Below the pieces are notes generated by a model. It was not told the origin of the DNA. It ran no database searches and worked only from the letters and a program-made list of their open reading frames with translations. Source: Streptomyces lincolnensis (GTDB lineage: Bacteria; Actinomycetota; Actinomycetes; Streptomycetales; Streptomycetaceae). From it: a DNA stretch of 64,000 bases. Every line of letters starts with the position of its first letter. Positions within the stretch are counted from its first letter, which is position 1. Below, in pieces: positions 1 through 64,000 of this stretch. A program made the position numbers and the translations under genes. The stretch spans positions 3,286,001-3,350,000 of the forward strand of contig NZ_CP016438.1 of NCBI RefSeq assembly GCF_001685355.1, read 5' to 3'.

Positions 1-801
1 GGCGTCTCGGTGAAGTTCGCGATCAACGACCCGGAGAAGCTGGGCCTGAACTTCGGCGAGCGCGAGAACACCTCCTCCGTGGTGCTGGCGAGCGACGCCC
101 AGGGCCGCGTGCGGACGCCGGTCATCTACACCGGCAGCAGCAAGAAGGGCGACTTCACCGTCCGCGCGACGGCGCCGGGCGGCCTGTCCACCGACTTCAC
201 CGTGCACATCAAGAACCTGGCGAACGAGGTGGAGATCGTCGCCGGTGACGAGCAGCAGGCCGAGCCCGGCGAGCCCTTCGCCGAGGCGCTCCAGGTGCTG
301 GTGACCGACGAGGGCAAGCCGGCCGCCGGCGCGAAGGTGGACTACCGCGTCCAGGGCGACAGCGGGAACGGCCCCACGTTCGGGGACCGGGTCGTCGGCG
401 TGGAGGCGACGGCCGACGCCGAGGGCAAGGCCGTCTCGCACGAGCTGGTCGCCGGTGACGAGCTCGGCACGTACACCATCACCGCGACGGTCGGGGGCGG
501 CGCGTCCGCCACCTTCACGGTCGAGGTCGTCGAGAAGGTCGAGTCCGACCCGTCGGCGTCGCCCTCCCCGTCGCCCAGCGCCTCCGCCTCCGCCGACGGC
601 GGCACCGGCGGCGGCTCGGACGGCGGTGTCACGGGCGGCGGCAACGACAACTCCCCGCAGCTCACCGGTGGCGGCCTGGCCAGCACCGGCGCGGGCGGCA
701 TCGGCCTGATCGCGGGCGCGGCCGCCCTTCTCGCCGCGCTGGGCATCGCGGCGATGCGCCTCTCCCCGAAGCTGCGGGCACGCTTCCAGAGCCGCGACTG
801 A
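1..801 (+). CDS. Sortase-anchored Ig-like surface protein, C-terminal part
   Basis: The frame is open at the left edge, so this is the C-terminal 266 residues of a larger cell-surface protein. The visible part has beta-rich Ig-like modules with repeated ATVGG and FTVEV-type strands. A Ser/Pro/Ala-rich then Gly-rich wall-spanning spacer follows (about residues 180-220). The end is a cell-wall sorting signal: LASTG, a hydrophobic helix of about 20 residues, and a basic tail starting RLSPKLRAR. LAxTG is the motif cut by class E sortases, the main pilin-independent sortases of Streptomyces, so the protein should be covalently attached to peptidoglycan. A GTG at position 10 could be read as a start, but there is no ribosome site and the fold continues upstream. 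The last 60 bases of this gene are copied repeatedly downstream. Confidence 0.85.
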   Translation, partial: GVSVKFAINDPEKLGLNFGERENTSSVVLASDAQGRVRTPVIYTGSSKKGDFTVRATAPGGLSTDFTVHIKNLANEVEIVAGDEQQAEPGEPFAEALQVLVTDEGKPAAGAKVDYRVQGDSGNGPTFGDRVVGVEATADAEGKAVSHELVAGDELGTYTITATVGGGASATFTVEVVEKVESDPSASPSPSPSASASADGGTGGGSDGGVTGGGNDNSPQLTGGGLASTGAGGIGLIAGAAALLAALGIAAMRLSPKLRARFQSRD

Positions 802-1545
802 TCGACCGACCGGGGTGCGGGGCGTACGACCCGCCCCGCACCCCGGCCGTCCCACATCCACTCACAGCGCGCCCGCTCAAGGCACGAGTTCGAAGCGGCG
901 ATCGGGGCCGTCGATCTCGCCGCCCTGGGCATCGCCGCGACGCGCCTCGCCCCGAAGCCCGCGGGCACGCTTCCACACCCGCGGCTGATCGACCGACCGG
1001 CACAGGGCGTACCCCCCGCACCCCGGCCATCCCGCATCCGCCCACAGCACGCCCGCTCAAGGCACGAGTTCGAAGCGGCGGTCGGAGTCGTCGATCTCGT
1101 CACCCCGGGTATCGCCGCGACGCGCCTCGCCCCGAAGCCGCGGGCACGCTTCCACACCCGCGGCTGATCGACCGACCGGCGCAGGGCGTACCCCCCCCCA
1201 CACCCCGGTCATCCCGCATCCGCCCACAGCACGCCCGCTCAAGGCACGAGTTCGAAGCGGCGGTCGGGGCCGTCGATCTCGCCGCCCTGGGCATCGCCGC
1301 GACGCGCCTCGCCCCGAAGCCGCGGGCACGCTTCCACACCCGCGGCTGATCGACCGACCGGCACAGGGCGTACGCCCCCGCACCCCGGCCATCCCGCATC
1401 CGCTCACGGCGCGCCCGCTCAGGGCACGTCCGCTCACATCCGGCCGCCGCGCCCCCGCGTCTCGCCCAACGTCCCCCGCAACCGCCGCGCGCGCAGGACC
1501 AGTTCGAGTTCGAAGCGGCGGTCGGGGTCGTCGATCTCGTCGCCC
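741..1545. repeat. Tandem array joining the 3' ends of two convergent genes
   Basis: Four related units begin at about 741, 927, 1107 and 1289 (periods 186, 180 and 182 bases). Each starts with sequence matching the last 60 bases of the surface-protein gene (GGGCATCGC onward, through its TGA and the GATCGACCGACCGG after it). Each then passes through about 100 bases of spacer and ends with sequence matching the 3' end of the PucR gene in antisense (TTCGAAGCGGCG onward). The first unit contains the real end of the surface gene and the last unit the real end of the PucR gene. The two junction-containing units between are chimeras. In the internal copies about 75 bases of the PucR tail are missing, so a read-through PucR frame would end RRFELVP then stop. 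The array produces spurious long minus-strand frames because its period is close to a multiple of three. Confidence 0.85.
810..846. terminator. Strong GC hairpin between convergent genes
   Basis: A perfect 15-bp inverted repeat (arms 810-824 and 832-846, loop 825-831) begins 9 bases after the stop of the surface-protein gene. It has no T-run, as is usual for Streptomyces. The corresponding place in each downstream repeat copy has lost its complementarity, so only this first copy should fold. Confidence 0.75.
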
Positions 1546-2684
1546 CACAGCTCGCGGATCTGCCGGAGGCGGTAGCGCACCGTCTGGGGATGGACGCCGA
1601 GCCGGGCCGCCACCTCCGGCGCCCCGCCCCGTGTCTCCAGCCAGGCCAGCAGGGTCTCGGCGAGGCGCCGGGCGTGGGTGGGGCCGCACTGGTCGAGCGG
1701 GGCCAGACAGCGCAGGGCGAGATCGTCGATGAGTTCCTCGGGCTGGAGCAGGACGAGGGCCTCGGTGTGCTCGGTGCAGTAGAGCACCTCACCCATGGGC
1801 AGCAGCCCCCGTTCCATCAGCAGGACCGCCGCCTCCGCCCAGCGCAGTGACTTCGCCGAGTCCGCCAGCGGCACCGGCGGCCCGATGGCGCCGGTCCAAC
1901 CGGTCAGGGCCCGCTGGAGCAGTTCGGGGCGGCCGCCGGCGTCCGGTTCGGGCACGACCATGCGGGGCTGCTCGTACTCCATGTCGAGCAGCACCCCCTG
2001 TCCCACCGCGGGTGCCACCGCCTCCCGGGCCGGCCGCAACAGGACGCCCACGGCGACCTTCTCGGGCAGCGGCCAGCCGATCCGGGCGGCGCGTTCGGTG
2101 AGCGCTTCGGCGGGGTCGCCCCGGTGGTGCTCGGCGAGCAGCAGTTCCATCAGACGGCGCTGGAGGCGCAGCCGCTCCCCGGCCTGACGGGCCGCGGCCT
2201 CGGCGTAGCCGCGCACCGACTGGTCGACCAGTCCGTCGAGGTACTCGTAACCGGCGTCCACCAGCTCGTACATCGCCGGGGGCGGGATGTCGACGCGCTG
2301 GCCGATGTCGGCGAAACGGCGCCAGGCCAGGCGTACGCCCATGCGGTAGATCGCCTGGAGCGAGTCGAGGCTGCGGCCGCCGAGGCCCTCGCCGCGGCCG
2401 AACTCCTGGAAGACGCCGGGCGGTACGGACGGGCGGCCCTCGGCGGTCTCCAGGTGCTGGACGAAGACCTCGATGGCGCGGCGGATGCCGATCAGGGCCA
2501 TCGGCTCGCCGGACTCGTCGAGGACGACGGGCAGGTGCGGGTACTCGCGGCGGATCTCGTGCAGGATCTCCTCGGCGAGCGCGGGCGCCTCGGCCATGGC
2601 GATCGCCGCGAACCGGCGGACCTTGAGCCGGGGTACGTCGTGCCAGGCCGAGCGGGTGACGGTTGCTGCGGGGCGAGCCGTCAC
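1434..2684 (-). CDS. PucR-family transcriptional regulator
   Basis: 416-residue cytoplasmic DNA-binding protein. The C-terminus carries the PucR/CdaR-type helix-turn-helix (LGVHPQTVRYRLRQIRELWG, about residues 360-380) followed by the family's usual DPDRRFELELVLRARRL ending. The middle resembles the degenerate GGDEF-like module of this family, and the N-terminal 170 residues are an all-helical regulatory segment. The start is a GTG 3 bases downstream of the stop of the DUF2613 gene, so the two are probably co-transcribed. Ligand and targets cannot be read from the sequence. The gene is convergent with the surface-protein gene and its 3' end has been duplicated into the repeat array between them. 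Confidence 0.85.
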   Translation of the reverse strand: MTARPAATVTRSAWHDVPRLKVRRFAAIAMAEAPALAEEILHEIRREYPHLPVVLDESGEPMALIGIRRAIEVFVQHLETAEGRPSVPPGVFQEFGRGEGLGGRSLDSLQAIYRMGVRLAWRRFADIGQRVDIPPPAMYELVDAGYEYLDGLVDQSVRGYAEAAARQAGERLRLQRRLMELLLAEHHRGDPAEALTERAARIGWPLPEKVAVGVLLRPAREAVAPAVGQGVLLDMEYEQPRMVVPEPDAGGRPELLQRALTGWTGAIGPPVPLADSAKSLRWAEAAVLLMERGLLPMGEVLYCTEHTEALVLLQPEELIDDLALRCLAPLDQCGPTHARRLAETLLAWLETRGGAPEVAARLGVHPQTVRYRLRQIRELWGDEIDDPDRRFELELVLRARRLRGTLGETRGRGGRM

Positions 2685-2687
2685 GGG

Positions 2688-2840
2688 TCAACTCCCCTGC
2701 CCGGCTTGCTCGTACGTGATCAAGGGAGTGTTCGGCTGGTCGGGCGTCGCTTCGAGCAGGGCGACGACACCGAGGGCCGCGCCCACGGCCAGGGCGGCGG
2801 CGAGCGCCACGGTGAGCGCGGCGGCGAGCAGTCTGGACAT
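2688..2840 (-). CDS. DUF2613-type small membrane peptide
   Basis: A 50-residue reading frame, too short for many gene finders. It starts MSRLLAAALT, has a single hydrophobic helix (residues 4-29, Ala/Leu/Val) and ends with a short polar tail containing TPDQPNTPLITYE. Small one-helix proteins with this ending match DUF2613, an actinobacterial family. In Mycobacterium tuberculosis the DUF2613 gene (Rv0236A) sits beside aftD, and here an AftD-like gene lies 3.3 kb away, which supports the call. It is transcribed towards the PucR gene (3-base gap) and divergently from the DUF3068 gene. The role is unknown; the protein is membrane-anchored or secreted. Confidence 0.72.
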   Translation of the reverse strand: MSRLLAAALTVALAAALAVGAALGVVALLEATPDQPNTPLITYEQAGQGS

Positions 2841-3000
2841 CGCAGGGTCAACCTCTCAGTCCGGCGGTCCCACCCGGCGTCCCACCCTGCCTGTCGGTGA
2901 CAGTGTCGACAAGAGATTGACACTCCGTCAAGGGCCGCCTACGGTCCTCGCCTCATAGAGCGGCCCGAACTCCGTCATCTCACGCCCCAGGAGTGTCCGG

Positions 3001-3987
3001 ATGCGCCGTACAGCATCACCAACCTCTCTGATCCTGCTGGGACTTGGCACTTTTCTGCTGGTCCTGGCCCCGTTGCTCGCCTGGTACGTGGAGCCCAGGG
3101 CCGCCGTGAACCCCATCGACATCGACACCACCGCCGTCTACCGCGGCACGGGCAGCGTCTTCGACACCGGCGAGCTGGAGACCGTGCCTGGTCAGCGGAT
3201 CACCGTCACCCAGCGGGTGCGGGGCAATGTGGCGGAAAGTGAGCGCAGCGGCGATGCCGTGTGGGACGTGACGACCACGGTCGACACGGACAAGACGCTG
3301 CCGGCCGCCGATCCGCACGACGCGCTGGACTTCGTACCGCACCGCTGGGTGATGGACCGCCGGACCACCAGGCCGGTGCACTGCTGTGGCGAGAAGCCGT
3401 ACATCGAGGGGGAGGCCTATCTGAAGTTCCCCTTCGACGTGCAGAAACGCACCTACCGCTGGTGGGACAACACCCTCGGCGGCACGGTCATGCTGAGCTA
3501 CCGGGGTACCGAGAAGGTCCAGGGGTACACGGGTTACCGGTTCACCGGCTCGGTCCCGCCGACGCGGGTCGGCAGCCGGCTGGTGCCGGGCAGCATCGTC
3601 GACCAGCCGAGCCGGCCGCAGGTGCTGGCCGAGGAGTGGTACTCCAACCACGGTTTCGAGCTGGTGGTCGACCAGGCCACCGGCCGGGTGGTCTACGCGC
3701 AGACGGGCCCGAAGCGGACGCTGCGGGCGCCGGGCGCGGACAAGGACGCGGCGGTGCTGCTGGACAGCCCGAAGATCGCGTTCACCACCGACACCCAGAA
3801 GGAGGCGGTGCGGCAGGCGAAGCGGGACAGCGGCCAGTTGCGCGCGGTGGGAGTGACGGCGCCGATCGGGGCGGCTGTGGCCGGATTCGTGCTGGCGGTC
3901 GTGGGGGGCGTTTTGGTGGTACGGGGGCGTCGCCGCCCGGAATCGGATGAAACGCCGGACAACTCCCGAGTCCCTCTCACGATCTAA
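3001..3987 (+). CDS. DUF3068 (PorA-family-named) membrane protein
   Basis: 328 residues with one N-terminal helix (about 10-30), a large extracytoplasmic domain (about 31-275) and one C-terminal helix (about 283-305) followed by a basic, Arg-rich tail. This layout and motifs such as GEAYLKFPF and the TYRWWD segment are typical of DUF3068. Some databases label this family porin PorA, but there is no sign of a beta-barrel and no mycolate outer membrane is expected in this organism. Adjacent cysteines (CC, about residue 127) are notable. An AGGAG at 2989-2993, 7 bases ahead of the ATG, fixes the start. It precedes the glycan operon, matching mycobacterial linkage of DUF3068 with glycosyl- and methyltransferase genes. 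Confidence 0.8.
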   Translation: MRRTASPTSLILLGLGTFLLVLAPLLAWYVEPRAAVNPIDIDTTAVYRGTGSVFDTGELETVPGQRITVTQRVRGNVAESERSGDAVWDVTTTVDTDKTLPAADPHDALDFVPHRWVMDRRTTRPVHCCGEKPYIEGEAYLKFPFDVQKRTYRWWDNTLGGTVMLSYRGTEKVQGYTGYRFTGSVPPTRVGSRLVPGSIVDQPSRPQVLAEEWYSNHGFELVVDQATGRVVYAQTGPKRTLRAPGADKDAAVLLDSPKIAFTTDTQKEAVRQAKRDSGQLRAVGVTAPIGAAVAGFVLAVVGGVLVVRGRRRPESDETPDNSRVPLTI

Positions 3988-4184
3988 CTAGACGTCAGCT
4001 CTAACAAAGCCGGAATTTGTCACCTCCGTGAGTAGCCGTGACGAACGGGTGGGCGAAAACTGTCCACCCCACCCGAACACAGGCCGTCCACACCCACCCC
4101 ACAGAAACACCCAGTCCCCCCACGGAAACGCAAACCCTCGTCCCCCACGCTGAGTTCCGCACCCTGAGACGAGTTGGAGCACCC

Positions 4185-5339
4185 ATGCCCCAGCACGTGC
4201 CATCCTCGCTGCGTGCCCCGGTCCCCCGGGCGTCGCAGCACCTTTCGGCGCTCCCCCCACCTCCGCGCCGAATCGTTTTCCTCGCCCATCGAGATCTGGA
4301 CAACCCGGCCGCCGGCGGCTCCGAGCTGCTGGTCGACCGACTCGCCGACGGACTGACCCGTCTCGGCCACCAGGTGACCCTGCTGTGCGGAGGGCCGGCT
4401 GCGTACCGCGACTACCGGGTCGTCTCCGCCGGCGGCGAGTTCGGCCACTACCTGCGCGCCCGGTCCGCCTTCGCCCGCCAGGTCGGCGACTGCGACCTGC
4501 TGGTCGAGGTGTGCAACGGCATGCCGTACCTGGCACCCCTGTGGCACCGCGGCCCCACGCTGTGCCTGGTCAACCATGTCCACACCGATCTGTGGAAGAT
4601 GCGCTTCGGCGGGCCGCTGACACCGGCCGCCCGGATCGGCCGAAGACTTGAGCACTGGGCACTGGCCGGTGCCGCCCAGCACCGCGGGCTGCTGGTCGCC
4701 GTCTCCCCCTCGACGGCCCACGCGCTGCGGGCGATCGGCGTCGAACGCGACCGGATCCGGGTCGTGCACAACGGCGTCGAGGAGCCGGGCCCCCGTGAGG
4801 ACCGCTCTCCCGAGCCCCTGTTCGTCGCCGTGGGCAGACTCGTCGAGTACAAGCGGATCGACCTGCTGCTGAGACTGTGGGAGCGGGTGCGGCCGGTGAC
4901 CGGTGGCCGCCTGGTGATCGTCGGGGACGGACCCGAACGGCACCGGCTGGAGCAACTCGCCGGTCCAGGCGTCGAGTTCACGGGCCATGTCTCCGAGGCG
5001 GAGAAACACCGGCTGCTGTGTGCGGCCTGGCTGCTGCTGCATCCCTCGGCCGTCGAGGGATGGGGTCTCGTGGTCACCGAGGCCGCCACCCGCGAGACGC
5101 CCTCCATCGCCTTCGACGTCCCCGGGCTGCGGGACTCCATCGTGGACGGTGACACGGGTGTCCTCGCGGCCGGGGAGTCCTCCTTCGCGGCGGCCTGGTG
5201 CACGTTGGCCCTGTCGGGACACCGCCGGGAACTGATGGGCAAGGCGGCCCGCGACCGGGCGGCACGCTATCGCTGGGATCGGACGGTACGGCAGTTCCGG
5301 GCCGTTGCGTGTGAAGCGGTGCGGGACTGGGGGCGGTGA
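4185..5339 (+). CDS. GT4-type glycosyltransferase
   Basis: 384-residue cytosolic or membrane-associated GT-B glycosyltransferase. The N-terminal domain has the glycine-rich acceptor-side loop (AGGSELLVDRLADGL). The C-terminal domain has the nucleotide-sugar pocket (VGRLVEYKRIDLLL and, near residues 290-300, the EGWGLVVTEA E-x7-E element). The start is ATG at 4185 behind a purine-rich GTTGGAG; the frame remains open about 150 bases further upstream but that segment looks non-coding. It is the first gene of an eight-gene chain: its stop overlaps the next GTG by 4 bases. The donor sugar cannot be deduced; the AftD-like gene downstream suggests work on a lipid-linked envelope glycan. Confidence 0.85.
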   Translation: MPQHVPSSLRAPVPRASQHLSALPPPPRRIVFLAHRDLDNPAAGGSELLVDRLADGLTRLGHQVTLLCGGPAAYRDYRVVSAGGEFGHYLRARSAFARQVGDCDLLVEVCNGMPYLAPLWHRGPTLCLVNHVHTDLWKMRFGGPLTPAARIGRRLEHWALAGAAQHRGLLVAVSPSTAHALRAIGVERDRIRVVHNGVEEPGPREDRSPEPLFVAVGRLVEYKRIDLLLRLWERVRPVTGGRLVIVGDGPERHRLEQLAGPGVEFTGHVSEAEKHRLLCAAWLLLHPSAVEGWGLVVTEAATRETPSIAFDVPGLRDSIVDGDTGVLAAGESSFAAAWCTLALSGHRRELMGKAARDRAARYRWDRTVRQFRAVACEAVRDWGR

Positions 5340-6169
5340 CGCCTATGCGCCGTGCGGGTGATGCCGGTTCGCGACTGCGGGTCGTTCGTGGCTGGTCGCG
5401 CAGTTCCCCGCGCCCCTCCGGGGGCGCCCCTGTCGGCCGGAGATACAAGGATCCCTCGGTTCGGCGGTCTCTCGCCCTCTTTCGTGCCTTCCGGCGTGAG
5501 CAGGTCGACCCCGAGGCCTGCTACTCGCTGCTCGCCCGGGATTCCGTCGATCAGGTCGAGGCCTACGACGGGCCCGTGGCCGGGCGGACGGTCGTCGATA
5601 TCGGGGGCGGCAGCGGGCACTTCACTGAGGAGTTCCGGCGGCGCGGGGCCGATGCCTACCTCTTCGAGCCCGACGTAGGGGAGTTGGGGGAGAAGCCGCC
5701 CGACTCGACCGTGATCGCCGACGGCTATCTGCTGCCGCTCTACGACGGCGTCGCCGACGTCACGTTCTCCTCGAACGTGCTGGAGCACGTGGCCGATCCG
5801 CAGACGTTCATCAGTGAGCTGGTGCGGGTGACCAGGCCCGGCGGGCTGATCTACGTGTCGTTCACCAACTGGCTGTCGCCGTGGGGCGGGCACGAGTGGG
5901 CGCCCTGGCACTACCTGGGTGCCGAGCGGGCGCGAGCCCGGTATCGGCGCCGTACCGGTCGGACCGCGAAGCACGCGCTCGGGGAGAACCTGTTCGCGGT
6001 GCACATCGGTCCGACCCTGCGGCAGGTGCGCGCCCGTGACGACGTGCGGGTCGTCTCAGCGCGTTCCCGCTACTGGCCGTTCCTCGCGGAGACCGTGGTG
6101 AAGGTGCCCGGGATCCGCGAGGTCGCCACCTGGAACCTCCTCCTCATCCTCCGGCGGTGTCCACCATGA
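5336..6169 (+). CDS. Class I SAM-dependent methyltransferase
   Basis: 277 residues with SAM motif I (VVDIGGGSGHF), an acidic end of strand 2 (FEPD) and a later strand with SNVLEHVADP, typical of small-molecule or glycolipid methyltransferases. The GTG start overlaps the glycosyltransferase stop by 4 bases; an in-frame ATG at 5345 is an alternative. Residues about 18-35 are encoded by an interspersed Streptomyces repeat (core 5390-5417) that remains in frame, so the protein carries an unusual basic Ser/Pro-rich N-terminal insert. The real family homology begins near the YKDPSVRRSLALFRAF segment. The stop overlaps the next start by ATGA. Confidence 0.85.
   Translation: MTPMRRAGDAGSRLRVVRGWSRSSPRPSGGAPVGRRYKDPSVRRSLALFRAFRREQVDPEACYSLLARDSVDQVEAYDGPVAGRTVVDIGGGSGHFTEEFRRRGADAYLFEPDVGELGEKPPDSTVIADGYLLPLYDGVADVTFSSNVLEHVADPQTFISELVRVTRPGGLIYVSFTNWLSPWGGHEWAPWHYLGAERARARYRRRTGRTAKHALGENLFAVHIGPTLRQVRARDDVRVVSARSRYWPFLAETVVKVPGIREVATWNLLLILRRCPP
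5390..5417 (-). repeat. Streptomyces interspersed repeat core, copy 1, inside a gene
   Basis: The 28-bp core (GGCTGGTCGCGCAG followed by TTCCCCGCGCCCCT) is identical, in reverse complement, to 10762-10789. A GCGCCCC/GGGGGCGC hairpin follows at about 5411-5429. I recognise this as the very common dispersed palindromic element of Streptomyces chromosomes, normally intergenic. Here it lies within the 5' coding region of the methyltransferase gene. Confidence 0.75.
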
Positions 6170-9100
6170 CGACGTCCACGGTCCAGGCTCCTCCCCCGGC
6201 AGCCGTTCCCACCACCGCGATCCTGCCGGGCCCTCCGGAGGGCCCGCGGTCACGGCGCTGGCTGCTGGGGTTCTGGGCCGTGGTGTTCGTCCTGTTCCTG
6301 GCGGTGCAGCCGGGCCGCCAGACCTTCGACACCAAACTGGGTGTCACCACCGACCCCGGGCGCTTCCTGGCCGACCTCGGACAGCTGTGGCACGACCAGG
6401 GCTCGTTCGGCGGCATCCAGGACCAGTACGTCGGCTACGCGTGGCCGATGCTGCCGTTCTACTGGCTCGGCCATGCCGTGCAGCTGCCGGTGTGGCTGGT
6501 GGAGCGGCTGTGGCTGTCCCTGGTGGTGTCGGTGGCGTTCTGGGGCGCGCTGCGGCTGGCCGAGCGGCTGCGTGTGGGCAACGGCGCGTCCCGGCTGCTC
6601 GCGGCGGTCGCGTACGCGCTGTGGCCGGTGTTCACGATCGTCGTCGGTTCCACGTCGGCGGCGGCCCTGCCCGGCGCGTTCCTGCCGTGGGTGCTGCTGC
6701 CGCTGACCGACGAGCGCCACAGCGCCCGGATCGCCGCCCTGCGCTCGGCGCTGGTCATCCCGTTCATGGGCGGTGTCAACGCGGCCTCCACGCTCGCCGC
6801 CCTGGTCCCGGTCGGCCTGTACCTCCTGTCCCGTCCGCCCGGGCCGCGGCAGCGCAAGCTCATCGCCTGGTGGGTGCCGGGAGTGATCCTGGCGACGGCC
6901 TGGTGGGTGATCCCCCTGCTGCTGCTCGGGTTCTACGGCGAGAACTTCCTGCCGTACGTCGAGAGCTCCCGGACCACGACCGAGACGATGTCGGCGACGG
7001 AGGCGCTGCGCGGGGGCGGCAACTGGGTCGCCTATCTGCATCTGGTCGATGCCTGGCTGCCGGCGGGCTGGACGGTGGCGTCCGCGGTGGTCGTGATCCT
7101 CTGCTCGGCGTTCGCGGCCGGACTGGGGCTGGCCGGTCTAGCCAGGCGGGACATGCCGGAGCGGCGCTGGCTGGTGCTGACCGTGCTGGTGGCGGTGCTG
7201 GTCCTGCTGGCCGGGTACGGCGGCCCGTTCGGCGCCCCCTTCCACGGGACCGTGCAGGGCTGGCTGGACGGCGGTCTTGCGCCCTTCCGCAACATCTACA
7301 AGTTCCAGGTGGGGGTCGCGCTCGCGCTGGTGCTGGGCATCGCCCACCTCGTGGGCGTCGCGGCCGAGCCGCACGGTGCCCGCCGGGTGCGGGGCCGCCG
7401 GTTCGCCCCGCTGATCGCGGCGGTGCTGATCCTGCCGGGCCTGCTGTGGCCGTACCTCAACGGGTCGATCCTGAACCCGGGTTCCTTCCCTGAGCTGCCC
7501 AGGTACTGGCACGCCACGTCCGACTGGCTGGAGAAGTACTCCCCCGACTCGCGCGCCCTGGTCGTCCCGGCCACCGCGCACGGCATCTACACCTGGGGCT
7601 CCCCCATCGACCAGCCCCTCGACGTGCTCGCCGAGTCCCGCTGGGCGCAGCGCGACTACGTGCCCTTCGGCACCGCGGGCAACCGGCGCGCGATGGACGC
7701 GGTGGAGGAGTCCCTGCTGACGGGCGGCGAAGTCCCGGGCCTGGCCGACTACCTGAGCCGGGCGGGCGTCTACTACGTCGTCGTCCGCAACGACCTCGAC
7801 CCCGACCAGATCGGCAACGTGCCGACCTCGACGGTGAAGCGGACCCTGGAGCAGTCCGGCTACCAGCGGGTGACGGGCCTCGGCCCGGTCATGACCGGCG
7901 GGCGGATCGCCCCGGACACCCCGCTCCAGGTGGAGGGCCTGTATCCGCGGCAGCGGGCGGTGGAGATCTACCGTCCGGCGGGCGAGGACGTCCCGCGTCC
8001 GGGACAGGCCGGGCTGACTCCGGTCGCCGACACGGCGGTGGTCTCCGGCGGCCCGGAGGCACTGCTGCCGCTCGCCGCCGAACTCCGCGGCCGGGCCACG
8101 GTGTTGACCGGCGACAACCATCCCGGACTCGGCACCCCGCCGGTGCAGGTGGTGGGCGACGGACTGCGCCGCGCCGACACCCGGTTCGGCCTGGTCAACG
8201 CGAACACGTCGTACACGTACACCCGCGACGAGCGCAACGCCCCGGGCGCCGCGCAGGACGCCGGTGACAAGCCGCACCAGATCCTGCCGACCACGGGCCT
8301 GTCCCACCAGACGGTCGCCGAACTGCGCGGCGCCCGCTCGGTCACGGCGTCCTCGTACGGCAACTGGCTCTTCCACCTCCCGCAGTTCGACCCGGTGAAC
8401 GCCTTCGACGGCAACCCGGACACGGCCTGGGCCGAGGGCGTCCCGGGTTCGCCGAACGGCCAGTGGCTGCGGATCGGCTTCACCGGCTCCTACGACATGC
8501 CGTCCTCCTTCAGGGTCACGCCGTTGCCGCAGGACAGTGTGCGGTCGGCGGCCACCCGGGTGCGGGTGGAGACCGAGAAGGGCTCGGTGAGCAGCTACCT
8601 GCGCTCCGACGGCACCGCCCAGCGGATCAAGGCCCCTGAGGGCGCGACGAGTTGGATGAAGCTGACGATCACCGACTCGGTGGCCCGGCGGACCGGTCTC
8701 GCCGGCGCGGGCTTCTCCGAGATCGACCTGCCGGACGTCCAGGTGACCCGGCTGCTGCGGCTGCCCACCGACGCCCAGAACACCGACGCCACCAGCGAGA
8801 TCGTCTCCCTGCACCGCACCGCCGACCCGGCCGGTTTCTCCCCGACGGGCACCGAGGCGGGCCTGCACCGCACCTTCTCGACGAACACCTCGGGGACGTA
8901 CGAGGTGCGGGCGAGCGCGGTCCCGGTGTCCGGTGAGGAACTCGACCGGATGCTGTACGAGGTGGCGCCCGAGCAGCAGAACCGCATCACGGCGACCGCG
9001 GACTCCACCGCGATGCTGGGCGCGGGCCTGGCGGCGCGCAACCTCACCGACGGCGACCTGACCACGGCGTGGATCGCGGGCGACCGCCCCACCATCCATC

Positions 9101-10377
9101 TGCGCTGGCCCGACAGGCAGCCGGTCGGCGAGATCGTGCTGGCCGCCGCGGGCGGACTGTCCACCCGGCCCACCGAGGTGGACATCAGCTCGCCCGACGG
9201 CGCGGCGATCGCGGGCGTCGACGAGAACGGCGCGGTCCGCTTCCCGCCGATCACCACGGACCGGCTGGACATCACCATCACCAAGACGGCGCCGATGACC
9301 CTGCACAACCCGGTCGCCGACGAGGAGCTCCAGCTGCCGGTCGGCCTGACCGAGGCCTACATCCCGGCCCTCGACCAGTACCGCACCCCGCAGCCCCGCG
9401 CCGACCGCCCCTTCTCGCTGCCCTGCGGCCAGGGACCCGACATCGCGGTGGACGGGGAGCTGTACCAGACGAGCGTGAAGGGCACCGTCCGGGATCTGAC
9501 CGAGCGCCGGGCGGCCGAGGTGACGCTATGTCAGTCCGGGGGGGAGAACGCCGAGTTGGAGCTGCCGGCCGGATCCCACCGGGTCGAGGGCGGGGACGCC
9601 GGACCGCTGACCCTCACCGACGTGACCCTGACCCGCGGCACGGTCACCGCGTCCGCGGCGGCCGCCCGCGACCTGCGGATCGGGGACTGGCTCGGCGACC
9701 AGCGGCAGCTCACGGTCGGCTCGGGCGCCTCCTCGTACCTCAGCACGTACGAGAACTACAACGACGGCTGGAAGGCCACCCTCAACGGCAGCGAGCTGTC
9801 GCCGGTACGGCTCGACGGCTGGCAGCAGGGCTGGCGCGTCCCGGCCGGCGCGGGCGGCACGGTGAAACTCTCCTACGAGCCCGCGACGACCTACGACGTC
9901 GGCCTCATCGCCAGTGCGGTGGCCCTGGCGGCCCTGGTGGCCCTCGTCCTGTGGCGGCGCCGCGCCCCCAACCCCGACGACCCGCAGCCCCTGCCGCCCC
10001 CGCCCGGCCTGTGGCTCGGCACGGTCGCGCTCACGCTGGTCGCCGCCGTGATCGCCGGGTGGTTCGCCCTGCTGGTGCCCGCCCTCGCGCTGCTCGCGTA
10101 CCGGCGGCACGCCCTCCTCGTCCCCGTGGCGTTCGTCGCCTTCGCGGGGGCCGGGATCGCGGCGGCGACGGGGGCCGGGGAGCCGGTGGGCGCGGAGCAG
10201 GGTGCGTTCGGGCCCGTCGCCCAACTGCTGTCGCTGATCGGGGTGTTCGCGGCCCTGGTGAGTGTGCGGGAGCGGCAGGAACCACCACCGCCGCCGCCTC
10301 CCGAGTCCGAGGATCCCACTCAGCAGCTGCCCCCGGTCCCGGTCCAGGCCGAGAAGGGCAGGGGGGAACCCGTATGA
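6166..10377 (+). CDS. AftD-like alpha-(1->3)-arabinofuranosyltransferase family protein
   Basis: 1403 residues, close to mycobacterial AftD in length and plan. An N-terminal GT-C region with a dozen or so membrane segments (about 25-460) is followed by a large extracytoplasmic part with two discoidin-like carbohydrate-binding modules (marked by AFDGNPDTAWAEG and LTDGDLTTAWIAG). C-terminal helices (about 1245-1370) and a Pro/Gln-rich cytoplasmic tail complete it. Family members (DUF3367) move arabinofuranose from a polyprenyl donor onto an envelope arabinan. Streptomyces lacks mycolyl-arabinogalactan, so the acceptor here is unknown. ATG 6166 overlaps the previous stop; a GTG at 6157 is in frame but less likely. 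Its stop overlaps the next ATG. Confidence 0.85.
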   Translation: MTTSTVQAPPPAAVPTTAILPGPPEGPRSRRWLLGFWAVVFVLFLAVQPGRQTFDTKLGVTTDPGRFLADLGQLWHDQGSFGGIQDQYVGYAWPMLPFYWLGHAVQLPVWLVERLWLSLVVSVAFWGALRLAERLRVGNGASRLLAAVAYALWPVFTIVVGSTSAAALPGAFLPWVLLPLTDERHSARIAALRSALVIPFMGGVNAASTLAALVPVGLYLLSRPPGPRQRKLIAWWVPGVILATAWWVIPLLLLGFYGENFLPYVESSRTTTETMSATEALRGGGNWVAYLHLVDAWLPAGWTVASAVVVILCSAFAAGLGLAGLARRDMPERRWLVLTVLVAVLVLLAGYGGPFGAPFHGTVQGWLDGGLAPFRNIYKFQVGVALALVLGIAHLVGVAAEPHGARRVRGRRFAPLIAAVLILPGLLWPYLNGSILNPGSFPELPRYWHATSDWLEKYSPDSRALVVPATAHGIYTWGSPIDQPLDVLAESRWAQRDYVPFGTAGNRRAMDAVEESLLTGGEVPGLADYLSRAGVYYVVVRNDLDPDQIGNVPTSTVKRTLEQSGYQRVTGLGPVMTGGRIAPDTPLQVEGLYPRQRAVEIYRPAGEDVPRPGQAGLTPVADTAVVSGGPEALLPLAAELRGRATVLTGDNHPGLGTPPVQVVGDGLRRADTRFGLVNANTSYTYTRDERNAPGAAQDAGDKPHQILPTTGLSHQTVAELRGARSVTASSYGNWLFHLPQFDPVNAFDGNPDTAWAEGVPGSPNGQWLRIGFTGSYDMPSSFRVTPLPQDSVRSAATRVRVETEKGSVSSYLRSDGTAQRIKAPEGATSWMKLTITDSVARRTGLAGAGFSEIDLPDVQVTRLLRLPTDAQNTDATSEIVSLHRTADPAGFSPTGTEAGLHRTFSTNTSGTYEVRASAVPVSGEELDRMLYEVAPEQQNRITATADSTAMLGAGLAARNLTDGDLTTAWIAGDRPTIHLRWPDRQPVGEIVLAAAGGLSTRPTEVDISSPDGAAIAGVDENGAVRFPPITTDRLDITITKTAPMTLHNPVADEELQLPVGLTEAYIPALDQYRTPQPRADRPFSLPCGQGPDIAVDGELYQTSVKGTVRDLTERRAAEVTLCQSGGENAELELPAGSHRVEGGDAGPLTLTDVTLTRGTVTASAAAARDLRIGDWLGDQRQLTVGSGASSYLSTYENYNDGWKATLNGSELSPVRLDGWQQGWRVPAGAGGTVKLSYEPATTYDVGLIASAVALAALVALVLWRRRAPNPDDPQPLPPPPGLWLGTVALTLVAAVIAGWFALLVPALALLAYRRHALLVPVAFVAFAGAGIAAATGAGEPVGAEQGAFGPVAQLLSLIGVFAALVSVRERQEPPPPPPPESEDPTQQLPPVPVQAEKGRGEPV

Positions 10378-11717
10378 CGACCGAACCCCTGCGCATCCCG
10401 TTCCCCGTCGTCGACGAGGTCGCCCGGCACTGCCTCCAGGAGGAGGAGCCGGAGACTGTCCACATCGAGGTCCACCTGCCCGGCCGGCTGGATCACGCAC
10501 GGCTGCGGAAAGCGTTCACGGAGGCGCTGCACCGGCATCCACGGATCCTGATGCGGGAGGCCCCAGGCACCTGGCACCGGCGCCGCTACGAGTGGGAACT
10601 GACGACGGAACCGGACGTCGAGGTGGTGAGCTTCCCGCCCCCGGGCCCGAACGCCCTGCGCGACGCACGAACCCGGGCCCTGGTGGAGGCACCACCGCTG
10701 TCCTTGTCCCCGCCGATCCGGCTTGAGGTAGTGGACAACCAACGCCAAGTGCCCCCACCCCAGGGGCGCGGGGAACTGCGCGACCAGCCCCCACCGGCGC
10801 GCACCCGAAGTACCACCGCACAGACCTCCACAGTCCTCTTCCTCACGATCAACCACACAGCCCTGGACGGCCCCGCCTGCCTACGCGTCCTAGCCACCGC
10901 AGCGGAGCTGTACGGCGGCGAGGACAACGCCTCCGCGCCCGCCCCCACCCGCCCCCAGGAACCCCCGACACCCCCGCAGGACACTCCCTCCAACTGGTCG
11001 AAACCGGCCCGGGTCGCCCCTGGCGCCCCCGAACGATCCCCCGGCAACGGCCTGCTCGTCACCGAGCTCGACCTCCCGCACCGCCCGAAGGGCTCGCCGT
11101 ACACAGTGAACGACCAGCTGATGGTGACGACGGCCCTGACGATCGCCCACTGGAACAGGGAGCACGGCGCCCGCCCCCGCCCGCTGCGCATCACGATGCC
11201 CGTGGACGACCGCCCCCGCGACACGACGATGCCCATCGGCAACGGCACCCGTCTGGTGGAAGTCCCGTTCGCGCCGGAGGAGTTGGACCGCCCCGACCTC
11301 GGTGTCCTGCTGCGCCGCACGGCGGCGAGGACCCGCGCGCTCAAGTCCCTGCCCCGCCCGCAGCTCGGCCACGGCGCCGCGCTCCTGACCGCCCCGGTCA
11401 CGCCGGTGTCGTGGCGGGCCGCGCTCACCCGGGGCCTGCGCCGGGCCGCCGCGCCGTGGACATCGACGACGCTGCTGAGCAACATCGGCCGGGTGCCGTA
11501 CCCGCTGGACTTCGGGGAGGAGGCCGGCCGCGCGCACGCGGTGTGGTTCTCGGCGCCGGCGCGCATGCCGCGCGGTCTCACCGTCACCACCGCGTCCACG
11601 GCGGGCCGGCTCCATCTGGCGCTGCGCTGGTCGCGCGCCCTGCTCGGGCACGGCGACGGCGCCCATCTGCGGGACCTCTTCGAGCACCACCTGCATTCCA
11701 CGGAGGTCGGCACATGA
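10374..11717 (+). CDS. Stand-alone condensation-fold acyltransferase-like protein
   Basis: 447 residues with the chloramphenicol-acetyltransferase/condensation fold: an N-terminal half with LRKAFTEALHRHPRILMR and an active-site motif NHTALDGPA in place of HHxxxDG. The second histidine and aspartate are kept and the first histidine is replaced by Asn. No carrier-protein or adenylation domain is nearby, so it is not an NRPS module; an acyl transfer onto the glycan made by this operon is a reasonable inference. A clear GGGGGGAA ribosome site precedes the ATG, which overlaps the AftD-like stop. About 15-20 residues just before the active site (QGRGELRDQ) come from an interspersed repeat inserted in frame. 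Confidence 0.75.
   Translation: MTTEPLRIPFPVVDEVARHCLQEEEPETVHIEVHLPGRLDHARLRKAFTEALHRHPRILMREAPGTWHRRRYEWELTTEPDVEVVSFPPPGPNALRDARTRALVEAPPLSLSPPIRLEVVDNQRQVPPPQGRGELRDQPPPARTRSTTAQTSTVLFLTINHTALDGPACLRVLATAAELYGGEDNASAPAPTRPQEPPTPPQDTPSNWSKPARVAPGAPERSPGNGLLVTELDLPHRPKGSPYTVNDQLMVTTALTIAHWNREHGARPRPLRITMPVDDRPRDTTMPIGNGTRLVEVPFAPEELDRPDLGVLLRRTAARTRALKSLPRPQLGHGAALLTAPVTPVSWRAALTRGLRRAAAPWTSTTLLSNIGRVPYPLDFGEEAGRAHAVWFSAPARMPRGLTVTTASTAGRLHLALRWSRALLGHGDGAHLRDLFEHHLHSTEVGT
10762..10789 (+). repeat. Streptomyces interspersed repeat core, copy 2, inside a gene
   Basis: Perfect reverse-complement match over 28 bp to the copy at 5390-5417; flanking C-rich and G-rich arms extend it to about 10751-10810. 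It is translated in frame as QGRGELRDQ within the condensation-fold gene, in what should be a surface loop before the NHTALDG motif. Confidence 0.75.
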
Positions 11718-12451
11718 CCACGTCCACGCCTCGACGCCCCAGGGAGCTGCGGGACTTCTACGAGGATCCCGCGGTCCCGGTCGCCTCCGGCGCCTCCCGC
11801 TCGCTCCGCCAGGCCCGCATGCTGGCCGCCGCCCTCGGCCCCGCCGACGCGGGCGCCCGCACGATCCTCGACGTCGGCTGCGGCGACGGCACCGCGGCCG
11901 CCACCGCCGCACCGCTGCTCACCGGCCACCGGCTCATCGGCGTCGACTGGTCGCAGGACGCGCTGAAGCGGGCCCGCGCGCATCTGACGTACCCGATTCG
12001 CGGTGAACTCACCGGCGCGGGGCTGCCGTTCGGCACCGGGTGCGCGGACGCCGTGCTGTTCAGCGAGGTGATCGAGCATCTCGTCGACCCGGACGCCGCC
12101 CTGGACGAACTCCGCCGTGTGCTGCGTCCGGGAGGACATCTCATGCTGTCCACACCGAACCTGGCCGCCTGGTACAACCGCGGTCTGCTGCTGGCGGGCG
12201 TCCAGCCGGTGTTCTCGGAGGTGAGCCTGCGCGGCATCCACGGCCGGCCGGGGCGGGAGGTCGTAGGACATCTGCGGCTCTACACGGCCCGTGCGCTGCG
12301 GGAGTTCGTCACCGCGGCCGGCTTCCGGGTCGTACGGCTCGAAGGGGCCCCCTTCCACGGCGTACCGCGACCGCTGCGCGCCCTGGACCGGCTGGCCTGT
12401 GCCAGAGCCTCGCTCGCGTCGATCCTGCTGCTGCACGCGCGAAAGACGTGA
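11714..12451 (+). CDS. SAM-dependent methyltransferase
   Basis: 245 residues with motif I (ILDVGCGDGTAAA), acidic post-I (IGVDWS), motif II-like FSEVIEHLVDPDAALDEL and post-II LRPGGHLMLSTPN, the pattern of ubiquinone/sugar-type Methyltransf_11 enzymes. It is the second of three methyltransferases in the operon. ATG 11714 overlaps the preceding stop by 4 bases, implying translational coupling. A Trm112-like protein encoded two genes downstream could be a partner, as Trm112 proteins stabilise some methyltransferases, but this is inference. Confidence 0.85.
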   Translation: MTTSTPRRPRELRDFYEDPAVPVASGASRSLRQARMLAAALGPADAGARTILDVGCGDGTAAATAAPLLTGHRLIGVDWSQDALKRARAHLTYPIRGELTGAGLPFGTGCADAVLFSEVIEHLVDPDAALDELRRVLRPGGHLMLSTPNLAAWYNRGLLLAGVQPVFSEVSLRGIHGRPGREVVGHLRLYTARALREFVTAAGFRVVRLEGAPFHGVPRPLRALDRLACARASLASILLLHARKT

Positions 12452-12464
12452 GGGGGCGTGGGCG

Positions 12465-13382
12465 ATGTGGTGGGGAGTGGCCGCGGCCCTGCTGGCGAAC
12501 GCGCTGTACAGCGTGGGATTCGTGCTGGAGAAGAGGGCCCTGACGTCCCTGCCTCAGGTGACGGTCCGTCAACCGGTGCGGCTGCTCGGTCTCGTGCTGC
12601 GCAGCCCCCTGTGGATCGGGGGGTCGCTCGCGCTGGCCTCCGGGTTCGCGGCGCAGCTGGCGGTCTACCGCACCCTGCCGATCGCCGCCGCGCAGGGCAT
12701 CTTCGTCTCCGGACTCGTGCTGCTGGTGCTGCTGTCGTCCCGGCTGCTGGGCGAGGAGACCACCGGGCGGGAGCGGTACGCGCTGGGCGCGATCCTGGCC
12801 GCGCTGCTGATGGTGGTGCTGTCGCTGCGGGAGGGCGCGGACACCGTCAGTCAGGAGGCGCCGTATCCGCTGGTCCTGGTGGTGTGCGTGCCGTCGCTGG
12901 CGGCGGGCGTGTGGCTGTACAACGCGGCCGAGCGGCGCAGCCGCCACCGCCATCGCGCGCCGACCACCGGTGTGGAGTACGGCGTGGCGGTGGGCCTGCT
13001 CTACGGCGTCAGCTCGCTCGCCATCAAGGGCGTGTCGAGCCAGCTGACCGGGCACGGCCTCGGCGGCGCGATCGTCGGCCTGCTGCGCTCCCCCTATCCG
13101 TATCTGCTGCTCTTCACCGGCGCGTTCGGGCTGGTCATGTCGCAGGCGGCGCTCCAGCGCTGCCGGGCCTCGCTGATCGTGCCGGTGTGCACGACGGTGA
13201 CCTGTCTGTACACGGCGGTGCTCGGCACGCTCTCGTTCGGCGAGGCGCTGCCCCAGGACCCGCTGCGGCTCGCGCTGCGGCTGGCGGGCATCGTGCTCGC
13301 CGTCGCCGTTCTGCTGTCCATGCCGAAACACGACCGAGCACCCCGAGAACCCATCGGTGCCAGGGAGTTGACCCCACCATGA
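12465..13382 (+). CDS. Multi-pass membrane protein, DMT/EamA-like carrier
   Basis: 305 residues with about nine hydrophobic helices and short charged loops, an internal two-fold pattern and a cytoplasmic tail. It resembles the drug/metabolite-transporter superfamily (EamA/NIPA-like). In a glycan operon it could flip or export a lipid-linked intermediate, but the substrate cannot be read from sequence. The start is ATG 12465, 13 bases after the previous stop, with a G-rich ribosome site (GAGGGGG) in the gap. Its stop is fused to the next start as ATGA. Confidence 0.75.
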   Translation: MWWGVAAALLANALYSVGFVLEKRALTSLPQVTVRQPVRLLGLVLRSPLWIGGSLALASGFAAQLAVYRTLPIAAAQGIFVSGLVLLVLLSSRLLGEETTGRERYALGAILAALLMVVLSLREGADTVSQEAPYPLVLVVCVPSLAAGVWLYNAAERRSRHRHRAPTTGVEYGVAVGLLYGVSSLAIKGVSSQLTGHGLGGAIVGLLRSPYPYLLLFTGAFGLVMSQAALQRCRASLIVPVCTTVTCLYTAVLGTLSFGEALPQDPLRLALRLAGIVLAVAVLLSMPKHDRAPREPIGARELTPP

Positions 13383-13603
13383 ACCCCGACGACCCACTGC
13401 TGAAGATCCTTGCCTGCCCGCTCGACAAGGGCACGCTGCATCTCGTCCTTGCGACGGGTCCGGCGCAGGAGGAGGTGCTCTACAACCCGCGGCTGCACCG
13501 CCGTTACCCGATCGTCGACGGCATTCCGCAACTGCTGCCGTCCTCCGGGGAGCAGGTCTCGGACGACGAGCACGAGGACCTCCTGAAGCGGATGGCGCAG
13601 TGA
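13379..13603 (+). CDS. Trm112-like small protein
   Basis: 74 residues. LLKILACPLDKGTLHL at the N-terminus and RRYPIVDGIPQLLP in the second half are the two conserved blocks of Trm112/YcaR-type proteins, which act as small activators of methyltransferases or accompany lipid-glycan enzymes. Only one cysteine remains in the usual zinc-knuckle position (CPLD rather than CPxC), so metal binding is doubtful. It overlaps its neighbours on both sides by 4 bases and sits directly before an FkbM methyltransferase. Confidence 0.8.
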   Translation: MNPDDPLLKILACPLDKGTLHLVLATGPAQEEVLYNPRLHRRYPIVDGIPQLLPSSGEQVSDDEHEDLLKRMAQ

Positions 13604-14433
13604 CCGGCCCGGCGCGCACCTGGGCGGCCCGGGTGGCCCCCCATCTGCCGACCCGGCTGGTCGCCGCGGCGGCCCGGGCCGTGTACCCGCGCTTCGAACC
13701 GGAGCTGGCGCGGCTCGCGGAGCTGTGCCCGGCCGACTGCGGTACTGCCGTGGACGTCGGCGGCTGGTACGGCCCCTGGACGCGGCGGCTGTCGAGACGG
13801 GCCCGCCGGGTGGTGACCGTGGAACCGGTGCCGCATCTGGCGCGGCTGCTGACCGCGGCGGCCCCGGCGAACGTCCGGGTGGTCGCGGCCGCCGCGTCGG
13901 ACCGGCCCGGCACGGCCCGGCTGTGGCTGCCGCCGGACGACGCGGGCGACCGGGGCGTGTCCTCCCTGGTCCGCCGGGACATCCACGGGCGGGCGCTGGA
14001 GGTGCCCTGCGTCACCCTGGACGATCTCGGTCTGCGCGACGTCGGGTTCATCAAGGTCGACGTGGACGGCAACGAGCTGGCGGTTCTGCGCGGCGCGACC
14101 GGCATCCTGACCCGGGACCGGCCCGCCCTCTTCGTCGAGCTGGAGTCCCGTATCCAGCCGATCTCCCCGGTGGTGACGTATCTGTCCCTGCTCGGCTACG
14201 GCGGCTGGGTGCTGCCCGGCGACTCCTGGGTGCCGCTGGCCGGCTTCCCGCTGGAGGACCACCAGTCGACGGCCTCCTACGTCGTCGCGCACGGCCTGCT
14301 GCGCCGCGTGCTGCCGTTCCGCGACCGCCCCCGGTACGTGAACTCGGTGCTGTTCCTGCCCGACGGCCGCCGTCCGGGTGCCACGAGCGTGGGAGACGAT
14401 GGGGGGCATGCCCTCCGGAAAGCCCCCCGCTAG
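13600..14433 (+). CDS. FkbM-family methyltransferase
   Basis: 277 residues. The FkbM pattern is visible: a SAM motif (AVDVGGWYGPWTRRL), VVTVEPVPHLARLL, then LGFIKVDVDGNELAVLRGA, where the VDVDGNE element is diagnostic. FkbM enzymes make O-methyl groups on sugars and natural products. The GTG start overlaps the Trm112-like stop (GTGA). It is the last gene of the coupled chain; the next frame begins inside its 3' end (about 26 bases of overlap). Confidence 0.85.
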   Translation: MTGPARTWAARVAPHLPTRLVAAAARAVYPRFEPELARLAELCPADCGTAVDVGGWYGPWTRRLSRRARRVVTVEPVPHLARLLTAAAPANVRVVAAAASDRPGTARLWLPPDDAGDRGVSSLVRRDIHGRALEVPCVTLDDLGLRDVGFIKVDVDGNELAVLRGATGILTRDRPALFVELESRIQPISPVVTYLSLLGYGGWVLPGDSWVPLAGFPLEDHQSTASYVVAHGLLRRVLPFRDRPRYVNSVLFLPDGRRPGATSVGDDGGHALRKAPR

Positions 14434-15013
14434 CCCCTCCGGCCCTTCTCGCCCCTTCACCCCGCTCGACTTCCAGCTGGTCCTGCTGCGCCGCATGGCC
14501 GACCACAACCCGGATCTGGTCGAGGACGCCCGGCACGCGCTGGGCGTCTCGATCGCGGACATGCGCGAGGCCAACAAGCGGTGGCAGGCGATGGTCCGTT
14601 CCCCGCGCTCGCGGGCCGCCGCCTCCCGGTACCGCTCGGTCCTCGGCGCGCCCGGCTCGGTGCTCACCCGCAAGGTCGGCGACCTGGAGTGCGAGGCCTG
14701 GCTGTGGCCGGTCCCCCTCTGGCCCGACCTGCGGTTCGAGGTGCTCCTCGCGCCGAACGGCGCCGTCTGGAACGAGTGGCTGGTCCGCGCCCCCGACGCC
14801 GGCTCCCCCGCCCTGCGCACCCTCGACGACCTCACCCCCTGGTCCTGCACGGTCGACGAGGCCGCCCGCGCCTTCGCCCCCGCCCGCCCCATGGAGGGCA
14901 CGGCCCCGACCCGCTGGGGGCTGTCCTTCACGGCCCCGGACGCGGACGGGGTACGGCGACAGGTGGTCGCCGAGTTCACGTGGGGGCTGTTGCAGCGGGT
15001 CGCCGCGCGGTGA
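14408..15013 (+). CDS. Hypothetical protein
   Basis: 201 residues, no signal peptide or membrane helix, not assigned to a family. The N-terminus is Pro/Ser-rich; a helical segment (FQLVLLRRMADHNPDLVEDARHALGVSIADMREANKRW split around residues 20-60) is followed by a beta-rich domain with several Trp (WLWPVPLWPDLRFEVLL, WNEWLVRAPD, TPWSCTVDEAARAF). Starts at 14399 (ATG, GGGAGA close by) and 14378 (GTG) are in frame and possible. The gene overlaps fkbM and is convergent with the ATP-grasp gene; a 19-bp duplication carries the two stops. Confidence 0.65.
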   Translation: MPSGKPPASPSGPSRPFTPLDFQLVLLRRMADHNPDLVEDARHALGVSIADMREANKRWQAMVRSPRSRAAASRYRSVLGAPGSVLTRKVGDLECEAWLWPVPLWPDLRFEVLLAPNGAVWNEWLVRAPDAGSPALRTLDDLTPWSCTVDEAARAFAPARPMEGTAPTRWGLSFTAPDADGVRRQVVAEFTWGLLQRVAAR

Positions 15014-15048
15014 CGGGTGCGTCAGCCGTGCGGTAACGGGTGCGTCAG
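15007..15048. repeat. 19-bp direct repeat across convergent stop codons
   Basis: Units 15007-15025 and 15030-15048 (GCGGTrACGGGTGCGTCAG) differ at one base. Unit 1 holds the TGA of the hypothetical gene (15011-15013); unit 2 holds the stop of the convergent ATP-grasp gene (15045-15047). Each unit contains a copy of both gene ends. Confidence 0.8.
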
Positions 15049-15917
15049 TGGCGGGCCGCCGCCAGCACCGCCTCCACGACCGGCGCCACCGAGTCCGGGT
15101 GCAGGAACAGGAACAGGTTCGGCTCGACCAGCTCCAGCTCCATCACCCGGGGCAGCCCGTCCTCCCCGTCCACGAGGTCGACCCGCGCGTACAGCAGCTC
15201 GGGCGTGCCCGGTACGGCGGCCAGGGCGCGTTCGGCGACCGAGAGCTCGGCCGGGGTCGGGGTCCACGGCTCCAGGCCGGGATGGGCGACCTTGTCCGCG
15301 TCGAAGGCGGTACCGGGCGCGAGCACGGCCCGCTTGCGGCTGGCGTGCAGCAGCCGCCCGCCGAAGAACTGCACCGCCCGCTCTCCTCCGGCGTCGATGC
15401 TCCGCATGTACGGCTGCACCATCGCGGTGAGCCCTTCTGCGTGCATCCGCTCCAGATGCCGTACGGCATCGTCGTGCTGCCCGGGGCTGTAGCGGGCGGC
15501 GTAGCGCGCGCCCGCTCCGGAGGTGGGCTTGACGACGTACTCGTGGTCGTCGGGCAGGCCGGCCGGGTCGCCGGGCGCGAGGTACCGGGTGGGGACGACG
15601 GGCACACCGGCCGCCGCCAGTTCGCCGAGGTACCGCTTGTCGGTGTTCCACCGCACCACGTCGGCCGGGTTGGCGAGCCGGGTGGCCTCGGCGCACTTCT
15701 CCGCCCACGCCACGAACTCGGCCGCCCGCCAGCTGTAGTCCCAGGTCGACCGGAGGACGGCGAGGTCGTAGCCGCCCCAGTCCACCTCGGTGTCGTCCCA
15801 GTACACGCCGTCCGCCTCGGCCCCGGCCGCGCGCAGTGCCGCCAGCAGCACGGGCAGGTCGGCGTCCTTGCCGGGCTCCGGTCCGGGGTCGTAGGTGACG
15901 AGGGCGACTCGGGGCAC
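15045..15917 (-). CDS. ATP-grasp domain protein
   Basis: 290 residues with an N-terminal Rossmann-like pre-ATP-grasp part (VPRVALVTYDPGPEPG, then DWGGYDLAVLRSTWDY) and an ATP-grasp core (EYVVKPTSGAGARYAAR, MVQPYMRSID, ARVDLVDG, and the metal-binding VMELELVEPNLFL). Such enzymes ligate a carboxylate to an amine or thiol with ATP; the substrate is unknown. The chosen start is GTG 15917, preceded by AGAAGGGAA; a longer frame to 15998 would read into the promoter region and lacks a ribosome site. It is divergent from the MerR-PP2C gene. Confidence 0.85.
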   Translation of the reverse strand: MPRVALVTYDPGPEPGKDADLPVLLAALRAAGAEADGVYWDDTEVDWGGYDLAVLRSTWDYSWRAAEFVAWAEKCAEATRLANPADVVRWNTDKRYLGELAAAGVPVVPTRYLAPGDPAGLPDDHEYVVKPTSGAGARYAARYSPGQHDDAVRHLERMHAEGLTAMVQPYMRSIDAGGERAVQFFGGRLLHASRKRAVLAPGTAFDADKVAHPGLEPWTPTPAELSVAERALAAVPGTPELLYARVDLVDGEDGLPRVMELELVEPNLFLFLHPDSVAPVVEAVLAAARH

Positions 15918-15987
15918 GGGGGTTCCCTTCTGGTACGGCTCCTGGATCCGCAGGTTAACCGCCCGCCCGGGAACCACGACACCCCAT

Positions 15988-16008
15988 TTGACCTTCACCT
16001 TCGGTCAA
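15988..16008. promoter_or_regulatory. MerR-type dyad operator
   Basis: TTGACC-9 bp-GGTCAA, a 21-bp dyad ending 59 bases before the ATG of the MerR-PP2C gene, in the divergent spacer with the ATP-grasp gene. MerR proteins bind such dyads inside promoters with long -35/-10 spacing, so autoregulation is likely. Confidence 0.55.
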
Positions 16009-16067
16009 GCCCCAGCATCGGTGGGGAGGAACGGAACGGCGGCTGCCGAAACCCGGGAGGGGCCCGC

Positions 16068-17120
16068 ATGGAATGGCTGACGATCGGTGCCTTCGCGAAG
16101 GCGTCCCGGCTCTCGCCCAAGGCATTGCGGCTGTACGACGACCTGGACCTGCTGCGTCCGGCACGCGTGGACCCGGACACGGGCTACCGCTACTACACGC
16201 CGGCCCAGCTGGAACGGGCCCGGCTGGTGGCGTGGCTGCGGCGGCTGGGGATGCCGCTGGCCCGGATCCGCGAGGTGTGCGCGCTCGGACCGGCGGCCGC
16301 CGCCGGGGAGATCCGCGCCTACTGGGCCCGCGTCGAGGCGGAGACGGCCGTACGGCGGGACCTCGCCGCGTTCCTCGTCGACCAGTTGACGGCGGCACCG
16401 GGGAAGGACACCACCATGCTCGAACTGCGCTACCACGCCCACTCCGACCGGGGCCTGGTCCGGCCCCACAACCAGGACACGGCCTACGCGGGCGCCCGGC
16501 TCCTCGCGGTCGCGGACGGCTTCGGCCCGGCGGGCGCGCCCGCGAGCGGTGCGGCCGTGGAGGCGCTGCGGTTCCTGGACACGGAGGAGGTCCCGGCCGG
16601 CAACGTCCTCGATCTCCTGGCGGACGCGGTGCACGGGGCGGCCGAGGCGGTGCGGGACCTGGCCGGCGGCGCCGGGGAGAACGGCACGACCCTGACCGCC
16701 CTGCTGTGGACCGGCTCCCGGCTCGCCCTGGTCCACATCGGCGACTGCCGCGCGTATCTGCTCCGCGACGGCGCCCTGTTCCGCATCACCCACGACCACA
16801 CGGTGGTCCAGTCGATGGTCGACGAGGGGCGCCTGACGTCCGAGGAGGCGCTGTCCCATCCCCAACGGGCCCTGCTGTTCAAGGCGTTGACGACGGGCGC
16901 CCCGGATCTGCGGTTGCAGGACACCGCACCCGGCGACCGCTACCTGCTGTGCTCCGACGGCCTCTCCCGCGTCGTACCCGACGACACCGTCCGCGACCTC
17001 CTCACCGCCGCCCCCTCCCCCGACACGGCCGTCCGCCACCTGGTGACCGCCGCGAACACGGCCGGCGGTCCGGACAACGTCAGCTGTGTGGTGGCGGACG
17101 TGGTGGAGAGGACGGTCTAG
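16068..17120 (+). CDS. MerR-type regulator fused to PP2C phosphatase
   Basis: 350 residues, two domains. Residues 3-72 are a MerR winged helix (LTIGAFAKASRLSPKALRLYDDLDLLRPARVDP, split by a turn, then GYRYYTPAQLERARL). A short helix follows, then from about residue 118 a complete PP2C Ser/Thr phosphatase: HSDRGLVRPHNQD, LLAVADGFGP, VHIGDCRAYLLRDG, LLCSDGLSR and GGPDNVSCVVADV, keeping the metal-binding aspartates. Start ATG 16068 has a GGGAGGGG ribosome site. The fusion ties a DNA-binding switch to a protein phosphatase in one chain. The gene converges on the FadR-type gene and shares CTAG with it, a 4-base overlap of stops. Confidence 0.9.
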   Translation: MEWLTIGAFAKASRLSPKALRLYDDLDLLRPARVDPDTGYRYYTPAQLERARLVAWLRRLGMPLARIREVCALGPAAAAGEIRAYWARVEAETAVRRDLAAFLVDQLTAAPGKDTTMLELRYHAHSDRGLVRPHNQDTAYAGARLLAVADGFGPAGAPASGAAVEALRFLDTEEVPAGNVLDLLADAVHGAAEAVRDLAGGAGENGTTLTALLWTGSRLALVHIGDCRAYLLRDGALFRITHDHTVVQSMVDEGRLTSEEALSHPQRALLFKALTTGAPDLRLQDTAPGDRYLLCSDGLSRVVPDDTVRDLLTAAPSPDTAVRHLVTAANTAGGPDNVSCVVADVVERTV

Positions 17121-17827
17121 TCGGTCTGGTCCTCCGGCTCCCAGTCCAGCAACCGCACCTTCGCGACCGTACGGACATGGCGGCGCATGGCGGTGGCCGC
17201 CTGGCCGGGGCGGCGGTCGGCGATGGCGTCGAGGATGGCCTGGTGCTGGCCGAGGGAGCGGCTGGGGCGGCCGGGCTGGCGGAGCGACTCGGTGCGGCTC
17301 TCGGCGATCTGGTCGGCGATGGAGCGCATGAACTCGGCGAGGAGGCTGCTGTGGGCGGCGGCGGTGACGGCCGCGTGGAAGAGGCGGTCGCCCTCGACGC
17401 CGTGACCGTCCCGCTCGATCTCCTCGGCCATGTGCGCGAGCGCGCTCCGCATCGCGGCGAGGTCCTCGTCGGTGCGGCGCTCGGCGGCCAGTTCGGCGAG
17501 CTTGGTCTCCAGGGCCTCGCGGGCCTCCAGCACGTCGGGAAGGCGCCGACGGCGTTCGACCATCCGCTCGACCGGCTCGACGTCGAGGCTGTCGCGGACC
17601 AGATAGGTGCCCCCGCCGTGCCGCGCCTCCACCAGCCCCTGCACCTCAAGGACGACGATCGCCTGCTTGACCGAGGCCCGGCTGACGCCGAGGCGCTGGG
17701 CGAGGTCGCGTTCCGGTGGAAGACGGTCACCGGCCTTCAGACCGCCCTCGGCGACGTACTGCCGCAGCCGGTCCAGCACCTGCTCGTACAGGCGCTGTTT
17801 GGTCATGGGGCGCAGGGCGTCGGTCAC
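17117..17827 (-). CDS. FadR/GntR-family regulator of the malonate locus
   Basis: 236 residues. GntR-type winged helix at the N-terminus (GLKAGDRLPPERDLAQRLG, VSRASVKQAIVVLEVQGLVE) and an all-helical FCD ligand domain with metal-site-type His residues (RLFHAAVTAAAH, HQAILDAI, RRHVRTVAKV). GTG 17827 has GAGGGGG five bases upstream. It is divergent from the malonate carrier gene, and the spacer carries a 20-bp inverted repeat that is its probable operator. By analogy with MatR/MdcY-type regulators it should repress the carrier-synthetase-carboxyltransferase operon until malonate or a derived ester is present. Confidence 0.85.
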   Translation of the reverse strand: MTDALRPMTKQRLYEQVLDRLRQYVAEGGLKAGDRLPPERDLAQRLGVSRASVKQAIVVLEVQGLVEARHGGGTYLVRDSLDVEPVERMVERRRRLPDVLEAREALETKLAELAAERRTDEDLAAMRSALAHMAEEIERDGHGVEGDRLFHAAVTAAAHSSLLAEFMRSIADQIAESRTESLRQPGRPSRSLGQHQAILDAIADRRPGQAATAMRRHVRTVAKVRLLDWEPEDQTD

Positions 17828-17868
17828 GGGATCCCCCTCTCGTCGGGAGCGTAACACCGGGCCCCACG

Positions 17869-17973
17869 GTGGCCGAGTGGCTGAGCCAATTTCTGCGCGA
17901 CCCCTTGACTGGATCGCGCCGCGCGCCCACGCTAACCAGCCAACCGACCTAAGTGGCTCAGCCACTCGGCCAC
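17869..17973. promoter_or_regulatory. Twin operator: 20-bp inverted repeat in divergent promoter
   Basis: Arms 17869-17888 and 17954-17973 are perfect reverse complements separated by 65 bases. Each arm contains its own near-palindrome, TGGCTgAGCCA or TGGCTcAGCCA, the size of a GntR-family half-site pair. Two bound dimers could bridge the divergent promoters. Placement between the FadR-type gene and the carrier gene makes autoregulation plus operon repression the simplest reading. Confidence 0.7.
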
Positions 17974-18043
17974 TGCACGCGGCGGCCGCCCTGCCCCCGC
18001 GCCACCCACACAACCGCTCCGGGACCCAAAGACGGGAGCCCGT

Positions 18044-19402
18044 ATGTCCCCCGAACTCATCTCGATCCTCGTCCTCGTCGTGGTGTTCGTCATCGCCACC
18101 ACCCGTTCCGTCAACATGGGCGCGCTGGCCTTCGCCGCCGCCTTCGCGGTGGGCGAGCTCGTCGCCGACCTCGACGCGGACGGCATCTTCGCCGGTTTCC
18201 CCGGCGACCTGTTCGTCGTCCTCGTCGGCGTCACCTACCTCTTCGCCATCGCCCGGGCCAACGGCACCACCGACTGGCTGGTGCACGCCTCCATCCGGCT
18301 CGTCCGGGGGCGCGTGGCGCTGATCCCCTGGGTGATGTTCTTCCTCACCGGCGCGCTCACGGCGATCGGCGCGGTCAGCCCGGCCGCCGTCGCGATCGTC
18401 GCGCCGATCGCGCTCAGCTTCGCCTCCCGCTACGGGATCAGCCCGCTCCTGATGGGCGCGATGGTGGTGCACGGCGCCCAGGGCGGCGGCTTCTCCCCGA
18501 TCAGCATCTACGGCACGATCGTCAACGGCATCGTCGAGCGCGAGAACCTCCCCGGCAACGAGATCGCCCTCTTCCTCGCCTCCCTGTTCGCCAACATCGT
18601 CATCGCGGGAGTCGTCTTCGTCCTGTTCGGCGGACGCAGGCTGTGGGCGCAGGGCGCGGTCGCGGTGGACGAGGAGCCGGGCGGCACGCCGGACGCGGGC
18701 ACGGGAACCGCCGGCCCCACCCCGGCCGAGAACACCGACGGCACCGGCCCGAGCCCCACCGGCACCGCCGTGATCACCCGCCCCGACGCCCCCGACACCA
18801 CCCGTCTCAACCCGGCCCGGACCGCCACCCTCACCGCGCTGGTCGCCCTCGTCGTCGCCGTGCTCGCCTTCGACCTGGACGCCGGACTGACCGCGATCAC
18901 CCTCGCCGTCCTGCTGAGCACCGCCTGGCCGGAGGACAGCCGCAAGGCCGTCGGCCAGATCGCCTGGTCGACGGTGCTGCTGATCTGCGGTGTCCTGACG
19001 TACGTCGGCGTCCTGGACCAGATGGGCACCATCAAGTGGGCCGGCGAGGGCGTCGGCGGCATCGGCGTACCGCTGCTGGCGGCGGTGCTGCTCTGCTACA
19101 TCGGCGCGATCGTCTCGGCGTTCGCCTCCTCCGTGGGGATCATGGGCGCGCTGATCCCGCTCGCCGTGCCGTTCCTCGCGCAGGGCGAGATCGGCGCGGT
19201 CGGCATGGTGGCCGCGCTCGCGGTGTCGGCGACCGTGGTGGACGTGAGCCCCTTCTCCACGAACGGCGCACTCGTCCTGGCCGCGGCACCGGACGTCGAC
19301 CGCGAGCGTTTCTTCCGGCAGTTGATGATCTACGGAGGCATCGTGGTGGCGGTGGTCCCCGCGGTGGCGTGGCTGGTGATGGTGGTACCGGGCTGGGGGT
19401 AG
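18044..19402 (+). CDS. MatC-like dicarboxylate/malonate carrier
   Basis: 452-residue permease of the ion-transporter superfamily. About 10-12 hydrophobic helices, two of them bearing the twin reentrant motifs expected for this fold (LTAIGAVSPAAVAIVAPIAL; VSAFASSVGIMGALIPLAVPF), and the helical N-terminal MatC domain starting MSPELISILVLVVVF. A hydrophilic Pro/Thr/Ala-rich loop (about 205-255) separates the halves. GGGAG precedes ATG 18044. It sits between the FadR-type operator and malonyl-CoA synthetase, so malonate uptake is the likely task. Confidence 0.82.
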   Translation: MSPELISILVLVVVFVIATTRSVNMGALAFAAAFAVGELVADLDADGIFAGFPGDLFVVLVGVTYLFAIARANGTTDWLVHASIRLVRGRVALIPWVMFFLTGALTAIGAVSPAAVAIVAPIALSFASRYGISPLLMGAMVVHGAQGGGFSPISIYGTIVNGIVERENLPGNEIALFLASLFANIVIAGVVFVLFGGRRLWAQGAVAVDEEPGGTPDAGTGTAGPTPAENTDGTGPSPTGTAVITRPDAPDTTRLNPARTATLTALVALVVAVLAFDLDAGLTAITLAVLLSTAWPEDSRKAVGQIAWSTVLLICGVLTYVGVLDQMGTIKWAGEGVGGIGVPLLAAVLLCYIGAIVSAFASSVGIMGALIPLAVPFLAQGEIGAVGMVAALAVSATVVDVSPFSTNGALVLAAAPDVDRERFFRQLMIYGGIVVAVVPAVAWLVMVVPGWG

Positions 19403-19454
19403 GACCGCAGACGGCAGCAGGCAACGACAGCGAACAGTTGAAGGAGTACGACGC

Positions 19455-20900
19455 GTGTCCTCTCTCTTCCCGGCCCTGACCGAGGGCCCGGCCGACCGGC
19501 CGGCCCTGCGTTTCGGCGACCGCTCCCTGACGTACGGCGACCTCGGCGCCGCCGCCGGTGCCCTCGCGGCGCGGATCGGCGGGGCGGACAGAGTGGCCGT
19601 CTGGGCGACCCCGGCGCTGGAGACCGCCGTCGCGGTGGTGGCGGCGCTGGAGGCCGGTGTCGCCGCCGTGCCGCTCAACCCGAAGTCCGGGGAGAAGGAA
19701 CTCGGGCACATCCTGGCGGACAGCGCGCCCTCGGTGGTACTGGCCGCTCCGCGAGACGAACTCCCGCCCCCACTGGCGGAGTTGGAGCGCATCGACGTCG
19801 ACGTACGGGCCACCGGACCCGCCGCCGGGGGACGGGCGTCCGAGGACGACCCCGCCCTCGTCGTCTACACCTCCGGCACCACCGGCCCGCCCAAGGGCGC
19901 GGTCATCCCGCGCCGGGCGGTCACCTCGACCCTGGACGCGCTCGCCGACGCCTGGCAGTGGACCGGCGACGACGTCCTCGTGCACGGGCTGCCGCTGTTC
20001 CATGTGCACGGGCTGGTGCTGGGCATCCTGGGCCCGCTGCGGCGCGGCGGCTCGGTGCGCCACCTGGGCAGGTTCAGCACCGAGGGGGTGGCGCGGGAGC
20101 TGAACGACGGGGCGACCATGCTGTTCGGCGTCCCGACGATGTACCACCGCATCGCGCAGACCCTGCCCGAGGACCCGGAGCTGGCCAAGGCGCTGGGCCG
20201 GGCCCGGCTGCTGGTCTCCGGCTCCGCCGCGCTGCCCGTCCACGACCACGAGCGCATCGCGGCCGCGACCGGCCGCCGGGTGATCGAGCGCTACGGCATG
20301 ACGGAGACGCTGATGAACACCAGCGTCCGCGCGGACGGCGAGGCGCGCGCCGGAACGGTCGGCGTGCCGCTGCCCGGGGTGGAGGTCCGGCTCGTGGAGG
20401 AGGACGGGTCGCCGGTCGCGTCGTACGACGGCGAGACGGTGGGCGAGATCCAGGTGCGCGGGCCGAACCTGTTCACCGAGTACCTCAACCGGCCCGACGC
20501 CACGGCCGCCGCGTTCACCGCCGACGGCTGGTTCCGCACCGGCGACATGGCGGTGCGGGATCCCGACGGGTACGTCCGGATCGTCGGCCGGAAGGCCACC
20601 GACCTGATCAAGAGCGGGGGGTACAAGATCGGGGCGGGCGAGATCGAGAACGCCCTCCTCGAACACCCGGGGGTGCGGGAGGCCGCGGTCACCGGGGAGC
20701 CGGACCCCGACCTCGGTGAGCGGATCGTGGCGTGGGTGGTCCCGGCCGACCCGCAATCCCCGCCCGGCATCGAGGAGTTGGCCGACCACGTGGCCCGCCG
20801 CCTCGCCCCGCACAAGCGGCCCCGCGTCGTCCACCACATCTCCGCGCTTCCCCGCAACGACATGGGGAAGATCATGAAGCGGGCGCTGAGCCATGACTGA
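19455..20900 (+). CDS. matB: Malonyl-CoA synthetase
   Basis: 481-residue acyl-CoA synthetase of the ANL superfamily. The P-loop-like motif VVYTSGTTGPPKGAVIPRRA, A5 YGMTET, A7 GWFRTGDMAVRDPDGYVRIVGR (broken at 20 residues: GWFRTGDMAV / GYVRIVGR), hinge DLIKSGGYKIGAGEIE and the C-terminal catalytic lysine in NDMGKIMKRAL are all present. Length, termini and neighbours match the biochemically characterised S. coelicolor MatB (SCO2444), which makes malonyl- and methylmalonyl-CoA from the free diacids. The GTG start has AAGGAG 8 bases upstream. It supplies extender units; its stop overlaps the next gene by 8 bases. Confidence 0.9.
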   Translation: MSSLFPALTEGPADRPALRFGDRSLTYGDLGAAAGALAARIGGADRVAVWATPALETAVAVVAALEAGVAAVPLNPKSGEKELGHILADSAPSVVLAAPRDELPPPLAELERIDVDVRATGPAAGGRASEDDPALVVYTSGTTGPPKGAVIPRRAVTSTLDALADAWQWTGDDVLVHGLPLFHVHGLVLGILGPLRRGGSVRHLGRFSTEGVARELNDGATMLFGVPTMYHRIAQTLPEDPELAKALGRARLLVSGSAALPVHDHERIAAATGRRVIERYGMTETLMNTSVRADGEARAGTVGVPLPGVEVRLVEEDGSPVASYDGETVGEIQVRGPNLFTEYLNRPDATAAAFTADGWFRTGDMAVRDPDGYVRIVGRKATDLIKSGGYKIGAGEIENALLEHPGVREAAVTGEPDPDLGERIVAWVVPADPQSPPGIEELADHVARRLAPHKRPRVVHHISALPRNDMGKIMKRALSHD

Positions 20901-22467
20901 ACGCCCCACCGCCCGCGAAGTCCTCGCCCTGATCGCCGACGACTTCACCGAACTCCCGTACCCGGCGAAGGACTCCGCCCCCGACGGCCCGCTCGCCTGG
21001 CAGGGCTACGACGCCTCGCGCGCCCGCGCCGCCGAGCGCACCGGGGAGACGGAGTCCGTCGTCTGCGGCACCGCGCACGTCGAGGGCACCCGTGCGGTGC
21101 TGATCGCCTTCGAGTTCGGCTTCCTCGGCGGTTCCCTCGGCGAGCGCACCGGCGACCGGCTGGAGGCGGCGTACACCCACGCCCGCGAACACCGCCTGCC
21201 CGTCGTCCCGTTGGTCGCCACCGGCGGCAGCCGCATGCAGGAGGGCATGCTCGCCCTGACCCAACTCCAGCGCGTGGCCCGGCAGTCCGCCCTCACCCGC
21301 GAGGCGGGCCTCCCCCAGATCTCCGTCCTGCGCGACCCGACCACCGGCGGCGGCTGGGCCACGCTGGGCGCGGGCGCCGACGTGATCCTCGCCCTCCCCG
21401 GCGCCCAGGTCGGCTTCGCCGGCTCCCGCGTCCGCCCGCCGGACGCGGACCCGGCGGCGTACACGGCGGAGGCCCAGCTGGCGGCGGGCGCGGTGGACGC
21501 GGTGGTGCCTCCGGCGGACCTACGGGGGACGCTGGGACGGTGGCTGCGGCTGCTGACGGGCGGCACGGGGGCCGCTCCGGAGCCCGGCGAGCCCGGCGCG
21601 ACCGAAGCGCCGACGCGTGCCACCACCGGCCCGGGCGGCGGGAGGTCGGCGGCCCGGGCCCCCGGAGGACCCGGCACCGCCGCGGCACCGGCGCCTCCGG
21701 CTGGCGAAGAATCCGCGGGAGAGCCGGCCCGGTCCCCCCGGGACGCCACCGGACAGGGGCCCGTGGCTCCGGTGCCCACGGCGGCCCGCCCCGCCCCCGT
21801 CCCCGCCCCTCTGGGCGCCTCCGCTCTCCCCGCCACCGGCTGGGACGCCGTCCAGCGCGCCCGCTCCCCCCGGCGCCCCCGCGCCGAGGCCTACCTGGAC
21901 GCCTACTTCGCCGACCGCCTCGCGATCAGCGGTGACCGCTGCGGCGGCACGGATCCCGGGGGGATGCTGTGCGGGTTCGGCGAGCGCGAGGGCCGTACGA
22001 TCGCCTACGCCGCCCAGACCGGCACCCCGACCCGTCCCGCCGGCTACCGCACCGCCGCCCGGCTGATCCGGCTCGCGGGCCGACTCGGGATCCCCGTGCT
22101 CACCCTGGTGGACACGCCCGGCGCGGCGAACGACGCCGAGGCTGAGCGGCAGGGCGCCGGCGCGGCGATCGCGGACGTGTTCGGCGCGGTGGCCACCGCG
22201 CGCACCCCCGTGACCACCCTGGTCATCGGCGAAGGCGGCTCGGGAGGCGCCCTGGCCCTGGCCGCCCCCGGCAACACCTGGGCCACACCGGACAGCTACT
22301 TCTCCGTCATCGCACCCGAGCTCGCGGCCGCGATCCTCAAGCGGCCTCCGGAGGAGGTGGAGGCGACGGCGGACCAACTGCGTATCCGTCCACAGGATTT
22401 GATGGAACTCGAAGTGATCCGAAAAGGGGATCAACCGTTCCCTGGAACAGGTGATCGTCGCTCCTGA
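20893..22467 (+). CDS. Fused beta/alpha carboxyltransferase-like enzyme
   Basis: 524 residues. Two crotonase-fold carboxyltransferase halves are joined in one chain: the N-half (about 1-215) has LIAFEFGFLGGSLGERTGDRLEAA in two runs and GGSRMQEGMLAL; the C-half (about 320-524) has LVDTPGAANDAEAERQGAGAAI and VIGEGGSGGALALA. An Ala/Pro/Gly-rich linker of about 100 residues separates them. Beta then alpha order matches ACC or malonate decarboxylase carboxyltransferases. No biotin carrier or biotin carboxylase gene is present here. In a malonate locus it may act as a malonyl decarboxylase-type enzyme or as part of an acyl-CoA carboxylase; sequence alone does not decide. It overlaps matB by 8 bases (ATGACTGA). 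Confidence 0.8.
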   Translation: MTERPTAREVLALIADDFTELPYPAKDSAPDGPLAWQGYDASRARAAERTGETESVVCGTAHVEGTRAVLIAFEFGFLGGSLGERTGDRLEAAYTHAREHRLPVVPLVATGGSRMQEGMLALTQLQRVARQSALTREAGLPQISVLRDPTTGGGWATLGAGADVILALPGAQVGFAGSRVRPPDADPAAYTAEAQLAAGAVDAVVPPADLRGTLGRWLRLLTGGTGAAPEPGEPGATEAPTRATTGPGGGRSAARAPGGPGTAAAPAPPAGEESAGEPARSPRDATGQGPVAPVPTAARPAPVPAPLGASALPATGWDAVQRARSPRRPRAEAYLDAYFADRLAISGDRCGGTDPGGMLCGFGEREGRTIAYAAQTGTPTRPAGYRTAARLIRLAGRLGIPVLTLVDTPGAANDAEAERQGAGAAIADVFGAVATARTPVTTLVIGEGGSGGALALAAPGNTWATPDSYFSVIAPELAAAILKRPPEEVEATADQLRIRPQDLMELEVIRKGDQPFPGTGDRRS

Positions 22468-22641
22468 GATCGTCCGGCAACGGCTGGCTCGTCCGACGGC
22501 AGACAGAGCACGAAACGCGGCGCAGTCTCCCCGTCCCAGGGAAGCGGTGCCGCCGCGAAACCGGGACAACTCTTCCTGCCGTCCGGAACAATGAACGGGC
22601 TCGGTTCCACGGGCTCGGTTCCACCGGACGACGGGGGCATC

Positions 22642-22959
22642 ATGGAAGGCTTGGTCGAGTTCAAGACCGGTGACGGTGCGGTGATCGCGGTCGAGGCCGC
22701 CGACGACGTGACGGGTTCCCGTCTCGTTTCCCGCGACGGCACGGTGCAGGCGGCCCGCACCTTCGAGAACGCCCTCGACGGGGTGCGTTCTGCGGCCGAG
22801 GCGGCGCTGAGGGTGTTCCGGGACGGTGCGCTCCAACCGGACGGCGTGGAGATCGAGTTCGGCGTGAAGCTGTCCGCCGAGGCGGGCGCGATCATCGCCA
22901 AGGGCACCGCCGAGGGCCATCTGGTCGTCAAGCTCACCTGGACCCCGGCCAGGTCATGA
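22642..22959 (+). CDS. Trypsin-co-occurring domain protein (trypco1/CU044_2847 type)
   Basis: 105 residues. MEGLVEFKTGDGAVIAVEA at the start, a central amphipathic helix (TFENALDGVRSAAEAAL) and the ending VEIEFGVKLSAEAGAII...GHLVVKLTW, the recognisable trypco1 pattern. This domain was described as an effector-associated adaptor linked to trypsin-like proteases in bacterial NTP-dependent conflict systems. The next gene, a trypsin-like protease, overlaps it by 4 bases (ATGA), fitting that pairing. ATG 22642 follows a G-rich site; the frame is open about 50 bases further up but with poorer context. Confidence 0.8.
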   Translation: MEGLVEFKTGDGAVIAVEAADDVTGSRLVSRDGTVQAARTFENALDGVRSAAEAALRVFRDGALQPDGVEIEFGVKLSAEAGAIIAKGTAEGHLVVKLTWTPARS

Positions 22960-24692
22960 GCGGCGCCGAGTGGCACGCCCGCGTCGAGTGTGCGGGCGAG
23001 GTGGCCGGCGCGGGCTTCCTGGTGGCCCCCGGCACCGTGCTGACCTGCGCCCATGTGGCGCTCGACCGTGGTCCGCTCACCGTGTCCTTCCCGCAGCGCC
23101 CGGGGTCCCCCGCCGTCCCGGCCCGCGTCGTCGCGCACGGCGACTGGGCGGGTGGCCCCGCCGACCCGGGCGACCTGGCCGTCCTGGAGCTGGCCGAGGA
23201 GGTCGCCATCGCCCCGGCCGCGCTGGCGCCGGCTGTCACCGCGCACGGCGAGCGCAAGCTCGTCGCGTACGGCTTCCCGGCCGGCTGGGACGAGGGCACG
23301 CTCGCCGAGTACCGCACCACGGGTCCGGTGCTGGTCGGCGGCGAGTGGATTCAGCTGGAGGCGTGGAGCGGGTACGGCCAGCCGCTCGTCGCCGGTTTCA
23401 GCGGCGCCGCCGTCACTCTGGTCGAGACCGGCGAGGTCGTCGGCATGGTCACGGCGGCGGCCGGCGCGAAGGGAGTCCTGTCGGGCCGGATGATGCCGAC
23501 GGACGTCATCGAGCGCCACTGGCCCGGTCTGGCAGGCCTCGTCCCGGCCTCGGGCAGCGCCCCCGCCGCCCGGCGGCGGCTGCGCGGACTCGTGGAGCAG
23601 GCGGTGCGCGCGGGCCTGGACTGCGATCCCGTACGGCTCTACTCCGACGCGGCCGGCGAACTCGACCCGCCGCCCCCGCCCGAGGGGTTCGACTCCCTGT
23701 GGTCGGCGGCATGGTTCGTACAGGGCGAGCTGGACGACCCGGAGACGGCGACGCGTTTCGCGGACCGCCTGGAGAGCCTCCTCGCCACACCCGCCGTGCA
23801 CCGGAGCACGGCACGGCCCGACTGGGCGCCCATCCTGATCGAGCTCGGGCACAGTGGCGCGGGCGAGGATCTGGTCCGCGTGGAGGTGTCGGCGTACAGC
23901 GGGGGCCGCCGCCACCCGGTCGCCTCCGACACCGTGCCGCACACCCGGCTGCGGGCCTGCGTCCAGGACGGCATCGAGGCGGCGTTCTGCCGACTGACTC
24001 CCGGCGCCGAAGAGTTGATCGCGTTCGTGCTGCCCCGTGACTGGCTCGACTGGCCGGTGGACCGCTGGGAGAGCGATGCCGAGGACGACACCCCGCTCGG
24101 TCTCGCCCTGCCGGTCGTCGTCACCGACCACGTACGGCGCAGGGCCCGCACCCGGCACGCCCTGACCCGCGCCTGGAACCGGCTCGACTCCCGCACCGGC
24201 GCCAGCGTGCACCGGGTCGCGTGCGGCCGTCCAGGTCAGCCGAGCGAACTGCGGCTGGCCCTGCTCGAGTCGGAGCACTGCCTCGCGGGCTTCGCCACCG
24301 CCCCGGACGCGGCCCGCACCAGCGAGCACTTCAAGACGTCGCTCACCGCCCCGGCTCCGGTGATCGTGTGGTCGCGCCGGGGCTGCGGGGAGCCGGACGG
24401 CTGCGGGGACGACTGCCCGGGCACGGCGTTCCTGGACGAACTCGACGCCCACGTCTCCCGCATACCGCCCGCCGAACTCCCGCGCACCGTCCTCACCCTG
24501 CGCCGGAAGGCCGAGGCGAAGGACGGGCACTGGGCGCGGGACATCCAGCTCCTGTGGGACGACCCACGCTGCTTCACCGACCCGCACGAGGAAGTGGCGC
24601 ACCTGCGGTCACCCGTGGCACGGAGCGCCCCCCGCCCGGCTGTCCAGCACGCCCAACTCCCCCTCGGCGATGCCCGGTTCACCGTCGCTTGA
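22956..24692 (+). CDS. Trypsin-like protease with VMAP-type C-terminal domain
   Basis: 578 residues, no signal peptide, hence cytoplasmic. The N-terminal 200 residues form a trypsin-fold peptidase with a full triad: His33 (LTCAHVAL), Asp73 (GDLAVLEL) and Ser149 (GFSGAAV). The rest matches the VMAP C-terminal region: helical middle, beta strands with LIELGHSGAGEDLVRVEVSAY (two runs), then the signature LIAFVLPRDWLDWPVDRWE and late VIVWSRRGC and Cys-rich GCGEPDGCGDDCPG segments. VMAP proteins are the third member of vWA-MoxR-VMAP ternary systems, with protease or other effectors at the N-terminus. It is overlapped by the trypco1 gene and followed 36 bases later by the MoxR ATPase. Confidence 0.82.
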   Translation: MSGAEWHARVECAGEVAGAGFLVAPGTVLTCAHVALDRGPLTVSFPQRPGSPAVPARVVAHGDWAGGPADPGDLAVLELAEEVAIAPAALAPAVTAHGERKLVAYGFPAGWDEGTLAEYRTTGPVLVGGEWIQLEAWSGYGQPLVAGFSGAAVTLVETGEVVGMVTAAAGAKGVLSGRMMPTDVIERHWPGLAGLVPASGSAPAARRRLRGLVEQAVRAGLDCDPVRLYSDAAGELDPPPPPEGFDSLWSAAWFVQGELDDPETATRFADRLESLLATPAVHRSTARPDWAPILIELGHSGAGEDLVRVEVSAYSGGRRHPVASDTVPHTRLRACVQDGIEAAFCRLTPGAEELIAFVLPRDWLDWPVDRWESDAEDDTPLGLALPVVVTDHVRRRARTRHALTRAWNRLDSRTGASVHRVACGRPGQPSELRLALLESEHCLAGFATAPDAARTSEHFKTSLTAPAPVIVWSRRGCGEPDGCGDDCPGTAFLDELDAHVSRIPPAELPRTVLTLRRKAEAKDGHWARDIQLLWDDPRCFTDPHEEVAHLRSPVARSAPRPAVQHAQLPLGDARFTVA

Positions 24693-24728
24693 GACCGTCC
24701 GTCCGCCCCGAGACCGGAGACCCGCACC

Positions 24729-25739
24729 ATGCCGCACTGGTCCGTCTACACCGGCAAGAGCGAACCGCACGACGGCATCACCGACCTGCCCGCCCCGCCC
24801 CCGTGGCGGGCGTTCGACGGCGGGCCCGCGCTGCCGCCGCCCGGCGACACCGACGACGAGGCAGCCGTCTCGCCCGACCGGCTGCACCGCGCCCGCACCT
24901 ACGTGGCCACCCCGGAGAGCGTCCAGCTCGTCAACGCCGCCCTCTGCCTGCGCCGCCCGCTGCTGGTCACCGGCCCGCCCGGCACCGGCAAGTCGTCACT
25001 GGCGTACGCGGTGGCGCGCGAGCTGGGTCTCGGCCCGGTCCTGCGCTGGAACATCACCAGCCGCAGCACCCTCGCCGACGGCCTCTACCAGTACGACCCG
25101 CTGTCCCGCCTCTACGCGGCCCGCCCCGGCGGAGGGCGCGACCGCGGCGGCGTCGAGGACCATCTGCGTCTCGGCCCGCTCGGCACGGCGCTCCTCCCCT
25201 ACGACCGTCCCCGCGCCCTCCTCGTCGACGAGCTCGACAAGAGCGACCTCGACCTGCCCAACGATCTGCTGAACGTCCTGGAGGAGGGCCAGTTCGAGAT
25301 CCCCGAACTGGTCCGCGCGGCCCGCCACTCGGCGGACGGCACAGCCGAGGTCCTCACGGACGGCACGGATGCCCCGGTCCCCGTGCGACGCGGCCGGGTC
25401 CGTTGCCGCGCCTTTCCCTTCGTCGTCCTGACCAGCAACGGCGAGCGCGAGTTCCCGCCGGCCTTCCTGCGCCGCTGCGTACGCCTGAAGCTCCGCCGCC
25501 CCGACCAGAAACAGCTCACCGAGATCGTCCGCGCCCACCTCGGCGCCCCGAACGACCAGATGCAGTCCCTCATCAAAAGCTTCCTGGACCGCGCGACCAG
25601 CGGCGAACTGGCAACGGACCAGCTCCTCAACGCCATCTACCTCACCGGCGTGGCAGGCCTCGACGCCGAGTCCCGCGACCACCTGGCCGAGCAGCTGATG
25701 CCCTACCTGAGCGCGACGGCGGACGGCGATGGGTTCTGA
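24729..25739 (+). CDS. MoxR-type AAA+ ATPase
   Basis: 336 residues. Walker A GPPGTGKS (82-89), Walker B LLVDELDKSD (164-173), sensor-1 region VVLTSNGEREFP and arginine-finger PAFLRRCVRLKL define a MoxR-like AAA+ ATPase, acting as an oligomeric remodelling machine with vWA partners. An insert rich in Asp and Val (about 200-220) lies between Walker B and sensor 1. The first 50 residues are a Pro-rich N-terminal extension. It starts 36 bases after the protease gene and its last 11 bases overlap the next gene, so ATPase and partner are made together. It should couple ATP hydrolysis to activation or restraint of the protease effector. Confidence 0.87.
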   Translation: MPHWSVYTGKSEPHDGITDLPAPPPWRAFDGGPALPPPGDTDDEAAVSPDRLHRARTYVATPESVQLVNAALCLRRPLLVTGPPGTGKSSLAYAVARELGLGPVLRWNITSRSTLADGLYQYDPLSRLYAARPGGGRDRGGVEDHLRLGPLGTALLPYDRPRALLVDELDKSDLDLPNDLLNVLEEGQFEIPELVRAARHSADGTAEVLTDGTDAPVPVRRGRVRCRAFPFVVLTSNGEREFPPAFLRRCVRLKLRRPDQKQLTEIVRAHLGAPNDQMQSLIKSFLDRATSGELATDQLLNAIYLTGVAGLDAESRDHLAEQLMPYLSATADGDGF

Positions 25740-28700
25740 CGACGGGAGCGGGGGACCGAGGAGGGCCGGGGAGCCGGGCGGTCCCAGGACGGCTCGCGGC
25801 CCCCTGACCGGCGACGACGCGTCCGCCGTCGTACGGCTGACGGCGGCGCTGGCCGCCGCGGCAGGCTCCGGGACGCCCGGCCCGACCCCTCGCGAGCTGG
25901 CCGAACTGCTGTGGCTGGCACAGAAGTTGGCGACGCCGGGCAGTCATCGCGAGGCACCCGAGAAGCCCACGCCCGCCGGCCGCCCGGCGCCCGCCCCCGT
26001 CGGCGTATCACCACACCCGGCCCCCCGGCCGAAGCCCGGCCCGCCACCGGCTCCCCCACCGCCCCCGGCCCCCGACGGCCGCATCCCCCTGCACCTGCCC
26101 GAGCGGACCGGCACCCCCACCACCCAACTCCTCGCCCCCGCACCGCCGATGTTGCCCCACCCGCTCGCACTGCAGCGCGCCCTACGCCCCCTGAAGCGAC
26201 GCGTCCCCGCGCCCCCCGCGCGTGTGCTGGACGAGCTGGCCACGGCCGACCGGATCGCCCGCCTCGGCGCGCGCCCGGACGTGTGGCTACCCGTCCTTCG
26301 CCCGGCGCTGGACCGCTGGCTGCGCCTGAACCTGGTGTACGACACCGGCCCCACGATGCCGGTCTGGCGCCCCTTGGTCCGCGAACTGCACACCGTGCTC
26401 GCTCAGTCGGGCGTCTTCCGCACGGTTACCCTGCATCTGGCTGGCCCCGACGGCCGCGCCCACCACGTCCCCGCCCTCGCGGACGGCCGCACCGTCACCC
26501 TGGTGATCAGCGACTGCATGGGCCCGCAATGGCGCCCCGGCCCCGCGGGCGAACGCTGGTACCGCACACTCCGCCGCTGGGCGACCCGTATGCCGCTGGC
26601 CGTCGTACAGCCGCTGCCCGAGCGGCTGTGGCCCACCACGGCGCTCCCCGCCGAACCGGGCCTGCTGACGGCCCCGTCCACCGCGGCCCCGTCGTCAATG
26701 CTCGCCTTCACTCCGTACGACCCCGACGCGCCACGCGCCCCCGCCTCCGCGCTCACCCTCCCGGTCCTGGAACCAGGCCCGGCCTGGCTCGCCAACTGGG
26801 CGGCGCTGATCGCCGATCCGGGCGGTGCCCGGATGCCGGGTGCGGCGGCACGGCTGCCGCCCGCGCCCACCGGCGTCGCCGAGCCGTCAAGGCCCGACAT
26901 CGCCTCCCTCCCCCCACGCGACCTGGTCCTGCACTTCCGCGCCACCGCGTCCCCGGAAGCCTTCCGCCTCGCCGGCCATCTCTCCCTCGCGGTCCCCTCC
27001 CTGCCGGTCATGCGCCTCGTCCAACGCGCCCTGGAAGGCAGCCCACGCCCCCAGCACCTCGCCGAGGTGATCCTCAGCGGCATGCTCACGACGGTGCCGG
27101 GCCCGCCGGGTTCGTACGCGTTCCGTCCCGGCGTACGGGATCTGCTGCTGCGGACCCTGCCGCGTACGGCGCGCGGGCGTACGCGTGAATTCCTCGCACG
27201 GGTGGGCGGGTTGATCGACGAGCAGGCGGGGCTGACGGCGGGTGAGTTCCGGGCGGAGGCGGGGGGCGGGGGTGCGGTGTTCGCGACGGTGAGCGAGGAG
27301 ACGGTACGGCGGCTGGGTGGGAGCGGGGCCGGGGAGGGGCTGGTCCTGGGCCGGTATCGGCCGGTGGAGGCGAGGATCGCGGGGCAGCGGATGTGGGAGG
27401 CGGTGGACGTACGGACCGAGCGGCGGGTGGTGGTCCACCGGTATCCGGAGCAGACGTCGGGTCCGGACCTCTTCCTGCGGCAGGCGGCCGTGCTGGCCGA
27501 GCTTCGGCATCCGAACGTGGTGCCGGTGGTGGACTTCGGCATGGAGGGTGAACAGCCCTATATGGTCGCGGAGTTCATCGAGGGGGTGACCGTGGCCGAG
27601 CTGGAGTCGGGCAGCGGTCCGGGAGTCTCCGCCGGTGTGCACGAGCGGGTGCGACGGGGCGTCGAATCGGGGCTTCAGGCGATCCATGCACGCGGTCTGG
27701 TGCGTGGCCCGGAGGGCTGGGACGGCGTCCTGCTGAAGCCGTACGGTACGGCCGTGCTCACTCGGTTCACCTTGGGCGAGCAGTCGGTTCACCACAGCGT
27801 GGCGAGCGACCCGCAGGCGTTCCGCGATCTGTTGGAGGGCCTGGCCCGGCGCGAACCGGACGCCGCGGACACCGGGTGGACGGAGCCACTGCACATCACC
27901 CTGCTCGGTCCCCCGCGCCTCGGCCACAACCCTGTGCCGTCCCCGGAGGCACTGGCCATGCTGAGCATGCTGGTCCTCAGACAGGGTTGCCGGGTGCCCA
28001 GCGCCGAGCTGGCCTCAGGCCTGTGGGAGCAACCGCCCGCCGAGCCCGACACCGCTGTCCGCCACCTGTCCCTGGAGCTGCGGCGGCTCCTCGGACCGGG
28101 CACCATCGCCAGAGCTCGGAACCACTACGCCCTCCACGCACCGGACGCCTACGTCGACGTACTCCAGTGCGAGATGCTGCTTGCCTCCCGCACCCAGGAC
28201 CTCCGCGCCCGACGCACCACAGTCCAGCAGGTGTTGGCCCTCTGGTACGGCGACCCCCTCGCCGACATCCCCGGCCCCGCCGCCCGGGCCACCCGCACCC
28301 GCCTCCGCGCCCTGCGCCTCACCCTCTGCGCCACCCGCGCCGAACTCGACCTGGAACTCGGCGACTTCACCCAGGCCGCCGCCGACCTCGCCCCCCTCAT
28401 CCAGGAGCACCCCGACCGTCAGGACTTCCGCCGCCTACACATCCTCGCGCTGAAGGGCCAGGGCCGGATCACCGAGGCCATCGAGGCGTACGAGTCCTAC
28501 GAGGAGCACTGGCAGCGGCAGTACACCGACCCCCTCGACCCCACCTTCCAGGAGCTGTACCGCGACCTGCGCACCGCACCGGAGCGTTCGCGGCCCACGA
28601 TCGTCTTCGAGATCTCCGGCGGCGAGGACCCGTACGACACCCTCGGCCAGGCCGTGACCAGCCTCCTGGCCCGCGGCGATCTGCCCACGCACCAGTACGA

Positions 28701-30306
28701 GGTACTGGCCCGCGACAACGGCTACGTCGTCCTCACCGAACCCGAGGCACACGTGCTGCCCGTCCTGGTCGCCGTACTGCGCAGACTGCCCGGGCACCTC
28801 GCCGCACTGGACGACCCGCCGCAGGTCCGGGTCACGTTCTGGCACAGTCCGTGGTTCGCGGGCCCGGGCCAGCCCGTCGTACCGCCGCAGGTGCAGGGCG
28901 TTCTCGACGACTCGTCGGCGGATGTGACGGTAGTCGTCTCCCCCACGCTGCACGAGGAGTTCGCGAACAGCTCGGCCGCGGACGCGGGACGCTTCCAGCC
29001 GCTGTGGACGGGAGACCAGACCTCGCCCGTCGCCTGGTACTGCCCGCTGCATCTGTCGCCGCCGCAGACCGAGTCGCGCGACCTGGTGCGCGGCGCGTTC
29101 CGCACCGGGGACGTCACCCGGCTCGATCCCCCGGAACCGGGTCGCACGGCCGTCGTACTCTCCCCGCCCGACGGCCCCTTGACCCTTCTCGACCCGGCTC
29201 ATCCCTGGGGCAGGCGCCCGCCGCGGCCCATGGCGTACTACGAGGTCGACCTCACCGTCCACCAGGCCGCCCACTCGGTCTCCCTGCCGAGCTCCGGCGG
29301 CGGAGCCTTCGCGGCGTCCGTCAAACTGTCCTGGCACGTCGACGACCCGGTCGCCTTCGTGCGGGCCGAGACCGAGAACGTCTCCGAGATCCTTCTCGAA
29401 CACCTTCTGAAGGAAGCGGCTCGCATCACCCGCCGCCACCCCCTGCGCCGCGCGGGCGCCGCCCAGCAGGCACTCCGCAGCGGGCTGCGCAAATGGCCGG
29501 TGCCGGGCCTGTCGGTGACCTGCTCGGTGGGGCTGACCCCGGAGGGCGATCCGGCGCCCGCGCCACAGACAGCCGCGTCACAGACCCGCCCCCCGTCCCA
29601 CTCCCCCCTCACCACCGTCCTCCGCGGAGCCGAAACCGTCCTCATCGGCTTCGACGGCCCCCTCACCCGCCTCTTCACGACGAGGGCCGCCCGCAGCGCC
29701 GCCCTTGAACTCCTCTCCCTGGCCGTCGAGGACCGCGATCCGGCCGACGCGCTGGAGGGCCGCCCTCTCACGGGCCCCGGCGGGCCGATCCCCTTGCAGG
29801 AGGAGCTCGTGCACCCGTTGGAGGTGCTCCGCGCCTTCGCCGGCAGCAGCCTCGGACCAGATCTACGACGACGCCTGGACGACCTCGAGCTGCGCGCCGT
29901 CCGGAACACCTATCCGACCCCGGACGCCCACGCGCTCATCCGCGCCCTGAACGGCTCCGGGCGCCGCGTGGAGGTCGTGACGGACGTCAGTAAGCAGGCC
30001 GCTCTGCGCTGCCTGGGCCACCACGGCCTTCCGCAGAGCAACGTCCACGGCCGCAGCGAGAACCTCGCCCTGCTGATGCCGAACCCGGACTGCCTGCTGC
30101 GTGCGCTGAAGCTCCCCGGCCGCCCCACGCCCACCGGCCTCCTGCTCACCTCGTCCGCCGCGGAACACACCGCCGCCACCCGCCTGGGCCTGCGCTGCAT
30201 CGGCTACGCCGACATCCCCGCCACGGAACGGCGGCTCCGCAAGGCCGGCTGCGAGGAAATCCTCACCTCCCTCGAACCTCTCCTGGACGCCGCCCGCGCC
30301 CTGTGA
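25729..30306 (+). CDS. SAV_2336-type multidomain protein: vWA-like, pseudokinase, SARP/BTAD, HAD-like
   Basis: 1525 residues with an unusual chain of domains. Residues 71-118 are a Pro-rich linker. About 180-300 look like a vWA domain (LNLVYDTGPTM in the MIDAS position, later VTLVISDCMGP). About 380-510 are helical, as in SAV_2336 proteins. About 535-690 are a protein-kinase fold with VVVHRYP at the VAIK position and no HRD or DFG, so a pseudokinase. About 720-805 resemble a winged helix (ITLLGPPRLG, PSAELASGLW) and 806-945 a BTAD/TPR block as in SARP/AfsR. About 955-1250 is unassigned. About 1295-1525 is a HAD-like fold (LIGFDGPLTRLF; VVTDVS) lacking the final acidic motif. It overlaps the MoxR gene by 11 bases. 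It probably supplies the vWA and sensor arms of the ternary system; the domain edges are my reading. Confidence 0.7.
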   Translation: MGSDDGSGGPRRAGEPGGPRTARGPLTGDDASAVVRLTAALAAAAGSGTPGPTPRELAELLWLAQKLATPGSHREAPEKPTPAGRPAPAPVGVSPHPAPRPKPGPPPAPPPPPAPDGRIPLHLPERTGTPTTQLLAPAPPMLPHPLALQRALRPLKRRVPAPPARVLDELATADRIARLGARPDVWLPVLRPALDRWLRLNLVYDTGPTMPVWRPLVRELHTVLAQSGVFRTVTLHLAGPDGRAHHVPALADGRTVTLVISDCMGPQWRPGPAGERWYRTLRRWATRMPLAVVQPLPERLWPTTALPAEPGLLTAPSTAAPSSMLAFTPYDPDAPRAPASALTLPVLEPGPAWLANWAALIADPGGARMPGAAARLPPAPTGVAEPSRPDIASLPPRDLVLHFRATASPEAFRLAGHLSLAVPSLPVMRLVQRALEGSPRPQHLAEVILSGMLTTVPGPPGSYAFRPGVRDLLLRTLPRTARGRTREFLARVGGLIDEQAGLTAGEFRAEAGGGGAVFATVSEETVRRLGGSGAGEGLVLGRYRPVEARIAGQRMWEAVDVRTERRVVVHRYPEQTSGPDLFLRQAAVLAELRHPNVVPVVDFGMEGEQPYMVAEFIEGVTVAELESGSGPGVSAGVHERVRRGVESGLQAIHARGLVRGPEGWDGVLLKPYGTAVLTRFTLGEQSVHHSVASDPQAFRDLLEGLARREPDAADTGWTEPLHITLLGPPRLGHNPVPSPEALAMLSMLVLRQGCRVPSAELASGLWEQPPAEPDTAVRHLSLELRRLLGPGTIARARNHYALHAPDAYVDVLQCEMLLASRTQDLRARRTTVQQVLALWYGDPLADIPGPAARATRTRLRALRLTLCATRAELDLELGDFTQAAADLAPLIQEHPDRQDFRRLHILALKGQGRITEAIEAYESYEEHWQRQYTDPLDPTFQELYRDLRTAPERSRPTIVFEISGGEDPYDTLGQAVTSLLARGDLPTHQYEVLARDNGYVVLTEPEAHVLPVLVAVLRRLPGHLAALDDPPQVRVTFWHSPWFAGPGQPVVPPQVQGVLDDSSADVTVVVSPTLHEEFANSSAADAGRFQPLWTGDQTSPVAWYCPLHLSPPQTESRDLVRGAFRTGDVTRLDPPEPGRTAVVLSPPDGPLTLLDPAHPWGRRPPRPMAYYEVDLTVHQAAHSVSLPSSGGGAFAASVKLSWHVDDPVAFVRAETENVSEILLEHLLKEAARITRRHPLRRAGAAQQALRSGLRKWPVPGLSVTCSVGLTPEGDPAPAPQTAASQTRPPSHSPLTTVLRGAETVLIGFDGPLTRLFTTRAARSAALELLSLAVEDRDPADALEGRPLTGPGGPIPLQEELVHPLEVLRAFAGSSLGPDLRRRLDDLELRAVRNTYPTPDAHALIRALNGSGRRVEVVTDVSKQAALRCLGHHGLPQSNVHGRSENLALLMPNPDCLLRALKLPGRPTPTGLLLTSSAAEHTAATRLGLRCIGYADIPATERRLRKAGCEEILTSLEPLLDAARAL

Positions 30307-30479
30307 CCCCACGTCAGACCCTTTACGCTCCCCTCCATAGGGCGCGGATGACAAAACCCCCATTCAGCCGCTCCCCACCCGGCCCACCATAAAAGGCGCC
30401 CCGCCCTCACCCCCCACACGATGCCAGTGAGGCCCGCCACCCGGCGCGGCCACGGTCTGTGCTCTCGGGAGGACCTGCC

Positions 30480-31517
30480 ATGACCGCCAGTCTGGAGCAG
30501 CTGCGCCGCTGCCACTTCGCCGTCGATCTGGGTGCGGCGAGGACGCGGGTGTACGTGAAGGGGGCCGGGCTCGTCGTGGACCAGCCGTCCGCCGCCGCCG
30601 TGAACACCCGTACCGGCGCGCTGATCGCGGTCGGCGAGTTCGCGGAGAAGATGACGGGCCGTACGCCCGACTACATCCGCGTCGTCAGGCCCGTGTCCGG
30701 TGGGACGGTGGTCGACATCGAGATGGCGCAGCGCATGCTGCGGCATCTGCTCGGCGACAAGATGCGCCGCGCGCTGCGCCGCAAGCCCCGGCTGCGGGCC
30801 GCCGCCTGCACCCCGCACGACGCCGACCCGCTGGCCCAGCGGGCGGCGATCGAGACGCTCGTCGGGCTCGGGGCGCGGCGGGTGGAGCTCGTGGACACGC
30901 TGATCGCCGCGGCCGTGGGCTGCGGGCTGCCCGTCGAGCGGGCGGAGGCCACCATGATCATGGTGTGCGGGGCAGCCGCGACGCAGGTCGCCGTGCTCTC
31001 CCTCGGGTCGATCGTGACCGCCGAGCGGATCCCGGTCGGCGGTGAGGCCGTGGACCACGCGATCGTGCAGCACCTGCGTCACGAGCACGAGCTGATGCTG
31101 CCCAGCCAGTCCGTACGACCGCTTCAGCTGACCCTCTCCGGCAACGGCCTCACCCCGCAGGGCCCCGCCTCCACCGAGATCCACGGCCGGGACGTGGCCA
31201 CCGGCCTCGCCCGTTCCGTGCAGGTCGACACCGCCGCCGTGCGGGACGCGATCGAGACCCCGCTGACCGCCGTCCTGGACGGCATCGGCCGGGTGCTGCG
31301 CAACTGCCCGCCCGACCTGGTCGCCGATCTCGCCGACCGCGGGATCATGATGGTCGGCGGCAGCGCGCTGCTGCCCGGCTTCGACCAGATGCTGCGGCAG
31401 GCGACGGGCATGCCGGTGCACATCGCCGAGCGGCCGGACGTGTGTGCCGCCCAGGGCCTCGGCTACATGCTGGAGGGCCGGATCGAGCCACTGGCACTGG
31501 ACCCGCTGGCCACCTGA
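30480..31517 (+). CDS. Mbl-like MreB-family actin
   Basis: 345-residue actin-fold ATPase. Phosphate-1 motif AVDLGAARTRVYV, connect/phosphate-2 region MVCGAAATQVAVLSLGSIV and the adenosine motif MMVGGSALLPGFDQML are visible. It is shorter and more divergent than canonical MreB and matches the second, Mbl-type homologue of Streptomyces (SCO2451 in S. coelicolor), which contributes to aerial hyphae and spore walls rather than vegetative growth. ATG 30480 follows CGGGAGGA. The 173 bases upstream contain no gene, only the likely promoter. The GAF kinase gene starts 10 bases after its stop, so the two are co-transcribed. Confidence 0.85.
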   Translation: MTASLEQLRRCHFAVDLGAARTRVYVKGAGLVVDQPSAAAVNTRTGALIAVGEFAEKMTGRTPDYIRVVRPVSGGTVVDIEMAQRMLRHLLGDKMRRALRRKPRLRAAACTPHDADPLAQRAAIETLVGLGARRVELVDTLIAAAVGCGLPVERAEATMIMVCGAAATQVAVLSLGSIVTAERIPVGGEAVDHAIVQHLRHEHELMLPSQSVRPLQLTLSGNGLTPQGPASTEIHGRDVATGLARSVQVDTAAVRDAIETPLTAVLDGIGRVLRNCPPDLVADLADRGIMMVGGSALLPGFDQMLRQATGMPVHIAERPDVCAAQGLGYMLEGRIEPLALDPLAT

Positions 31518-31527
31518 CGCGCCCCGC

Positions 31528-32937
31528 ATGAGCGGCCCCCTCCCCCGCCTGTCCCCTCTCCTCGAAGCCGTCCTGGGCGTCGGCACCGACCTCGAACTGC
31601 GCACCACCCTCCAGCGCATCGTGGACAGTGCGGCCGAGCTGACCGGCGCCCGGTGCGCGGCGCTCGGCACGCGGGACCCCGGGCAGGACGGCCTCGCGGA
31701 GATCCGCACCGCGGCCCCGGTGTCCCCGTCGCCCGGGCTCCTCAGCGTGCCGATCCATGTGGACGGCGAGGCGTTCGGCGATCTCCACCTGGCCGACAAG
31801 CGGTACGGTGCCCCGTTCACCGCCGAGGACGAACAGCTGCTGCACGTCCTCGCCGCGCAGGCCGGTATCGCGATCGGCAACGCCCGCCTGTACGAGGCGG
31901 CCCGGCAGCGCGAGCGCTGGATCGAGGGCGCCGCGGCCGTCACCACCGCGCTGCTCGCCGGCGAGGTGGCCGCGGACGCGCTGACGACGGTCGCCGAGCG
32001 GGCCCGGATCCTCGCCGACGCCTGCGCGGGCGTCATCCTCCAGCCCACCCCGGCGGGCGGCATGGAGATCGTGACCGCCTCGACGTACGACGACCCGGTC
32101 GGCATCGTCGGCACCACCATCGAGCCCGGCAGCGCGGTCCTGGAGCAACTCCTCGGCGGGGAACCGGTGTTCGTCGAGGACTCGGCGACCGACCCGCGCA
32201 TGACCACGCATGTGCGGCACCGGTTCGGGCCCAGCATGATGCTGCCGCTCCAGGCGGAGGGCCGGCTGATCGGCACCCTCGCCCTGCCCCGCCGCCGCGG
32301 CGAGCGCCCGTACACGCCGGCCGAACGGCTGCTGGCCGTCCAGTTCGCCTCCCAGGCCGCCCTCGCCCTGGTCCTCGCCGACGCCCGGCACAGCCGGGCC
32401 CGCCTCGCCGTCTACGAGGACCGCGACCGCATCGCCCGCGATCTGCACGACCTGGTGATCCAACGACTGTTCGCCACCGGCATGATGCTGGAGTCCACCC
32501 GGCGCCGGTGCCCGGACGACGACGTCCACGCCACCCTCGGCCGGGCCGTCGACGAACTCCAGTGGACCGTCCAGGAGGTCCGTACGGCGATCTTCGCGCT
32601 GCAACAGCCGCCCGCCGACGCCCCGACCGGTCTCCGCGCCAGGGTCCTGAAGGAGACGGCCGGCGCCGCCGCGCTGCTCGGCTTCAAGCCCTCCGCCCAC
32701 TTCACCGGCCCCGTCGAGCACCGCGTCCCCGACCGGGTCGCCGGCCAGTTGCTCACCGCCCTGCGCCGCGCCCTCGCCACCGCCTCCCGCCGCCCGGACG
32801 TCACCCGCGTCGAGGTCTCGGTCGACGCGACGGCGACGCTTCCGGACGACCGGGACGCCGTACGGCTGACGGTGTACGACGACGGGCGCGCGGACAGCGA
32901 GGACGGCACGACGACCGTCTGGCAGTCGCCCCTGTGA
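31528..32937 (+). CDS. GAF-domain histidine-kinase-like protein with incomplete ATPase
   Basis: 469 residues: two GAF domains (about 15-150 and 155-310), then a HisKA_3 dimerisation segment with the phosphoacceptor motif RDRIARDLHDLVIQRLFATG, as in DevS/NarX-type kinases. The following ATP-binding part is short and broken: the N-box position reads LRRALATASRRP without the usual Asn, the G1 box is only DDGRA, and the protein ends about 15 residues later with no G2 box. It may serve as a phosphoacceptor, a phosphatase or a ligand sensor that needs a partner. It follows the mbl-like gene by 10 bases; no response regulator is adjacent. Confidence 0.78.
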   Translation: MSGPLPRLSPLLEAVLGVGTDLELRTTLQRIVDSAAELTGARCAALGTRDPGQDGLAEIRTAAPVSPSPGLLSVPIHVDGEAFGDLHLADKRYGAPFTAEDEQLLHVLAAQAGIAIGNARLYEAARQRERWIEGAAAVTTALLAGEVAADALTTVAERARILADACAGVILQPTPAGGMEIVTASTYDDPVGIVGTTIEPGSAVLEQLLGGEPVFVEDSATDPRMTTHVRHRFGPSMMLPLQAEGRLIGTLALPRRRGERPYTPAERLLAVQFASQAALALVLADARHSRARLAVYEDRDRIARDLHDLVIQRLFATGMMLESTRRRCPDDDVHATLGRAVDELQWTVQEVRTAIFALQQPPADAPTGLRARVLKETAGAAALLGFKPSAHFTGPVEHRVPDRVAGQLLTALRRALATASRRPDVTRVEVSVDATATLPDDRDAVRLTVYDDGRADSEDGTTTVWQSPL

Positions 32938-33014
32938 GCCCGCACGCCCCTACGAAGGCTCGTGTCCCGGCGTTAAGGTGGGCGCACCGACGTCCAGGGT
33001 GAGAGGACGCATCC

Positions 33015-33506
33015 GTGCCTGGAACCGTCACCCGCATCGGTGTCACCGGACACCGCTCGATCCCCACGTCGATCCTCCCGGCGGTGCGCTCGGGCATGCG
33101 CAGACAACTCGGCGGCGAGCGCGGCCTGGAGGCGCTCAGTTCCCTCGCGGCCGGCGCGGATCAACTGTTCGCGAACATCGCCTTGGACAAGGGGATACCG
33201 GTGACGGCCGTCATCCCGGGCATGGACTACGAGGCCCATCTCGGCGGCGACGAGGCGCAGTCCGCGTACCGCAGGCTCCTCAAGGCGTGCGCGCACCGGG
33301 TGGACCTGCCGGTCGAACCGACCCACGAGCGGGCCTACTTGGCCGCCGGGCGCTGGATCGTGGATCACGCCGACCAGCTGGTCGCCGTGTGGGACGGGCA
33401 TCCGGCGCGTGGCGTCGGCGGCACGGGTGACGTGGTGGCGTACGCGCGGAGCACCGGGGTGCCGGTGACGGTGCTGTGGGAGCCCGGGGTGCGGCGCGAT
33501 CCCTGA
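33015..33506 (+). CDS. SLOG-type Rossmann nucleotide-binding protein
   Basis: 163 residues. Pattern of the SLOG (Smf/DprA-LOG) superfamily: RIGVTGHRSIP at the first strand, SLAAGADQLFANIALDKGIPVTAVIPG (two runs), and the late glycine loop GVGGTGDVVAYARSTGVPV. SLOG domains bind nucleotides or cytokinin-type derivatives and were proposed as sensors or generators of nucleotide signals in conflict systems, often with SLATT membrane effectors. A SLATT-type gene is directly convergent, 25 bases away. The GTG start has GAGAGGA 8 bases upstream. Confidence 0.72.
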   Translation: MPGTVTRIGVTGHRSIPTSILPAVRSGMRRQLGGERGLEALSSLAAGADQLFANIALDKGIPVTAVIPGMDYEAHLGGDEAQSAYRRLLKACAHRVDLPVEPTHERAYLAAGRWIVDHADQLVAVWDGHPARGVGGTGDVVAYARSTGVPVTVLWEPGVRRDP

Positions 33507-33531
33507 GCAGCCCACCTTTACTGACGTACCG

Positions 33532-34446
33532 TCAATTTCCGAACCGTACAAGCCAGTCCGAGTGCTGCGGGGACACCAGCCGTTCCGCCTCCGCCACCTT
33601 CGCGGGCCACTGGTCCTCGGTCACGGTCGTCGTCATCTCGACCCGCAGCGTCTCCAGGTCCTGCTCGACGAGGGAGTGGGCGTAGGTCAGCGGGCGGTGC
33701 CGGCGGACCTCCTGCCAGGCCACCGCCGCCGCGGCGGACGCACTGAACAGGCCGGTCAGGTCCCAGCGGCCGATCACGTCGGCCGCCCTGAGCACGGCCG
33801 CGAGGAGGGCGAGCAGGGTCAAGGACGCAGTGACGGAGGACCAGCGCGCCGCCGACCGGTGTGCCAAGGCAGCCTTGCGGCGGTACCAGGCGTGCTGCTC
33901 CAGAAGGCGTTCGCGCAGGTAGATGTCCCGTCTGACCTCTAAGGTCTTGGCCCGCACCGCCCGCATGGTCGGGGTGATCTGGCCGGCGCCCCGGCCGGCG
34001 GGGCCGTTCCTCGGGTCCTCCCAGCCGACCTTGCGCAGCTCGCTGAGGCGCTCCTCCAGCCGCTCCGCGAAGACCGCGTCGGCGTTAGGGACCCGGGAGT
34101 GGAGGACTCCGCCGTGCACCATGTACTGCCAGGCCAGCGATTTCAGCAGTTCGGCGACGGCCCGGTGCGCCTGCCAGTGCGCGCGGGCCCGGCGCCGGGC
34201 GGAGTACAGCCCGATGGCGATGGTCAGGGCGTACAGCAGGGCGGAGACGACCGCCGCGGCGTCGCTGCCGGTGCGCTCCGCGAACATCGCCGCGGCGGTG
34301 GCGGACAGCAGCACGCCCAGCTGCCACCGCACCGAACGGAACGTCTCACTCTGATGGAGGATCGCGCTGCGATCGCTTGTACGGAAGAGCGGGGGTAAGT
34401 CATCCTCGCTCAATGTCGTGCCGGGACCCGGCGCAGCGGCTCTCAT
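33532..34446 (-). CDS. SLATT/DUF4231-type membrane effector
   Basis: 304 residues with two separate pairs of transmembrane helices (about 42-90 and 215-265) and long helical cytoplasmic segments between them. Features of SLATT proteins (SMODS- and SLOG-associating two-TM effectors) are the Arg-rich turn after the first pair (YSARRRARAHWQAHRAVAELLKSL in two runs), AWYRRKAALAHRSAARW before the second pair, and the charged C-terminal helix. SLATT proteins are proposed pore-forming effectors gated by nucleotide signals. Convergent with the SLOG gene. Start ATG 34446 is chosen; a start at 34479 would be possible. The promoter faces the fxsA promoter. Confidence 0.75.
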   Translation of the reverse strand: MRAAAPGPGTTLSEDDLPPLFRTSDRSAILHQSETFRSVRWQLGVLLSATAAAMFAERTGSDAAAVVSALLYALTIAIGLYSARRRARAHWQAHRAVAELLKSLAWQYMVHGGVLHSRVPNADAVFAERLEERLSELRKVGWEDPRNGPAGRGAGQITPTMRAVRAKTLEVRRDIYLRERLLEQHAWYRRKAALAHRSAARWSSVTASLTLLALLAAVLRAADVIGRWDLTGLFSASAAAAVAWQEVRRHRPLTYAHSLVEQDLETLRVEMTTTVTEDQWPAKVAEAERLVSPQHSDWLVRFGN

Positions 34447-34532
34447 GGACCACCCCCGATGGCATGCAGTGCCGGACATCCGAGTATGAGTGCGAATGCG
34501 CCCCTTGCGCCATGCTCCGGTGGCCGTCTCCT

Positions 34533-34555
34533 GTTGGTAGGGTCCGCCCTACAAC
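34533..34555. promoter_or_regulatory. Inverted repeat upstream of fxsA
   Basis: GTTGGTAGGG-tccg-CCCTACAAC forms arms of 9 bp with one unpaired G, 98 bases before the fxsA ATG in the spacer divergent from the SLATT gene. Size and place suit a regulator site; no T-run follows, so a terminator is less likely. Confidence 0.4.
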
Positions 34556-34652
34556 CCAGGCTGTCTCTGTCTCATGCTCGAATCCGAACGCCGGACCTCT
34601 GGTCCCATTGGGCCGGGGACATGCCGGTTCCTCTGGAAGGAGCATCAGACAG

Positions 34653-34817
34653 ATGAAGTCTCAGACCGTCATGGAACGCGGGAGCACCGCCCGTTCCGCC
34701 TCCCACGGGCGACTCACCGCACCGGGGGCTCCCCTGCCCGAGTCGGCGGTCAAGGCGGCGGAGCGGGTGACCAGCTCTCCCAGCCGGCGCAACAGCACCT
34801 TCGACTCGTCTTTGTAG
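34653..34817 (+). CDS. fxsA: FxsA ribosomal peptide precursor (FxSxx-COOH)
   Basis: 54-residue precursor. It ends in FDSSL (residues 50-54), which is the defining C-terminal FxSxx-COOH of FxsA peptides. The rest is a polar leader rich in Ser, Ala and Arg. FxsB enzymes join the Phe ring to the beta carbon of the Ser two residues on, making a three-residue cyclophane; here Phe50 and Ser52 are the predicted partners. GGAAGGAG lies 11 bases before ATG 34653. A 12-bp hairpin follows before fxsB, which could give more fxsA than fxsB transcript. The last codons, TTT GAC..., are unusually poor in third-position GC for this genome at the Phe and Leu (TTC/TTG use), fitting a lower-GC patch that runs into fxsB. 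Confidence 0.88.
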   Translation: MKSQTVMERGSTARSASHGRLTAPGAPLPESAVKAAERVTSSPSRRNSTFDSSL

Positions 34818-34852
34818 CATTCGCTGTAGTAGCGGGCGTCGTTCCGTCAAGG

Positions 34853-34883
34853 CTGCACCTGCCGCGGTTATCGGCAGGTGCAG
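34853..34883. terminator. Perfect 12-bp hairpin between fxsA and fxsB
   Basis: Arms 34853-34864 (CTGCACCTGCCG) and 34872-34883 with a 7-base loop, 35 bases after the fxsA stop and 105 bases before fxsB. No T-run. A partial terminator or mRNA-stabilising 3' end for the precursor transcript is the usual role in RiPP operons. Confidence 0.6.
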
Positions 34884-34988
34884 TCGGCCGGGTGCCGCTT
34901 CTGTCTGATATCACAACACACTTGTGCTGTAGCCCACTTGGCCGAGAATCAGCAGGCAGTTGTGGCGGGAAGCATTAGCCTGTGGTAA

Positions 34989-37178
34989 GTGAGCAACACC
35001 ACGGGGGACATCCCACTCCAGCAACTCGTCCTGAAGATCCACAGTAGATGTGATCTGGCGTGCGACCACTGCTATGTGTACGAGCACGCGGACAAGAGCT
35101 GGAAGACCCGACCGGTCGTCATCGGCGAGGAGACGGTCCGTCAAGTCGCCCGGCGATTCGCCGAGTACGCGCGCTCACACAAGTTGTCGTCCGTGACCGT
35201 GATTTTACACGGGGGCGAGCCACTTCTGGCGGGTCCCGCACGAATTCGCTCTCTTTGCACGGAGTTCAGCTCCGCTCTCGCCGGTATCAGTGAACTCGAT
35301 CTGCGCATCCACACCAATGGGCTTCAGCTGAGCCGGCGTCACCTGGACGTCTTCCGGGAATTCGACGTCATGGTGAGCGTCTCACTCGACGGCGACCAGG
35401 CCGCCAACGACCGGCACCGCCTGGACCGCAGGGACCGCAGCAGCTACGACCGGGTGCTGCGCGCGATCGATCTGCTGCGCGACCCCGAGTACCGCCATCT
35501 GTTCGGCGGCCTGTTGTGCACGGTGGACGTGGAGAACGACCCGGTCGTGGTGCACGACGCCCTCACTTCGCTGGCGCCCCCGCGGATCGACTACCTGCTG
35601 CCCCACTCCACGTGGGACAGCCCACCGCCACGCGGCTCCTCCGGTTCGCCGACGCCGTACGCCGACTGGCTGTTGGCGATCTTCGACCGCTGGACGGAGC
35701 AGGGCCGGACGGTGCGGGTGCGGACCTTCGACTCGGTGCTCAGCACGCTGCGCGGCGGCCCGAGCCTGACCGAGGCCATGGGGCTGGCGCCCTCCGACCT
35801 GGCGGTCGTGGAGACGGACGGCAGCTTCGAGCAGGCGGACTGGCTGAAGACCGCGTACGCGGGCGCCCCCGCCACCGGCTACAACGTGCGGGACCACGAC
35901 TTCGAGCGGTTCGCCCGGCACCACGGCGTCCAGGCCCGGCAGCGGGGTCTGCTCGGGCTCTCCGAGACCTGCCGCGCCTGCCCGGTGGTGGAGTCCTGCG
36001 GCGGCGGCCTGTACGGCCACCGGTACAGCTCCGCACGGGACTTCGACAATCCCTCCGTCTTCTGCTCGGACCTGCGCGCCCTGGTGGAGGGGATCGCGGA
36101 GCGGATCACCGAACGGCCCCTGTCCCCCGCCGTCTTCGGCCCCGCGGCCCTGCGCTCGGCCCAGCAGGAGCAGGACTTCGCCCTGCTGGACTACGCCGGC
36201 GCCCGGCTGGCCGGGCACCCGGACTGGGACGCCGTCTGGCGGGAGCTGACGCGGCTGGACGCGGACGCGGACACCGCGAGGCACCTCAACCGGGTCCTGT
36301 CCCATCCCTATGTCCGCCTCTCCCTGCGCCAGGCCGGTCCCGCCGGCAGTTCGACGGCCCGTTTCGCCGCCGCCACCGTGGCCGCGGCCTGGCACGCACG
36401 CACCCCGATCCGGCTCGCCTGGCACCAGGCGGACCCGGATCTGCACCTGCCGACGCTGGGCACGCTCACCCTGCCCGCGCCCGGCCGCGTCGAGGCCACC
36501 CTGGCCGGACACGAGCTGGACGTCCGTACCGCCGACGGCACCCGGTTCGTCGTCGGGGACCAACCTACCGACGTCTGGCGGCCGTTGACGCGTATCTCGG
36601 TGTCCGACACGAAGCAGTTGCTCGTCGACGACGCCGATCCGCTGCGCGCCGTGTTCGCCGCGCCGGTGGTCGCTCCGCTGGCGGAGGGCGCCCTGACGGC
36701 GTTCGGTGATCTCCTGCGGACCGCCTGCAAGCTCCGGGCGGAGCAGGGGCCCGAGGACGACGACGACCCCAACGCCCTGCGGGTCGGGGCCGTCACCCCG
36801 CTCGTGGCCGGGTCCGAGCTGCAGCTCGACACCGAGGGGCTGGGCGGGCTCGGGGTGCCCGTCGACTTCCGTCCTCTGGATCTCGTACGGGAGTTGCCGC
36901 GCCTCGGGCGCCGCGCCCGGCTGGCCGCGCTGCGCGCGACGACGGATCTGCATGTGCCGGGCAACCGGGCCGGGCGGCTGTTCACCGAGGCCGTCGAAGG
37001 GCTCGCCGACCTGGCGTACCGGGGGCACCGGTCGCCCGGCGGGGAACAGGCGCTCGCGCGGGCCGGGCGGGCGCTGGACGCGCTGGCCGCCCTGCCGGAC
37101 CGGGAGCTCACGGAGACCGGCCGGGAACTGCTCGCCCAGCTCAGGGAGGAACGGGCGGCTCGGGCGGTCGGCGCATGA
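34989..37178 (+). CDS. fxsB: FxsB radical SAM/SPASM cyclophane-forming maturase (FxsBH form)
   Basis: 729 residues. The radical SAM cluster motif is CDLACDHC (Cys21, 25, 28), followed by HGGEPLL and SVSLDGDQAANDRHR. A SPASM-type Cys cluster (CRACPVVESCGGG, then FCSDL) lies near residues 327-360. From about 390 the chain continues into the beta-hydroxylase-like extension of FxsBH proteins; I see no HExxH metal motif, so that extension looks inactive. FxsB enzymes crosslink Phe to Ser in FxsA. Start GTG 34989 has a weak ribosome site. Codon 73 is TTA (35205-35207), requiring the bldA tRNA. Its stop overlaps the AAC(3)-type gene by 4 bases. Confidence 0.88.
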   Translation: MSNTTGDIPLQQLVLKIHSRCDLACDHCYVYEHADKSWKTRPVVIGEETVRQVARRFAEYARSHKLSSVTVILHGGEPLLAGPARIRSLCTEFSSALAGISELDLRIHTNGLQLSRRHLDVFREFDVMVSVSLDGDQAANDRHRLDRRDRSSYDRVLRAIDLLRDPEYRHLFGGLLCTVDVENDPVVVHDALTSLAPPRIDYLLPHSTWDSPPPRGSSGSPTPYADWLLAIFDRWTEQGRTVRVRTFDSVLSTLRGGPSLTEAMGLAPSDLAVVETDGSFEQADWLKTAYAGAPATGYNVRDHDFERFARHHGVQARQRGLLGLSETCRACPVVESCGGGLYGHRYSSARDFDNPSVFCSDLRALVEGIAERITERPLSPAVFGPAALRSAQQEQDFALLDYAGARLAGHPDWDAVWRELTRLDADADTARHLNRVLSHPYVRLSLRQAGPAGSSTARFAAATVAAAWHARTPIRLAWHQADPDLHLPTLGTLTLPAPGRVEATLAGHELDVRTADGTRFVVGDQPTDVWRPLTRISVSDTKQLLVDDADPLRAVFAAPVVAPLAEGALTAFGDLLRTACKLRAEQGPEDDDDPNALRVGAVTPLVAGSELQLDTEGLGGLGVPVDFRPLDLVRELPRLGRRARLAALRATTDLHVPGNRAGRLFTEAVEGLADLAYRGHRSPGGEQALARAGRALDALAALPDRELTETGRELLAQLREERAARAVGA

Positions 37179-37975
37179 GCGGAGCGGCCGAACTGTCCGG
37201 CTTACTCAGCGAGTTGGGGATCCGCCCAGGTGGCGTCCTCATGGTGCACGCCTCCTTGGGCGGCACCGGGACGTCCCCCGTGCGGGTGCTGGACGCGCTG
37301 CGGGTCGCGCTCGGTCCCGGGGGCACGCTCGTGGTGCCCGCGTTCACGCCGGAGAACTCGGACACCTCCCGCGCCCATCGTGCCCGCGTCGAGGGGATGA
37401 CCGAGGCCGAGGCCCGGGAGTTCCGCGCGGCGATGCTCCCCTTCGAACCCGACGCCACGCCCTGTCCGTCGATGGGCGCGCTCGCCGAGTGCGTACGGAC
37501 CACACCGGGCGCGGTGCGCAGCGCGCATCCGCAGACCTCGCTGGCCGGACTCGGGCCGCGGGCACGGGAGTTGCTGTCGGAGCACGACCCGCACTGCCAT
37601 CTCGGCGAGCGCTCCCCGCTCGCCCGGCTCTACGAGGCCGACGCCCAGGTGCTGCTGCTGCGCGTGGGGTTCGAGGTGTGCAGCGCCCTGCATCTGGCCG
37701 AGTACCGGATGGTTCCGCCGCCGCCCCGGCGGACCTACCGGTGTGTGGTCGGCGACAAGGGCAACTGGATCTCGTACGACGATCTCGCCCTGGACGACAC
37801 GGACTTCGCGGTGATGGGCGCGCGGATTCCGGGTGAACTCCTCACCCGGGGGGAATGGAAGGGGAAATCGGTGACGCTGTGCGGAATGCGGGCCGTCGTC
37901 GACGACGTTTGCGGGCGGCTGTCCGGATATCGCCTCCGGAATGACGTGAAACTGGTGAACCGTCCGGGCCGGTAG
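37175..37975 (+). CDS. AAC(3)-fold N-acyltransferase within the fxs operon
   Basis: 266 residues of the antibiotic NAT (aminoglycoside 3-N-acetyltransferase) fold: GVLMVHASLGGTG at the CoA side, GTLVVPAFTPENSDTS, and the active-site region SMGALAECVRTTPGAVRSAHPQTSLAGLG (two runs) including the conserved RSxHP. It is coupled to fxsB by ATGA, so a role in the Fxs pathway is more likely than drug resistance; members of this fold also acylate peptides and other amines. Codon 10 is TTA (37202-37204), predicting bldA control of this gene too. The next gene begins 67 bases downstream. Confidence 0.82.
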   Translation: MSGAAELSGLLSELGIRPGGVLMVHASLGGTGTSPVRVLDALRVALGPGGTLVVPAFTPENSDTSRAHRARVEGMTEAEAREFRAAMLPFEPDATPCPSMGALAECVRTTPGAVRSAHPQTSLAGLGPRARELLSEHDPHCHLGERSPLARLYEADAQVLLLRVGFEVCSALHLAEYRMVPPPPRRTYRCVVGDKGNWISYDDLALDDTDFAVMGARIPGELLTRGEWKGKSVTLCGMRAVVDDVCGRLSGYRLRNDVKLVNRPGR

Positions 37976-38042
37976 TCGGGCACATTGTTGTTCCGGTTCG
38001 GGTGACTTGGCCGGTCCGGGTCATCGGCGCGCAGGGGGGCGT

Positions 38043-39368
38043 GTGGACACACCTGACGGGGAGTGGGGGCAGCCGACCACGGGGCAGCCCTATTTCTTCC
38101 TCAGTTACGCCCACACCCCGCCCTGGGGATCGGGCGGCGGCGACCCCGACCACTGGGTGCATCTGCTCTACCGGGACCTGTGCAACCACATCATGGCGCT
38201 CACCGACCTGCCCGCCGGCGCCGATGTCGGCTTCATCGACCGGGAGATGGGCTCGGGCGTGGGCTGGCCGCGCAAGCTCAGCGAGAACCTGGCCAACTGC
38301 CGGGTGTTCGTGCCCCTGCTGTCGCCGCGCTACTTCTCCAGCGAGATGTGCGGCCGGGAGCTGTACGCCTTCAACGAGCGCCTGCTGCACGCCAAAGCGG
38401 CCGGCGGACAGGACGTCTCCGCCATCGTGCCCGCGTTGTGGACGCGCGTCGACTTCGCCCAGCTGCCCGACTCCATCCGGCACATCCACCTGGACCGGAC
38501 CACCTTCGGCGACCGCTACGCGACCAACGGCATCTACGGCCTCATCAAACTCAGCCGGCTGCGCGACGAGTACGAGGAGACCGTCCTCGCCCTCGCCCAG
38601 CGGATCGTCCAGGTGGCCGAGGAGTCACCGCTGATGCCCGGCAGGCCGCGCGACTACGAGAGCACGCCCAGCGCCTTCCGGCCACGCGGCAAGGAACCGC
38701 GGCGCATCCATCTGACGGTGGCCGCGCCCACCCGGGACACCGTCCCCGGGGACCGCGACCCCCGGCCCTACGGCGAGGACGCGCAGGACTGGAACCCCTA
38801 CCACTCCGAGTCGACGCGCCCGCTGCCCGCGCTCGCCGAGGAGCTGATCCGCTCGCTCGACTACCGGATCACCGTCTCCTCCTTCGACGACGAGGACACC
38901 GACGGGCCCGCCGTGCCCGACGGCGACGAGGAGGGCAAGACGGGCCATCCGCGCATCCTGCTCGTCGACCGGTGGACGCTGACCGACGAGGCCCGGCGGC
39001 GCCGGCTGAAGGAGTTCGACGCGCGTTCCCAGCCGTGGGTGAGCGCCATCGTCCCGTGGAACCGCGCCGACCTCCAGTGCCACGGCGAGGAGGGGCAGCG
39101 GCTGACCGCCGAGTTCGAGCGGACCCTGCCGCTGACGCTGGAGCGCGGCCGGCACACCGACTGCCGTATCGCGGTCAACGGCGTCCCCACGCTCAAGGCG
39201 TTCACCGATGTGCTGCCCTCGGTGGTGGCGCACACCACCCGGCAGTACCTCAAGCACGCCGAGGCCCACCCGCCGCCGGGTCCGCACGTGCCCAGGCCCC
39301 GGCTCATGGGCCCCATCCAGCCGCCGTACCCGGAAGGCGGACCCGACCACGGAGGAGAAGCACGATGA
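38043..39368 (+). CDS. fxsC: FxsC, TIR-like protein
   Basis: 441 residues. The N-terminal TIR-like domain has YFFLSYAHTPPWG at strand A, GFIDREMGSG after the first helix, NCRVFVPLLSPRYFSSEMCGRE (two runs) at the DD-loop region and a final helix ending near residue 195. A second, less clear alpha/beta domain follows (HLTVAAPTRDTVP onward to about 400), with repeated acidic stretches. This two-part layout and the position are those of FxsC. GTG 38043 has AGGGGGG 4 bases ahead. It overlaps fxsT by 4 bases. No obvious NADase Glu can be assigned with confidence. Confidence 0.85.
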   Translation: MDTPDGEWGQPTTGQPYFFLSYAHTPPWGSGGGDPDHWVHLLYRDLCNHIMALTDLPAGADVGFIDREMGSGVGWPRKLSENLANCRVFVPLLSPRYFSSEMCGRELYAFNERLLHAKAAGGQDVSAIVPALWTRVDFAQLPDSIRHIHLDRTTFGDRYATNGIYGLIKLSRLRDEYEETVLALAQRIVQVAEESPLMPGRPRDYESTPSAFRPRGKEPRRIHLTVAAPTRDTVPGDRDPRPYGEDAQDWNPYHSESTRPLPALAEELIRSLDYRITVSSFDDEDTDGPAVPDGDEEGKTGHPRILLVDRWTLTDEARRRRLKEFDARSQPWVSAIVPWNRADLQCHGEEGQRLTAEFERTLPLTLERGRHTDCRIAVNGVPTLKAFTDVLPSVVAHTTRQYLKHAEAHPPPGPHVPRPRLMGPIQPPYPEGGPDHGGEAR

Positions 39369-42300
39369 CGGGGCCGCGCAACGGACGCATCATCACCTTC
39401 TACTCGTACAAGGGCGGTACCGGGCGCACGATGGCCCTCGCCAACACCGCCTGGATCCTGGCCGCGAACGGCAAACGCGTGCTGGCCGTCGACTGGGACC
39501 TGGAGGCGCCGGGCCTGCACCGCTTCTTCCACCCGTTCCTGGACGCCAAGGCGCTGTCGGCGACTCCGGGCGTCATCAACATCATCCAGGACTACGCCTG
39601 GGCCGCGACCACCGGCACCCAGCGCCCCGACGACTGGCACGTGCCCTACGCGCAGGTCGAGCAGCACGCGGTGTCGATCCGCCCCGAGCGCTTCGACCTG
39701 CACTTCCCGGAGGGCGGCTCCCTGGACTTCCTCTCCGCGGGCCGCCAGGACCGGGCGTACTCGGCGGCGGTGACCTCCTTCGAGTGGGACAACTTCTACG
39801 AGCGCCTCGGCGGCGGCACGTTCCTCAGGGAGTTACGGGCCAGCATGAAGGCGACGTACGACTACGTCCTGATCGACAGCCGCACCGGGCTGTCGGACAA
39901 CGCCGACATCTGCACCATGGAGATGCCCGACGTCCTGGTGGACTGCTTCACCCTGAGCGACCAGGCGCTGGAGGGCGCGGCGGTGGTCGCGCGCAGTGTC
40001 GAGGAGGGCTACCGGCCGCGGCGGATCCGGGTCCTGCCGGTGCCGATGCGGATCGACGAGGGCGAGAAGGAGAAGGTCGACGCCGGCCGGGCGCTGGCCC
40101 GCACCCGGTTCGACGGACTGCCCAAGGGAGCCGACGGCCGGCCCCTGAGCCACGAGGACCTCAGCGCCTACTGGGGCAACGTCGAGATCCCGTACCGCCC
40201 GTACTACGCCTACGAGGAGACCCTGGCCACCGTCGGCGACGAGAGCGGTATCGCCAACTCGCTGCTGTCGGCCTTCGAACGGCTCACGGCCGTCATCTCC
40301 GACCGCGAGGTCACCTCGCTGCCGCCGATCCCCGAGCCGATCCGGCTGCGCTGCCGCGACGCCTATCTCAGGCGCCGGCCGCTGACCACCGTGGCCGACG
40401 TCGTGGTGGCGTACGCGGCGGAGAAGCGGATGTGGGCGGACTGGGTCGAGCACGTCCTGAAGCGGTCGGGCTGCGCGGTCACCCTGCACGAGATCTCCAC
40501 CGGCCCCGTCGAGCCGACCGACGCCACCGCCCACACGCTGATCCTCCAGTCGAGGTCCTTCCAGGACTCCCGCTACGCCGACTCCGTCTGGCGGGCCATG
40601 GCCGACACCGCCGCGGACGCCGCGCGCGGGCCGGTGGTGCCGCTGCGGGTCGAGGACGTGCCGCTGATGGACCCGACGGTGGATCTGCACCGGCTCGACG
40701 AGACGGAGTGCGTGACCGCGCTCCAGCGGGCCCTGGACCTGCCCCTCCAGCCGGTGGAGAGCACCTCGACGGCCCCGCGCTTCCCCGGCAACCGGCCCGG
40801 CATCTGGAACGCCCCGCAGCGCAACACCACCTTCACCGGCCGCAACCCGATCATGAACCGGATCCGCAACCAGCTGGGCGACCTGTCCGGGCCGCCGCAG
40901 CCGCAGGCCCTGTTCGGCCTGGGCGGGGTGGGCAAGACCCAGCTGGCCATCGAGTACGTGCACCGCTTCATGGCCGACTACGACCTGGTGTGGTGGATCT
41001 CCGCCGAGCACGTGGACGACGTCGTCGCCTCCCTCGCCGAACTCGCCCCGCTGCTGGGCGCGACCCGCACCCAGGAGGACATGACCAAGGCCGCCCAGGA
41101 GGCCGTGCAGCGGCTGTCGCGGGGCCTGCCGACCAAGCGGTGGATCCTGGTCTTCGACAACGTCGGCGACCCCCGTGACCTGGCCGACCACCTCCCCACC
41201 GGGGACGGCGGGCACATCCTGCTCACCTCCCGCAACCAGGCCTGGTCCCAGCACGGCACCTCCCAGCAGATCGACGTCTTCCAGCGCGACGAGAGCATCG
41301 AGCACCTGACCCGCCGGACGAACGGCGGCCTGACGGCCGCGGACGCCGACCGGGTCGCGGAGGCCGTCGGCGACCTGCCGCTGGCCGTGGAGCAGGCGGC
41401 GGCCTGGCTGGCCGAGACCGCCACCCCGATCGAGGACTATCTGCGGCAGCTGGCCCGCCAGACCACCGAGGTGCTCGCCCTCAACCCGCCGTCCGACTAC
41501 CAGCACACGGTCGCGGCCACCTGGAACGTGTCGATCGCCCAGCTGGAGAAACGTTCTCCTGCGGCGGTGCGGCTGCTCCAGCTGTGCGCGTTCCTCGCCC
41601 CCGAACCGATCGCCCAGAAGCTCCTCTACAGCAAGGAGATGCTGGCCGCCCTGAAGCCCTACGACCCGTCCCTCCAGGACAGTCTGCTGCTCGGCAGGGT
41701 GATCAAGGAGATCGGCCGGTTCGCGCTCGCCAAGGTCGACCAGAAGACCAACAGCCTCCAGGTGCACCGCCTGGTGCAGGCGGTGATCCGCTCCCAGATG
41801 CCCGAGGAGGAGCAGTGGGAGGCCCGGCACGTCGTGCACACCGTCCTCGCGGGCGCCCGGCCCGACGGCGACGAGCCCATAGACGACCCCAAGACCTGGC
41901 CGCAGTTCTCCATCATCTGGCCGCACCTGGCCGCCTCCGAGGCCCGCAACTGCCATGAGGCCGACACCCGCAGGCTGCTCATCGACCGGGTCCGCTACCA
42001 GTGGAAGCGCGGTGACTTCCAGGCCGCCAACCGGCTCGTGGACGATCTGCTCCAGCACTGGAAGCCGGTCCTCGGCGAGGCCGACGGCCAGTACCTGTAC
42101 CTGCGGTTCCACCTCGCCAACGTGCTGCGCTCGCAGGGCCGTTACGTGGAGGCGCGGGACACCGGCGAGGACGTGCTGGAACGGCAGCGCGAGGCCCTGG
42201 GAGAACAGCATCCGCACACCTACGCCACCATGTCGGCGCTCTCCAGCGACCTCGCGGCCCTGGGCGAGTACTCCAAGGCGGTCGAGCTGGCCAAGACCGC

Positions 42301-43285
42301 GCACACCGGGTTCAGCGAGATCTTCCACGAGTCCCACCGGCGCACGCTCAGCGCGGCCAACAACCTCGCCCTCGCCCTGCGCATGGTCGGCAACTACGCC
42401 GAGTCCCGCGCCATCGACCAGGACACCCTGGACCGGCGCACCGCCGTCCTCGGGCCCGACCACCCCTACACGCTGGCCTCGGCGGAACGTCTGGGCCGCG
42501 ACCTGCGGGAGGTCGGACGGTACGCGGAGTCGGTGTCGATCCTGTCGCGGACGTACGCCTCCCACAAACGGCTGCTGACCAAGGACTTCCCCGGCACCCT
42601 GCGGTGCGCCAAGTCACTGGCCGTGTCGCTGCGCCGCAACGGCCAGTTCGAGGACGCCCGCCGGCTGACGGAGGCGACCCGCAAGGAGTACAACCAGCAG
42701 TACGCGGCCCCCACACCCGACTCGCTGGCCTGCGATCTCAACCTGGCGGCGGACCTGTTCGCGGCGGACGAGCGCGACCGGGCCCGCGAGGTGGCGCTGG
42801 AGGCGCTCGCCGAGTACATGAAGGTGCCGGGCGAGGCCCACCCGTACACCCAGGCCGCCCTGAACAACCTCGGCATCTTCCACTGGGGCTGCCACGACCT
42901 GGACGAGGCCGAGACGGTGTTCCTGAGGGTGCTGCCACGGATGACGGAGGTGCTCGGGGAACACCATCCGCACACCCTGTTCTGCAGCGTCAACTACGCC
43001 AACGTCCTCTTCGACCAGGGGCGTTTCGAGGAGGCCCGGCAGCGCGACGAGGCGGCCCTGCCGCCGCTGCGCGAGGCCCTGGGCAGCCACCACCCCGAGA
43101 CACTGGCCGTGGTCACCAACCTGGGACTCACGCTGCGCGCGCTGGGCCGCGAGGGCGAGGCCCGCGCCCTGCGGGAGGAGGCGATGAGGGAACTGCGGCT
43201 ACTGCTCGGCGAGGACAACGGCATCAACCAGGTGGCGATGCGCGAGCGCCGCATCTACCGGGATCTGGAGCCGCTGTCCGTCTGA
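39365..43285 (+). CDS. fxsT: FxsT: P-loop, TIR-like, NB-ARC and TPR protein
   Basis: 1306 residues. N-terminal ParA/MinD-like ATPase with FYSYKGGTGRTMALAN (deviant Walker A with Arg at the usual Lys) and LAVDWDLEAPGL. A TIR-like segment (about 345-450, VVVAYAAEKRMWADWVEHVL) is next. Then a STAND NB-ARC NTPase with P-loop GLGGVGKTQ (about 517-525), Walker B WILVFDNV and GHILLTSRNQAW. From about 880 to the end are at least nine TPR units of the LGEQHPHTYATMSAL type. This is the FxSxx system tetratricopeptide protein. The architecture equals that of STAND-type immune sensors. Codon 157 is TTA (39833-39835). The stop is 25 bases from the convergent hydrolase gene. Confidence 0.87.
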   Translation: MTGPRNGRIITFYSYKGGTGRTMALANTAWILAANGKRVLAVDWDLEAPGLHRFFHPFLDAKALSATPGVINIIQDYAWAATTGTQRPDDWHVPYAQVEQHAVSIRPERFDLHFPEGGSLDFLSAGRQDRAYSAAVTSFEWDNFYERLGGGTFLRELRASMKATYDYVLIDSRTGLSDNADICTMEMPDVLVDCFTLSDQALEGAAVVARSVEEGYRPRRIRVLPVPMRIDEGEKEKVDAGRALARTRFDGLPKGADGRPLSHEDLSAYWGNVEIPYRPYYAYEETLATVGDESGIANSLLSAFERLTAVISDREVTSLPPIPEPIRLRCRDAYLRRRPLTTVADVVVAYAAEKRMWADWVEHVLKRSGCAVTLHEISTGPVEPTDATAHTLILQSRSFQDSRYADSVWRAMADTAADAARGPVVPLRVEDVPLMDPTVDLHRLDETECVTALQRALDLPLQPVESTSTAPRFPGNRPGIWNAPQRNTTFTGRNPIMNRIRNQLGDLSGPPQPQALFGLGGVGKTQLAIEYVHRFMADYDLVWWISAEHVDDVVASLAELAPLLGATRTQEDMTKAAQEAVQRLSRGLPTKRWILVFDNVGDPRDLADHLPTGDGGHILLTSRNQAWSQHGTSQQIDVFQRDESIEHLTRRTNGGLTAADADRVAEAVGDLPLAVEQAAAWLAETATPIEDYLRQLARQTTEVLALNPPSDYQHTVAATWNVSIAQLEKRSPAAVRLLQLCAFLAPEPIAQKLLYSKEMLAALKPYDPSLQDSLLLGRVIKEIGRFALAKVDQKTNSLQVHRLVQAVIRSQMPEEEQWEARHVVHTVLAGARPDGDEPIDDPKTWPQFSIIWPHLAASEARNCHEADTRRLLIDRVRYQWKRGDFQAANRLVDDLLQHWKPVLGEADGQYLYLRFHLANVLRSQGRYVEARDTGEDVLERQREALGEQHPHTYATMSALSSDLAALGEYSKAVELAKTAHTGFSEIFHESHRRTLSAANNLALALRMVGNYAESRAIDQDTLDRRTAVLGPDHPYTLASAERLGRDLREVGRYAESVSILSRTYASHKRLLTKDFPGTLRCAKSLAVSLRRNGQFEDARRLTEATRKEYNQQYAAPTPDSLACDLNLAADLFAADERDRAREVALEALAEYMKVPGEAHPYTQAALNNLGIFHWGCHDLDEAETVFLRVLPRMTEVLGEHHPHTLFCSVNYANVLFDQGRFEEARQRDEAALPPLREALGSHHPETLAVVTNLGLTLRALGREGEARALREEAMRELRLLLGEDNGINQVAMRERRIYRDLEPLSV

Positions 43286-43310
43286 GCCGCCGGCTGTGCG
43301 CACCGGTCTC

Positions 43311-44192
43311 TCATGCCGCCTCCACCGGGGCGCTGAGCAGCCAGTCCAGTACGGCGGGCAGCGCGCGCAGCGAGGCGAAGTGCGCGGCGGTCGGCTCCAG
43401 TACGGCCGTGGCGCGCGGGATGCGGTCGGCGAGCCAGGAGGCGTGCGAGGCGGGCGAGAAGACGTCGTGCTGGCCGTGCCACAGCAGCACCGGCACCTCG
43501 ATCAGGGCCGGGTCGAAACCCCACGCCCCGGTCAGGGCGAGGGCGTCGTCGATCCAGCCGTAGGGCGACGTACGCAGCGCCTCGCGGTAGTTGCGCAGCA
43601 GCATCGAGCGGATGGTGTTGTCGGAGACGATCAGCCGGTCGTCGGCGGTGAGGTCCTCGCGCAACTCCTCCAGCAGGCGCGCGGGATCGCTGCGGATGGC
43701 GGCGGACCGCGGGATCAGCCGGGCGGCGAACCGCTCGGGGTCGTTGGCCGCCGTGCTCAGGTCGGTGACGTTGGAGGGCGCCATGCCCGCGTACCAGTCC
43801 AGGCCCTCCGCGTCCCGCGGCGCCCAGCCCACCAGCGCCGCCGCCCTGGTGACCCGGTCGGGCAGCAGGGCCGCGCAGGCCAGGGCGTGCGGGGCGCCGC
43901 CGGAGCGGCCGGCCACCGCGAACCGGTCCACGTCGAGGGCGTCGGCGACATCGGCGACGTCCTGGACGACGTCCGCCACCCGGCGCCCCGGGAGCCGGTC
44001 CGAACCGCCGTAGCCGGGGCGGTCGTAGCTGATCAGCCGGGCGCCGCGCTGATGGAGGAACATCGAGCGGGGCTTGGGCCCCACCCTGCTGCCCGGCATG
44101 CCGTGCAGGAGGAACACGGGACGACCCCTCGGATCCCCCGACTCCTCCACCCGTAACCGTCGCCCGTCCCCTGTGCACACATGGTCAGGCAC
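43311..44192 (-). CDS. Alpha/beta hydrolase
   Basis: 293 residues with an alpha/beta-hydrolase core: oxyanion HGMPGSRVG, YDRPGYGGSDRL, nucleophile elbow VAGRSGGAPHAL (Ser in G-x-S-x-G), acid region LLWHGQHDVFSP and a late TAAHFASL supplying the histidine. It lacks a signal peptide. GTG 44192 is preceded by GGGGGGAG about 8 bases upstream; a longer frame would need a TTG start at 44243. Codon 13 is TTA (44154-44156), so it shares predicted bldA dependence with the convergent fxs genes. Substrate unknown; esterase or epoxide-hydrolase-like activity is possible. Confidence 0.82.
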   Translation of the reverse strand: MPDHVCTGDGRRLRVEESGDPRGRPVFLLHGMPGSRVGPKPRSMFLHQRGARLISYDRPGYGGSDRLPGRRVADVVQDVADVADALDVDRFAVAGRSGGAPHALACAALLPDRVTRAAALVGWAPRDAEGLDWYAGMAPSNVTDLSTAANDPERFAARLIPRSAAIRSDPARLLEELREDLTADDRLIVSDNTIRSMLLRNYREALRTSPYGWIDDALALTGAWGFDPALIEVPVLLWHGQHDVFSPASHASWLADRIPRATAVLEPTAAHFASLRALPAVLDWLLSAPVEAA

Positions 44193-44310
44193 CGCCGCGC
44201 TCCCCCCACCCGTGGTCCTTGGACCGGGACCACGCTGCTCCAACCCTGCCCGCGCACCGGCACGGCGAAACGATGACGCGGGTCAAGAAGACGCAGGTCA
44301 GATGGGCCTG

Positions 44311-45324
44311 TCAGCAGGCGAACCAGCAGCGGACCGTGGTCCCGTCCGCGTCGGTGTGCACGCGCACCAGGTCGGCGACGAGGTTGACCATGAGCAGCCC
44401 GCGGCCGCCGCGCTGCTCGCGGGGGGCGGGGCGGCGGCCCGCCAGGGGGTCGGTGAGGCGGCCCTTGTCGCGCACCTCGCAGAGCACATGGCCGTCCTCG
44501 GCCCACACCCGCAACGTGCCCGAACCGCCACCGTGCACCACGCTGTTGGTGGTCAGCTCGGCGGTGACGAGCGCGAGGTCCTGGAGGCGCACACCGGTCA
44601 GGCCAAGCCGTGCGGCCAGGTCGGTGGCGGTGTGCCGGGCGGGCGCGAGGCCGTCCGCGTCGAAGGAGAGGGCCGGCACGTCGGGGACGGGCGGGAGCGG
44701 TTCGTTGTAGCGGGCGACGACGTCGTCGGGGTCGTAGGCACCGCTGTGCACCTCCGGTCCGGAACCGGCGTGGATGACGGTGGGGTGGGTGGCGTAGGCG
44801 TCGGCGATCACCTGCGGGGCGAGCCGCCGGGTGTCGTACGGGCACAGGATGCTCACCGCACGGCCCGTGAAGGCGGCGTTGATCAGCGCCTCGTGCTGGA
44901 CGCAGGCGGGGTACTCGGTGTCGTCGCGGCCCGCCCAGATCGGCTCGCCGATGATCCGCACCCGCCGGCCGGGCGGCTGGGCGTCGGCGAAGGCACGCAG
45001 CACGCCGGGGATGATCCGGCCGGGGTTGCGCCCGGCCTCCCGCATGTCCAGGAGCCGTACGGCGTCGGCGTCGGAGCCGAGCGCGTCCCGGATGAGGGCG
45101 AGGTTCTCGCCGGGCACGGCGACCGCCACGGGGTCGCCGGCCGCGAGTCCGGCGCGGACGAAGGAGACGGTGCCCGCGAGGTACTCCCGTTCGCCGCCGT
45201 AGAAGAGGGCGGGGTGGGCGAACGGGTCGGTGTACTCCACGGTCCCGACGGATTCGAGGAGTTCGAAGGGATCGGCGGGATCGAAGGGGTCGACGGGCTC
45301 GAAGGGTTCGGCCGCGGCACTCAT
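44311..45324 (-). CDS. MEDS-domain sensor with anti-sigma-type HATPase
   Basis: 337 residues. The N-terminal acidic/Pro tail (FEPVDPFDPADPFELLES) is followed by a MEDS/DcmR-like sensor (HPALFYGGEREYLAGTVSFV, VAVAVPGENLALI, RIIGEPIWAGR, ILCPYDTRRL). The C-terminal 120 residues are an RsbW-type ATPase with N-box VTAELTTNSVVHGGG, VRDKGRLTDPL and GGRGLLMVNLVADLV. Such proteins bind or phosphorylate STAS partners. The ATG overlaps the stop of the STAS gene by 4 bases, so kinase and antagonist are made together. Confidence 0.85.
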   Translation of the reverse strand: MSAAAEPFEPVDPFDPADPFELLESVGTVEYTDPFAHPALFYGGEREYLAGTVSFVRAGLAAGDPVAVAVPGENLALIRDALGSDADAVRLLDMREAGRNPGRIIPGVLRAFADAQPPGRRVRIIGEPIWAGRDDTEYPACVQHEALINAAFTGRAVSILCPYDTRRLAPQVIADAYATHPTVIHAGSGPEVHSGAYDPDDVVARYNEPLPPVPDVPALSFDADGLAPARHTATDLAARLGLTGVRLQDLALVTAELTTNSVVHGGGSGTLRVWAEDGHVLCEVRDKGRLTDPLAGRRPAPREQRGGRGLLMVNLVADLVRVHTDADGTTVRCWFAC

Positions 45325-45680
45325 GACATCGACACCTCGATCGCCGAAAGGTCCGGCCAGAACGTCTCCAGCACGCGCCGGAGCACCGGCGGCGGCCGGT
45401 GCAGCACCATCCGCCGGCCGTCCGGAAGCCGTTGGGCGGCGCAGGCCAGCGCTCCGACGCCCGCGACGTCCACGAACGTCACCGACGACAGTTCCAGGTA
45501 GTACACATCTCCGTCTCCGTCTCCGTTCACGGCCTGCTCCAGCGCGCGCTCCCAGATCTCGCGTGTCGCCAGCCCGACCTCTCCCGCCATGCGCAGCCCG
45601 CTGCGCTCGGCCAGCGGGGACACCGTCAGTTCCGGCGTCGCGCCCACGACGCCGGACAATGCCTGGTAGCGGATGCCCAC
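45321..45680 (-). CDS. STAS-domain anti-sigma-factor antagonist-like protein
   Basis: About 119 residues from GTG 45680, which has GGGGAG five bases upstream. Longer frames (ATG 45737, or up to 45896) have poor ribosome sites, so the start is uncertain. The STAS fold is visible: LTVSPLAERSGLRMAGEVGL, YYLELSSVTFVDVAGVGALACAAQRL with the phosphorylatable-Ser region reading DVAGVGAL. The Ser found in SpoIIAA-type antagonists is replaced by Ala-Gly, so regulation by phosphorylation is doubtful. It is partnered by overlap with the MEDS-ATPase and divergent from the STAS-ANTAR gene. Confidence 0.78.
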   Translation of the reverse strand: MGIRYQALSGVVGATPELTVSPLAERSGLRMAGEVGLATREIWERALEQAVNGDGDGDVYYLELSSVTFVDVAGVGALACAAQRLPDGRRMVLHRPPPVLRRVLETFWPDLSAIEVSMS

Positions 45681-45905
45681 ACCGTCTCCCCACATCTCCC
45701 GGACGAGATCGCATGTACCCCGGATGTCACACGGCATTCCTGACCGTGGTGTGTAGTAGGCCGTACGGCGGGCAGGTGCACTGTCAGCGCCGCCGGGCCC
45801 CCGCGGAGCTGGGTCATGTTCCACGGCTTCAGGACTCCACGGCGGAGTCCGGCGGCGAATCGACAAAGCGACCGACAAGGCGGGGACATCAATCAAGGCG
45901 GGGAC

Positions 45906-46589
45906 ATGACCTCAGCGGCACACACACCTCTCGCGGGGCGGCCGAGCGCCCTGGTCATCGATGGGCGCGTGGACGCGGACCGAGCGGTGCTCGCTCCGCG
46001 CGGAGAGCTCGTCCGCGGTTGCGCGGACGTCCTGGCTGCGAAACTGGCCGGGCTGCCCACCGGTGTCCGCCGGATCGAACTCGACATGTCCGGCGTGGAG
46101 TTCATGGACACGGCCGGTCTGTCGTTCCTGGAGCACCTCGGTGACCACGGGGTTCGGCACGGCATCGAGGTCGCGGCCGCGAACTGGAACGGCCAGCCTC
46201 GGCGGATCCTGGAACTGGTCGGCCTGGACACCACCGACCCCCTGCGGGGACCGGTCCCGGAGCCCGGCCCGGCCGCCTCCTCCGCGGTGGCCCTGGAACG
46301 GGCGGAGCAACTACGGCGTCTCCAGGAGGAAGTGGAGCAGCTCCGCCAGGCGATCGCCTCCCGGCCGGTCATCGACCAGGCCCGCGGCATCCTCATGGCC
46401 ACCCACGCCTGCACCTCCGACGAGGCCTGGACGATCCTGCGCGAGGCCTCCCAGCTCTCCAACACCAAGCTCCGCGTGGTCGCCGCGGCCGTCACCGCCA
46501 GCACCGGCACCGACGGCCCGCCACCCCCGCAGGAGGTCCGCACGGCCCTGCGCACGGCGATCGCCCACCGCGAGCACCGAGAGGGCTGA
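45906..46589 (+). CDS. STAS-ANTAR fusion antiterminator-like protein
   Basis: 227 residues. An N-terminal STAS domain (GRVDADRAVLAPRGELVRG, IELDMSGVEFMDTAGLSFLEHL in two runs) is joined by a coiled-coil (LERAEQLRRLQEEVEQL) to a C-terminal ANTAR domain (IASRPVIDQARGILMATHAC, SDEAWTILREASQ, NTKLRVVAAAV). ANTAR domains bind tandem RNA hairpins and prevent termination, so a partner-switching input may be converted into antitermination. ATG 45906 has AAGGCGGGG ahead; that site and its surroundings are repeated (AGGCGGGGACAT occurs twice within 27 bases). Confidence 0.82.
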   Translation: MTSAAHTPLAGRPSALVIDGRVDADRAVLAPRGELVRGCADVLAAKLAGLPTGVRRIELDMSGVEFMDTAGLSFLEHLGDHGVRHGIEVAAANWNGQPRRILELVGLDTTDPLRGPVPEPGPAASSAVALERAEQLRRLQEEVEQLRQAIASRPVIDQARGILMATHACTSDEAWTILREASQLSNTKLRVVAAAVTASTGTDGPPPPQEVRTALRTAIAHREHREG

Positions 46590-46654
46590 GGCAGAGTCCC
46601 CTACGGTTCGGCAGCACGTTCAGCACCTTGAAGGGGGGACGGGGCGGCAAGCGT

Positions 46655-46756
46655 TCAGTACGGCAGCACCCGCCCGGAGGGCGTGCGGCGGTCGATGGTC
46701 AGGTCGCGTGGGGCGGTGGGCCGGCGGGTGACGCGCACTCGGGTCTGGCGGTTCAT
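46655..46756 (-). CDS. Candidate 33-residue basic peptide
   Basis: MNRQTRVRVTRRPTAPRDLT followed by 13 more residues ending RVLPY. The ATG is preceded by GAGGAGG at 5 bases, among the best ribosome sites in the window. It is highly basic (10 Arg). No family is recognised. It lies in the 522-base gap between the STAS-ANTAR and GH5 genes, which otherwise contains only the operator pair described separately. Confidence 0.45.
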   Translation of the reverse strand: MNRQTRVRVTRRPTAPRDLTIDRRTPSGRVLPY

Positions 46757-46984
46757 GACGCCTCCTCGGTGTCCGGCCGGTACGCGGCGCGGTGCCCGTA
46801 CCCGACACGACCAGCCCAGTCGAACCCGGGTGACCGAGGCCGATCGGCTTGTCTTCGATCCGTTGCACCCGGCCATACCCGCGCTCGCACCGGTCCACTC
46901 GCGCTGCGGCACAGCGGCCGATGATGTTACGTGCGGGAAACCTTGACGATCTCAGAGCCGGGTGCCACGATTCCGGCGCCGCGA

Positions 46985-47033
46985 TGTTTACGTAAACACC
47001 GGGCAAATGCCCGCCTTGATGTTTACGTAAACA
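46985..47033. promoter_or_regulatory. Two perfect TGTTTACGTAAACA palindromes
   Basis: Identical 14-bp palindromes at 46985-46998 and 47020-47033, 35 bp centre to centre, 79-127 bases before the GH5 start. A weaker related half (GATGTTACGTGCGGGAAACC) lies at about 46920. LacI-family operators have this form with a central CG. No LacI gene is in the window, so the regulator acts from elsewhere. The remainder of 46590-47111 shows nothing beyond the 33-residue frame. Confidence 0.72.
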
Positions 47034-47111
47034 CAGCGGTGCGGTCATGCCGGGCCCGTCCTCCCCCGGGCCCCGGCGTGCCGAGCCGCCACCTCCTGAA
47101 AGGGCACGTCG

Positions 47112-48164
47112 ATGCGCAAGACCCCCACCAGAACCCGCCCCACCCGGCTGCGCGCCGGCCTCGTGGGCGTCGCGATCGCCGCGATCGGCGCCACCACCCT
47201 CACCGGCAGCCCGGCCGCCGCCGCGCCCAGCATGGACACCACGCAGTTCAAGGGCGTCAACTGGGCGGACCCGCGCGACAACTTCGCCGACGACCTGCTC
47301 CAGCTCTCGGGCCTGTCGACCTCCGACAACTACGCGCAGACCTACGCCAAGGCGAGCCGCATCATCTCGGCGTTCCGCGCGAACCTCGGCGCCAACACCG
47401 TACGGCTGCCCATCAACCCGTACACGGTCAACGGCACGTACTGGAAGTCGTACCGCGCGGTCATCGACGCGGCCTCCGACAAGGGTTTCAAGGTCATCGT
47501 CTCCTACTGGGAGGGGACGGGCGCGCGCAAGGACGGTTTCATCGACGACACCGCCACCTTCTGGCCGATGTGGAACACCGTCGTCAAGACCTACAAGAAC
47601 GACAAGCGCGTCTACTTCGAGCCGATGAACGAGCCGCACGGCTACACCGACACCGAATGGGCCGACATCGCCGCGAAGTGGCTCGCCACCTACCCGTCGG
47701 TGCCCCGCAACCGCGTCTTCGTCAGCGGCGCCGGCTACAACGACCACGTCACCACGGTCTGCGCGGACCCGCGTCTGAAGGGCACCTACCTCTCCCTGCA
47801 CCACTACGGGTTCTGGAAGGAGTACGCCACCTACGACCAGTGGAAGGCCGACCTCAAGGAGCGCATCGGCACCTGCGCCAACCGGACGGTCGCGGACGAG
47901 TTCGGCGCCCCGATGACCACCGGCTTCGACTACAACAAGCCGGACGCCTCCAACAACTTCGTCAACTACGTCCAGGCCGTCACCGACACCTTCCGCGAGC
48001 TGAAGATGGGCTCCGTGTACTGGCCCGGCCTGCGCACCGACGACTCCTACACCCTCCAGACCCTCACCGGCGACCCCGACCGCCCCTGGCTGGCCACCAC
48101 CAACCAGTCCGGCGCCGACCGCCTCGCCTGGGCCTGGGGCCGCGGCAAGCCCGTCCAGCGCTGA
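47112..48164 (+). CDS. Secreted GH5-type glycoside hydrolase
   Basis: 350 residues with a basic signal peptide (arginines up to residue 14, hydrophobic core 15-33, AAAAPS cleavage region), so exported. The mature enzyme is a TIM barrel of GH5 type: NTVRLPINPYTV, KVIVSYWEGTG, the acid/base glutamate in YFEPMNEPHGY and the nucleophile in VADEFGAPM. It probably cuts beta-1,4 or beta-1,3 glucans; subfamily unclear. There is no carbohydrate-binding module. AAAGGG sits 8 bases before the ATG. Two LacI-type palindromes upstream imply sugar-responsive repression. Confidence 0.85.
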   Translation: MRKTPTRTRPTRLRAGLVGVAIAAIGATTLTGSPAAAAPSMDTTQFKGVNWADPRDNFADDLLQLSGLSTSDNYAQTYAKASRIISAFRANLGANTVRLPINPYTVNGTYWKSYRAVIDAASDKGFKVIVSYWEGTGARKDGFIDDTATFWPMWNTVVKTYKNDKRVYFEPMNEPHGYTDTEWADIAAKWLATYPSVPRNRVFVSGAGYNDHVTTVCADPRLKGTYLSLHHYGFWKEYATYDQWKADLKERIGTCANRTVADEFGAPMTTGFDYNKPDASNNFVNYVQAVTDTFRELKMGSVYWPGLRTDDSYTLQTLTGDPDRPWLATTNQSGADRLAWAWGRGKPVQR

Positions 48165-48195
48165 CCCCCACCCCGCAGCGGGTGACCGTCGTGCA

Positions 48196-48235
48196 CCGTC
48201 GATCGACGGCGTCCTGATACGCCGTTGATCGACGG
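48196..48235. promoter_or_regulatory. Paired CCGTCGATCGACGG palindromes
   Basis: A perfect 14-bp palindrome at 48196-48209 and a one-mismatch copy (CCGTTGATCGACGG) at 48222-48235, 26 bp apart, 27-66 bases before the luciferase-like oxidoreductase gene and 32 bases after the GH5 stop. Spacing by about 2.5 turns suggests paired repressor sites; as a hairpin it could instead terminate the GH5 transcript. Confidence 0.5.
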
Positions 48236-48261
48236 CTGCCCGGACCATAGGTTCAGGAGCC

Positions 48262-49134
48262 ATGACAGACCTTCGGATCGGTGTCATGTACGACCGCGAC
48301 TGGGACCCGGCAGGGCTGCCCGAGTTCGCGCGACGGGCCGAGGAACTCGGCGTGGACGACCTGTGGGTGGTGGAGGACCTCGGCTGGAACGGCGGGGTGT
48401 CCGCGGCCGCCGTGGCCCTGGGCGCGACCCGGCGGCTGCGGGTGGGCATCGGGATCGCCCCCGCCCCACTGCGCAGCCCGGCCCTGCTGGCGATGGAACT
48501 GGCCACCCTGGCACGGGTGTTCCCGGGCCGGCTGGTGGCCGGCATCGGACACGGTGTGCGGGGGTGGATGGAACAGGTCGGTGTCGCCCCGCGCTCCCCG
48601 CTGGCCCTGCTGGAGGAGACGATCACCGCCGTGCGGGCCCTGCTGCGCGGCGAGAAGGTCGAGCTGGAGGGCCGTGAAGTACGCCTGGAGGGCATCCAGT
48701 TGGTGCATCCGCCGGCCGAACCCCCGCCCGTGGTCGCGGGCGTGGTCCGCCCGCGCTCCCTGGAACTGTCCGGCCGGGTCGCCGACGGCACCCTGATCGC
48801 CGAGGGCCACGGCCCGCGCGACCTGGAGGACATCCGGGCCCTGACCGCACAGGGCGGTGCCGGACCCGACCACACCCTGACGGTGCTGTCCTTCTGCCAC
48901 GTCGGCGACGACCCCGACGAGGTCGCCCGCGCCCTGCACCCGGTCACCGAGGGCCAGGGCGGCTGGCTCGGCCGCCCGCAGGACGAGGTCTTCACCGTCT
49001 CCGGTACGGCGGCGAAGGCCGCCGAGGGCGTCCACGCGCTCCGGGCGGCGGGCGCCGACACGGTCGCCCTCCGTGTCGTGGGTGCCGAACCGCTGCGTCA
49101 GCTGGAAGCCGTACTGGGCGCCCTCGGGCGCTGA
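48262..49134 (+). CDS. LLM-class flavin-dependent oxidoreductase
   Basis: 290 residues with the luciferase-like TIM barrel: RIGVMYDRDWDPAGLPEFARRAEELGVDDLWVVEDLG in two runs at the start, LRVGIGIAPAPLRSPALLAMELATLARVFPGRLVAGIGHG in pieces, and the late phosphate-binding segment FTVSGTAAKAAEGVHALRAAGADTVALR. Members use reduced FMN or F420 from a separate reductase; the F420 type is common in actinobacteria. Start ATG 48262 has GGAG just upstream. Convergent with the DUF2235 gene, 13 bases apart. Substrate unknown. Confidence 0.85.
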   Translation: MTDLRIGVMYDRDWDPAGLPEFARRAEELGVDDLWVVEDLGWNGGVSAAAVALGATRRLRVGIGIAPAPLRSPALLAMELATLARVFPGRLVAGIGHGVRGWMEQVGVAPRSPLALLEETITAVRALLRGEKVELEGREVRLEGIQLVHPPAEPPPVVAGVVRPRSLELSGRVADGTLIAEGHGPRDLEDIRALTAQGGAGPDHTLTVLSFCHVGDDPDEVARALHPVTEGQGGWLGRPQDEVFTVSGTAAKAAEGVHALRAAGADTVALRVVGAEPLRQLEAVLGALGR

Positions 49135-49147
49135 GCGGCGGCCCGGC

Positions 49148-50263
49148 TCACCGAAGGGCCGGTTCCGTCCAGTGGGGGTCGGCCCAGCGGGTGGGATCGT
49201 CCGGGTCCGGGAGGCCGCGGCGGTACTCCGGGTCCTTCTGGAGCCGGAGCCGGACACTCTCGTGGAAGACCGCGTCCTCGGGCACGCCCCGCGAGCGCCG
49301 GCCCACAAGCAACCAGAGCGGGCCGTTGCGGTGGGGATCGGCCCCGGCGAAGTCCTTGGTCAGCGCCGTCGCCTCGGCGTAGGCCCCGTCGCGGAAGTCC
49401 AGGTCCCGGCACACGCCGTCGACGATCCACTTGAGGGGGATGGTGGACAGCAGCGGCTCACCCTGCTTGTGCTCGAAGGTGCCGCCGACGTCGGAGTGCA
49501 CCCCGGCGAACCAGACCTCCTCCAGCGTGTCCCGCACCGGACCGGTCCGGGGTCTGACCAGGTATTCGCGGTAGGGGCGGCGTCTCTCGTCGAGGGACAC
49601 GGCGTGCCGGATGCGGTACGCGTTGGGCAGGGACCTGGTGTAGGGCCAGCGCAGAGTGCCGAGGCGGAGGATGCCGGCCGCTTTCACGGTGTCCCAGAGC
49701 CCCATGTAGGCGACCGGCACGGCGAAGCGGGAGACCTGCCGGGAGTCGTTGAGCTTGATCTTCTGCCACAGCTCGTCCTGGCGGGTGTCCCGGCAGAAGG
49801 CACGCGAGAAGCGCGCGACCTCGTCCTGGCTGCGGTCGATGTCCTGGTTGAAGGCGTACTTCGCGACGGCGTAGGGGACGAGGTTCTCGGCCCCCGGACG
49901 CATCAGCCCCGGTTTGTTGAGCATCCCCACCAGGGCGCGGGCGGTGTAGGCGCCGCGGCTGAACCCGAAGACGTAGACCGCGTCGCCCGGTTCCCAGTGA
50001 CGCATCAGGTAGGTGTAGGCCTCGGCGAGGTTGGTCCTCAGGCCCGTGCCGAAGGCCAGTCCGGTCAGCCGGGAGAACCGGCGGCTCAGGGGCCCGCGTG
50101 CGATGGCCGCCGAGAGGGTGCCGACCCCGGGGTCGTAGTAGAGGAGCTGGCGCCCGGGGTTCTCCGTCGCCAGCATCCCGTACAGCTCGACCACGTTGGT
50201 GGGGTGGTGCGCGCCGACCTGGTTGCCGGTCCCGTCGAGGCAGATGACGATGTTGCGCGACAT
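49148..50263 (-). CDS. DUF2235 (Tle1-like) alpha/beta hydrolase
   Basis: 371 residues. DUF2235 hallmarks are NIVICLDGTGNQ at the N-terminus, YYDPGVGT, the nucleophile elbow YVFGFSRGAYTARALVG (Ser in G-F-S-R-G) and FAGVHSDVGGTF with the catalytic Asp-His area. The family includes Tle1 phospholipase effectors of type VI secretion, but Streptomyces has no such system and the protein has no export signal, so a housekeeping lipase or defence role is open. GTG/ATG start at 50263, 13 bases after the DUF6424 gene stop, shows the two form an operon. Confidence 0.85.
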   Translation of the reverse strand: MSRNIVICLDGTGNQVGAHHPTNVVELYGMLATENPGRQLLYYDPGVGTLSAAIARGPLSRRFSRLTGLAFGTGLRTNLAEAYTYLMRHWEPGDAVYVFGFSRGAYTARALVGMLNKPGLMRPGAENLVPYAVAKYAFNQDIDRSQDEVARFSRAFCRDTRQDELWQKIKLNDSRQVSRFAVPVAYMGLWDTVKAAGILRLGTLRWPYTRSLPNAYRIRHAVSLDERRRPYREYLVRPRTGPVRDTLEEVWFAGVHSDVGGTFEHKQGEPLLSTIPLKWIVDGVCRDLDFRDGAYAEATALTKDFAGADPHRNGPLWLLVGRRSRGVPEDAVFHESVRLRLQKDPEYRRGLPDPDDPTRWADPHWTEPALR

Positions 50264-50276
50264 GATCGCTCCCCGG

Positions 50277-51149
50277 TCAGCCGACGGGCGGGGTGGACGC
50301 GGTGCCCGCCCCGGGCGGTATCTGCTGCTCGAACGCCTCCAGCGCCATGGGGCTGTCGGGCGGGAGCACCGCCATCATCCGGCGCCGCTGCGCCTCCGCC
50401 ACGGCCTGCCCGGCCGGTGTGCCGTGCCGGGCGTGCACGATGCGCACCTGTCCGTCGCCGGAACCCCGCCGGCCCACCGGGGCGACGCCGGCATGGGTGC
50501 CGTCGGGCAGGGTCACCCACAGGTGGAAGTCGTCGTACTTGAAGAAGTCCGCGGACTTGGTCGGCCACGGGTAGTGGTGCTCACCGGCCGCCTTGGGCAG
50601 GACACCGGAGTGGTGGGGGCGGCTCAGGGGCACGCACGCGTTGAAGAGGGAGTCGGTCCACGCCTCGACGGTGTCGGCGTCCGTGACCGGGGTGCTCAGC
50701 AGGGTGCGGGCGCGCTGGTAGCCGAGGGCGTCCAGGGCCGCGAGCGTCATCGGGAAGGCGGCGACGAGATCGGCGGCCTCCCGGCGGAGCCGGTCCACCT
50801 TCACGGGGTCGGCGCAGAACTGCATGCTCCACTCGATGCCGACCCGGGCCCGGTACATGCGCCAGCCCGTCGACGTCCTGACCCAGAGACTGCCGCCGTG
50901 GTGCATCTCCCACGGGCCCGCCCCGTACGGCAGGTCACCGGCGCCGGCGCCGGCCTCCAGCAGGATCTTCTTCGCCACCTTCTTGGCCGCCCGGAAGTGC
51001 GAGGACTCGGAGCGCTCCCGGTGCTTGACGAGGCGGATCTTCCAGGGGTGGTTCCCGCCATGGGTGCCGCCCGGTTCGAGGACGACCTGTCCTCCGGCCC
51101 CTCCAGCCCCTGAGGCCCCCCTGTCTGCCACTGAATCCGCGTCGGGCAT
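50277..51149 (-). CDS. DUF6424-like protein
   Basis: 290 residues, soluble. Blocks I associate with DUF6424 are HPWKIRLVKHRERSESSHFRAAKK (two runs), YGAGPWEMHHGGSLWV, GIEWSMQFCADPVKVDRLR, FNACVPLSRPHHSGVLP, GEHHYPWPTKSADFFKYDD and APVGRRGSGDGQVRIVHARHG. No enzymatic motif is known. ATG 51149 has AAGGAGGC 5 bases upstream. It is transcribed just ahead of the DUF2235 hydrolase gene, suggesting linked function, for example an inhibitor or substrate-handling partner. Confidence 0.7.
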   Translation of the reverse strand: MPDADSVADRGASGAGGAGGQVVLEPGGTHGGNHPWKIRLVKHRERSESSHFRAAKKVAKKILLEAGAGAGDLPYGAGPWEMHHGGSLWVRTSTGWRMYRARVGIEWSMQFCADPVKVDRLRREAADLVAAFPMTLAALDALGYQRARTLLSTPVTDADTVEAWTDSLFNACVPLSRPHHSGVLPKAAGEHHYPWPTKSADFFKYDDFHLWVTLPDGTHAGVAPVGRRGSGDGQVRIVHARHGTPAGQAVAEAQRRRMMAVLPPDSPMALEAFEQQIPPGAGTASTPPVG

Positions 51150-51280
51150 GGCCGCCTCCTTCGCGCACGGCGGCCTCGTTCGCCCAGCGCGCCCGAGGGC
51201 CGCTGTCTCCATCGTGCGCCGCGGTTCTCACGGCGTCGACTTCTGTCACCGCGGTGGATCCCGAGCCGGGTTCCGAGCCG

Positions 51281-51316
51281 GGCCCCGCGACGGCCCGGCG
51301 TACGGCCCCGCGACGG
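51281..51316. repeat. Short 13-bp direct repeat next to the expansin stop
   Basis: GGCCCCGCGACGG at 51281-51293 and 51304-51316, period 23, ending immediately before the stop of the expansin-like gene. A second nearby pair (CGAGCCGGG, about 51261 and 51274) lies beside it. Confidence 0.6.
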
Positions 51317-52273
51317 TCAGTGCGCGGCGAACTGGACGCGCGTGGGCTGCACGACGTCCGGCTGTAGCGCGATGCCGTCGACCGTCAGTTGTTCTCCATA
51401 GATGTCGGTGACCCGGATCGAGCCACCGCACCCGGTCCCCTTCTCGGAGAGGAAGTAGTTGTACTCGGTGCGCGGCAGGGCGACCCAGCTCCCGCCCGAG
51501 TTCACCTCAAGGCGGGCCACGGGGTTGCGGTGGCCGAGCACCTGGAGGCCGCACCAGTGACGGCTGGAGCCGCTCTTGTAGCGGACCGATAGCGTGTCGG
51601 TCTTCTCGGGGCTCAGCAGGGTCCAGGTGATCGGGATCCGGCCGGCCACGGGGTCGGCTATCGCGGCGAACGCCTCGGCGCTGAGGTCGAGTTGGCCGGG
51701 CGCGCAGTCCCCCGGGCACTCGTTGGTGATCCGGACCGTGACGGACTCCCCGCTCGCCGTGCGGACGAGCACATGGGCCCCGCACGCCTTGGAGGTCTCG
51801 TAGTCGGTGGTGTTCATCGCCGCGGTCATCACGTCGTCGGTGGGGCCGAACAGACAGGCCCCGTCGCCGCTTCCGGCGTCGTAGAAGGTGGCGACCCCGC
51901 TGTAGGTGACCGCGGGGCGGATGCGTCCCGCCAGGGTCGCCGACCCGGCGGGCGGCCGCGGGGTGGGGGTCGCCGAGGGCCGCTTCGTGGCGGGGGTCGC
52001 GGGGGCCGACGGGGTGGCCGCGGCCGCCTTCCTGCTCGGGGGCGCCGAGGTGGGCGTCGGCTCCGGCTCCGGCTCGGTGGACGGCGGCCGCGTCACCTGG
52101 GCGCCCGCCACGGGGGCGGGGGCCGGGCGCTCGTCGGCGGCCTTGCGGTCGGGGCGCACGGCCACGGCCAGCGCCACGACCGCGGACACGACGAGCGCGA
52201 GGGCCGCCACGGAGACGACGACGAGAGCGGTACGCCGTTTACGGGCCGCACGGTGCTGAGATCTGGGCGCCAC
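51317..52273 (-). CDS. Expansin-like secreted protein (EXLX1 type)
   Basis: 318 residues. A basic N-terminus with one hydrophobic helix (about 16-38) is a signal anchor or uncleaved signal, followed by a Pro/Thr/Ala-rich spacer (about 45-110). The mature part has a six-stranded double-psi beta-barrel (YSGVATFYDAGSGDGACLFG, VRITNECPGDCAPGQLDLS with the Asp used by expansins) and a C-terminal Ig-like cellulose-binding domain (RLEVNSGGSWVALPRTEYNYF). Expansins loosen cellulose-wall networks without hydrolysis. GTG 52273 is the start. With the GH5 and PL7 genes it makes a polysaccharide-attacking set. Confidence 0.83.
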   Translation of the reverse strand: MAPRSQHRAARKRRTALVVVSVAALALVVSAVVALAVAVRPDRKAADERPAPAPVAGAQVTRPPSTEPEPEPTPTSAPPSRKAAAATPSAPATPATKRPSATPTPRPPAGSATLAGRIRPAVTYSGVATFYDAGSGDGACLFGPTDDVMTAAMNTTDYETSKACGAHVLVRTASGESVTVRITNECPGDCAPGQLDLSAEAFAAIADPVAGRIPITWTLLSPEKTDTLSVRYKSGSSRHWCGLQVLGHRNPVARLEVNSGGSWVALPRTEYNYFLSEKGTGCGGSIRVTDIYGEQLTVDGIALQPDVVQPTRVQFAAH

Positions 52274-52384
52274 GGGTGAGGTCCTTACGGGGTCGGGAGA
52301 TCCACCTCCCCTACAGTGGCCGCCGCGCGCCGAAAAGGTTGCCGGGTTCGTCGAAAAAGTTGCCGAGGCTCAACTCGTCGTTGC

Positions 52385-53155
52385 TCAGGAGTGGTTGACG
52401 TCGATGGCCGAGATGCGGACCTCGCCGAAGTTGCCGTCCGTGCAGGGGTCGGAGTTGCCGCAGTTGGCCTGCGTGTAGGCGCCCGCCTTGAAGTAGTTGG
52501 TGTCGCCGTCGTGGGAGATCGTGGTCTCCAGCCCGCCGTTGTAGTACGCCTTGATCTTCCCGTTCCGCGCCACGAACCTGGCCTCGAACTCGGTGCCCAG
52601 CTCGTAGTCGTCGGTGACGAGGTGGTGGTGACGGTCGTCGCCGTCGGTGATGTAGAGGCGGCTGCCTTCGAGCCGGAAGACGGTGACGTCGTCGTCCCCG
52701 CCGTGGACCTGGGCGCCGACCACCCACGGCCGTTCGGCGGGCAGTGCCGTGAAGGCCTCCCGGACCACGAGGGTGTGGGTGCCGTCCGTGGTGGACCAGG
52801 CGGCCTCGTCCTCGCCGCCGTCGGTCATCTCCCGCAGTTCGGCGCGCGGATAGCTGGAGCCGCCCGTCGTCACACCGTTGACGGCGGCCCGGAACCCGAC
52901 CGCGCCGCAGCCGTCCTCGGCGCGGAACCAGGGGGCGGCGGAGAAGCCGGCCAGCTCCGGCTGGGTGATCTCGGCGGGGTCCTCCTCCTCGCCGGTGGGC
53001 AGGGTCAGTTTCCAGTCGGTCAGGTCGAGGACCTCGGAGGGGTACGCGCACCGAGCGGCGGCCGGGCGCTCCGCGGCCTGGGCGGGCAGCGTGAGGACGA
53101 CCGTCGTAAGGGCCGCGGTGATGCCCACCGGCAAGCAGGTCCGCGTGCTGGGCAT
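52385..53155 (-). CDS. PL7 alginate lyase-type secreted protein
   Basis: 256 residues with a signal peptide ending near AQAAERP. The jelly-roll PL7 signature motifs are all seen: SYPRAELREM, VVGAQVHGGDD and YFKAGAYTQANC, supplying the catalytic Arg, Gln/His and Tyr. It should beta-eliminate alginate or a related polyuronate outside the cell; M or G preference is not decided here. Four or more cysteines suggest disulphides. ATG 53155 has GGAAAGGAAA upstream; the frame continues far past it antisense to the kinase gene, without being coding. Confidence 0.87.
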   Translation of the reverse strand: MPSTRTCLPVGITAALTTVVLTLPAQAAERPAAARCAYPSEVLDLTDWKLTLPTGEEEDPAEITQPELAGFSAAPWFRAEDGCGAVGFRAAVNGVTTGGSSYPRAELREMTDGGEDEAAWSTTDGTHTLVVREAFTALPAERPWVVGAQVHGGDDDVTVFRLEGSRLYITDGDDRHHHLVTDDYELGTEFEARFVARNGKIKAYYNGGLETTISHDGDTNYFKAGAYTQANCGNSDPCTDGNFGEVRISAIDVNHS

Positions 53156-53419
53156 GGCGGGGTTTCCTTTCCTTCGGGTGTTCGGTTCGGGTCCTTCGGT
53201 GTTCGGCTCGGGCCGACGCGTACCGTAAGCCCCGCCCTCGGGACCGGTCCCGAAGTCCCGTGCCCCGGACCGCCGTTCACCCCTTCCCCGCATGCGTGCG
53301 CCTGATGAAGGCTCTGGGTAGACACTGCGCACGGCAGGACCTACGCAGTAGGTTCGACCCAGCCGCGCACTCCTGGACCGGGGATGCGCGGAACGGACTC
53401 GACCGAGGGGGAAGAATCC

Positions 53420-55426
53420 GTGCGTTCCGGTGACCAGTTCGCCGACCGCTATGTCCTCAGGGAGGTCATCGGCGCGGGTCGGGGCGGTGACGTGTGGCTG
53501 GCCCACGACACGGTGGTCGGCCAGGACGTCGCGCTGAAACCGGAGGTGCCGGAGGGCGACCACGAGACCGCGGTGTCGAGGCTGTTGGGCGAGCCCCGCG
53601 CCATGGCCAAGTTCCGCGACCACCCCCACGTCGTGACCCTCCTCGACATCGTCACCGTGCCTCCCCGGGACGACCGGGCCGACGGGGACGACGGGGACGA
53701 CGGGGACGTCCGGGGCGACAAGGACGGCGGCCCCGCGCGGACGTACTGGTTCGTCATGGAGTACGTTCCCGGCGGCGGCCTGGACCGGCAGCCGACCGTC
53801 TCTCCGGTGCGGGCGGCCCGTATCGGTGCCGAACTCGCCGACGCGCTGGCCGCGTTGCACGAGGAGGGCATCGTCCACTGCGACGTCAAACCCGCCAACA
53901 TCGGCCTCACCCGGCGGGGTACGGCGAAGCTGCTGGACTTCGGTGCCGCCTACCGGGTCGGCGGCACGGACACCATCACGGTCAACGGCCCGTTCAGCTT
54001 CACTCCGGACTTCGCCGCGCCCGAGCTGGCCCGGGGCAATGTCCCCCGGCCCGCCTCGGACGTCTTCTGTCTGGCCGCCACCCTGCACGCCCTGGTCACC
54101 GGCGCGCCCCCGCGCGGCGGCGAACCCGGCGGGGCGGGGGCCCCGGGGCGGACGGGGGACGCCGAGGAGGACGCCGAGCGCCTGCGGCACTGGAGGGCCG
54201 AGCAGGGCGTCGTGGAGGTGGACGCCGACGCCGTGGGACCGCTGCACCCCGTGCTCACCGAGATGCTCCGGCGCGACCCGGGGCAACGTCCCGGCGCGGC
54301 CGAGGTCAAGCGCCGCCTGGAGGCCGTCGCCGGATCCGGCGTGGACTCCCTGGGACCCGGATCCGGCGCGGACGCCCCGGGCCCAGGTCCCGACACCGCC
54401 CGGGACCAGCCGGCCGGGCGGCGGCGGTGGCGCCGGCCGCTGGTCGCGACCGTCCTCGGCCTCAGCGCCGCCCTGGCCCTGGGGCTCGTCGTCGCCGACC
54501 AGGGCGACGACGGGAAAGCCTCCCCGCAGTCCGGGAGCGGGCTCGACAAGAACGCCTCGGACGGCGCATCGCGGGCCCTGATCGGCGATCCGCACACGGC
54601 CGACGTGTGCGAGCTGGCCGACCCCGCCGCCCTCGACCGGTTCGGAACCGCCGAACTCGACGTGGACTACGGCAACTTCGACCGCTGCGACATGCTGGTG
54701 CACGTCGACGACAAGACCCGTATCGACGTGTCGTTCCGGGTGCGCCGGGGCGCGCCGCCGGAGTCCTCGGAGCCGGCCACCACGGTCGGCAGGATCGGCA
54801 TCCGGGAGGAGGAGTCGGAGAGCGACGAGTGCCGGCTGCTGCTCGCCCCCGAAGGCGAGAGCGACGGCAGCCTGGTCGGGGTCCGCGTCAACATGGGCGA
54901 GGGGTCCGTGGCCGGCGGCACCGCGGTGCTGTGCGCGGTCGCCCAGCAGGCCGCCCGCAGCGCGGCCGAGGACCTCGACCGCGGTCCGCTGCCCCGCCGT
55001 TCCCCCGCCTACCCGCGCGCCTCACTGGCCTGGGCGAACGCCTGCGAACTCCTCGACGCCAAGGCCCTGTCCGTCGTTCCGGGCATCAAGGCCGATGTGC
55101 CGGAGGTCGGCGTCGCCGACTGGAGCTGCGAGTGGACGAGCGACGTGGACGACCTGGACACGGAGATCACCTTCTTCCGCGACCAGCCCCGCTCCGCGGA
55201 GAACGGCACCACCCGCACCCTCAGCGGATACCGCACCGTCGTGGAACCCGACGACGGCGACACCTGTACGGCCTTCGTCGAGTACCGCAGGTACAGCGGC
55301 CAGGACTCCGAGACGGCCGCCGAGATGGTCCGCCTCGACATCAGCGGCAGGCGCGCCCCGGACCGGCTCTGCGAGCTGGCCTCCGGCCTCGCGACCTCCT
55401 CCGCCGCGGCACTCCGCGCCCGCTGA
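53420..55426 (+). CDS. Membrane Ser/Thr protein kinase with extracellular sensor
   Basis: 668 residues. The kinase domain (about 5-300) has [17 protein letters not shown] with the Lys, [11 protein letters not shown] as the catalytic loop and LLDFGAAY. The catalytic-loop arginine is replaced by Cys (HCD), so activation-loop control is non-RD. One transmembrane helix (about 345-365, [19 protein letters not shown]) leads to an outer region with two related Cys-containing modules ([14 protein letters not shown] and [12 protein letters not shown]). The GTG at 53420 has GGGGGAAG five bases upstream and is preferred over ATG 53384. It is convergent with an FHA gene 7 bases away. Confidence 0.85.
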
Positions 55427-55433
55427 CCGGGGC

Positions 55434-56210
55434 TCAGGGCCAGTCCGAGTCGTCCTCCATCAGCTCCAGGTCCGGCGGCACGAGCGTCGTGGACTCCACC
55501 AGTCCCTTGATCAGGTTGTGCAGCAGTCCGTTGTCCCCGGGGCGGCCCTGCGACTTGTCGTGCATCAGCGGGTACCGGAACCCGGTGCGGTCCAGCCGAC
55601 GGCGCACGGCCTCGACCCGGTACTCGATCCGGCGCTCGTTCCAGTGGCCGTCCGGACGGAGATAGGCCAGTTGCTTGGCGGCCGTGGCGTACGTCAGGGG
55701 CCGCGGGTCCTCCTCGTAGAGGAGATAGCGCTGGCCGAGGACGACCAGCAGCAGCCGTTCGTCGTCGTCGAGCGCCCAGGTCTCCGGCCGTACGGTCTCG
55801 GCGCGCCGCCGCGACACCGGGCCCTGGTCGTCATGGCCCGACACATACAGCTCGACCAGGTGTTCGCGGTAGCCGGAGCCCTTCACGAACAGCGGGGTGT
55901 AGCCGGTGTCGAGGGGGATCGGCTCTGTGGTCAGGTGCATCATCCGGCCGCGCGGCAGGCGCACGAGCTGCTGCCCGGTGTTGCGCAGCCACCACAGCCC
56001 CTGGCGGTACGTCAGCTCGCCGTGCCGCCGGCTCACCCGCAGGTCGTCCACGCCGACACCGAGGTCCACCTCCGGCTCGTCACCGCGTCCGAAGCAGAGG
56101 GTCAGGCCCGGCCGGGGCGGGGCGCTGAGCTCCCCGGTGACGGTGCGGGCGTGCAGGGTTCCCGGCGTGGCGGGCGCGACTCCACGCGCGAGGCTGGCGG
56201 AGAGGGACAT
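55434..56210 (-). CDS. FHA-domain protein
   Basis: 258 residues. N-terminal FHA fold: LTLCFGRGDEPEVDLGVGVDDLRVSRRHGELTYRQGLWWLRNTG in pieces, with the phosphothreonine-binding SRRH and NTG elements. The remaining half is a winged-helix-like and helical region (TYATAAKQLAYLRPDGHWNERRIEYRVEAVRRRL in two runs) ending acidic. The convergent membrane kinase is the obvious source of phospho-ligands. ATG 56210 follows GAGGAG by 7 bases. Three 24-bp tandem repeats sit in its upstream region. Confidence 0.82.
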   Translation of the reverse strand: MSLSASLARGVAPATPGTLHARTVTGELSAPPRPGLTLCFGRGDEPEVDLGVGVDDLRVSRRHGELTYRQGLWWLRNTGQQLVRLPRGRMMHLTTEPIPLDTGYTPLFVKGSGYREHLVELYVSGHDDQGPVSRRRAETVRPETWALDDDERLLLVVLGQRYLLYEEDPRPLTYATAAKQLAYLRPDGHWNERRIEYRVEAVRRRLDRTGFRYPLMHDKSQGRPGDNGLLHNLIKGLVESTTLVPPDLELMEDDSDWP

Positions 56211-56222
56211 CGCTGATCTCCT

Positions 56223-56295
56223 CGGTTCACGGGTCTTCCGGCACGTCGGTTCAGGGGTCTTCCGGCACGTCGGTTCGTGGGTCTCCGGCACGCGT
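56223..56295. repeat. Three-copy 24-bp tandem repeat upstream of the FHA gene
   Basis: Units 56223-56246, 56247-56270 and a variant from 56271 share CGGTTC..GGGTCTTCCGGCACGT. They lie within 90 bases upstream of the FHA gene start, in its leader or promoter. Copy 1 and 2 differ at one base. Confidence 0.75.
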
Positions 56296-56420
56296 ACGAC
56301 GTATCCGCACCAGTGTGCGCACCCGCTCCGGGACCCCTCCCCACAACGGGCCGGTATAAAAAGGGCTGCCCCGACGAGGGGGTCGACGGCACTCACGGGT
56401 GGACGAGTTGAGGGGGACCG

Positions 56421-56885
56421 ATGGGCGGGAGCAGGAGTCGGGTCGGCGTCGTCGTGACGCTGGCCCTGATGGCGGCACTCACCGGCTGCGGCGCGAGCGG
56501 CGGCCGGGACGACGGCGCCGTGGAGGGGGCGGAGTCGTCGTCCACGAGCGCGCCGGCAGAGACACGGCAGCCGCCCTCCCTCTCCCCCACGCCCACGCCC
56601 TCGCGCGAGGCGGCCGACGGCACCGATGTCGGCGCCTGCTTCGACGGCAGCTGCGAGATCGCCGTGTCGAAGCCGACGCGCGTCAAGGTCGACAGCCGCT
56701 TCCGCGTCCCCAACCTCCGGGTCACGAAGATCACGGCCGACACGGTCGTCGTCGAGTCCTCGGGTCCCGGCACCTTCCTGCGCACCTCCCTCGCCGAGGG
56801 CGGCACCGGGATCCAGAACGGCATCGGTTTCCGTCTGAAGTCCCTGGAGAACGGCACGGCGGTGCTGGAGTTCTTCGCCGACTGA
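56421..56885 (+). CDS. Small lipoprotein
   Basis: 154 residues. A short basic N-terminus, hydrophobic core and lipobox LTGC (Cys at about 23) mark a diacylglyceryl lipoprotein. A Ser/Thr/Pro-rich spacer follows, then a compact beta-rich domain from about 70 (CFDGSCEIAVSKPTRVKVDSR in two runs, then VTKITADTVVVESSG, IGFRLKSLENGTAVLEFF). The two cysteines in CFDGSC may pair. It resembles other small Streptomyces lipoproteins of unknown role; no partner is evident. Confidence 0.8.
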   Translation: MGGSRSRVGVVVTLALMAALTGCGASGGRDDGAVEGAESSSTSAPAETRQPPSLSPTPTPSREAADGTDVGACFDGSCEIAVSKPTRVKVDSRFRVPNLRVTKITADTVVVESSGPGTFLRTSLAEGGTGIQNGIGFRLKSLENGTAVLEFFAD

Positions 56886-56912
56886 GCGTGGGCCGACGTC
56901 CCGGGCACGGGC

Positions 56913-57220
56913 TCAGGCGCGCGGCGGCCGGGCGGCGCGGGGACGCATGACGAGCGCGGCGACGTGGTAAGTGCACGGCGTGGCACCGGTGTTGGCGTAT
57001 CCGTGGGTGACGTCCGCGGCGAGTACACCGAGTCGCCCGCGTCGCAGCCCGGCGGCAGTGTGGTGCGGATCCACTCGAAGTGCACGCCGGGCACCACCGA
57101 GGTCAGGACGGTGCGCCGCCGGCCGCCCGGCTCGTCGACGCTGTCCTGCTCGGCGGCGCGCCGCACGACGACGGTGGGCGCCTTCTGGCCGCGCTCGACC
57201 GACGACAGCATGCTCACACT
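56913..57220 (-). pseudogene. Decayed XRE-cupin regulator
   Basis: On the minus strand, MLSSVERGQKAPTVVV (end of an XRE helix-turn-helix) runs directly into RRAAEQDSVDEPGGRRRTVL and FEWIRTTLPPGCDAG (start of a cupin), then DSVY from the end of the cupin, then a one-frame shift before LAADVTHGYANTGATPCTYH and VAALVMRPRAARPPRA with a stop at 56913-56915. Compared with intact XRE-cupin regulators, the first part of the HTH, the HTH-cupin link and the cupin core are deleted, and the frame is broken once. The intact acetyltransferase gene and a probable operator lie on the other side, as is common for this regulator type. In 56886-57286 I see no other gene. Confidence 0.8.
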
Positions 57221-57252
57221 CGAGCGCTCTGTCTCTCTGGCCCTGTTTCGCT

Positions 57253-57278
57253 GTTTCTCTATTTCTCTATAGTGAAAC
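57253..57278. promoter_or_regulatory. Operator-like inverted repeat between decayed regulator and GNAT gene
   Basis: GTTTCTCTAT-6 bp-ATAGTGAAAC, 10-bp arms with one mismatch, in an AT-rich island 8 bases before the GNAT start. XRE-cupin regulators usually control the adjacent acetyltransferase, so this is likely the former regulator's site. Confidence 0.55.
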
Positions 57279-57286
57279 TCGCTGCT

Positions 57287-57814
57287 ATGAGAAATGAGCA
57301 TCCCGTGACAGCACCCGGGGCGGTCGTCCGCCCGGCGACCCCCGCCGATCTCAAGGCCGTGGCCGAGATCTTCACGCACTACGTCCTCCACACCGTGGCC
57401 ACCTTCGAGGAGACCCCGCCGACGGTCGCCGACTGGGAGCGCCGGCTGGCCGACCTCACCGGCCGGGGGCTGCCGTTCCTCGTCGCCGAGTCGGAGGGCA
57501 CGGTGGTCGGCTTCGCGTACGCGGCGCCCTGGCGCCCCAAACCGGCGTACCGGTACACGGTGGAGGACACGATCTACCTGGCGCCCGAGGCCACCGGCCG
57601 GGGCCTGGGCGCCGCCCTGCTCGGCGCGCTCGTCACCGAGTCCGCCCGGGCCGGGGCCCGGCAGATGATCGCCGTCGTCGCGGACACCGGCAGCGACGCC
57701 TCCCGCGCCCTGCACCGCCGCTTCGGCTTCACCGACGCCGGCCTCCTGACCGAGGTCGGCCACAAGCACGGCCGTCGGATCAGCACGTATCTGCTCCAAC
57801 GGAGCCTGGGGTAG
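57287..57814 (+). CDS. GNAT acetyltransferase, phosphinothricin-acetyltransferase-like
   Basis: 175 residues with the GNAT fold: VRPATPADLKAVAEIFTHYV, AWRPKPAYRYTVEDTIYLAP in a form typical of the phosphinothricin/L-methionine sulfoximine acetyltransferase group, the acetyl-CoA loop EATGRGLGAALLGAL and the C-terminal ALHRRFGFTDAGLLTEVG. It would acetylate a small amine. ATG 57287 is chosen; GTG 57305 is also in frame and neither has a strong ribosome site. It lies beside the decayed XRE-cupin gene and its operator-like repeat. Convergent with the next gene, 13 bases apart. Confidence 0.82.
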   Translation: MRNEHPVTAPGAVVRPATPADLKAVAEIFTHYVLHTVATFEETPPTVADWERRLADLTGRGLPFLVAESEGTVVGFAYAAPWRPKPAYRYTVEDTIYLAPEATGRGLGAALLGALVTESARAGARQMIAVVADTGSDASRALHRRFGFTDAGLLTEVGHKHGRRISTYLLQRSLG

Positions 57815-57827
57815 GCCCCGGAGCTTC

Positions 57828-59075
57828 TCAGCTCTCGCCGGATCGCATGCGCCCGGCGATCCCGGTCGCCCTGCCCATCAGCCCTTCGAGCGGCCCGCGC
57901 CGGAAGAAGCGGGACCACAGGGTGGCGAGGACGGTGATGGACGCGATGAAGCCGAGCAAGGTGTACAGCGGCGGGACGGTCATCTTCTCAGTGCTCAGGA
58001 GCCAGATGGCGACGATGTGGAAGACGTACGCCGTCAGCGACATCGAGCCGACCGCGATGACGGGCCCGGCCAGGCGGCGCAGCCGGGGGAAGGCGTCCAT
58101 GGCGGCCAGGCACGCGGTGATCACCAGGATCGCCACACCCGTGGCGGCCACGATGGACGGGGTCGCCTCGCTGTGCGGGGCGGAGGCCAGCATCCCGGCG
58201 GGGGTGTCGCCGAAGATGCCGATGCTGTCGGGCGACACGGACGGCGCGGACGACCCCGACGGCACGGACGACGGCACGGACGACATGCCCTGCCCCGCTT
58301 CGGCCTTACGGACGGCTTCGGCGGCACCGGGTACGAGACGCAGCGCCAGCCAGGAGCCGCCGTAGCCGGTGACGGCAAGGGCGGCGCCGGTGAGGGCGAG
58401 GCGTATCCGGACAGCCGTGGCGGCCAGGTCGCAGCGGGCGACGGCCATACCCGCGATGACGAACGGGACCCAGGTCAGGGCCGGATAGCCGCCGGTGAAG
58501 AACAGTGAGACGGGGCCGTCGGCCTGGCCGTAGGAGAGGAACACGCGGCCGCCGACCAGCGGCTTCAGCGCGTACAGCAGCTGCGGGCCCACCAGGGCCC
58601 AGCCCGCCGCGATCAGCGCCAGCGGCCTGGCGCCCAGCCGGTACAGCGGCAGCACGAGCAGGAAGAACAGGCCGTAGAAGGCGAGGATCGGCACGACCGG
58701 GGTGCCGGTCAAGGTCAGAGCGGTGCCCAGGGCGATCAGGATCACGGCCCGGATGATCACCTTGGCGACGGCCTGACGGCCGGCCAACCCGGTCTTCGGT
58801 GTGCGGCGCCCGGTGATGAGGGCGACCGCGAAGCCGGCCAGGACGGCGAACAGGGCGGAGGAGCGGCCTTGCGCCGGCTCCATCAGGGAGCCGATGACAC
58901 CGTCCTGGCCCGGGGCGGGGCCGACATGGACCGCGTACATGCCGAACACGGCCAGGCCGCGGGCCAGGTCCAGCCCGATCAGCCGGCCCACTCCGGGCGC
59001 GCCGGTCGACGGCCTGGTGTGCTCGCGTTCGGGGGACGGTGCGTCGGCCGCCACGGAGTGCGGGTGATGTGTCAT
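57828..59075 (-). CDS. Multi-pass DUF418/acyltransferase-3-like membrane protein
   Basis: 415 residues with about 10 transmembrane helices and a polar Ser/Pro-rich loop (about 290-330). The N-terminal GRLIGLDLARGLAVFGMYAVHVGP with its buried Asp, Arg and His and [13 protein letters not shown] are typical of the heparan-alpha-glucosaminide N-acetyltransferase/DUF418 group, which transfers acetyl groups across the membrane in characterised members. The partial gene at the right edge encodes a close paralogue. The start ATG 59075 avoids 42 upstream residues without a ribosome site. Divergent from the response-regulator gene. Confidence 0.8.
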   Translation of the reverse strand: MTHHPHSVAADAPSPEREHTRPSTGAPGVGRLIGLDLARGLAVFGMYAVHVGPAPGQDGVIGSLMEPAQGRSSALFAVLAGFAVALITGRRTPKTGLAGRQAVAKVIIRAVILIALGTALTLTGTPVVPILAFYGLFFLLVLPLYRLGARPLALIAAGWALVGPQLLYALKPLVGGRVFLSYGQADGPVSLFFTGGYPALTWVPFVIAGMAVARCDLAATAVRIRLALTGAALAVTGYGGSWLALRLVPGAAEAVRKAEAGQGMSSVPSSVPSGSSAPSVSPDSIGIFGDTPAGMLASAPHSEATPSIVAATGVAILVITACLAAMDAFPRLRRLAGPVIAVGSMSLTAYVFHIVAIWLLSTEKMTVPPLYTLLGFIASITVLATLWSRFFRRGPLEGLMGRATGIAGRMRSGES

Positions 59076-59263
59076 GCCGTTCAGGCTGGAGTCCGGGCCG
59101 ATCAGGGAGTATCCGGCAGAAGACCGCGGTGCCCCTGCCGACCGGAGGGCGATACCCCGCCGTGTGGCTGGAGCTGCCGCTCGTCGGGCGGCGGGGGCCA
59201 TGCCGGGCCTTAGGGTCGACTCGGCATGAGCCGGGTGGCAGGGACAAGGGTGAGGCGGAGCAC

Positions 59264-59935
59264 GTGATCCGGGTAGTGGTGGTGGACGACGAGGCGCTGG
59301 TCCGGTCGGGGTTCGGGCTCATCCTTGGCGCGTCCGAGGACATCGAGGTCGTCGCGACCGCGAACGGCGGCGAGGCGGTCGAGACCGTCCGCCGCGAACG
59401 GCCCGACGTGGTGCTGCTGGACATCCGGATGCCGGACGTCGACGGGCTCACCGTGCTGCGCCGGCTTCGGGGGATGCCGCACGCTCCGGTCGTGGCGATG
59501 CTGACCACGTTCGACGCCGACGAGTACATCCTGACCGCGCTGCACTCCGGCGCGGCCGGTTTCCTGCTCAAGGACACCGAGCCGGAGCAGCTCGCCCACC
59601 TGGTGCGCACCCTCGCCGCGGGCGGTGTGGTGCTCTCCCCCAAGGCGTCGCGGACCCTGCTGCACAGCCATCCCGGCACCGAGGCGGCCGTCGACGAGGA
59701 GGCGGCCCGCGTCCGGCTCCTCACCGCCCGCGAGCGCGATGTCCTCGTCCTGGTCGCGGAGGGCCTGTCGAACGCCGACATCGGGACGCGCATCCACCTG
59801 GGTGCCGGCACCGTGAAGGACCACGTCAGCGCGATCCTCACCAAGCTGCGGGTGACCAGCCGGGTGCAGGCCGCGCTGCTGGCGCAGCGGGCCGGGCTGC
59901 TCGACGAGCGCCCCCGGCCGGGGGCCGGACGGTGA
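59264..59935 (+). CDS. NarL/LuxR-type response regulator
   Basis: 223 residues. Receiver domain with VVVVDDEALVRSG, phospho-acceptor VVLLDIRMPDVDG, the switch Thr in LTTFDADEY and Lys in FLLKDTEPEQL; C-terminal LuxR helix-turn-helix (LTARERDVLVLVAEGLSNADIGTRIHL in two runs, GTVKDHVSAILTKLRV). GTG 59264 has AGGCGGAG ahead. Its stop overlaps the kinase start (GTGA), forming a two-component pair. The 188 bases upstream are a promoter region shared with the divergent DUF418-like gene. ABC exporter and DUF418 genes on both sides are the likely targets. Confidence 0.88.
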   Translation: MIRVVVVDDEALVRSGFGLILGASEDIEVVATANGGEAVETVRRERPDVVLLDIRMPDVDGLTVLRRLRGMPHAPVVAMLTTFDADEYILTALHSGAAGFLLKDTEPEQLAHLVRTLAAGGVVLSPKASRTLLHSHPGTEAAVDEEAARVRLLTARERDVLVLVAEGLSNADIGTRIHLGAGTVKDHVSAILTKLRVTSRVQAALLAQRAGLLDERPRPGAGR

Positions 59936-61047
59936 GCCGCGCCCGCGCGCTGTGGAAGCGGGTGCCCGCGCCGGTCGTCGACATCCTCGTGGTGGCGGTG
60001 GCCGCCCTGGACCTGTCGCTGAACCTCATGGGGGACCACACGCCCCTCGGTGTCTCGCTGGCCGCCGTCGGCTGCGCCGCACTGGCCTTCCGGCGCCGGT
60101 TCCCGCTCGCCGTCTTCCTGCTCACCCTGCCGGCCGGGCTGACGCAGGACGTCCCCATCGCGGTGCTCGTGGCGCTGTTCACCCTGGCCGAACGCTCCCG
60201 CGACCGCCGTCTCCTGGCGGTGTGCGTCGCCCTGTCCGCCCTCGCGAGCAGTACGCCGTGGCTCCCCGTGGCCCCGGTCGACCGGACCATGACCCTGGTC
60301 TTCTTCGTGTACGGCCTGGCGACCGCCGCGGCCCCGGTCCTCTTCGGCCAGCTCCTCCAGGCGCAACGCGACCTCGCGCGGCGGCTGGCGGAGATCGAGG
60401 AGGCCAGGGAGCACGAGCGGACCCTGCACGCCCAGGCGGTCCTGGCCCGCGAACGCGCCCAGCTGGCCCGCGAGATGCACGACGTGGTCTCCCACCAGGT
60501 CAGCCTGATCGCCGTACGCGCCGGGGCGTTGCAGGTCGCCACCAAGGACGCGGACGCCAAGGAGGCCGCCCGCACGATCCGTTCGCTGAGCGTCACCACG
60601 CTCGACGAACTGCGCACCATGGTCACCCTGCTGCGCGCCTCCGGCGGCCACGCCACCGAGCCGACGCCTCAGCCCACCTTGGCCGACCTGCACAAACTGG
60701 TGGAGTCGAGCGGCACCCACGCGCGGTTGTCCGGAGCGCTGCCGTCCACCGTGGGCACCCCCGCGCAGCGGGCCCTCTACCGTACGGTCCAGGAGGCGCT
60801 GACCAACGTCCGCAAGCACGCCCCCGGCGCCACGGTGCGCGTCGAGCTGTGGCAGGACGGCGATGACGTCGGAGTGACCGTCACCAACTCACCGCCGACC
60901 CGCCCTTCCCTGTCCCTGCCCGGATCGCAGCACGGCCTGGTCGGCCTGCGGGAACGGGCCGACATCCTGCACGGCACCCTGGAGGCGGGCCCGGCCGCGG
61001 ACGGCGGCTACCGGGTGCGGCTGCGGATCCCGCTCAGTACGGACTGA
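59932..61047 (+). CDS. HisKA_3-type sensor histidine kinase
   Basis: 371 residues. About four to five N-terminal membrane helices (20-150) are followed by a coiled segment and the HisKA_3 motif LAREMHDVVSHQVSLIAVRAG with the phosphoacceptor His. The ATPase has the N-box VQEALTNVRKHAPGATVRVEL, VTVTNSPPT and QHGLVGLRERADILHGTLEAG. All parts needed for autophosphorylation are present, in contrast to the GAF protein at 31.5 kb. It overlaps the response regulator by 4 bases. Its stop and that of the convergent ABC gene sit in a duplicated 18-bp block. Confidence 0.88.
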   Translation: MSRARALWKRVPAPVVDILVVAVAALDLSLNLMGDHTPLGVSLAAVGCAALAFRRRFPLAVFLLTLPAGLTQDVPIAVLVALFTLAERSRDRRLLAVCVALSALASSTPWLPVAPVDRTMTLVFFVYGLATAAAPVLFGQLLQAQRDLARRLAEIEEAREHERTLHAQAVLARERAQLAREMHDVVSHQVSLIAVRAGALQVATKDADAKEAARTIRSLSVTTLDELRTMVTLLRASGGHATEPTPQPTLADLHKLVESSGTHARLSGALPSTVGTPAQRALYRTVQEALTNVRKHAPGATVRVELWQDGDDVGVTVTNSPPTRPSLSLPGSQHGLVGLRERADILHGTLEAGPAADGGYRVRLRIPLSTD

Positions 61048-61070
61048 CCGGTTCAGTACGGACTGACCGG
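61034..61070. repeat. 18-bp perfect direct repeat across convergent stop codons
   Basis: TCAGTACGGACTGACCGG at 61034-61051 and again at 61053-61070. Each unit contains TGA in the plus direction and TCA (a stop) in the minus direction. Copy 1 supplies the kinase TGA at 61045-61047; copy 2 supplies the ABC gene's stop at 61053-61055. Confidence 0.88.
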
Positions 61071-62834
61071 CGAGGCCAGGAGCTGGGTGGCCGCCAGTCG
61101 CGCGTACAGGCGGTCCTGGGCCACCAGTTGCTCGTGGGTGCCCACCGCCCGTACCCGTCCGGCGTCCATCACGACGATCCGGTCGGCGCCCGTCACCGTC
61201 GACAGCCGGTGGGCCACCACCAGCACGGTGGTGTCGCGGGCCACCTCCGTGACGACGTCCCGCAGCGCCAGCTCGTTGACGGCGTCGAGCTGCGAGGTCG
61301 CCTCGTCCAACAACAGCAGGCGGGGCCGCCGCAGCAGGGCGCGGGCGATGGCGACGCGCTGCCGTTCGCCGCCCGACAGCTTCGAGCCGCGGTGCCCGAC
61401 CGGGGTGTCCAGGCCGTGGGGCAGGCGCTCGACGAGGGTGTCGAGCCTCGTGCGGGCCAGGACGTCGCGGATGTCGTCGTCCGTCGCGCGGGGCGCCGCG
61501 AGGACCAGGTTCTCCCGCAGCGTGCCGGCCAGCACCGGAGCGTCCTGCTCGACGTATCCGATGGCGGACCGCAGTTCGGACAGGGGCCAGTCGCGTACGT
61601 CCTCGCCGTCGACCAGGACCCGGCCGCCGGTCGCCTCGTGGAACCGCTCGATGAGCGCGAAGACCGTCGACTTGCCCGCTCCGGAGGGGCCCACGAAGGC
61701 GGTCGTCCCGGCGCCCGGCGCCTCGAAGCTCACCTGCCGGTGGATGGGCGGCAGGCCGGCACGGTAGCGGAAGGACACGTCCTCGAAGCGGACCGACGCC
61801 GGACCCTGCCTGGGCGGGAGGCCGGTGCGCCGGGCGGTCGGCTCCGTCGAGAGGCGTTCGACGTGCGCGATCCGGGAGATCGCGGCCGCCCCCTCCTGAT
61901 AGGAGGACACGGCCTCGACCAGCCTGGACACCGGCTCGATCAGATAGAAGAGGTACAGCAGGAAGGCGATGAGGGTGGACACGGGGATCTCCCCCGTCGC
62001 GACCCGCGCCCCGCCGACCGCGAGCACCGCCAGAAAGGCGAGCTGTACGGCGAGTTCGTCCGCCGAGCCGGCCACGGCCTCCCACTTGGCGCTCTTGACG
62101 CCGTGCCGCCACGCCCGCCGGGCCGCCGCCTCCACCCGGGCGGTCTCCCGCTCCTCGGCACCGGACGCCTTCACCGTGCGGAACGCCCCGAAGGCCCGCT
62201 CCAACGCGACGGAGATCTCCCCGACCGCCTCCTGCGAGCGTTCGGTGGCGCGGGCGATCCTCGGCATCACCAGCGCGGTGGCCCCGCCGACCAGCACGAC
62301 CACGCCGAGGGTCACACCCAGGAGCACGACGTCCAGGAACGCCATCATCACGATCGCCGCCACGAAGGCCACCGCGCCGGTGGCCGCGGAGACGACCGCC
62401 TGGGTGCTGACCGCCCGCAGCAGCGTGGTGTCCGAGGTGACCCGGGACATCAGGTCACCCGGCGGGATCCGCTCCCACTCCGGGATCCGCAGCCTCAACA
62501 GCCGCCCCACCAGGGTGCGTCGCGCGGCCAGGACCACCGACTCCGCGGTCCGCCCCAGCACATACGCGCCGCACGCCTCGACCGCCGTGCCCAGCACCAC
62601 CAGCACGGTGAGCCCGATCAGGATCCCGGCGACGGTCTCGCCCGTCGCGAGCCGGTCCACCAGTGTCTTCGTGGCCAGCGGCTGCAACAGTCCCCCGGCG
62701 GCCCCGACCAGGGCGCACAGCAGGCCGAGGGCGACGGCCCACCGGTGCGGACGGACGTACGCCCACAGGGCCTTGACCGTCTGACGGCCGGACAGGGGCG
62801 TCTCATCCGTCGTCGGGGCGGATGCGGTGTTCAC
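61053..62834 (-). CDS. ABC exporter, fused permease-ATPase
   Basis: 593-residue half-transporter: six-helix exporter domain (about 20-320, including the coupling-helix region [18 protein letters not shown]) and an ATPase with Walker [11 protein letters not shown]-loop [16 protein letters not shown], signature [15 protein letters not shown], Walker [13 protein letters not shown] and H-loop VVAHRLSTV. It forms a homodimer or pairs with another half. Such exporters move drugs, lipids or peptides. GTG 62834 is preceded by GGAAGGAATCC. It is convergent with the two-component kinase and divergent from the second DUF418-like gene, a set-up typical of regulated export or resistance. Confidence 0.88.
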
Positions 62835-63030
62835 AGGATTCCTTCCTTCGCGGCGTGTGTCGGCCTCCAGCCTGTGATCGCGAACGCCCCGCGCCCATCC
62901 GGCAACCGGCGGGTCCACCCCCGTCGAGTGGCTGAAGGCCGGTGGGCGGGGCGGTACCCGCCGACCGGCGGGGCCGTCACCGAAGCCTGCCGGATGGTCC
63001 GCCGCCCGGCGCCGACGCGACTGTCGGTGC

Positions 63031-64000
63031 ATGACACAGACACAGCCACCGCAGGACACGTCAGCCCCGCGGGAGACATCGCCGCCTCAGTCCTCCACCC
63101 CGCCCGGCCCTTCGATGGGACGCCTCGTCGGGGTGGACCTGGCGCGTGCGCTGGCGGTGTTCGGCATGTACGTCGTCCACATCGGTCCCGCGCTGTCGGC
63201 CACGGACGGTGTCGGCAGCTGGATCCGGTACCTCTCGGACGGGCACTCCTCGGTCCTGTTCGCCACCCTCGCCGGGTTCTCCCTGATGCTGCTCGCCGGC
63301 CGCCGCGAGCCGAAGACCGGCCTGGCCGGCCGGCAGGCGAAGGCCAGGATCGCGATCCGCGCCGTCGTCCTGCTGGCCCTGGGCACCGCGATGGCGATGG
63401 AGTACGGGGGCGTGGTCATCCTCGGCTTCTACGGGGTCTACTTCCTGCTGGCCCTGCCCCTGGTGCGCCTGAGCGCCAGGACACTCGCGATCACCGCGGC
63501 CGGCCTCGCCCTCGTCACACCCCAGCTGTCGTTCGCCCTGAACTCCGTGCTGACCGAACCGGTCCGGCAGAGCATCAACGCCTACGACCCGCTCCACCGG
63601 CTCAGTGACGTGGGAGTGCTCGACCTGCTGTTCACCGGCTTCTACCCGACGATCACATGGATCTCGTTCGTGGTCGCCGGTATGGCGCTGGCCCGCCTCG
63701 ACCTGTCCCGGGCCACCGTCCAGTGGCGCCTGGCCGCGTTCGCGGCCGCCCTCACCGCGGCCGCGTACGGCCTGTCCCTGCTGCTGGCCGGCAAGGACGC
63801 GCTGCGGAGCACCGCGGAGGACGGAGGGCCGTCCGGCGGCTCCGGAGCGATGTCCGGCGGCTCCGGGTCGATGCCCCCCGACGGCGCGTCACTCGAACGC
63901 GAGGCCTCGTCGCTCCTGACGGCCGGGCCGCACAGCGGCACCACGTTCGACATCATCGGCAGCGTGGGAGTGGCGATCCTCGTGATCGTGGGCGCGACGG
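63031..64000 (+). CDS. Second DUF418/acyltransferase-3-like membrane protein, truncated by window end
   Basis: 323 codons visible, no stop before the edge. After a Pro/Ser/Thr-rich N-terminus of about 28 residues, the chain reads [20 protein letters not shown], then [20 protein letters not shown] and many helices, clearly homologous to the protein at 57828-59075 (same GRL-GxDLAR-LAVFGMY and PKTGLAGRQ blocks). A Gly/Ser/Met-rich loop near residues 265-285 matches the position of the Ser/Pro loop of the paralogue. ATG 63031 is chosen; upstream 62835-63030 is the spacer divergent from the ABC exporter and shows no gene. Confidence 0.8.

Follow-up and report, generated by a model that had tools for sequence, protein, structure and literature searches.

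The four genes at 22642..30306 of the window, the 64,000-nt stretch of Streptomyces lincolnensis DNA analysed here (GCF_001685355.1, NZ_CP016438.1, forward strand 3,286,001-3,350,000), are predicted from their order and domains to be a VMAP-ternary conflict system of the trypsin/Trypco1 type, with a probability that we put at about 0.95. In this operon and its relatives a conserved motor-and-protease core is tied to a fast-changing array of largely dead copies of other proteins. A sequence-only reading of the same DNA had taken the operon for a candidate conflict system. The kind is not a new one: such systems were already published in 2020 (PMC7159879), and they are reported to be widespread in multicellular bacteria. 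What this analysis adds is the finding of invariant protease, MoxR and MIDAS residues beside dead kinase- and HAD-derived array domains, the highest dN/dS values in the array, and the turnover of array blocks. These observations bear on which end of such systems senses and which end acts, a point on which PMC7159879 and PMC10907252 disagree. The features are as follows.

20893..22467, +, acyl-CoA carboxyltransferase-like gene (PF03255), upstream flank outside the system, syntenic marker
22642..22959, +, trypco1 (Trypsin-co-occurring domain 1, 105 aa); Pfam PF19493, 91.1 bits against a curated cut-off of 24.6; NF041216 (CU044_2847), 82 bits
22956..24692, +, trypsin-VMAP, 578 aa; Trypsin_2 (PF13365, 47.8 bits, cut-off 27.6) at residues 18-164, VMAP-C at residues 306-537
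23871..24566, +, VMAP-C domain, residues 306-537; PF20028, 140.5 bits, cut-off 27, E 1e-40
24729..25739, +, MoxR-type AAA+ ATPase, 336 aa; AAA_5 (PF07728, 32.3 bits, cut-off 22) and the two N-terminal motifs of VMAP-system MoxR
25729..30306, +, SAV_2336-type vWA protein with C-terminal array, 1525 aa; SAV_2336_NTERM (NF041121), 422 bits, cut-off 200, residues 54-501
25888..27231, +, vWA core with N- and C-terminal extensions, residues 54-501; MIDAS-type D205, G207, T209 and D262
27280..27321, +, junction peptide FATVSEETVRRLGG at the core-array boundary, residues 518-531; conserved by column counts
27346..27828, +, pseudokinase, residues 540-700; Ser/Thr kinase matches, Pfam below cut-off
27859..28569, +, AfsR-like SARP (winged-helix DNA-binding part and BTAD), residues 711-947; BTAD and AfsR matches
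28591..29043, +, tentative cyclase-like segment, residues 955-1105; suggested by the succession of strands and helices in a confident model and by the cyclase-Band7-HAD architecture of PMC7159879
29221..29544, +, tentative Band-7-like segment, residues 1165-1272; same model and published architecture (PMC7159879)
29626..30303, +, HAD-family domain without the nucleophilic Asp, residues 1300-1525
30459..31517, +, MreB/Mbl-like cell-shape gene (PF06723, 365 bits), downstream flank outside the system, syntenic marker

The four-gene operon proposed in the sequence-only reading was recovered in full: the reading frames are as described, trypco1 and trypsin-VMAP overlap by 4 bases (22956-22959), a gap of 36 bases (24693-24728) precedes MoxR, and MoxR overlaps the vWA gene by 11 bases (25729-25739). 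An alternative ATG for trypco1 lies upstream at 22591; the alignment with orthologues begins at the first residues encoded from 22642. A promoter and terminator scan returned 0 of each, and literature searches on "SAV_2336" and on S. coelicolor locus tags for the region found nothing. Among the best 80 of the 152 related loci found, all four genes are present in 63 of the 67 that hold VMAP and vWA and extend more than 600 bases upstream of VMAP, so their association is not due to chance. The adaptor role suggested for Trypco1 in the sequence-only reading is putative: four loci lack it, and they belong to one clade, in which the protease is retained. Within the same sample, the carboxyltransferase-like gene is kept upstream in 59, and the MreB/Mbl-like gene downstream in 62, of the 62 long loci.

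The motor and protease residues of the core are conserved. The trypsin triad His33, Asp73 and Ser149, previously called intact, is indeed so, and it is invariant in 66/66 aligned orthologues. MoxR is predicted to be an active member of the MoxR clade of AAA+ ATPases. In its Walker A motif (GPPGTGKS) T86 is replaced by Ser in 10 of 67 orthologues while the seven other positions are invariant, and the Walker A Lys and Walker B Asp-Glu, together with D167, E168, D170, K171, R248 and R249, are found in 67/67. The MoxR proteins of VMAP systems carry two N-terminal motifs, WxhapG and PsWRxa (PMC7159879), and both are present in the window as WSVYTG and PPWRAF; in the first (WxVYTG) W4 is kept in 65/67 and V6, Y7, T8 and G9 in 67/67, and in the second (PPWRxF) P24, P25, W26, R27 and F29 are kept in 67/67.

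For the large partner, the MIDAS-type positions of the putative vWA-like domain are present and invariant in 77/77 aligned orthologues, and the vWA fold of the 140-520 segment is no more than moderately supported. Profile comparison of this part with solved structures gave no match up to E 1, and Pfam on 38 vWA segments gave two chance-level single-member matches and nothing else. The N-terminal extension motif is printed as [D/E]xxx[D/E]xxxa (PMC7159879); E56xxE59xxW62, conserved in 64/65 rows, resembles it with different spacing. In the C-terminal extension S408 and R413 are kept in 77/77 and E410 in 63/77 orthologues, and by our reading these are the conserved S, E and R of that paper. The protein had been thought much larger than a classical vWA partner; its size is usual, the published length peaks reaching about 1450 residues (PMC7159879).

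The suspected kinship with the vWA-MoxR-VMAP ternary systems is thus borne out by the order VMAP, MoxR, vWA, by VMAP-C, by the trypsin and its Trypco1 neighbour, and by the MoxR motifs. The operon shares with the published systems (PMC7159879) the multi-domain vWA C-terminus, the inactive kinase and HAD, the size range and the actinobacterial host as well. No categorical difference was seen. The vWA N-terminal motif deviates from the printed form, the VMAP middle region scores under the VMAP-M cut-offs (VMAP-M8, 14.7 bits against 27), and the wHTH-type domain can here be named as an AfsR-like SARP, "SARP" and "BTAD" being absent from the main text of that paper. According to PMC10907252, the DGR-linked systems of Thiohalocapsa PB-PSB1 likewise have a trypsin-type VMAP, MoxR and a vWA protein with variable C-terminus, but they diversify a C-type lectin domain by means of a diversity-generating retroelement. 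Pfam gave no lectin, FGS or reverse-transcriptase match for any of the four genes in the window. A 2023 paper describes vWA-MoxR-VMAP linked to CARF-domain proteins close to type III CRISPR.

Other defence systems are more distant. AVAST type 1 Avs1b has a trypsin-like region in common (15.7 bits against a cut-off of 1500), and methylation-associated MadB is similar in its AAA+ ATPase (73.2 bits against 475). The matches listed by PADLOC 2.0.0 are partial, for example to Avs1b (residues 12-107 of 1924), PD-T4-6 (kinase part) and IetA (P-loop part); trypco1 had no match. A beta-propeller ternary system was considered and rejected, with bpMoxR at 21.7 bits against a cut-off of 27 and no propeller family among the matches listed for the vWA protein.

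Behind the vWA core lies an array that the sequence-only reading did not list, running from pseudokinase through SARP and the tentative cyclase-like and Band-7-like segments to HAD. Its kinase- and HAD-derived domains have lost their active residues in nearly all orthologues. The kinase catalytic Asp (column 661, Pro661 in the window) is kept in 1 of 71 aligned relatives (L068), and the ATP-site Lys also in 1 of 71; the HAD nucleophile position is Gly in 62/64. AfsK was dropped as a donor of the pseudokinase, the best other kinase matches in the own genome being weak (E 2.1e-11 and above). The cyclase-like and Band-7-like identities are unproven and come from the model and the published architecture; these stretches of the window have no Pfam match, and a fold search for them was filled by HAD matches with no bearing on either.

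The SARP part has the BTAD and winged-helix architecture (BTAD 71.3 bits, cut-off 22.1). It matches the AfsR model NF053617 at E 2e-33 (115.5 bits, under the equivalog cut-off of 1430), its best match among solved structures is AfsR (E 1.7e-25 along the SARP part), and within the genome itself its top hit is AfsR-like (E 1.2e-27, the next at 2.4e-18). In alignment with AfsR (PDB 8HVR/8JKE/8K60, PMC10936776), W74, P79, R87 and R94 are kept, but the base-contacting R92 and T88 have become E783 and H779, the RNA-polymerase-contacting D71 has become Ser, and there is no NOD-TPR part. The R92 column holds Glu in 21, Gln in 2 and Asp in 1 of 24 near orthologues; Arg is kept in 25/71 overall, distant orthologues retaining it in part.

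Alignments A1 and A2 contain 37 of 56 and 38 of 53 listed non-redundant relatives; three loci (L065, L071 and L075) were excluded from alignments because their frame was broken, truncated or contained N. Loci with a vWA identity of at least 75% were called near (32, or 30 after exclusions), and median dN/dS was computed over pairs with dS between 0.05 and 1.5. The medians are 0.13 for MreB, 0.17 for MoxR, 0.19 and 0.21 for the flanking metabolic genes, 0.22 for the VMAP middle, 0.25 for vWA and 0.27 for trypsin, rising in the array to 0.29 (Band-7-like), 0.32 (HAD), 0.38 (kinase), 0.45 (cyclase-like) and 0.46 (SARP); all are below 1, so the faster change of the array could reflect relaxed constraint and need not be driven by invaders. 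Five clusters each contributed one pair, and in these the kinase lies above both core parts; the VMAP middle does not outpace the remainder of VMAP.

The array also changes in composition. In 6 of the 32 near loci nothing matches the kinase-SARP block, which is gained or lost as a unit, with at least 4 changes on the core tree; where it is missing, a short linker joins the junction peptide to the cyclase-like segment. Wholesale swapping of arrays at the locus was considered, but the trees of the core, the kinase-SARP block and the C-terminal part largely agree, which limits the claim to presence or absence of blocks and fast divergence, not exchange.

The presence of the whole system is patchy. 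The MreB-like gene occurs in 61/61 sampled genomes and the system lies beside it in at least 9 of these, a minimum since in some genomes (e.g., G012 and G015) the contig stops near Mbl; a housekeeping set conserved in all streptomycetes was therefore rejected. Fourteen of the 52 genomes without the system beside Mbl were opened, 5 of them uninformative, and the informative sites include empty and eroded ones. Trypco1 stands alone, without VMAP, MoxR and vWA, in 2 of the 9 informative system-less sites. Carriage as plasmid or phage cargo was discarded after tblastn of the VMAP protein gave no match in plasmid or phage collections.

How such a system would work is less certain than its membership. 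The full model that we favour, at a little under even odds, has the array as sensor or bait and the protease as effector. The vWA-MoxR pair would hold the complex in a resting state, and the variable, outward-facing array of largely dead host-type copies would be bound or modified by invader proteins. The change would be relayed from the vWA core through the ATP-driven MoxR ring to VMAP-C, switching on the trypsin-like protease, which would damage or stop the infected hyphal cell. The ATPase and the protease are the only recognised active sites left intact in the system, and a 2024 paper proposes the same signal direction for the DGR-linked relative (PMC10907252). Four sibling SAV_2336 proteins in the same genome have different arrays, one of which resembles the anti-phage protein MzaC, below cut-off. 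Complex formation, signal direction, substrate and anti-phage outcome are all inferred; the literature searched, some of it in excerpt, yielded no phage, toxicity or other experiment on a VMAP system. Since array domains can be lost without loss of the operon, none of them is strictly needed. A more specific and rather doubtful version likens the array to the integrated decoys of plant immune receptors: dead regulators, one of them an AfsR-type activator whose base-reading arginine is mostly gone from the near clade, would bait phage proteins that target the live versions and so, through the vWA-MoxR relay, unleash the VMAP protease. This would turn the 2020 proposal (PMC7159879) around, with the array sensing rather than acting as effector. 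Bacteria would then deploy inactive versions of their own regulators as bait in immunity, and the AfsR-like module would suggest that phages target proteins controlling antibiotic production. The operon lends itself to a clean test: its chromosomal position is fixed, kinase-SARP is present in some natural variants and absent from others, and there are empty sites and a Trypco1-less clade.

The opposite direction, proposed in PMC7159879, is possible but on balance unlikely: the VMAP middle would sense the invader, MoxR-vWA would restructure the complex, and the protease would cut the vWA protein, releasing its C-terminal domains as effectors that work as blocking decoys or dominant negatives. 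The conserved junction peptide between core and array would suit such a cut, and VMAP over its full length is more divergent than the flanking genes, at 67% median identity to the window against their 84% and 86%, so that VMAP may also face the invader. However, the dN/dS of the VMAP middle is close to that of the flanking metabolic genes and below the array's range of 0.29-0.46, and the domains to be released include dead kinase- and HAD-derived ones in blocks that come and go. The junction peptide was also considered as a protease-specific site and set aside, since scanning four sibling loci and L144 for its pattern revealed no clear counterpart. The earlier idea that infection releases the protease resembles one of the two published proposals (PMC7159879, PMC10907252).

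Functions outside immunity fare less well. It is improbable that the operon regulates development or secondary metabolism through the AfsR-like SARP or the neighbouring Mbl protein, in spite of the SARP's closeness to AfsR and the fixed position beside the Mbl-like gene in related loci (best 80 of 152): in 52/61 genomes no copy was found next to Mbl, near orthologues mostly carry Glu in place of R92, and the kinase-SARP block can be missing, although the Arg kept in other relatives leaves such a role conceivable for distant orthologues. A housekeeping chaperone-protease for protein quality control is very improbable. MoxR-vWA pairs elsewhere do assemble or remodel complexes (PMC7159879), and the protease and ATPase residues are intact, but patchy presence, erosion and a fast-changing array would be odd for such a function.

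The four reading frames, all on the plus strand, stand as the sequence-only reading had described them, with a 4-base overlap, a 36-base gap and an 11-base overlap between successive genes:

22642-22959, plus strand: trypco1
22956-24692, plus strand: trypsin-VMAP
24729-25739, plus strand: MoxR ATPase
25729-30306, plus strand: SAV_2336/vWA protein

Matches to Trypco1, Trypsin_2, VMAP-C and AAA_5 exceed the Pfam cut-offs, the large protein scores 422 bits against SAV_2336_NTERM (cut-off 200), and the claimed His33, Asp73 and Ser149 of the trypsin triad are present. The features defining VMAP-ternary systems were taken from PMC7159879, and the operon has the gene order, VMAP-C, a trypsin with Trypco1, the two N-terminal motifs and Walker motifs of MoxR, the S/E/R of the vWA C-terminal extension (the residue assignment is our own reading) and variable C-terminal domains on the vWA protein. 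The vWA fold, a correspondence to the printed vWA N-terminal motif and a place in a named VMAP-M family are more tentative. The vWA-MoxR-VMAP logic proposed earlier fits, with gene order, VMAP-C and MoxR motifs in agreement, and the operon is an ordinary member of the family. That paper already places inactive kinases and cyclases, Band 7, derived HAD and kinase-wHTH pairs at this position, and gives vWA protein length peaks of 850, 1125, 1300 and 1450. Long antisense frames cross the operon (minus strand, 22431-24602 and others); we do not regard them as genes, since they are expected in GC-rich coding DNA.

Housekeeping conservation in all streptomycetes, which the earlier reading had held would count against a conflict system, is not what we found. 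The downstream Mbl-like gene is present in 61/61 sampled Streptomyces genomes, and a vWA-core match within ~10 kb of it, on the same contig and strand, in 9 of the 61 (own genome included), a lower bound as some contigs stop at the site. VMAP, MoxR and vWA were confirmed there in all eight other positive genomes and Trypco1 in seven; in 11/61 genomes the search at E 1e-20 gave no match to the vWA core. One genome (G050) has a 58% vWA-core match on a different contig from its Mbl-like gene; its more distant copy elsewhere in the genome (L144) has trypco1, VMAP, MoxR and vWA matches, with no detectable homology to the window's array of C-terminal domains. The related loci studied, the best 80 of 152, come from named genomes (78 titled Streptomyces, one Kitasatospora, one "Actinobacteria bacterium"); the 62 of them longer than 22 kb carry the Mbl-like gene in 62/62, the upstream carboxyltransferase in 59/62 and a ligase in 61/62. 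Of fourteen genomes inspected in which no system was found at this site, five were uninformative and five are empty in the stretch separating the carboxyltransferase gene from the Mbl-like gene. Others hold remains:

L123:8721-9035: intact orphan trypco1 beside a frame that reads by eye like an oxidase
L128:2175-2489: intact orphan trypco1 beside a long opposite-strand frame
L124:10356-11053: frame-broken remnant of the vWA protein's HAD end, immediately upstream of the Mbl-like gene

VMAP, MoxR and vWA are missing from the first two, both at the carboxyltransferase-Mbl site. The long opposite-strand frame (~1200-1400 codons, between carboxyltransferase and Mbl-like gene) occurs in L124, L128 and L132, the last of which holds only this frame, and by eye it resembles a secreted peptidase. 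The HAD remnant is a relic of a lost system and, with the two orphans, brings the sites with relics to at least three. Given the patchy occurrence and the empty and relic sites, the system is accessory.

These residues of the core are kept throughout: the protease triad in 66/66 and the MoxR Walker A lysine and Walker B Asp-Glu in 67/67 aligned orthologues, and the vWA MIDAS residues in 77/77 aligned relatives. In the array, the kinase catalytic Asp is kept in 1/71 relatives (L068 only; Pro661 in the window), the ATP-site Lys in 1/71, and, among the 64 relatives with a residue at the HAD nucleophile position, 62 have Gly. SARP W74 is kept in 70/71. According to passages of PMC10936776, the source of the AfsR residue roles, AfsR R92 contacts bases; its equivalent is Glu in 21/24 near orthologues (vWA identity >=75%) versus Arg in 25/71 relatives overall, which suggests that the predicted loss of DNA reading is a feature of the window's clade, not of the relatives at large. 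Apart from the SARP itself, its best match in the own genome is a 986-aa frame, which we take for AfsR because it resembles the AfsR entries of the structure search.

Median dN/dS over close pairs (12 non-independent pairs, 7 to 12 usable per row) and, for near loci, median % identity to the window
Flanks, dN/dS: MreB 0.13; carboxyltransferase 0.19; ligase 0.21
Flanks, identity: MreB 94; ligase 86; carboxyltransferase 84
Core and Trypco1, dN/dS: vWA C-extension 0.16; MoxR 0.17; Trypco1 0.20; vWA 0.25
VMAP protein, dN/dS: VMAP middle 0.22; VMAP-C 0.23; trypsin 0.27
Core and Trypco1, identity: MoxR 85; vWA 81; Trypco1 81; VMAP 67
Array, dN/dS: Band-7-like 0.29; HAD 0.32; kinase 0.38; cyclase-like 0.45; SARP 0.46
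Array, identity: Band-7-like 63; SARP 53; HAD 53; kinase 51; cyclase-like 50
N-terminal linker, identity: 47, where found

All medians of dN/dS are below 1. Five clusters each supply one pair in which kinase dN/dS exceeds that of both core parts; one of these pairs, L049/L050, has a very small dS and was excluded from the kinase median. The two rankings are similar with one difference, VMAP, whose median identity of 67 makes the whole protein less conserved than its neighbours; within VMAP, the middle varies no more than the remaining parts do.

Two directions of signalling have been proposed: VMAP as the sensor, with the array released as effectors (PMC7159879), and, for a DGR-linked relative, the vWA protein as the sensor, with the VMAP N-terminal enzyme acting (PMC10907252). 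The present sequence data lean to the latter, because the array is dead and fast, the VMAP middle evolves no faster than other parts of VMAP, and the protease is invariant. The array would then sense, its dead copies of host proteins serving as bait, and the protease, as the VMAP N-terminal enzyme, would be the acting end; we give this reading a probability of about 0.45. The bait is our own extension of the PMC10907252 direction, whereas the decoys already named in PMC7159879 are blockers. Release of the array by a sensing VMAP, also a published proposal, has those same observations leaning against it and seems to us less likely. A developmental or metabolic role is improbable, and one in quality control very much so. 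PMC10910872 reports CARF proteins near type III CRISPR that are coupled to vWA-MoxR-VMAP domains, a coupling that links such systems in general to defence. A literature search, in part through passages, found no phage or toxicity result for such a system.

It is worth pointing out that Trypco1 is found in 63 of the 67 loci whose sequence covers enough of the upstream side (among the best 80 of 152). The four with no match (L007, L008, L009 and L041) form one supported clade and keep the remaining system genes, trypsin-VMAP included, which suggests that, at the level of the locus, Trypco1 may not be strictly required in cis for tolerating the protease.

The trees of core and array are broadly congruent. 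No match to the kinase-SARP block was found in 6 of the 32 near loci; for the five with intact frames its absence requires at least four changes on the core tree by a quick method, most simply losses. In block-less loci, a short linker connects the junction peptide (FATVSEETVRRLGG or a close variant) to the cyclase-like part. In one vWA protein without the block (L076, ~residues 515-565), part of the junction peptide is tandemly repeated in EETVRRPGGGD-like units.
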